Of a stretch of DNA of 17,708 nucleotides, positions 1-17,708 are shown piece by piece. Where the stretch lies: the NCBI GenBank assembly GCA_947259685.1, contig CAMYNC010000073.1:1-17708 (forward strand). The letters are read 5' to 3'. Made by a program: the position numbers and the translations under genes. Below the pieces are notes generated by a model. The model ran no database searches. It saw only the letters and a program-made list of their open reading frames with translations, and was not told the DNA's origin. Position 1 is the stretch's first letter. Each line of letters starts with the position of its first letter. This stretch comes from an uncultured Desulfuromonadales bacterium. GTDB taxonomy: Bacteria; Desulfobacterota; Desulfuromonadia; Desulfuromonadales; Geopsychrobacteraceae.

Positions 1-84
1 ACGTCCGGCAAAGTAGATCAGGTCCTGCATCACCGTCTTGATTCGACGGCGCTGCTTGGCGCGTCGTGCCTGCTTCTTCCCCAT
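1..84 (-). pseudogene. Possible transposase C-terminal remnant, cut by the window edge
   Basis: The minus strand reads open from an ATG at 84 off the left edge, giving a very basic start (MGKKQARRAKQRRR) and then IKTVMQDLIYFAGR. The same frame continues upstream without a stop to about position 192, where there is a TGA, but has no good ATG there. The pattern of a basic stretch followed by a Q-D-L-x-Y-x-A-G-R helix reminds me of the C-terminus of IS4/IS1380-type DDE transposases. If so, most of the gene is missing, because the flanking gene ends at 398 and leaves no room for the catalytic domain. It could equally be the start of a small basic protein or a chance frame. No Shine-Dalgarno sequence of quality is seen. 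Confidence 0.25.
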
Positions 85-397
85 TAAGCCAACCTGACCG
101 CTTAGCTGTTCAAGTCTTGTGCAAATGCCCCTGAGGCAACACAGTGACTGCCATAAAGTGAAGTCCGGATTTTTTTTTGAGAGTGTCCCCCCTCAGCGCG
201 CCCCTACCACCTGCCCGTCTCATGCCTGCCACAGGATTGAAATTCCACAAATTCATGCTTCAAAATTGCTCAGGAGGCAGGTCAGTTTTTGTTCTTAGTT
301 ACATTCTTGGTGCTCGGAACCATTGGCCAACAGCGTAGTTCGTTTTCGATTTAGGCCGCTCTTTATCGTTCCCCATCAGGGTTTTCTGCGCGAGCTC
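85..397. other. Intergenic region without a supported gene
   Basis: This stretch lies downstream of the mscS-like gene, which ends at 398. It holds a run of nine T at 170-178 and a C-rich patch at 187-210. I see no strong hairpin followed by a T-run for leftward transcription, no RNA gene and no credible protein frame. A rightward frame entering from 323 is the antisense shadow of the channel gene. Confidence 0.5.
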
Positions 398-2806
398 TTA
401 GGTCGCAGGAGCCGATTTTCCAACCATGTGCAGATGCAGGTCTTGCTGGGGAAAGGGAATCTGGATTTCCAACGACCTGAACTTTCGGTCGATTTCCTGG
501 TGAAGCTCGCTTTTAATCTGGAGCATATTATCGACCTCGGAAATCCAGCCCCGCAGTTCAAAGCCCAGGGAACTCTCCCCGAATCCCATGAAAAGAACCT
601 GGGGTGCTGGATTCTCCGCCACTTGGACGTGTTCTTGCGCGCAGTCCAGGAGTGTCTGCATCACGCGGGGGACATCGGAACCATAGGCAACCCCCACGGG
701 TATTCTAATCCCCGCGTATTGATCCGAAAGAGTCCAGTTGGTGACCTGGCTTGAGATGAGATCACTGTTGGGCACCACGATCTCCGACCGGTCGGAAGTC
801 TGCACCAGCGTGGCGCGCAGGCCGATCCTTTTGACTTCAGCCCGCTGCTCGCCAAGCTCGATATGGTCGCCGACCTTGATGGGCCTTTCAAAGAGCAGGA
901 TCAGACCGGAGACGAAATTGTTTACGATGCCCTGTAAACCAAAACCGATACCAACGCCCAAGGCGCCGGCAATGATGGTGAATTCCCGCAGCTGGACCCC
1001 CAGGGTCAGCATGGCCAGAAAAAATCCAAGAAACACAAAGCCGTAATGGACCAGCCTTGCCATTGAAATCCGCACACCGACCTGCAGTTCGCGTTTGGTG
1101 AACAGGCCCTCCATGAGCATTGCCTGTACGGCCCAGGAAATTAAAAACGCGCAATAGAGTAGGGCTGCTGCTGCTAGAATCAGTCCCACTGTGATTTGCC
1201 GGGATCCCAAGGTGACTCCGAATGACCAAACGGCCTGAATGGCTTCGGCAGGATCACTGTATACTCTCCAGGCCACAAGGATAAATGTCCCGGTAAGGAT
1301 TGCCGCGAAGAGGTTGGTCAAAAGTGCTGACCTGCTGATAATAATATGGGACTTAACCTGCAAAAAGGGGATATTTTTAAGCGGCGGGCTGCAAATGGCC
1401 AATTCCAGAAACCCCCGCAGCATAACCATTAACATCCAGCCGGCCAACACAATGAGGATTGTTTTGAGTGAAGACTCGAGCAGATGGGCCGACAGGGCGC
1501 TGTAACCGCCCATTTCCGCGATCAGTATCAACAGGCAGAGCAGCGCCCCCAGTCTGAGAGCTCGCGTGTAAAGGCGCACATCCCCGCGACGGGCGCTGGC
1601 CGCAGAACGCCAGAGGCAGAGAAGCATGCCGAGCAAGGCCGTAGAAAAAATATACAACCGGAAAAGTGAAAAGGGCAGGCCGAAGACGTCAAACAAACGG
1701 GTGGAGATCAAGTAGACAGACAGCCCGTAGACAAGCCATCTTCTTCTGTACTCTTTCTCAACAAAGGCGCCCACCAGCCGGGCGAGGGAGAAGATGACAA
1801 CACATTGAGCCATCAGCCGCCATGTGCCCGGAATCGTCCCATAGAATAAGGAAGTGGTGATGGCTGCGATTAATATTCCGGCTTCAAGGGGTCGCCGGGC
1901 CATGAACTGCCATTGCTCCTTTTCCATCAGTCGATCACGCTGTTGAAATATGCCAATACTTAAAACCAGGGAAAAGAAGATCTGGAGAACAACCAACCAT
2001 CCCTGCCGCTGAAGAAACTGCAGATCGGGTCGCGAAACGCTGAGCAAGCTTTGGGGCAGTTCTTTCCACAATCCGCTGCTTAGCAGGGAATAATACTTGG
2101 CTGAAAACATTGAGCGTGCGGTCTTGTGCGTAAGGTTGTCGCGCAAAACCGAGACCAACGCATCCAGTTCGAGTTCAAGGGAGGTTTGGGATGCCCGGAT
2201 GACTTCTGCCGCCTGAAGTTGGGACAGCAGCGGCTCCATCGCTTGGGTAATGAGGTTTTGCGTTCGGCCAATGATCTGCCGGACCTTGGCAAAGGTGGGT
2301 TCCAGCGTACGCGAAGAAACCTGCTTCGACAGGGGAGATTGCAGCTGCTCCCAGCGCGTACCTTCCTCCTCCCACTCCTCTTTCCAAAATTCGGCCTGGT
2401 GGATCGCTTCTTTAGTGAATTGGATTAACTCCTGAAGACCGGCGGCTTTCTGGTCGATTTGGGCTTTGACATCGAAAAGCTGGTCGTAGCCATAACCCTC
2501 TGTGTTTTTTAGGGATTTTAGGTTCCTGGAGAGCTTTTCAGTTTCTTTAGCCATCCGGGCCAGATTTTTTTGGGTCGCCGATAAGTCAAACAGCGCAACA
2601 ATCTCCTTTTCCAGAACAACCGAACGGTTGCCTAGCTCCGTGGCCATGGAAATGAGATCGGGAACATCGCTTGACGCTGAATCCGCGTGTTTCTCAGATG
2701 AAGACGGCTGGGGAGAATCGGCAGTTTCTGCCGCTGTGCTTCCGACCCAGATCAGTAGGCCGACCGTCAGTATCAGCCAAGCGACGCTTATGGTGTGGAA
2801 TTTCAT
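398..2806 (-). CDS. Large MscS-family mechanosensitive channel with N-terminal periplasmic coiled-coil region
   Basis: The 802-residue protein starts with a Sec signal (about 1-26, ending STAA). A charged helical, probably coiled-coil periplasmic region follows to about residue 265, then roughly ten hydrophobic segments. The C-terminal part is a canonical MscS module: pore helix motif GALGVGIGFGLQGIVNNF, then LILLFERPIKVGDHIEL, the beta domain with VVPNSDL, and the cytoplasmic C-terminal domain. The size and architecture fit the MscK/MscM-like large MscS class, which releases osmolytes on membrane tension. The gene is last in the seven-gene run, 45 bp after the DUF1566 gene, with a hairpin in the gap. 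Its ribosome site is weak (AGAGC about 9 bp before ATG). Channel family is certain; the gating stimulus and specific subfamily are not. Confidence 0.93.
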   Translation of the reverse strand: MKFHTISVAWLILTVGLLIWVGSTAAETADSPQPSSSEKHADSASSDVPDLISMATELGNRSVVLEKEIVALFDLSATQKNLARMAKETEKLSRNLKSLKNTEGYGYDQLFDVKAQIDQKAAGLQELIQFTKEAIHQAEFWKEEWEEEGTRWEQLQSPLSKQVSSRTLEPTFAKVRQIIGRTQNLITQAMEPLLSQLQAAEVIRASQTSLELELDALVSVLRDNLTHKTARSMFSAKYYSLLSSGLWKELPQSLLSVSRPDLQFLQRQGWLVVLQIFFSLVLSIGIFQQRDRLMEKEQWQFMARRPLEAGILIAAITTSLFYGTIPGTWRLMAQCVVIFSLARLVGAFVEKEYRRRWLVYGLSVYLISTRLFDVFGLPFSLFRLYIFSTALLGMLLCLWRSAASARRGDVRLYTRALRLGALLCLLILIAEMGGYSALSAHLLESSLKTILIVLAGWMLMVMLRGFLELAICSPPLKNIPFLQVKSHIIISRSALLTNLFAAILTGTFILVAWRVYSDPAEAIQAVWSFGVTLGSRQITVGLILAAAALLYCAFLISWAVQAMLMEGLFTKRELQVGVRISMARLVHYGFVFLGFFLAMLTLGVQLREFTIIAGALGVGIGFGLQGIVNNFVSGLILLFERPIKVGDHIELGEQRAEVKRIGLRATLVQTSDRSEIVVPNSDLISSQVTNWTLSDQYAGIRIPVGVAYGSDVPRVMQTLLDCAQEHVQVAENPAPQVLFMGFGESSLGFELRGWISEVDNMLQIKSELHQEIDRKFRSLEIQIPFPQQDLHLHMVGKSAPAT

Positions 2807-2824
2807 AATTTACGCTCTAGTGGG

Positions 2825-2843
2825 CATCCGGAAATTCCGGATG
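2825..2843 (-). other. Intergenic hairpin between the DUF1566 and mscS-like genes
   Basis: CATCCGGA pairs perfectly with TCCGGATG across a 3-nt loop, eight bases after the DUF1566 stop and 18 bases before the channel's ATG. No T-run follows on the minus strand, so it is more likely a processing, stabilising or partial attenuation element that lowers channel expression than a full terminator. Confidence 0.45.
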
Positions 2844-2851
2844 GAAACAAT

Positions 2852-4075
2852 CTATAAATCAGCGTCGCGCACCAGGCGAGCATAGTTGTAGATGCGGATG
2901 GCGTCGCCCTGGGGGCCAAAACCGGCGGGAAAATCCTCAGGATCGCCCGCTTTGGGATCGCTGCGTAGCGTCCCCGCTCCGTGAACGTCAGCCCACCTGC
3001 CGTTTGTGTAGCCCATCGCCCGGCCAAAAGCCACATATGCGGCATTCGCGCCGGGTGCAGCGGTCCGATTGGCGAAGGTGGTGCTGCTCCAGTAGCACGG
3101 GGTGTCGATTTGGCCCGCTTCATTGATGATGAACGATGTGTAAAACAGCGCGTCGATCGCAGCGGAGCCAGTGGTGTCAGGGGAGCGAGTGTAATCCACA
3201 ATGCTCTGCAACTCTTTGGCTCTGGGCAAGCGCCAGTCGCTGTAGCCCAGATAATTTTCGGCGTTTTTCTGCTCAACCCAGGCCAGGGTTTCTTCCCAAT
3301 TTAGCCCCATACAGCTGTCATCCTGAGACCACATCAAGCCGGTCGCGCTATCCGTGATGCTGCCGTCGCCGTTTTCGTTAAAGCTGTTCTGACCGTAGCC
3401 GGTGTTGCCACGCACATAGATGACGAAGAAGGCCTTGTCCCGGTCGAACATGGTCAGTCCGTAGTCCTTGATGCGCCCATCAGCAAAATTTACGCCGAAG
3501 AGGGTGCGGCCGTCGTCGTTTGCGGTGTTCGCCACATACAGAGTGCTGGAGGCGTACTGGGCGTCAATAATACGCTCGCCGGCGCTGGCGTCGCCGTAGG
3601 CAAAGTCGAAGAAGGCGGTATCGATAAAGGGGATCATGCCGGAGGTGTCGGTGCCTTCATCGCCGCCGGGGGCAATGCCATGGAAGTCGACCAGCGAGTA
3701 GAGTTCCTTGATCGTCGGCAGCCGCCAGTCGGTATACCCGCCCAGTTTGAGCGTGACTGCCCGGGCTACGGCCATGTCGTAGGACAGCTTGTCATCGGCG
3801 TCAATGTCGCCGTCGCCATCTGTATCCGGGCTTTGCTGCCACATCAGGCCGGTGACATTATCGGTGACCGTTCCGTCGCCGTTATCGGTGTAGCTGGACT
3901 GATGATCATCATACTGGGCATCCTGGCCGTAGAACCGCAGCCCCGGTCCGGGACAATGTATTTCCTGTTGGTTATCGTAGCAACCGATTTGGCCGACGCC
4001 GACCACCGGATAAGAAACCGCCCAGGCTGAAGTTATGGATAACAGAGGGAGCAGTAACAGAACATGTGGTTTCAT
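2852..4075 (-). CDS. Secreted DUF1566 (Lcl C-terminal-like) protein with two repeats
   Basis: The 407-residue protein has a clear Sec signal (1-19, ending AWA). Two DUF1566 units follow, each opening with a calcium-loop-like signature (TDNGDGTVTDNVTGLMWQQ near 63-81, NENGDGSITDSATGLMWSQ near 233-251) and carrying a DWRLPTIKEL or DWRLPRAKEL motif (116-125, 280-289). Residues 84-95 (DTDGDGDIDADD) form an EF-hand-like loop inserted in unit 1, which suggests calcium binding. The protein ends with IYNYARLVRDADL. DUF1566 is common in surface or periplasmic proteins; its biochemical role is not established. The start at 4075 was chosen because AAGGA sits just upstream and the signal peptide follows directly; an in-frame ATG at 4108 lies inside the flavoprotein gene. 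It starts 13 bp after that gene, so it is probably co-transcribed. It is paralogous to the protein at 12864-14207. Confidence 0.9.
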   Translation of the reverse strand: MKPHVLLLLPLLSITSAWAVSYPVVGVGQIGCYDNQQEIHCPGPGLRFYGQDAQYDDHQSSYTDNGDGTVTDNVTGLMWQQSPDTDGDGDIDADDKLSYDMAVARAVTLKLGGYTDWRLPTIKELYSLVDFHGIAPGGDEGTDTSGMIPFIDTAFFDFAYGDASAGERIIDAQYASSTLYVANTANDDGRTLFGVNFADGRIKDYGLTMFDRDKAFFVIYVRGNTGYGQNSFNENGDGSITDSATGLMWSQDDSCMGLNWEETLAWVEQKNAENYLGYSDWRLPRAKELQSIVDYTRSPDTTGSAAIDALFYTSFIINEAGQIDTPCYWSSTTFANRTAAPGANAAYVAFGRAMGYTNGRWADVHGAGTLRSDPKAGDPEDFPAGFGPQGDAIRIYNYARLVRDADL

Positions 4076-4088
4076 TGTTGAATCCTTT

Positions 4089-5828
4089 TTATGACGGCCA
4101 CTTGCCAAAGGCCTGTTTTTCGAACTTCATAGTACCGTCACTGCCCTTGAAAATATTGATCCAGGCGTTCCAGTTTTTATTGTCGACATCGGGATAATCG
4201 AGCCGATAGTGACTGCAGCGACTTTCCTTACGCATGATTGAGGCCTTCAGTTTCATTTCGGCGTTGAAAATCATATTGGCGGTCTCATGGGCCAGTCTCA
4301 GCTCATGGAGATCTGCTGCCCGCAGCATGGGCAGATGATGATCCCGCAGCTCCTCGACATAGACCAGGGCCGCCTTCATCAGGTTCTCTTTTTTGATGTA
4401 GAGGACAAAGTTCGGGATCATGATCCCCTGCAAGGTCTGGGTGACCCAGGCCGGGCTGTAACCTTTGTCCCGTTTGAGTGGGGCGAGGATCTCAGTCTCG
4501 ATTGCCTTCTGTTTCGCCTTGGAAATACCGGCAAGGGTGATTCCTTTACAGTATTCCGCGGCCGCCTCGGAAACGATCGCTCCCTGAACGGCCGATCCGG
4601 CCAGTGACGAGCCAATCTGAGTGTAAATGGCGCCGGCCATGTAAGAACCAAGGGCATCGCCGGCGGCGTAGAGGCCGGGGATATTGGAAGCGCCTTGGCC
4701 GTTGATCGGCACCAGTCCTTCCGATTTATGGATTGACATCCCGGCGGATGAGCCACCGACTGAGGCTCCGGCCATCATGCCGGGAGGCGGACCGCCCCCC
4801 TCTTTCCCCTTGCCACCGGGTGGCGGACCGGGACGCCGACCATTTTCGGCAAATTCAGCCGGCCGGACAGGGCCGCCGGCGACCTGCTTTCCGTCACTCT
4901 GTCCGGGACGGCCTGTGAGGGGACCACCGGCCATATAGGCCTGGTAGCACTGCTCCACGCCGAGATCATGGTGGACTTCAACTCCGGTTAACCCCGGCTT
5001 GCGGTCGAACATCCCATGCCAGCCGTCATAGCAGGCCGCAGGGTTGGTCGCTGACCCCGAATGGCCGTCGTTCCATTCCTTGCCGGTCACCTTGGCGCCG
5101 ATCTTATAGGCCATGACCGTGCCGTCGTGGGTCAAGTCGCAGATCGGGAAGCCGTTAGGCTTGAAACCACCGGCACCGGAGCAGAGCACGACGCTCTTCG
5201 CTTTGAAAATATGGATCTTGCCCTCATCGAAGCTGAACCCGGCGGCTCCGGCGATGCGGCCGTCTTCCTTGATCAAGTGGGTGATCATGACCCGTTCTAT
5301 CACCGGGATATTGCGGTCTTCGATCGGCTTGCTGAAGGCGTTGAAATAGAGCGGCGAATCAAAAAATCCCCACTCGCGCAGTTCCTTGATCCGGGCAAGC
5401 GAGTGTTCGGCCATCTGCCGGGTGAAGACCGGATTGTTGGTTCCCAGTGCCGAGCGGGAGACGGTTGCCACGAACTCGTCCAGGCTCAGTTTTTCTTTGG
5501 CCGGATCGAAAGCAAATATCCCTTTCGCGAAAGGGGTCTGGCCAGATGAACCAAGCCGCCCTTTGGAAACCATCATCACTTTGGCCCCGGCATCATGGCC
5601 TTTCACCGCGGCAAACAGTCCGGCGATACCACTGCCGACCACCAGGATATCGGTTTCATGCTCTTGACCAGTCATGCTATCGACATCGATTTCCCGGATA
5701 TTGGCCTGACATTCGCTGTCCAGTGCCGAAACCCCCATGGCCGCCATTGCCGCAAGCCCGGCGGCACCGCCGGCAACAGCCATAAACTTGCGCCGCGACA
5801 GTCCGGTATTGCTCTCTTGATTGCTCAT
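4089..5828 (-). CDS. Tat-exported FAD-dependent reductase, fumarate reductase/AprA-like flavoprotein
   Basis: The 579-residue protein begins with a twin-arginine signal (SRRKFM at 11-16, then an Ala/Gly-rich hydrophobic stretch to about 35). The Rossmann dinucleotide motif follows (VVGSGIAGLFAA, 63-74), then VVLCSGAGGF near 213-222 and the second FAD contact GLYAAGD (385-391). The helical C-terminal domain carries MRKESRCSHYRLDYP (532-546), the arginine-containing signature of the succinate dehydrogenase, fumarate reductase and AprA flavoproteins. A Gly/Pro/Lys-rich low-complexity segment (about 301-357) interrupts the FAD domain, which is unusual. The gene overlaps the upstream membrane gene by ATGA, and the ferredoxin gene is one further upstream. 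The inferred role is a periplasmic reductase, or dehydrogenase, of an unknown organic acid or enoate, fed by the heme and FeS partners. The substrate cannot be named from the sequence. Confidence 0.88.
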   Translation of the reverse strand: MSNQESNTGLSRRKFMAVAGGAAGLAAMAAMGVSALDSECQANIREIDVDSMTGQEHETDILVVGSGIAGLFAAVKGHDAGAKVMMVSKGRLGSSGQTPFAKGIFAFDPAKEKLSLDEFVATVSRSALGTNNPVFTRQMAEHSLARIKELREWGFFDSPLYFNAFSKPIEDRNIPVIERVMITHLIKEDGRIAGAAGFSFDEGKIHIFKAKSVVLCSGAGGFKPNGFPICDLTHDGTVMAYKIGAKVTGKEWNDGHSGSATNPAACYDGWHGMFDRKPGLTGVEVHHDLGVEQCYQAYMAGGPLTGRPGQSDGKQVAGGPVRPAEFAENGRRPGPPPGGKGKEGGGPPPGMMAGASVGGSSAGMSIHKSEGLVPINGQGASNIPGLYAAGDALGSYMAGAIYTQIGSSLAGSAVQGAIVSEAAAEYCKGITLAGISKAKQKAIETEILAPLKRDKGYSPAWVTQTLQGIMIPNFVLYIKKENLMKAALVYVEELRDHHLPMLRAADLHELRLAHETANMIFNAEMKLKASIMRKESRCSHYRLDYPDVDNKNWNAWINIFKGSDGTMKFEKQAFGKWPS

Positions 5829-6466
5829 TTCTTTTCACTTTCTGTTTGATTCTGGACGACATAGCTTTTCAGCAGCAGATAGATCCCACCAGTCGCCAGC
5901 AATGCAATAAATGCCGTCATGGCGATATCTGTATGGCGGCCGAGATCGATCACGTGGAAGACTGCACTGACAATACAGAGCAGGGCCAGCGCCCCGTGAA
6001 TCGTGCGCCAGGTCTGGTATCTCAGCGGCAGCTTTTTCCGGGTCAGGGAGGTCAATCCGAGGATCAGCAGTAAAGACCAGGTTGTCAGACCGAAGAGAAT
6101 TCCAGAACTGGAGAAGGTGGTGACAATGGTGCCAAACGCTTCACCGGGGGCGATGCCCGCTTCGAAGAATCTGGGCACCACCAGTAAAAACGGGTGTATG
6201 AGCAGCACCGATACCGCAACGGAGCCGACGATTTTATGCCAGCTGAGCAGCTTGCTTAAGCTGATCTTTTTGACTGCGGCCCTGTTGGGCCGAGCGAGGT
6301 AGAACAGGCCGATCATCAGACTGAAAGCCAGGATGGTGACGACCGACAGCGATTCTTTCAGCAACGTGCGTTGCGGATAGCTGCCAGCGGCCCAGATCAT
6401 CAGCGGCATGCCGATCAAAACCGCCAGAATCTGCAGTTGGACATTGTTTTTGATATATTCAGCCAT
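5825..6466 (-). CDS. Ferric-reductase-like bis-heme b transmembrane protein
   Basis: The 213-residue protein has about six hydrophobic segments. Histidines at 77 (SWHKIVG) and 91 (LIHPFLL), and at 157 (RTIHGAL) and 171 (VFHVIDL), form two pairs each exactly 14 residues apart. This is the arrangement that ligates two stacked b hemes in ferric reductases, NADPH oxidases and MsrQ. No flavin or NAD domain is attached, so it should act as a transmembrane electron conduit between a cytoplasmic or quinone donor and the neighbouring flavoprotein. The start at 6466 directly follows the ferredoxin stop (TAA AG ATG) with GGGG upstream; an ATG four codons earlier at 6478 overlaps that stop and has no ribosome site. 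The stop overlaps the flavoprotein start, indicating translational coupling. Confidence 0.87.
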   Translation of the reverse strand: MAEYIKNNVQLQILAVLIGMPLMIWAAGSYPQRTLLKESLSVVTILAFSLMIGLFYLARPNRAAVKKISLSKLLSWHKIVGSVAVSVLLIHPFLLVVPRFFEAGIAPGEAFGTIVTTFSSSGILFGLTTWSLLLILGLTSLTRKKLPLRYQTWRTIHGALALLCIVSAVFHVIDLGRHTDIAMTAFIALLATGGIYLLLKSYVVQNQTESEKK

Positions 6467-6468
6467 CT

Positions 6469-6684
6469 TTAACCCCATGAAACGACAACCGGAATCGACT
6501 TATCCGGCGTAATAGTTATGGCATCGACCGGGCAATACATTCTGCACAGGTGGCAGATTTGGCAGTCGGCCGGATACTTAATAAATGCCTTGTTGGTTTT
6601 TTCGTCCGGGCGGATAACGTCCGTGGGGCAGGTTTTGATGCAGATCCCACAGCCGATGCAGCCCCTGATTTGTTTAATGGCCAT
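6469..6684 (-). CDS. Small 2[4Fe-4S] ferredoxin subunit
   Basis: The 71-residue protein contains two classic cluster motifs, CIGCGICIKTCP near residues 9-20 and CQICHLCRMYCP near 39-50. It has no signal peptide and no other domain. It resembles the cluster domain of AprB-like subunits, without their long C-terminal tail. ATG at 6684 was chosen because AAGGA lies seven bases before it; a TTG two codons upstream is too close to that site. It overlaps the receiver gene by 11 bp. It is probably the electron-transfer partner between the heme protein and the flavoprotein. If the flavoprotein folds before Tat export, the ferredoxin could be carried along as a hitchhiker; otherwise it would stay cytoplasmic. 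Confidence 0.88.
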   Translation of the reverse strand: MAIKQIRGCIGCGICIKTCPTDVIRPDEKTNKAFIKYPADCQICHLCRMYCPVDAITITPDKSIPVVVSWG

Positions 6685-7129
6685 GTTCAAATCCTTGTAA
6701 CTGGTGAAGAAGTTTGCGTTTAATGCTGTTTAAGTTGCTGTCAGGCGGCGGAATCTTTTGCAGCACATACTGCAGTGAGTTCACCAGCCCCTCTAACTCA
6801 CACGGCTTGCTGAGCACCAGATCAAAATCACTATCAGCTAGAAAAGGCGAAGCGGTCACAGCAACAACCGGCACATCTTTACGGATGATATGAATGTACT
6901 GGGCCAGGATATTGCCGTTTAATCTCGGCATGCAGATATCTGTTAGCACTAAGTCAAAGTCCTCGTTATTGAACCTGTCGATCGCTTCATAGCCATCATT
7001 GACGGCAACCACCGAAAAGCCGCTTTCGCTCAACCAGGTTTCAAGCAGTTGCAGATGGGCGTTGCTATCATCAACGACAAGAATTTTGTAGTTCGAGTTC
7101 TCGCTCTTTTCATTTAATTGCGCCTGCAT
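6674..7129 (-). CDS. Stand-alone response regulator receiver protein
   Basis: The 151-residue protein is a single CheY-like receiver: acidic pair D20/D21, phosphoacceptor D64 (VLTDICMP), T92 (VTAS) and K108 (SKPC). A short polar tail (about 125-151) carries no DNA-binding or enzymatic output. ATG at 7129 was chosen for its AAGGAAAGG ribosome site and because the receiver fold starts right after it; the frame remains open upstream only by running across the small secreted gene in another phase. It sits between that gene and the ferredoxin, so it is co-expressed with the redox module. It has no adjacent kinase of its own, and BaeS is the only kinase in the window. It may act by protein contact or as a phosphate sink. 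Confidence 0.88.
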   Translation of the reverse strand: MQAQLNEKSENSNYKILVVDDSNAHLQLLETWLSESGFSVVAVNDGYEAIDRFNNEDFDLVLTDICMPRLNGNILAQYIHIIRKDVPVVAVTASPFLADSDFDLVLSKPCELEGLVNSLQYVLQKIPPPDSNLNSIKRKLLHQLQGFEHGH

Positions 7130-7149
7130 TGTTTTGCCTTTCCTTAGAG

Positions 7150-7177
7150 AGACAGGGATGCCGGAGCATCCCTGTCT
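7150..7177 (-). terminator. Strong hairpin after the small secreted gene
   Basis: A perfect 12-bp stem (AGACAGGGATGC with its complement) closes a 4-nt loop, 14 bases after the stop of the small gene and about 20 bases before the receiver's start. No T-run follows on the minus strand, so read-through into the receiver and redox genes is likely. It probably stabilises or uncouples the small-gene message, or attenuates the downstream genes. A similar hairpin lies at the same distance after the paralogous gene at 12864. Confidence 0.5.
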
Positions 7178-7191
7178 ATGTGTCGAGATCC

Positions 7192-7458
7192 CTAACGTGG
7201 GCCACCTTCCGGCATGTTGTTTGGAACTGCAGCCAGTTGACCGTCTTTTTCCTGACAAGTCGCCTCTAAAGTCTCGCCTCGACGTCCTGTGAAGGTGACA
7301 CTGTCTCCAGCACTCTTGCCTTCGCACGCCGCAATCGCTTCAGGAGGAGGTCCTTGAGGGCGGCCCTGACCTCTATTGCCTGCAGCAGAAACGATCATCG
7401 GCATCAGGCTTATCAAACCGACAATTACAGCGACTTTGAGAAATCCAGGTTTTTTCAT
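7192..7458 (-). CDS. Small secreted two-cysteine protein
   Basis: The 88-residue protein has a Sec signal (1-26, ending VSAAG), a Gly/Pro-rich linker (GNRGQGRPQGPPP, 27-39) and a compact domain with two cysteines (C45, C68) and the pattern A-C-x-G-x-x-A-G-D-S-V-T ... G-x-x-x-E-A-x-C-Q. The domain is a paralog of residues about 41-82 of the protein at 12864-14207 (20 of 42 identical by my count). The two cysteines could form a disulfide in the periplasm. I do not recognise a named family; its position behind a BaeR-like site recalls the role of Spy in E. coli, but there is no sequence similarity to claim. AAAGGAG lies eight bases before the ATG. It is the first gene of the seven-gene run. Confidence 0.8.
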   Translation of the reverse strand: MKKPGFLKVAVIVGLISLMPMIVSAAGNRGQGRPQGPPPEAIAACEGKSAGDSVTFTGRRGETLEATCQEKDGQLAAVPNNMPEGGPR

Positions 7459-7514
7459 CTTGAAACTCCTTTCGGTCTGTCGACCGGTTGCTGGGTTATT
7501 GATTTGTCGTCACA

Positions 7515-7547
7515 ATAACGCTGGAATAAGGAGCGAATAGGGAAGAA
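7515..7547 (-). promoter_or_regulatory. Putative BaeR-type operator A
   Basis: Read leftward, three consecutive 11-bp units occur: TTCTTCCCTAT, TCGCTCCTTAT and TCCAGCGTTAT. The same array lies before two other genes (12469-12501, 14258-14290). Eleven-bp direct repeats are typical of OmpR-family regulators. Similarity to copy B continues for another 11 bp (7548-7558). It lies 57 bp upstream of the small secreted gene's ATG, a plausible place for activation of the whole run down to the channel gene. Confidence 0.7.
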
Positions 7548-7558
7548 ATGTGAAAATG

Positions 7559-7738
7559 ATCGGCAGCTGAAAAAACTTGCTGCTAAATGACCGCTGAGGA
7601 GAGATTACTGAATTCGAGCACGAAGCTGAGTCCAGGCACAGGGACTTAACTCCTGAATCCGTGAGTAAAAGGTGGATGAAGAGTGCAAGTGCTTGGATTG
7701 AATGAGTGATTCAAAAATAAGAGATGCACCCAGAGGTT
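7559..7738. other. Intergenic DNA between the efflux operon and operator A
   Basis: I see no gene in this stretch. A 10-base piece (CCTGAATCCG at 7652-7661) followed by a GGTGGA match also occurs upstream of operator B (12530 onward), which suggests that the two promoter regions derive from one duplicated sequence, with about 70 bp of extra DNA in this copy. Confidence 0.4.
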
Positions 7739-7794
7739 CAGCGGCGATTTTTGGAGTGCTCAGGCAATTTAATGGCATGTGCTGTTCGCCGCTG
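7739..7794 (-). terminator. Inverted repeat downstream of the permease gene
   Basis: CAGCGGCGA (7739-7747) is exactly complementary to TCGCCGCTG (7786-7794), with 38 bases between, starting 24 bases after the permease stop. The long loop makes it a weak terminator candidate, although AAAA follows the inner arm rather than a T-run. It is the only structure I see that could end the efflux transcript before operator A. Confidence 0.25.
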
Positions 7795-7818
7795 GATACT
7801 CACAAATTCAGGTCATTG

Positions 7819-9036
7819 TCATTCATAGCGCAATGCATCGATAGGGTTGAGATTGGCGGCTTTGCGCGCCGGGTAAAACCCGAAGAACACCCCAACGGCC
7901 CCGGTGAAAACAACGGTTGTCATCACCACTGCGGGGTTTACGACCGCGCTGACTCCCAGCAGGCTGCCGACTCCCCAGGCTGCGCCCAAGCCGGACAAGA
8001 TACCGATCAAGCCGCCAAGCAGGCTGAGGATGGCAGCTTCGATGAGAAACTGCGCTAAAATATCGAGCGGTCGGGCACCAATGGCGAGACGAATGCCAAT
8101 CTCTCGCGTGCGCTCGGTGACTGAGACCAGCATGATATTCATGATGCCGATCCCTCCCACGAGCAAGGAAACCCCGGCGATAGAACTCAGCAGCAGGGTC
8201 AGGGTGCCGGTCACGCGGGTGGCGATCTCGACAATCTCGGTCTGATCGCGGATGATGAAATCATCCTCAGCATCGGCGGCGAGTCGGTGCTCAGAACGCA
8301 GCAGGGTCGTCAACTCCTCCTTGGCCGCGTCCATCGCGTCGGAGCTGATGGCGCTTGCCGATATATCGTGAATCGTCTTGCCGTTACTCAGGCGATACAG
8401 CACGGTGTTGTCGGGAGCGAAGATGATATCGTCCTGATCGTTGCCCATGGACGATTGCCCCTTTTCGGCCATCACGCCGATCACTTTAAAGGGCACATTG
8501 CGGATTCGCAGACGCGCCCCGACGGGGTTCTGGTTCAGGAAGAGTTCATCGGCAACCGTCTTGCCGAGCACCGCGACCTTGGCCCGCGTTTTACAATCCC
8601 GAGCGGTGAAGAAGGCCCCGCTTTCCATCTCATAATTGCGGATCGACAGGTAGTTTGGGGCAACACCGGTGATCGTCGTGTTCCAGTTGTTGCTTCCGGC
8701 GATCACCTGCCCGTTGGCGCGAACCTCGGCAGAGACCCAGCGCAGCTGAGTCGCATATTTCTCCAACCGGGTGACATCATCCATTGTCAGGCTCGGCCGC
8801 GACCCGGCGCCGCCACTCACACCACCGGAGTCCACGCTACCCGGCCGGACCATCAGCAGGTTGGTTCCCAGGGAGGCGACTTCCCCTTCGATATCAGCCT
8901 GGGATCCCTCCCCCAGAGCGACCATGGTGATCACCGAGGCGACGCCGATGATAATGCCGAGCATGGTCAGCAGACTGCGCATCTTGTTACGGGCGATGCT
9001 CTTCAGGGCGACGATGATCAACTTATGCCACCGCAT
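7819..9036 (-). CDS. MacB-type ABC transporter permease
   Basis: The 405-residue protein has the MacB/FtsX layout. There is a first membrane helix near 20-42 after KSIARNKMRSLLTMLGIIIG, a large periplasmic domain (about 45-270), and three C-terminal helices starting with the conserved GGIGIMNIMLVSVTERTREIGIRLAIGA. In this family the permease does not pass substrate through itself but drives the periplasmic adaptor and TolC by conformational coupling. The ATPase is encoded separately here, unlike E. coli MacB, where it is fused. The start overlaps the ATPase gene by 14 bp. It is the last gene of the efflux operon. The substrate is unknown; MacB homologs export macrolides, lipopeptides and siderophores. 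Confidence 0.93.
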   Translation of the reverse strand: MRWHKLIIVALKSIARNKMRSLLTMLGIIIGVASVITMVALGEGSQADIEGEVASLGTNLLMVRPGSVDSGGVSGGAGSRPSLTMDDVTRLEKYATQLRWVSAEVRANGQVIAGSNNWNTTITGVAPNYLSIRNYEMESGAFFTARDCKTRAKVAVLGKTVADELFLNQNPVGARLRIRNVPFKVIGVMAEKGQSSMGNDQDDIIFAPDNTVLYRLSNGKTIHDISASAISSDAMDAAKEELTTLLRSEHRLAADAEDDFIIRDQTEIVEIATRVTGTLTLLLSSIAGVSLLVGGIGIMNIMLVSVTERTREIGIRLAIGARPLDILAQFLIEAAILSLLGGLIGILSGLGAAWGVGSLLGVSAVVNPAVVMTTVVFTGAVGVFFGFYPARKAANLNPIDALRYE

Positions 9037-9778
9037 CAGACACCTCCCCGGCCAGCGTCACCAGGTCGGCCTGCGCATTGCGTGGTTGACCGTTGATTTC
9101 ATCGCGCAACAGCACACCGTCACGCAGTTCGATCAGACGCCCGGCATATTTGGCGACCTCCGTTTCATGGGTGACCACCACCAGCGTCAGACCGTCGCGA
9201 TTCAGCTTCTGAAACAGGGCCAGAATTTCCAGGGTCGTGCGGCTGTCAAGGTTGCCGGTAGGTTCGTCGGCAAAGATAAGCGCCGGGCTGGTCACCAGGG
9301 CACGGGCAATAGCGACCCGCTGTTGCTGTCCGCCGGAAAGTTGGTTCGGTTCATGGTCCAGGCGATTTCCCAACCCGACGCGCTCTAATGCCGCAATGGA
9401 ACTCTGGCGGGGATTGGCAGTGGTGCGATGTCGATCATAGAGCAAAGGCAGTTCCACATTTTCCAACGCCGTGGTGCGGGCCAGAAGATTGAAGCCTTGG
9501 AACACGAAACCGATCTTGGTATTGCGCAGATCAGCGAGCTGCCTGCGATTCAAGCCTTCGACGGTCACGCCTTCAAAGCAGTAGCTACCGCTGGTCGGGG
9601 TGTCGAGACAGCCCAGAATGTTCATCAGGGTCGATTTGCCGCTGCCCGAGCTGCCCATGATGGCGACAAACTCGCCCCGGCCGATCTCCAGCGAGAGGTC
9701 ATCCAGTGCCCTGACCTCAACATCCCCCAAGGAAAAAACCTTGCAGATATGACTGAGACTGATCTGTGCTTCGCTCAT
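9023..9778 (-). CDS. MacB/LolD-type ABC transporter ATPase
   Basis: The 251-residue ATPase shows Walker [10 protein letters not shown] (42-50), Q-loop VFQGF (92-96), signature LSGGQQQR (147-154), Walker B LIFADEP with D171 and E172, D-loop GNLDS and switch H204 (VTHE). Together with the adaptor upstream and the permease downstream it forms a MacAB-type pump. The ATG overlaps the adaptor stop in an ATGA arrangement, so the two are translationally coupled. Confidence 0.95.
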
Positions 9779-11016
9779 GGACGCTGCCCTCCACCGGGTC
9801 CTTGCCCCGGGCCACCTCCTGGCCCGCCTCCGCCACCCGGCGGTCCTCCCTGCCCCTGCCCCTGGTTCATAAAACTGAACAGAGAGAAGCCCTCTTCTTC
9901 AGCATCTTCCCCCTCCTGTTTCCTGCCGATGGCAACCTGCATTCCGGCAGCCAGTTCCCCGCCGGAGATCTCGGTCAACAGTCCGTCGCTCTCTCCCGCA
10001 GTGATCTGGATCGGCCTCAAGCGGCCATCGGCCTGCCGGCTGAAAACCTGGCTGCCGTCGTTACTCTCGCGATTCGCATCGGGAGTGAAATTGAGCGCGG
10101 CGACCGGAACCAGCAGGGCGTTTTCAGACTGGTGGACAACAAAGTCGACGGTTGCCGTCATCCCCGGCATCAGCTGCCCTGATTCGTTACTCGCGTCGAC
10201 GATCACCGTGTAGGTCACGACGTTGTCGACAGTTGATGGCTGCAGGCGGATCTGACGGACCGTGCCGGTGAAGATCGAATCGGGATAGCTCTGCACCTCG
10301 AAACGTACCTGTTGCCCCTGGCGGATCTGACCGATATCGGTTTCATCGACCTGGGTTTCGATCTGCATCTGCGCCAGATCTTCTGCAACCAGGAACAGGG
10401 TCGGGGTACTGAGGCTCGCCGCCACCGTCTGCCCGGCATCGACACTGCGGTCGATGACCGTGCCGTTAATCGGCGAACGGATCACCGTATGCTCAAGATT
10501 GATCCGGGCTTGCTGCAGGTTGGCTTCGGCCGATTGCAGGGCGGCTTTGGTCGTATCGACAGCTGTTCGGATGGGGAGAAACTCCTGTTCTGAGATGTAG
10601 CCCTTTTCTTGGAGCGGAGCGTTCCGACGGAACTCGTCCTCTGCTTGTTTTAATTCTGCCCGGGCTTTAAGTACATCTGCTTTGGCTTTATTGACCGAGG
10701 CGTTGAACGATGACTGATCCAGTACCGCCAGCACCTGGCCTTTATTGACCTGGTCATTATAATCGACCAGCAGTTGCTCAATTGTCCCCGAAGCCTGAGT
10801 GCCGATTTCCACCGTTTCCACAGCAGCCAGGGTCCCCGTGCTGGAGACGATGACCTCAAAGTTCCCCCGGCTCACCTGAACGAACTTAAATGAGGGTCTT
10901 GACCCTGGTGGCCCCTGCTGCGCAAAGGCCCACCAGGCAAAAATCACCAGGGTCAGAGCCCCGATGAGCACGACAGCTGATTTGATAACTCTTGAGGTTT
11001 TTCGGTTCGAAATCAT
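9775..11016 (-). CDS. MacA-type periplasmic adaptor (membrane fusion protein)
   Basis: The 413-residue protein has an N-terminal membrane anchor (about 12-32), then a lipoyl/barrel-sandwich half motif (GTLAAVETVEIGTQASGTI), an alpha-helical hairpin rich in charged residues, the second half (IRSPINGTVIDRSVDAGQTV) and beta-barrel domains. It bridges the ABC permease to TolC. The last about 25 residues are almost only G, P and Q, an odd low-complexity tail, and GPPGSRP follows the anchor. ATG at 11016 was chosen because the TolC stop ends one base earlier, with GGAG upstream; an ATG further upstream at 11085 would lie inside tolC and add a non-signal extension. Confidence 0.93.
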   Translation of the reverse strand: MISNRKTSRVIKSAVVLIGALTLVIFAWWAFAQQGPPGSRPSFKFVQVSRGNFEVIVSSTGTLAAVETVEIGTQASGTIEQLLVDYNDQVNKGQVLAVLDQSSFNASVNKAKADVLKARAELKQAEDEFRRNAPLQEKGYISEQEFLPIRTAVDTTKAALQSAEANLQQARINLEHTVIRSPINGTVIDRSVDAGQTVAASLSTPTLFLVAEDLAQMQIETQVDETDIGQIRQGQQVRFEVQSYPDSIFTGTVRQIRLQPSTVDNVVTYTVIVDASNESGQLMPGMTATVDFVVHQSENALLVPVAALNFTPDANRESNDGSQVFSRQADGRLRPIQITAGESDGLLTEISGGELAAGMQVAIGRKQEGEDAEEEGFSLFSFMNQGQGQGGPPGGGGGPGGGPGQGPGGGQRP

Positions 11017-11017
11017 T

Positions 11018-12430
11018 CTAGCTTTTCTCCAGTTCCAGAGCGGCAAGCAGCGGCTCCAAGTTCCCCAGATAGTAGGCAACCGCAATTTCCTGGGTCACCA
11101 AATCGTATCTGGCCTGTATCTGGTCAAACGCTGCTGACACGTACTGGGTTCGTGATTGCGTGAGTTCCACAAGGGTCGAGGCCCCCACCCGGTAGCGCTC
11201 TTCGTAGGAGTGCAGAGATTGACGGGCAGCGGTTAACTTGCTTTCGACAACGTCGACCCGTTTCTGGGTTGTGCGATATTCCTGGATGGCCTGGGATATT
11301 TCGAGACCGAGCTGCAACTGTGTTTGCTTGAGGGTTAATTGTTCATTACGCTGCGCAATTTTGGCCTGCGCAATATTGTTGCGGGTCAGGTAACGATCAA
11401 AAAGTGGAATTGAAAAAGAAATCCCAACTGTGGAGTTGAGGTTGTCTTCCATGAACTGGTCCGAAAAATGGTACTCATCACCGAGACTGCTGTAATCAGA
11501 AGCCAGGCTGGCAAACAGGTCAACCTTGGGCAAGCGACCTGCCTGGCTTTGGCGTATCTGTTGCCCAGCCGCTTCAACCTGTCGCTGCTGAGCTTTAACA
11601 TCAGAGCGTTCCGCCAGAGCAAGAAGGGTCAGTTGGTCGAGGTCTTCATCAGCGAACGGCAGTGACAGCTTCTCGAAATCAGGTGTGGCGACTTGGTAAC
11701 GGATCGTTGGTAGCAGCCCCATGGTTTGCATAAGGACCAATTTGCTGACGTTGAGGGTACGTTTTTCCTCCAACAGATCCAGCTCTGCCTGCTTGGTTTC
11801 CGCCTGTTGCTGGTACAGATCGCTGATCGGAAGTTTGCCCGCCTGATAGAAGGTCTCAATGCTCTTCAATAGCTTGCGGTTCTGTTCCAGGTTTTCCTCT
11901 TCGACGTGGATCAATGCCCGATCGGTAAGCACCTGAATAAAATTTGCAATTGTCTCGAAAATCAGGGTCTGTTCTGCTCGAGAAAGAGTTTCCCGCCCTG
12001 CTCCCAATTCGAGTTCGGCACTTTTGAGCGCGGCGATGTCGGCAAATCCGTTGAACAGGTTAACCGTTGAGGACAGCTCGGTACTGATTGACGAAAAGCT
12101 TCGATTTTCTGTCTGACTCGTGGTTTGGTCGAACGCCTTGTCGAAGCGCTTCGATCCGGTGCCTGCAATGACAAGGTCTGGGTAGAGATTCGTCCGTTGC
12201 TGAGAAACAGAAATTTCCGCACTCTCCACCGTGTTAACTTGCTGGGCTAAGCCGGGATTGTTCTTCAATGCTATGCGCACAGCCTGTTCAAGAGAAAGAA
12301 CCTGCTCGGCTTGAATCACGCAGTTACCATGGGTCGGAAGGGCCAAAACAATTAAAGTGATGAGTGCTACCGGCCAAGTTCTTAAAAACATTGTCCTTGG
12401 CCTATTTTTCTTATTCATGAGGGTGGGCAA
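11018..12430 (-). CDS. TolC-family outer membrane efflux protein
   Basis: After a signal peptide (hydrophobic stretch TWPVALITLIVLALP) the mature protein starts with LSLEQAVRIALKNNPGL, the usual outer membrane efflux protein opening. Two homologous repeats rich in long amphipathic helices follow; each half contributes to the trimeric outer membrane barrel and periplasmic tunnel. Total length is about 457-470 residues, normal for the family. The start is uncertain. TTG at 12430 has AAGGA eight bases upstream, in a leader (ACCGAAGGA) shared with the other two BaeR-linked genes; ATG at 12418 has no ribosome site, and ATG at 12391 has AAGGA too close. The frame is open to 12544, but that part contains operator B and is not expected to be translated. 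It is the first gene of the efflux operon. Confidence 0.92.
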   Translation of the reverse strand: MPTLMNKKNRPRTMFLRTWPVALITLIVLALPTHGNCVIQAEQVLSLEQAVRIALKNNPGLAQQVNTVESAEISVSQQRTNLYPDLVIAGTGSKRFDKAFDQTTSQTENRSFSSISTELSSTVNLFNGFADIAALKSAELELGAGRETLSRAEQTLIFETIANFIQVLTDRALIHVEEENLEQNRKLLKSIETFYQAGKLPISDLYQQQAETKQAELDLLEEKRTLNVSKLVLMQTMGLLPTIRYQVATPDFEKLSLPFADEDLDQLTLLALAERSDVKAQQRQVEAAGQQIRQSQAGRLPKVDLFASLASDYSSLGDEYHFSDQFMEDNLNSTVGISFSIPLFDRYLTRNNIAQAKIAQRNEQLTLKQTQLQLGLEISQAIQEYRTTQKRVDVVESKLTAARQSLHSYEERYRVGASTLVELTQSRTQYVSAAFDQIQARYDLVTQEIAVAYYLGNLEPLLAALELEKS

Positions 12431-12468
12431 GGTGACTATCCTTCGGTGGATTGTTGAGTAGGAAAACA

Positions 12469-12501
12469 ATAGCGCCGGAATAAGGAGCAAATAGGGAAGA
12501 A
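12469..12501 (-). promoter_or_regulatory. Putative BaeR-type operator B
   Basis: Three 11-bp units read leftward: TTCTTCCCTAT, TTGCTCCTTAT and TCCGGCGCTAT. The match to copy A extends through CATTTTCACA, just upstream of unit 1 (to 12512). The site lies 39-78 bp before the candidate tolC starts. It would place the tolC-macA-macB operon under the adjacent BaeSR system, like mdtABC and acrD in E. coli. Confidence 0.7.
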
Positions 12502-12520
12502 ATGTGAAAATGCAGATGGA

Positions 12521-12575
12521 TTTATAAAACCTGAATCCGCTCACCCGAAGTAACTTTCAGGTGGACGGATTCAGG
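12521..12575 (-). terminator. Hairpin with short T-run, possible terminator of the DUF1566 gene
   Basis: CCTGAATCCG (12530-12539) pairs perfectly with CGGATTCAGG (12566-12575). A second inner stem (CACC/GGTG) is inside, and the leftward strand continues with TTTTAT. It lies about 290 bp after the upstream DUF1566 stop and directly before operator B, so it could separate that transcript from the efflux operon. The long loop makes it imperfect. Confidence 0.4.
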
Positions 12576-12605
12576 CAGAAGAAGATCGACCGAGTGTATA
12601 AGTCG

Positions 12606-12770
12606 TCAGGCTGTTTTAAGTGGGCTGTCGAGCTGGATAAGTTGCGGCCATTCCGACTCAATGGACGCCTGGGGCTGTTCCCATGAGCCGATATTGCAGG
12701 TTCGTATATCATCTTGCCTCAGTTGTTGCTTTAACTCTGCTAGAACTTCTGTTCTTAGAGTGATGAACAA
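12606..12770 (-). pseudogene. Possible small or decayed reading frame
   Basis: A 54-codon frame from a TTG at 12770 reads LFITLRTEVLAELKQQL, then RQDDIRTCNIGSWEQPQ, and ends DSPLKTA. The residue mix is that of a soluble protein. There is no ATG and no ribosome site, and a TGA sits four codons upstream. An ATG nearby in another phase (MNQTTVLVHHSKN, from 12792) would join this frame through one frameshift, so a broken gene is possible. I do not recognise the family. It may also be a chance frame. Confidence 0.25.
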
Positions 12771-12821
12771 GGACTGTCGTTTGATTCATTGCTGATGTCC
12801 GTTGCTGAAGCTGTTACCAAC

Positions 12822-12849
12822 GCCGGACAGGCATACGCACCTGTCCGGC
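12822..12849 (-). terminator. Strong hairpin after the second DUF1566 gene
   Basis: A perfect 10-bp GC-rich stem (GCCGGACAGG with its complement) closes an 8-nt loop, 14 bases after the stop codon. Only a weak GTTGGT follows, not a T-run. Its spacing and strength mirror the hairpin behind the paralogous small gene (7150-7177). Confidence 0.5.
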
Positions 12850-12863
12850 CCGGATTAAATATT

Positions 12864-14207
12864 TCAGTGGTTCTGTTGCTTTTGCCGCATCCCTGCCTTC
12901 GCTTTCTGTGTATGTTTTCCCGCATCGCGGACTAAGCGAACATAGTTGTAGATGCGTTCCGGCTCTTCACCGGCAGGCCCACCTTGAACCTTGGTATCAA
13001 AGCGCACCGCGCCTGCGCCATGCACATCATCGCCCTCGGGACCGACGGCATAACCGAAGGCCACATACCAAGCGTAGTAATAGCCGGGAGCTTGCGGGCT
13101 AAAGTAGGCGGAGGTGCTGGACCAGAAATAGGCGTCCTCGTCCGTTATATTGAAATAGTTTTCGTCAATCGCAGGGTAAACACCGGAATAATCGACGATG
13201 CTTTGCAGCTCTTTGACGTTCGGCACCCGCCAGTTGTGATAACCTAAGTAATTTTCGGCATTTTTCTGCTCCGCAAAGGCCAGTGCCTCCTGCCAATTGA
13301 GACCGACATAGCTGTCCTCCTGCGCCCACATCAAGCCGGTCGCAGCATCGGTGATGGTGCCATTGTCGTTGTCGATGAATGTATTGACTCCATAGGTATC
13401 GCCCTGCACGCAGCGGACATATTTAGCGGCCATCGGCTGGTCGTCGCGGCCATCGGGATAGGCTTTGATGTGTCCGGTGGCATGATTGACACCGATTGCG
13501 GAAGGTGCGCCGCCGTGGGTGGTGCCAACTTCATAGTAATTGCTCGACCAGTATTGCTGTGCTTTGAACTCCGGAGTATTGGCCAGGACAAAATACTCGG
13601 TATCGATGAAGGGCCAGCCGGTTGTAAAGTCGCTGATCGAGAAGAGTTCCTTCAGGCTGGGGGTGCGCCAATCGTCGGAGTCTGCCAACGACAGTGATGC
13701 GCAATAATTCTGGGCGTCCGCCCAACTGTAAGCTGTTTCCGCCGGTGTCTGCTGCCACAACAATCCCGTATTGTTGTCGCTGACCGTGCTGTCACCGTTG
13801 TCAGTGAAACTGAACTCTTTTCCGCTGAACTGAGCATCCTGCCCGAAGAAGGCCTCGCCCCTTTCCGGGCAGCTGATTTCAGCGCCGCTGTCGTCGTAGC
13901 AGCCCGCTTGGCCGGTGCCGATCAGCGGATAGGATTTGCCGCGATGATCTCTTTTGAGCAGCTGGTTGGGAATAGCAAGCAACTCGCCGCCATAGTCCTG
14001 GCAACTTGCTTCGACGCTTTTCCCCTGGCCAAGCGCCATTGTGACGCTGTCGCCCGCTTGCCGGCCGTCACAGGCCACGATCATTTCGGTCACAAGTCCC
14101 TGCGGAGGACCGGCTTTCCTGAAGTCACCATTCGCCCAAACGGTCAGCGGCACCAGGCTGAGCAGACCCAAAGCCGTTGTTACTTTCATCACAGCACCTT
14201 TTTTCAT
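12864..14207 (-). CDS. Secreted protein: small two-cysteine domain fused to DUF1566 repeats
   Basis: The 447-residue protein has a Sec signal (1-26, ending VWANG) and then a domain (about 41-82, C46 and C69) paralogous to the separate 88-residue protein at 7192-7458. Two DUF1566 units follow, beginning KSYPLIGTGQAGCYDD and sharing TDNGDSTVSDNNTGLLWQQ, DWRTPSLKEL, NYLGYHNWRVPNVKELQSIVDY and IYNYVRLVRDAG with the protein at 2852-4075. It is in effect a fusion of two gene products that are separate in the other operon. A basic tail (HTQKAKAGMRQKQQ) ends it. AAGGAG lies eight bases before the ATG; an in-frame ATG at residue 7 is a less likely start. It is transcribed divergently from baeSR and sits behind operator C. 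Its function is unknown; it is probably periplasmic or surface-exposed. Confidence 0.9.
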   Translation of the reverse strand: MKKGAVMKVTTALGLLSLVPLTVWANGDFRKAGPPQGLVTEMIVACDGRQAGDSVTMALGQGKSVEASCQDYGGELLAIPNQLLKRDHRGKSYPLIGTGQAGCYDDSGAEISCPERGEAFFGQDAQFSGKEFSFTDNGDSTVSDNNTGLLWQQTPAETAYSWADAQNYCASLSLADSDDWRTPSLKELFSISDFTTGWPFIDTEYFVLANTPEFKAQQYWSSNYYEVGTTHGGAPSAIGVNHATGHIKAYPDGRDDQPMAAKYVRCVQGDTYGVNTFIDNDNGTITDAATGLMWAQEDSYVGLNWQEALAFAEQKNAENYLGYHNWRVPNVKELQSIVDYSGVYPAIDENYFNITDEDAYFWSSTSAYFSPQAPGYYYAWYVAFGYAVGPEGDDVHGAGAVRFDTKVQGGPAGEEPERIYNYVRLVRDAGKHTQKAKAGMRQKQQNH

Positions 14208-14257
14208 TTTTCATTCTCCTTCCGGTCTAGCGACCCGTCATTGTTGATGAGGTAAAA

Positions 14258-14290
14258 ATAGAGTCGGAATGAGGAGCAAATAAGGAAGAA
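14258..14290 (-). promoter_or_regulatory. Putative BaeR-type operator C in the divergent region
   Basis: Three 11-bp units read leftward: TTCTTCCTTAT, TTGCTCCTCAT and TCCGACTCTAT. Extending unit 1 upstream gives TTTTTCTTCCTTATTTGC (14276-14293), which matches the E. coli BaeR consensus as I recall it, TTTTTCTCCATDATTGGC, at 15 of 18 positions without gaps. It lies 51 bp before the DUF1566 gene and about 210 bp before baeS, so it could serve that gene and autoregulate the two-component operon. Confidence 0.72.
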
Positions 14291-14498
14291 AAAAGGATAT
14301 CTTTCAAAAACGAAGTCTGTGTGTGTCTGAACGGTCAGGGGAGTGGGGCCGTATAAATTTCCATTGGTCCTGCATATTTCTTCCACATTCAGGGTTTATC
14401 CTGATTTCGCGACTTCAGAAGATAGAGAACTAAAGAAAAGGTTGGCCATTTCCAGTCGGCCATTGTTATTAAAGGGAACAACCAAGACAGAGGTTCCG
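14291..14498 (+). other. Leader or promoter region of baeSR
   Basis: The frame of baeS is open through most of this stretch but has no ribosome site or signal-like sequence, so it is treated as untranslated. TATAAA at 14352-14357 is a possible -10 element, but no convincing -35 lies 17 bp upstream, as expected for an activator-dependent promoter. Confidence 0.3.
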
Positions 14499-15896
14499 GT
14501 GACCATACAGATTAAACACAAACTTTTCTTCACCCTGTTGCTGACCAGCATTGTGGTTTCAAGCGGTATGTTTCTGTTCATGCAGTGGAGCTTCGACCAT
14601 GGGTTTCTCAACTACGTCAACAGCCAGGAACTGAAGGAGCTGGATCAACTGTCTGAACGCCTTGTGGCAAGTTACGCCAGAGAAGGGGACTGGGCTTTTT
14701 TAATGAACAACCCGCAGCGTTGGGAACAATTGCTGCGCGCCGCCGATGAAAGCATGGAGCGGCCAGGGCCAGGGCCGAAGAAGTTCATGCAACCTGCCGG
14801 TCCTCCGCCAGGAAGGGGGCCTAGGATTGCTCTCTATGATGCGGAAAAGCAAGGCATATTTGGCCCCCCCTTCGGAGAGCAAAATCTTCAACTTCAGCCG
14901 CTGCATTACCAGGAGAACCTGATCGGTTACCTGGCGATCGTCCCGGTCAAGGAGCTTTCGGAGGCCGGTGACCTTCTGTTTGTTGAACAGCAGACCGAGT
15001 CTTTCGCCCTGGTCGCGCTGGCCATGGCAGCACTCTCGTTACTGCTCTCCTTTCCGCTGACCATCCATCTGTTACGGCCGATCAAGCAACTGACTGCGGG
15101 GACCCGCAAACTGATCGCCGGTCGCTATACAACCCGCATCCCGGTGGCCAGCAAGGATGAACTTGGTCAGCTCTCTACTGATTTCAACAGTTTGGCAATG
15201 ACGCTGGAGAAGAACGAGCAAGCCCGGCAGCAGTGGGTAGCAGACATCTCTCACGAACTGCGCACCCCGCTGGCAGTACTGCGTGGCGACATCGAGGCAC
15301 TGCAGGACGGCATCCGCCAGCCCGGACCACAAACTTTCGAAGCCTTGCATTCTGAAGTCATGCATTTGGGACGGCTGGTTGACGATCTTTACGAACTTTC
15401 CATGTCCGATATCGGTGCGCTCAACTACAAAAAGGTTACCGTCGATCCAGTCGGGATTTTAAAGGGAAGCGTCGAACTGTTTGAGCAACGTTTTGCCGTG
15501 AAGAAATTGCGCCTCCGTTCAGAGCTGCCGATAGATTCCTCTTTATCCTTGCTCGCAGATCCCGACAGGCTGCAACAGCTGTTCACCAACCTGCTGGAAA
15601 ACAGTCTGCGTTACACCGATACACCGGGGCAGCTGAACATCCGCATGAAGACCGAGAACAATTCGCTCTTTTTCTATTTCGAGGATTCAGCGCCGGGGGT
15701 AACGGCAGAGCAGCTGCAAAAACTGTTCGACCGTCTTTATCGGGTCGAAACCTCCCGCAATCGTGCCCGGGGCGGAGTTGGACTGGGGCTGGCGATCTGC
15801 AGAAACATCATTGAGGCCCATCAGGGGGAAATTGAGGCTGAGACTTCAGTGCTTGGGGGCCTCAAGATCACAATCAGGTTCCCATTGCAGGGCTGA
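14499..15896 (+). CDS. baeS: BaeS-like envelope-stress sensor histidine kinase
   Basis: The 465-residue kinase has a membrane helix (8-30), a periplasmic domain (31-165), a second helix (about 168-190), HAMP (190-240), H-box ISHELRTPLAVLRGD with H252, N-box LLENSLRYTD with N368, G1 DSAPG (396-400) and G2 GVGLGLA (426-432). The H-box region, LVDDLYELSMSDIGALNYKK and the whole catalytic domain read like E. coli BaeS. The periplasmic Pro/Gly tract (ERPGPGPKKFMQPAGPPPG, about 87-105) sits where E. coli BaeS also has a PGPG stretch. It senses envelope damage and phosphorylates BaeR. GTG at 14499 was chosen for AGAGG five bases before it and a length matching BaeS (467); an ATG at 14343 would add 52 residues with no precedent. 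It lies ten bp upstream of baeR. Confidence 0.9.
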   Translation: MTIQIKHKLFFTLLLTSIVVSSGMFLFMQWSFDHGFLNYVNSQELKELDQLSERLVASYAREGDWAFLMNNPQRWEQLLRAADESMERPGPGPKKFMQPAGPPPGRGPRIALYDAEKQGIFGPPFGEQNLQLQPLHYQENLIGYLAIVPVKELSEAGDLLFVEQQTESFALVALAMAALSLLLSFPLTIHLLRPIKQLTAGTRKLIAGRYTTRIPVASKDELGQLSTDFNSLAMTLEKNEQARQQWVADISHELRTPLAVLRGDIEALQDGIRQPGPQTFEALHSEVMHLGRLVDDLYELSMSDIGALNYKKVTVDPVGILKGSVELFEQRFAVKKLRLRSELPIDSSLSLLADPDRLQQLFTNLLENSLRYTDTPGQLNIRMKTENNSLFFYFEDSAPGVTAEQLQKLFDRLYRVETSRNRARGGVGLGLAICRNIIEAHQGEIEAETSVLGGLKITIRFPLQG

Positions 15897-15906
15897 GGAC
15901 TTACAA

Positions 15907-16578
15907 ATGGAAGAGAAAATTCTGATCGTCGAGGACGAACAACGGCTGGCCGAACTGCATCGCGACTACCTGCAACAATCCGGCTACGCGACGGAATGGT
16001 TGGTGGACGGTCTGAAGGTGCTCCCCTGGGTTAAAGAACATGCCCCGGCCTTGATCCTTCTCGACTTGATGCTCCCCGGCAAAGATGGGCTGGAGATCTG
16101 CAAAGAGATCCGCAGTTTCTCCAATGTGCCGATCATCATGGTGACCGCCCGGGTCGAAGAGATCGACCGGCTTCTTGGATTGGAACTGGGGGCGGACGAC
16201 TATATCTGCAAACCGTTCAGCCCCCGCGAAGTGGTAGCGCGGGTCAAAACCGTTCTGCGCCGCACCTCGCCACAAACACAGGAAGAAACACCACAACTTT
16301 TGACCCTTGACGAGGAAAGTTATCAAGCGACTCTGCAGGGGCGAAAGCTCGACTTAACCGCAGTCGAATTTAAACTACTAAGTATCTTGGCTCAGAAACC
16401 GGGACGGATTTATTCCCGTGATCAGTTGATGGATCGCCTCTACAGTGATCAAAGGATTGTTTGTGACCGAACCATCGACAGTCATATCAAGAAACTACGT
16501 AAAAAGATTTCTGCAGCGGCCCCGGAGTTGGAAGTGATCCATTCGATTTATGGGGTCGGTTATAAATACGAGGCTTAA
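15907..16578 (+). CDS. baeR: BaeR-like OmpR-family response regulator
   Basis: The 223-residue regulator has a receiver with D10/E11, phosphoacceptor D53 (LLDLMLPG), T80 and K102. The stretch EEIDRLLGLELGADDYICKP is nearly identical to E. coli BaeR. The C-terminal winged helix carries LDLTAVEFKLL, RDQLMDRLY, the recognition helix DRTIDSHIKKLRKKI and the wing YGVGYKYEA. OmpR-family proteins bind 11-bp direct repeats as dimers, which fits the three arrays in this window. The start has GAGGA eight bases upstream and follows baeS by ten bp; the frame stays open upstream only inside baeS. Confidence 0.93.
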   Translation: MEEKILIVEDEQRLAELHRDYLQQSGYATEWLVDGLKVLPWVKEHAPALILLDLMLPGKDGLEICKEIRSFSNVPIIMVTARVEEIDRLLGLELGADDYICKPFSPREVVARVKTVLRRTSPQTQEETPQLLTLDEESYQATLQGRKLDLTAVEFKLLSILAQKPGRIYSRDQLMDRLYSDQRIVCDRTIDSHIKKLRKKISAAAPELEVIHSIYGVGYKYEA

Positions 16579-16688
16579 ATCCAAACCACCCGACCCCGCT
16601 TAGCCTTGAGCCCCGGCAGACAACAGATCTGAACAATAATCTCGTCATCTTTTTCATCTCCAAAAAAACTGCGCAAAAAAGTCTTCAT
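16575..16688 (-). CDS. Possible 37-residue protein convergent with baeR
   Basis: An ATG at 16688 opens a frame reading MKTFLRSFFGDEKDDEIIVQ, then ICCLPGLKAKRGRVVWI, whose stop overlaps the baeR stop. AAGG lies nine bases upstream, and TTATAA at 16699-16704 could be a -10 element. An amphipathic basic N-terminus, an acidic patch, a Cys-Cys pair and a basic C-terminus look like a real short protein rather than random sequence, but the family is not recognised. The tail-to-tail overlap means that its mRNA would be antisense to the baeR end. Confidence 0.42.
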   Translation of the reverse strand: MKTFLRSFFGDEKDDEIIVQICCLPGLKAKRGRVVWI

Positions 16689-16908
16689 GCCGGATGCCTT
16701 ATAAGTCACCTTTTAAAACACGCGAATGGGTCATTCTTTGCTTTGCTGCACTTGCAGGAATTTGTTAGTCATACCCAGCGGAGAGTGAGATCTGTTACAT
16801 TTGACCAGCTTGTCTGTTTTAGTACGATCTGACAAAAGAGGCGGCACTCAGCCAGGGAGTATTTTTCTTCCTTTAAAGATTTTGCTCAGTTTTTTCTCAG
16901 GAGAAATC
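16689..16908. other. Upstream region of the methyltransferase gene
   Basis: I see no gene here. TTGACC at 16800-16805 could be a -35 element for rightward transcription, but the -10 is poor. TTTTTCTTCCTT at 16863-16874 is identical to the first half of operator C and is followed, after a few extra bases, by ATTTTGCTC. This could be a degenerate BaeR half-site about 35-45 bp before the ATG, or chance in a T-rich stretch. Confidence 0.25.
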
Positions 16909-17535
16909 ATGGCAAACCGTAAAGATATTCATGACAGAGTTCTCAATGCAACAAGCAAGGAAGAGTTGGCGACGGTCTATGGTGAATGGGCTGAACAATA
17001 CGATAAGGACCTTATCGATGAGATGGGCTACGTTGCCCCGGCTATAGCATGTCAACTCCTGCAGAGGTATGTTGTCGACCTGAATGCGAGGATACTGGAT
17101 GCCGGTTGTGGGACCGGGCTTGTCGGGGCATATCTGCAGAAAAAGGGCTATCGCAACCTTGAAGGGTTTGATTATTCGGCGCAAATGCTGGAAAAGGCCA
17201 AAGGTAAAGGGGTCTATCTCAATCTCCATCAGGGGGACCTGACCGCCAGGCTTGATCTGGATGATAACAGTTTCGATGCGATCATCAGTGTCGGGACATT
17301 TAGCTGCAGCCATGTCGGGCCTGAGGCTTTTGATGAATTGATCCGCATTACCAGGCCGGGAGGTCTTCTCTGTTTTACGGTTCGGGACCAGGCCTGGGAA
17401 GAGGATAATTACCGCTTTGCGATGGATAAAATCGAAAAGAGCGGTGCCTGGAAACGCTTGGAAGAGAAAACTACAGATTACATCCAGCAGGAGGGATCAA
17501 GTTGTAATGTCTGCATTTATCAAAAAGGCATATAG
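16909..17535 (+). CDS. Class I SAM-dependent methyltransferase
   Basis: The 208-residue protein has a helical N-terminus (YGEWAEQYDKDL, 24-35, typical of the Williams-Beuren-27-like and small-molecule methyltransferases) and motif I LDAGCGTG (63-70). D88 in GFDYS binds the ribose, QGDL (108-111) contacts the adenine, and FDAIISVGTFSCSH and RPGGLLCFTVRD are motifs II and III. The substrate cannot be told. ATG at 16909 was chosen for CAGGAG six bases upstream; the frame is open to 16801 without a ribosome site. It stands alone between the baeSR unit and its own terminator. Confidence 0.92.
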   Translation: MANRKDIHDRVLNATSKEELATVYGEWAEQYDKDLIDEMGYVAPAIACQLLQRYVVDLNARILDAGCGTGLVGAYLQKKGYRNLEGFDYSAQMLEKAKGKGVYLNLHQGDLTARLDLDDNSFDAIISVGTFSCSHVGPEAFDELIRITRPGGLLCFTVRDQAWEEDNYRFAMDKIEKSGAWKRLEEKTTDYIQQEGSSCNVCIYQKGI

Positions 17536-17561
17536 CTAAAAATCACCCTCCATAGAAGGCG

Positions 17562-17596
17562 AAACTCCCACGGTTGCCAGATCGTGGGAGTTTTTT
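17562..17596 (+). terminator. Rho-independent terminator of the methyltransferase gene
   Basis: AAACTCCCACG pairs perfectly with CGTGGGAGTTT across a 10-nt loop, and TTTTTT follows, 26 bases after the stop. This is a textbook intrinsic terminator. Confidence 0.92.
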
Positions 17597-17708
17597 GCTT
17601 TGTTCTATAAACCTAGAAACTGCAGTTGGATCACGAAAATCTGCACAACCTCTTGATACACCTAGATAATTCGAAAAAGCTCTCATCACCAATTAGGTGA
17701 CCACCAGT
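17597..17708. other. Right-edge intergenic DNA
   Basis: No gene start or RNA is visible. TCACC-AATTA-GGTGA (17686-17700) is a small 5-bp palindrome of unknown meaning. Confidence 0.4.

Follow-up and report, generated by a model that had tools for sequence, protein, structure and literature searches.

Known tandem operators and the BaeR box

Operators with tandem 11-bp units are already known for PhoB, ArcA and DzrR, and the sites described here are of that kind. The PHO box of PhoB consists of two 11-nt direct repeats which are bound head-to-tail with contact to sigma-70, as summarized in a review (PMC4415409). Two 11-nt direct repeats are also present at the sites described here, where the head-to-tail binding and the sigma-70 contact known for PhoB would be expected by analogy; the half-site (CTGTCAT) and the regulon of the PHO box are different. 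The ArcA box is composed of direct repeats spaced 11 bp from centre to centre, often three to five of them (PMC3798270). It shares the 11-bp direct repeats with the present sites, but its position relative to promoters is variable, and direct recruitment of polymerase was judged unlikely in that report. The AdeR-like regulator DzrR of Dickeya protects tandem CTCCAT repeats in a 25-bp footprint before an efflux operon (PMC10052836); by our own count within the footprint, these repeats are 11 bp apart. Two direct repeats ahead of an efflux operon are common to both cases, whereas DzrR is a different regulator, reported as likely phosphorylation-independent, and the efflux is of the RND type (PMC10052836).

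For E. coli BaeR, the consensus TTTTTCTCCATDATTGGC of Nishino 2005 is quoted in PMC3799227. Peaks of BaeR in a ChIP-exo study were located upstream of spy and of mdtABCD-baeSR, with none at acrD among the results given there (PMC7657598). No description of a BaeR-type envelope-stress response in the anaerobes considered here was found in literature searches, and the term BaeR is absent from the main text of PMC3333781 on regulators of D. vulgaris.

Repeat structure and promoter phasing of the blocks

The window analysed is a stretch of 17,708 nt from an uncultured Desulfuromonadales bacterium. Three near-identical blocks on the minus strand at 7515-7547, 12469-12501 and 14258-14290 (A, B and C), reported in the initial annotation, were present as described and far beyond chance expectation. 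Repeat comparison extended the blocks to 47 nt, over which B was 94% and C 70% like A. The 11-bp period assigned to them was retained, whereas the assignment of three units ending in a degenerate third was replaced by two strong units (TTCYTCCNYAT, 11 bp) and a weaker extra unit upstream. In minus-strand reading, the strong units are TTCTTCCCTAT-TCGCTCCTTAT in A, TTCTTCCCTAT-TTGCTCCTTAT in B and TTCTTCCTTAT-TTGCTCCTCAT in C, and in each case the proximal unit ends exactly 8 nt before a -10 hexamer, TATTGT in A and B and TATTTT in C (Table 1). The degenerate downstream "third unit" keeping TAT consists of the 8-nt spacer and the three bases with which this hexamer begins. It was rejected as a unit because its CC pair is not conserved and mainly TA is kept. 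No sigma-70 promoter with a -35 element was found at the boxes.

The count of three sites was incomplete, as a fourth site of the same geometry (D) faces baeS. The window matrix scores positions 14367-14388 (+) at 15.8, upstream of the GTG start of baeS at 14499. A D-like layout (unit, 8 nt, TAnnnT) was found on the baeS strand in 11 of 13 further BaeS loci of at least 57% identity (with: L001-L003, L006-L008, L010, L011 and L117-L119; without: L004 and L005) and in none of 27 BaeS loci at 42-50% identity. Loci L113-L116, which repeat L001-L004, and L009 and L120, with too little upstream DNA, were omitted.

Table 1. Predicted operator-promoters and associated genes in the window.
Feature	Position	Strand	Remarks
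FAD flavoprotein, fumarate reductase type	4089..5828	-	Pfam PF00890, PF02910
Ferric-reductase-like membrane protein	5825..6478	-	Pfam PF01794
CheY-like receiver protein	6674..7129	-	Pfam PF00072; start codon inferred
88-aa secreted small protein (GPPPEAIAACEGK... family)	7192..7458	-	First gene after A; "secreted" judged from the N-terminus
Operator-promoter A (predicted)	7512..7558	-	Weak unit 7548-7558; strong units 7537-7547 and 7526-7536; 8-nt spacer; -10 TATTGT 7512-7517
Efflux operon after B	7819..12391	-	TolC-like 11018-12391 and MacA-like 9775-11010, from family searches
ABC ATPase and permease of the efflux operon after B	9023..9778 and 7819..9036	-	Named from sequence alone
Operator-promoter B (predicted)	12466..12512	-	Weak unit 12502-12512; strong units 12491-12501 and 12480-12490; spacer; -10 TATTGT 12466-12471
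Lcl_C protein	12864..14207	-	Pfam PF07603; downstream of C
Operator-promoter C (predicted)	14255..14301	-	Weak unit 14291-14301; strong units 14280-14290 and 14269-14279; spacer; -10 TATTTT 14255-14260
Operator-promoter D (predicted), before baeS	14367..14402	+	Weak unit 14367-14377; strong unit TTCTTCCACAT 14378-14388; spacer; -10 TATCCT 14397-14402
BaeS-like sensor kinase	14499..15896	+	GTG start, inferred; best NCBIfam match BaeS (PRK10549), 475 bits against a cut-off of 603; BaeS_SmeS, 471.6 against 500
BaeR-like response regulator	15907..16578	+	Best NCBIfam match BaeR (PRK10710), 337.2 bits against a cut-off of 380

With a matrix built only from the six units of the window, 21 matches of at least 20 bits (overlapping registers included) were obtained at 14 distinct places in 8 of 16 related delta BaeS loci; shuffles of the locus set (242 kb, window included) gave an expectation of 0.15 matches. 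In loci chosen by protein, strong units on the same strand were 11 nt apart in 20 of 25 pairs, 22 nt apart in two, and at any other distance in at most one. The count over all loci (29 of 37 pairs) is partly circular, as it includes loci fetched by a pattern with fixed 11-bp spacing. The hexamer TAnnnT was located 8 nt after unit 2 at 20 of 46 sites from protein-chosen loci, at an offset of 19 (8 + 11) at five, and elsewhere at two or fewer; when pattern-chosen loci and the three sites of the window were added, 32 of 71 sites had it at 8 nt, with six at the next best offset. That it was limited to 20 of the 46 protein-chosen sites speaks against the reading of the blocks as BaeR-controlled promoters. 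Head-to-tail direct repeats 11 bp apart and a preferred distance to the -10 hexamer (8 nt) were both found, as in tandem operators of the OmpR/PhoB family.

An alignment of 71 unique sites was made from the window and the fetched delta loci at scores of 16 or more, some of them probably chance or coding matches, all of which were counted. Strong-unit columns reached up to 1.9 bits; a weaker TTTCCAYAT-like unit was kept upstream, whilst downstream conservation was largely confined to the first T and to the TA of the hexamer.

Loci picked by protein were used for counting upstream sites scoring at least 14, after removal of 2 of 21 88-aa loci and 1 of 30 BaeS loci with too little upstream DNA. 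A tandem site was present on the strand of the 88-aa gene in 12 of 19 loci and on the other strand in none of them. For BaeS, a site on the divergent strand, as with copy C, was present in 25 of 29 loci (the remaining four scored below 14) and one on the other strand in 1 of 29. The mean for 200 column-shuffled matrices was 1.6 (88-aa) and 2.1 (BaeS) loci; single shuffles reached the observed 12 and 25, presumably permutations which leave the matrix nearly unchanged.

The close likeness of A and B could also stem from a recent duplication of one promoter without regulatory meaning. This explanation is hardly credible, since the box precedes orthologous genes across many genomes, and the three copies in L001, at the 88-aa gene, tolC and a second OmpR-type gene, keep the units while spacers and flanks differ.

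The BaeSR-like pair and the boxed genes

The protein encoded beside copy C had been called a BaeR ortholog. It is closest to E. coli BaeR, which was its best PDB match (4b09, E 1.5e-81; next 1.9e-49), and identity in the alignment was 57% to E. coli BaeR, 41% to PhoB, 38% to CpxR and 43% to CreB. The recognition segment DRTIDSHIK is identical in the regulator and E. coli BaeR. The best NCBIfam matches of both the kinase and the regulator fall below the curated cut-offs (Table 1), however, and the pair is therefore named BaeSR-like and not filed as equivalog.

The 88-aa protein belongs to no Pfam or NCBIfam family, and its predicted structure (pLDDT 70, pTM 0.45) had no PDB match at E 0.001 or better. 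Box A is conserved upstream of its gene in relatives. All four genes of the cluster at 4089-7458 also occur in L001, L003 and L008; in L010 the genes for the 88-aa, ferric-reductase-like and flavoprotein members are clustered without a CheY-like match. The cluster is perhaps a periplasmic redox module under BaeR. An N-terminal stretch of the Lcl_C protein is a homolog of the 88-aa protein, with 47% identity over 83 aa; the small protein therefore also exists as a domain.

In related loci, boxes head genes for 88-aa family, Lcl_C-like, TolC-MacAB, BaeS, second OmpR-type, EF-hand, DUF3300, DUF6515 and LTXXQ proteins. Pfam analysis of ten hand-picked box-headed proteins assigned six to PF07813. 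Of the 22 BaeS loci in the sister clade (L121-L142, 45-50% identity), 17 have a Spy-like LTXXQ gene on the divergent strand no more than 1.5 kb away, not always as the first gene. The Spy-like profile, which also finds E. coli Spy (E 2e-15), was derived from five proteins whose loci or genomes are all among these 17. No Spy-like gene was found at the same place in BaeS loci of at least 57% identity, several of which are short, and none was seen in the window itself. Efflux, Spy and the own operon, the known kind of BaeSR target, are all represented among the boxed loci.

A second OmpR-type protein replaces the Lcl_C gene divergent from baeS and carries a box in L001 (9019-9573, minus strand), L003 (9005-9511, minus strand) and L004; Pfam analysis was applied to the L001 protein only, the receiver of which is below the Pfam cut-off. 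Boxes are present upstream of DUF3300-like proteins in L087, L091, L099 and L107 (Pfam: L087 protein only). To our knowledge, such proteins are not known as BaeR targets. In L011 (at 3190) and L049 (at 2515), boxes precede EF-hand-like proteins with PPPP stretches (Pfam: L011 protein only), and both loci also hold a boxed 88-aa gene. The regulon, initially described as local, is not purely so, since boxes of D. kysingii also occur on other contigs, before an Lcl-like ORF and a tolC homolog.

Association with BaeS, enteric sites and proposed mechanism

Genomes were surveyed with a 22-base pattern at up to one mismatch, using the reversed pattern as control, and were assigned as BaeS+ at an E cut-off of 1e-90. 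The motif was found in 25 of 47 BaeS+ and 6 of 89 BaeS- genomes of the Desulfuromusa kysingii order (136 genomes; Fisher p 2e-9), and in 17 of 39 BaeS+ and 34 of 154 BaeS- genomes of the order of Desulfopila sp. IMCC35006 (193 genomes; p 0.009), both p values overstating the association because related genomes are not independent. In the first order, 47 matches in BaeS+ and 6 in BaeS- genomes were obtained, with 11 for the reversed pattern in all 136; in the second, there were 29 and 46 (0.30 per BaeS- genome), with 27 for the reversed pattern in 193 (0.14). The association in the Desulfopila order is weaker, significant, yet not clean. Occurrence of the motif in genomes lacking baeR had been named as a finding which would speak against BaeR; followed by means of BaeS, such occurrence was near chance level in the D. 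kysingii order, whereas the result was only partly clean in the Desulfopila order. At one mismatch, 22 of 47 and 22 of 39 BaeS+ genomes, respectively, had no match. Among the motif-bearing BaeS+ genomes, 16 of 25 in the first order and 9 of 17 in the second had a site within 700 nt of BaeS, with about 0.002 expected in each order.

One of seven BaeS- regions from both orders (L197) encodes, divergently from a boxed MacAB operon, a BaeS-like kinase of 34% identity that falls below the cut-off. The other six had no homolog of the regulon genes searched, and some of these regions end at contig ends. In L194 (4485-4539), which belongs to a genome lacking BaeS at the cut-off, four strong 11-bp units and a weaker one form an array; the regulon genes searched had no homolog within about 4 kb of it.

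The motif excess in BaeS- genomes of the Desulfopila order could indicate that another OmpR/PhoB-family regulator binds, such as the product of the second OmpR-type gene under copy C in L001, L003 and L004, and that BaeR is a mere neighbour. Tandem 11-bp sites are general in this family (PMC3798270, PMC4415409), and the second OmpR-type protein is itself encoded downstream of a box in these three loci. However, no second OmpR-type gene was found beside the sites of the window, the motif is enriched in BaeS+ genomes, and it occurs at E. coli mdtA, a BaeR target. Binding by another regulator is therefore considered unlikely.

Likeness to the published BaeR consensus was confirmed. The numbers of matches to TTTTTCTCCATDATTGGC given initially (15 of 18 positions for C, 12 of 18 for A and B) are exact, A and B alone being weak, as 2.0% of random 61-nt window strands reach 12. 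The best site of the E. coli mdtA promoter recovered by the window matrix was TTCCTCCATTT-TTCTCCCTTAT, followed by 8 nt (TGGCTGGC) and TACACT (score 20.8). Tandem 11-bp units, 8 nt to a -10-like hexamer and an efflux operon with baeSR are thus shared, and the description of the present sites as more regular than the single E. coli box is unsupported for mdtA, itself a tandem 11-bp site. In contrast, the published 18-bp consensus spans the proximal unit plus flank, the Desulfobacterota units are nearer to exact repeats than the E. coli box, and spy and acrD of E. coli fit poorly. The latter two were not recovered; their scores (6.3 and 6.5) were no higher than those of other matches in the same fragments and speak against a uniform rule in E. 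coli. The unit TTCCTCCATTT is also located 19 nt (11 + 8) before TACACT in a Hafnia locus with an mdtA-like ORF and in a Rahnella locus with an mdtD-like ORF before baeS, the ORF names being judged from sequence. No match of at least 20 was obtained with the window matrix in 305 kb of 15 enteric loci. In three enteric genomes, searching at two mismatches yielded 3, 7 and 5 matches, as against 3, 2 and 2 with the pattern reversed, so that little can be gained from the strict pattern in such genomes.

Of the readings considered, control of the blocks as promoters by the neighbouring BaeR-like response regulator, half-site binding and activation included, is assigned a probability of about 0.87. 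It builds on the repeat, its spacing, the -10 phasing, the conservation, the co-occurrence with BaeS and the mdtA geometry observed here. A BaeR-type operator defining a regulon, as proposed in the initial annotation, is best supported by the tests run, namely closeness to BaeR, enrichment in BaeS+ genomes and orthologous targets. Two BaeR subunits, and at some sites three, would bind the 11-bp half-sites head-to-tail on one face of the DNA. With 8 nt between the proximal half-site and the -10 hexamer, the operator would take the place of the -35 element, which is absent from these promoters. Phosphorylated BaeR would recruit sigma-70 RNA polymerase, as PhoB does, and in the window may switch on the secreted small protein with the redox cluster, the TolC-MacAB-type pump, the Lcl_C protein and its own baeSR.

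Since the units extend over the -35 position and stop 8 nt short of the -10 hexamer, BaeR bound to them might instead repress by covering the promoters. Repression is very unlikely, since no consensus -35 remains for unaided polymerase and the geometry is identical at mdtA, the operon of which shows lower baeS expression under ethanol stress once baeR is knocked out (PMC7657598). The 8-nt preference and the lack of a consensus -35 would fit an activator standing in for the -35 element.

The layout common to distant relatives and the E. coli mdtA promoter suggests an old, conserved control switch. A wider proposal, for which we would give slightly less than even odds, is that BaeR operators from Desulfobacterota to Enterobacteria are in truth tandem 11-bp sites at a fixed 8 nt from the -10 hexamer, with the published 18-bp box representing only the promoter-proximal half, and that in the Desulfuromusa lineage an ancestral divergent Spy chaperone was exchanged for the secreted family of about 88 aa tied to a periplasmic redox cluster. 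The analysis defines a BaeR-type site precisely and in a searchable form that extends beyond enterobacteria, and points to the mdtA box of E. coli being one half of a tandem site. For an envelope-stress response in anaerobes, likely targets can be named, among which the uncharacterised secreted family of about 88 aa stands out as recurrent.
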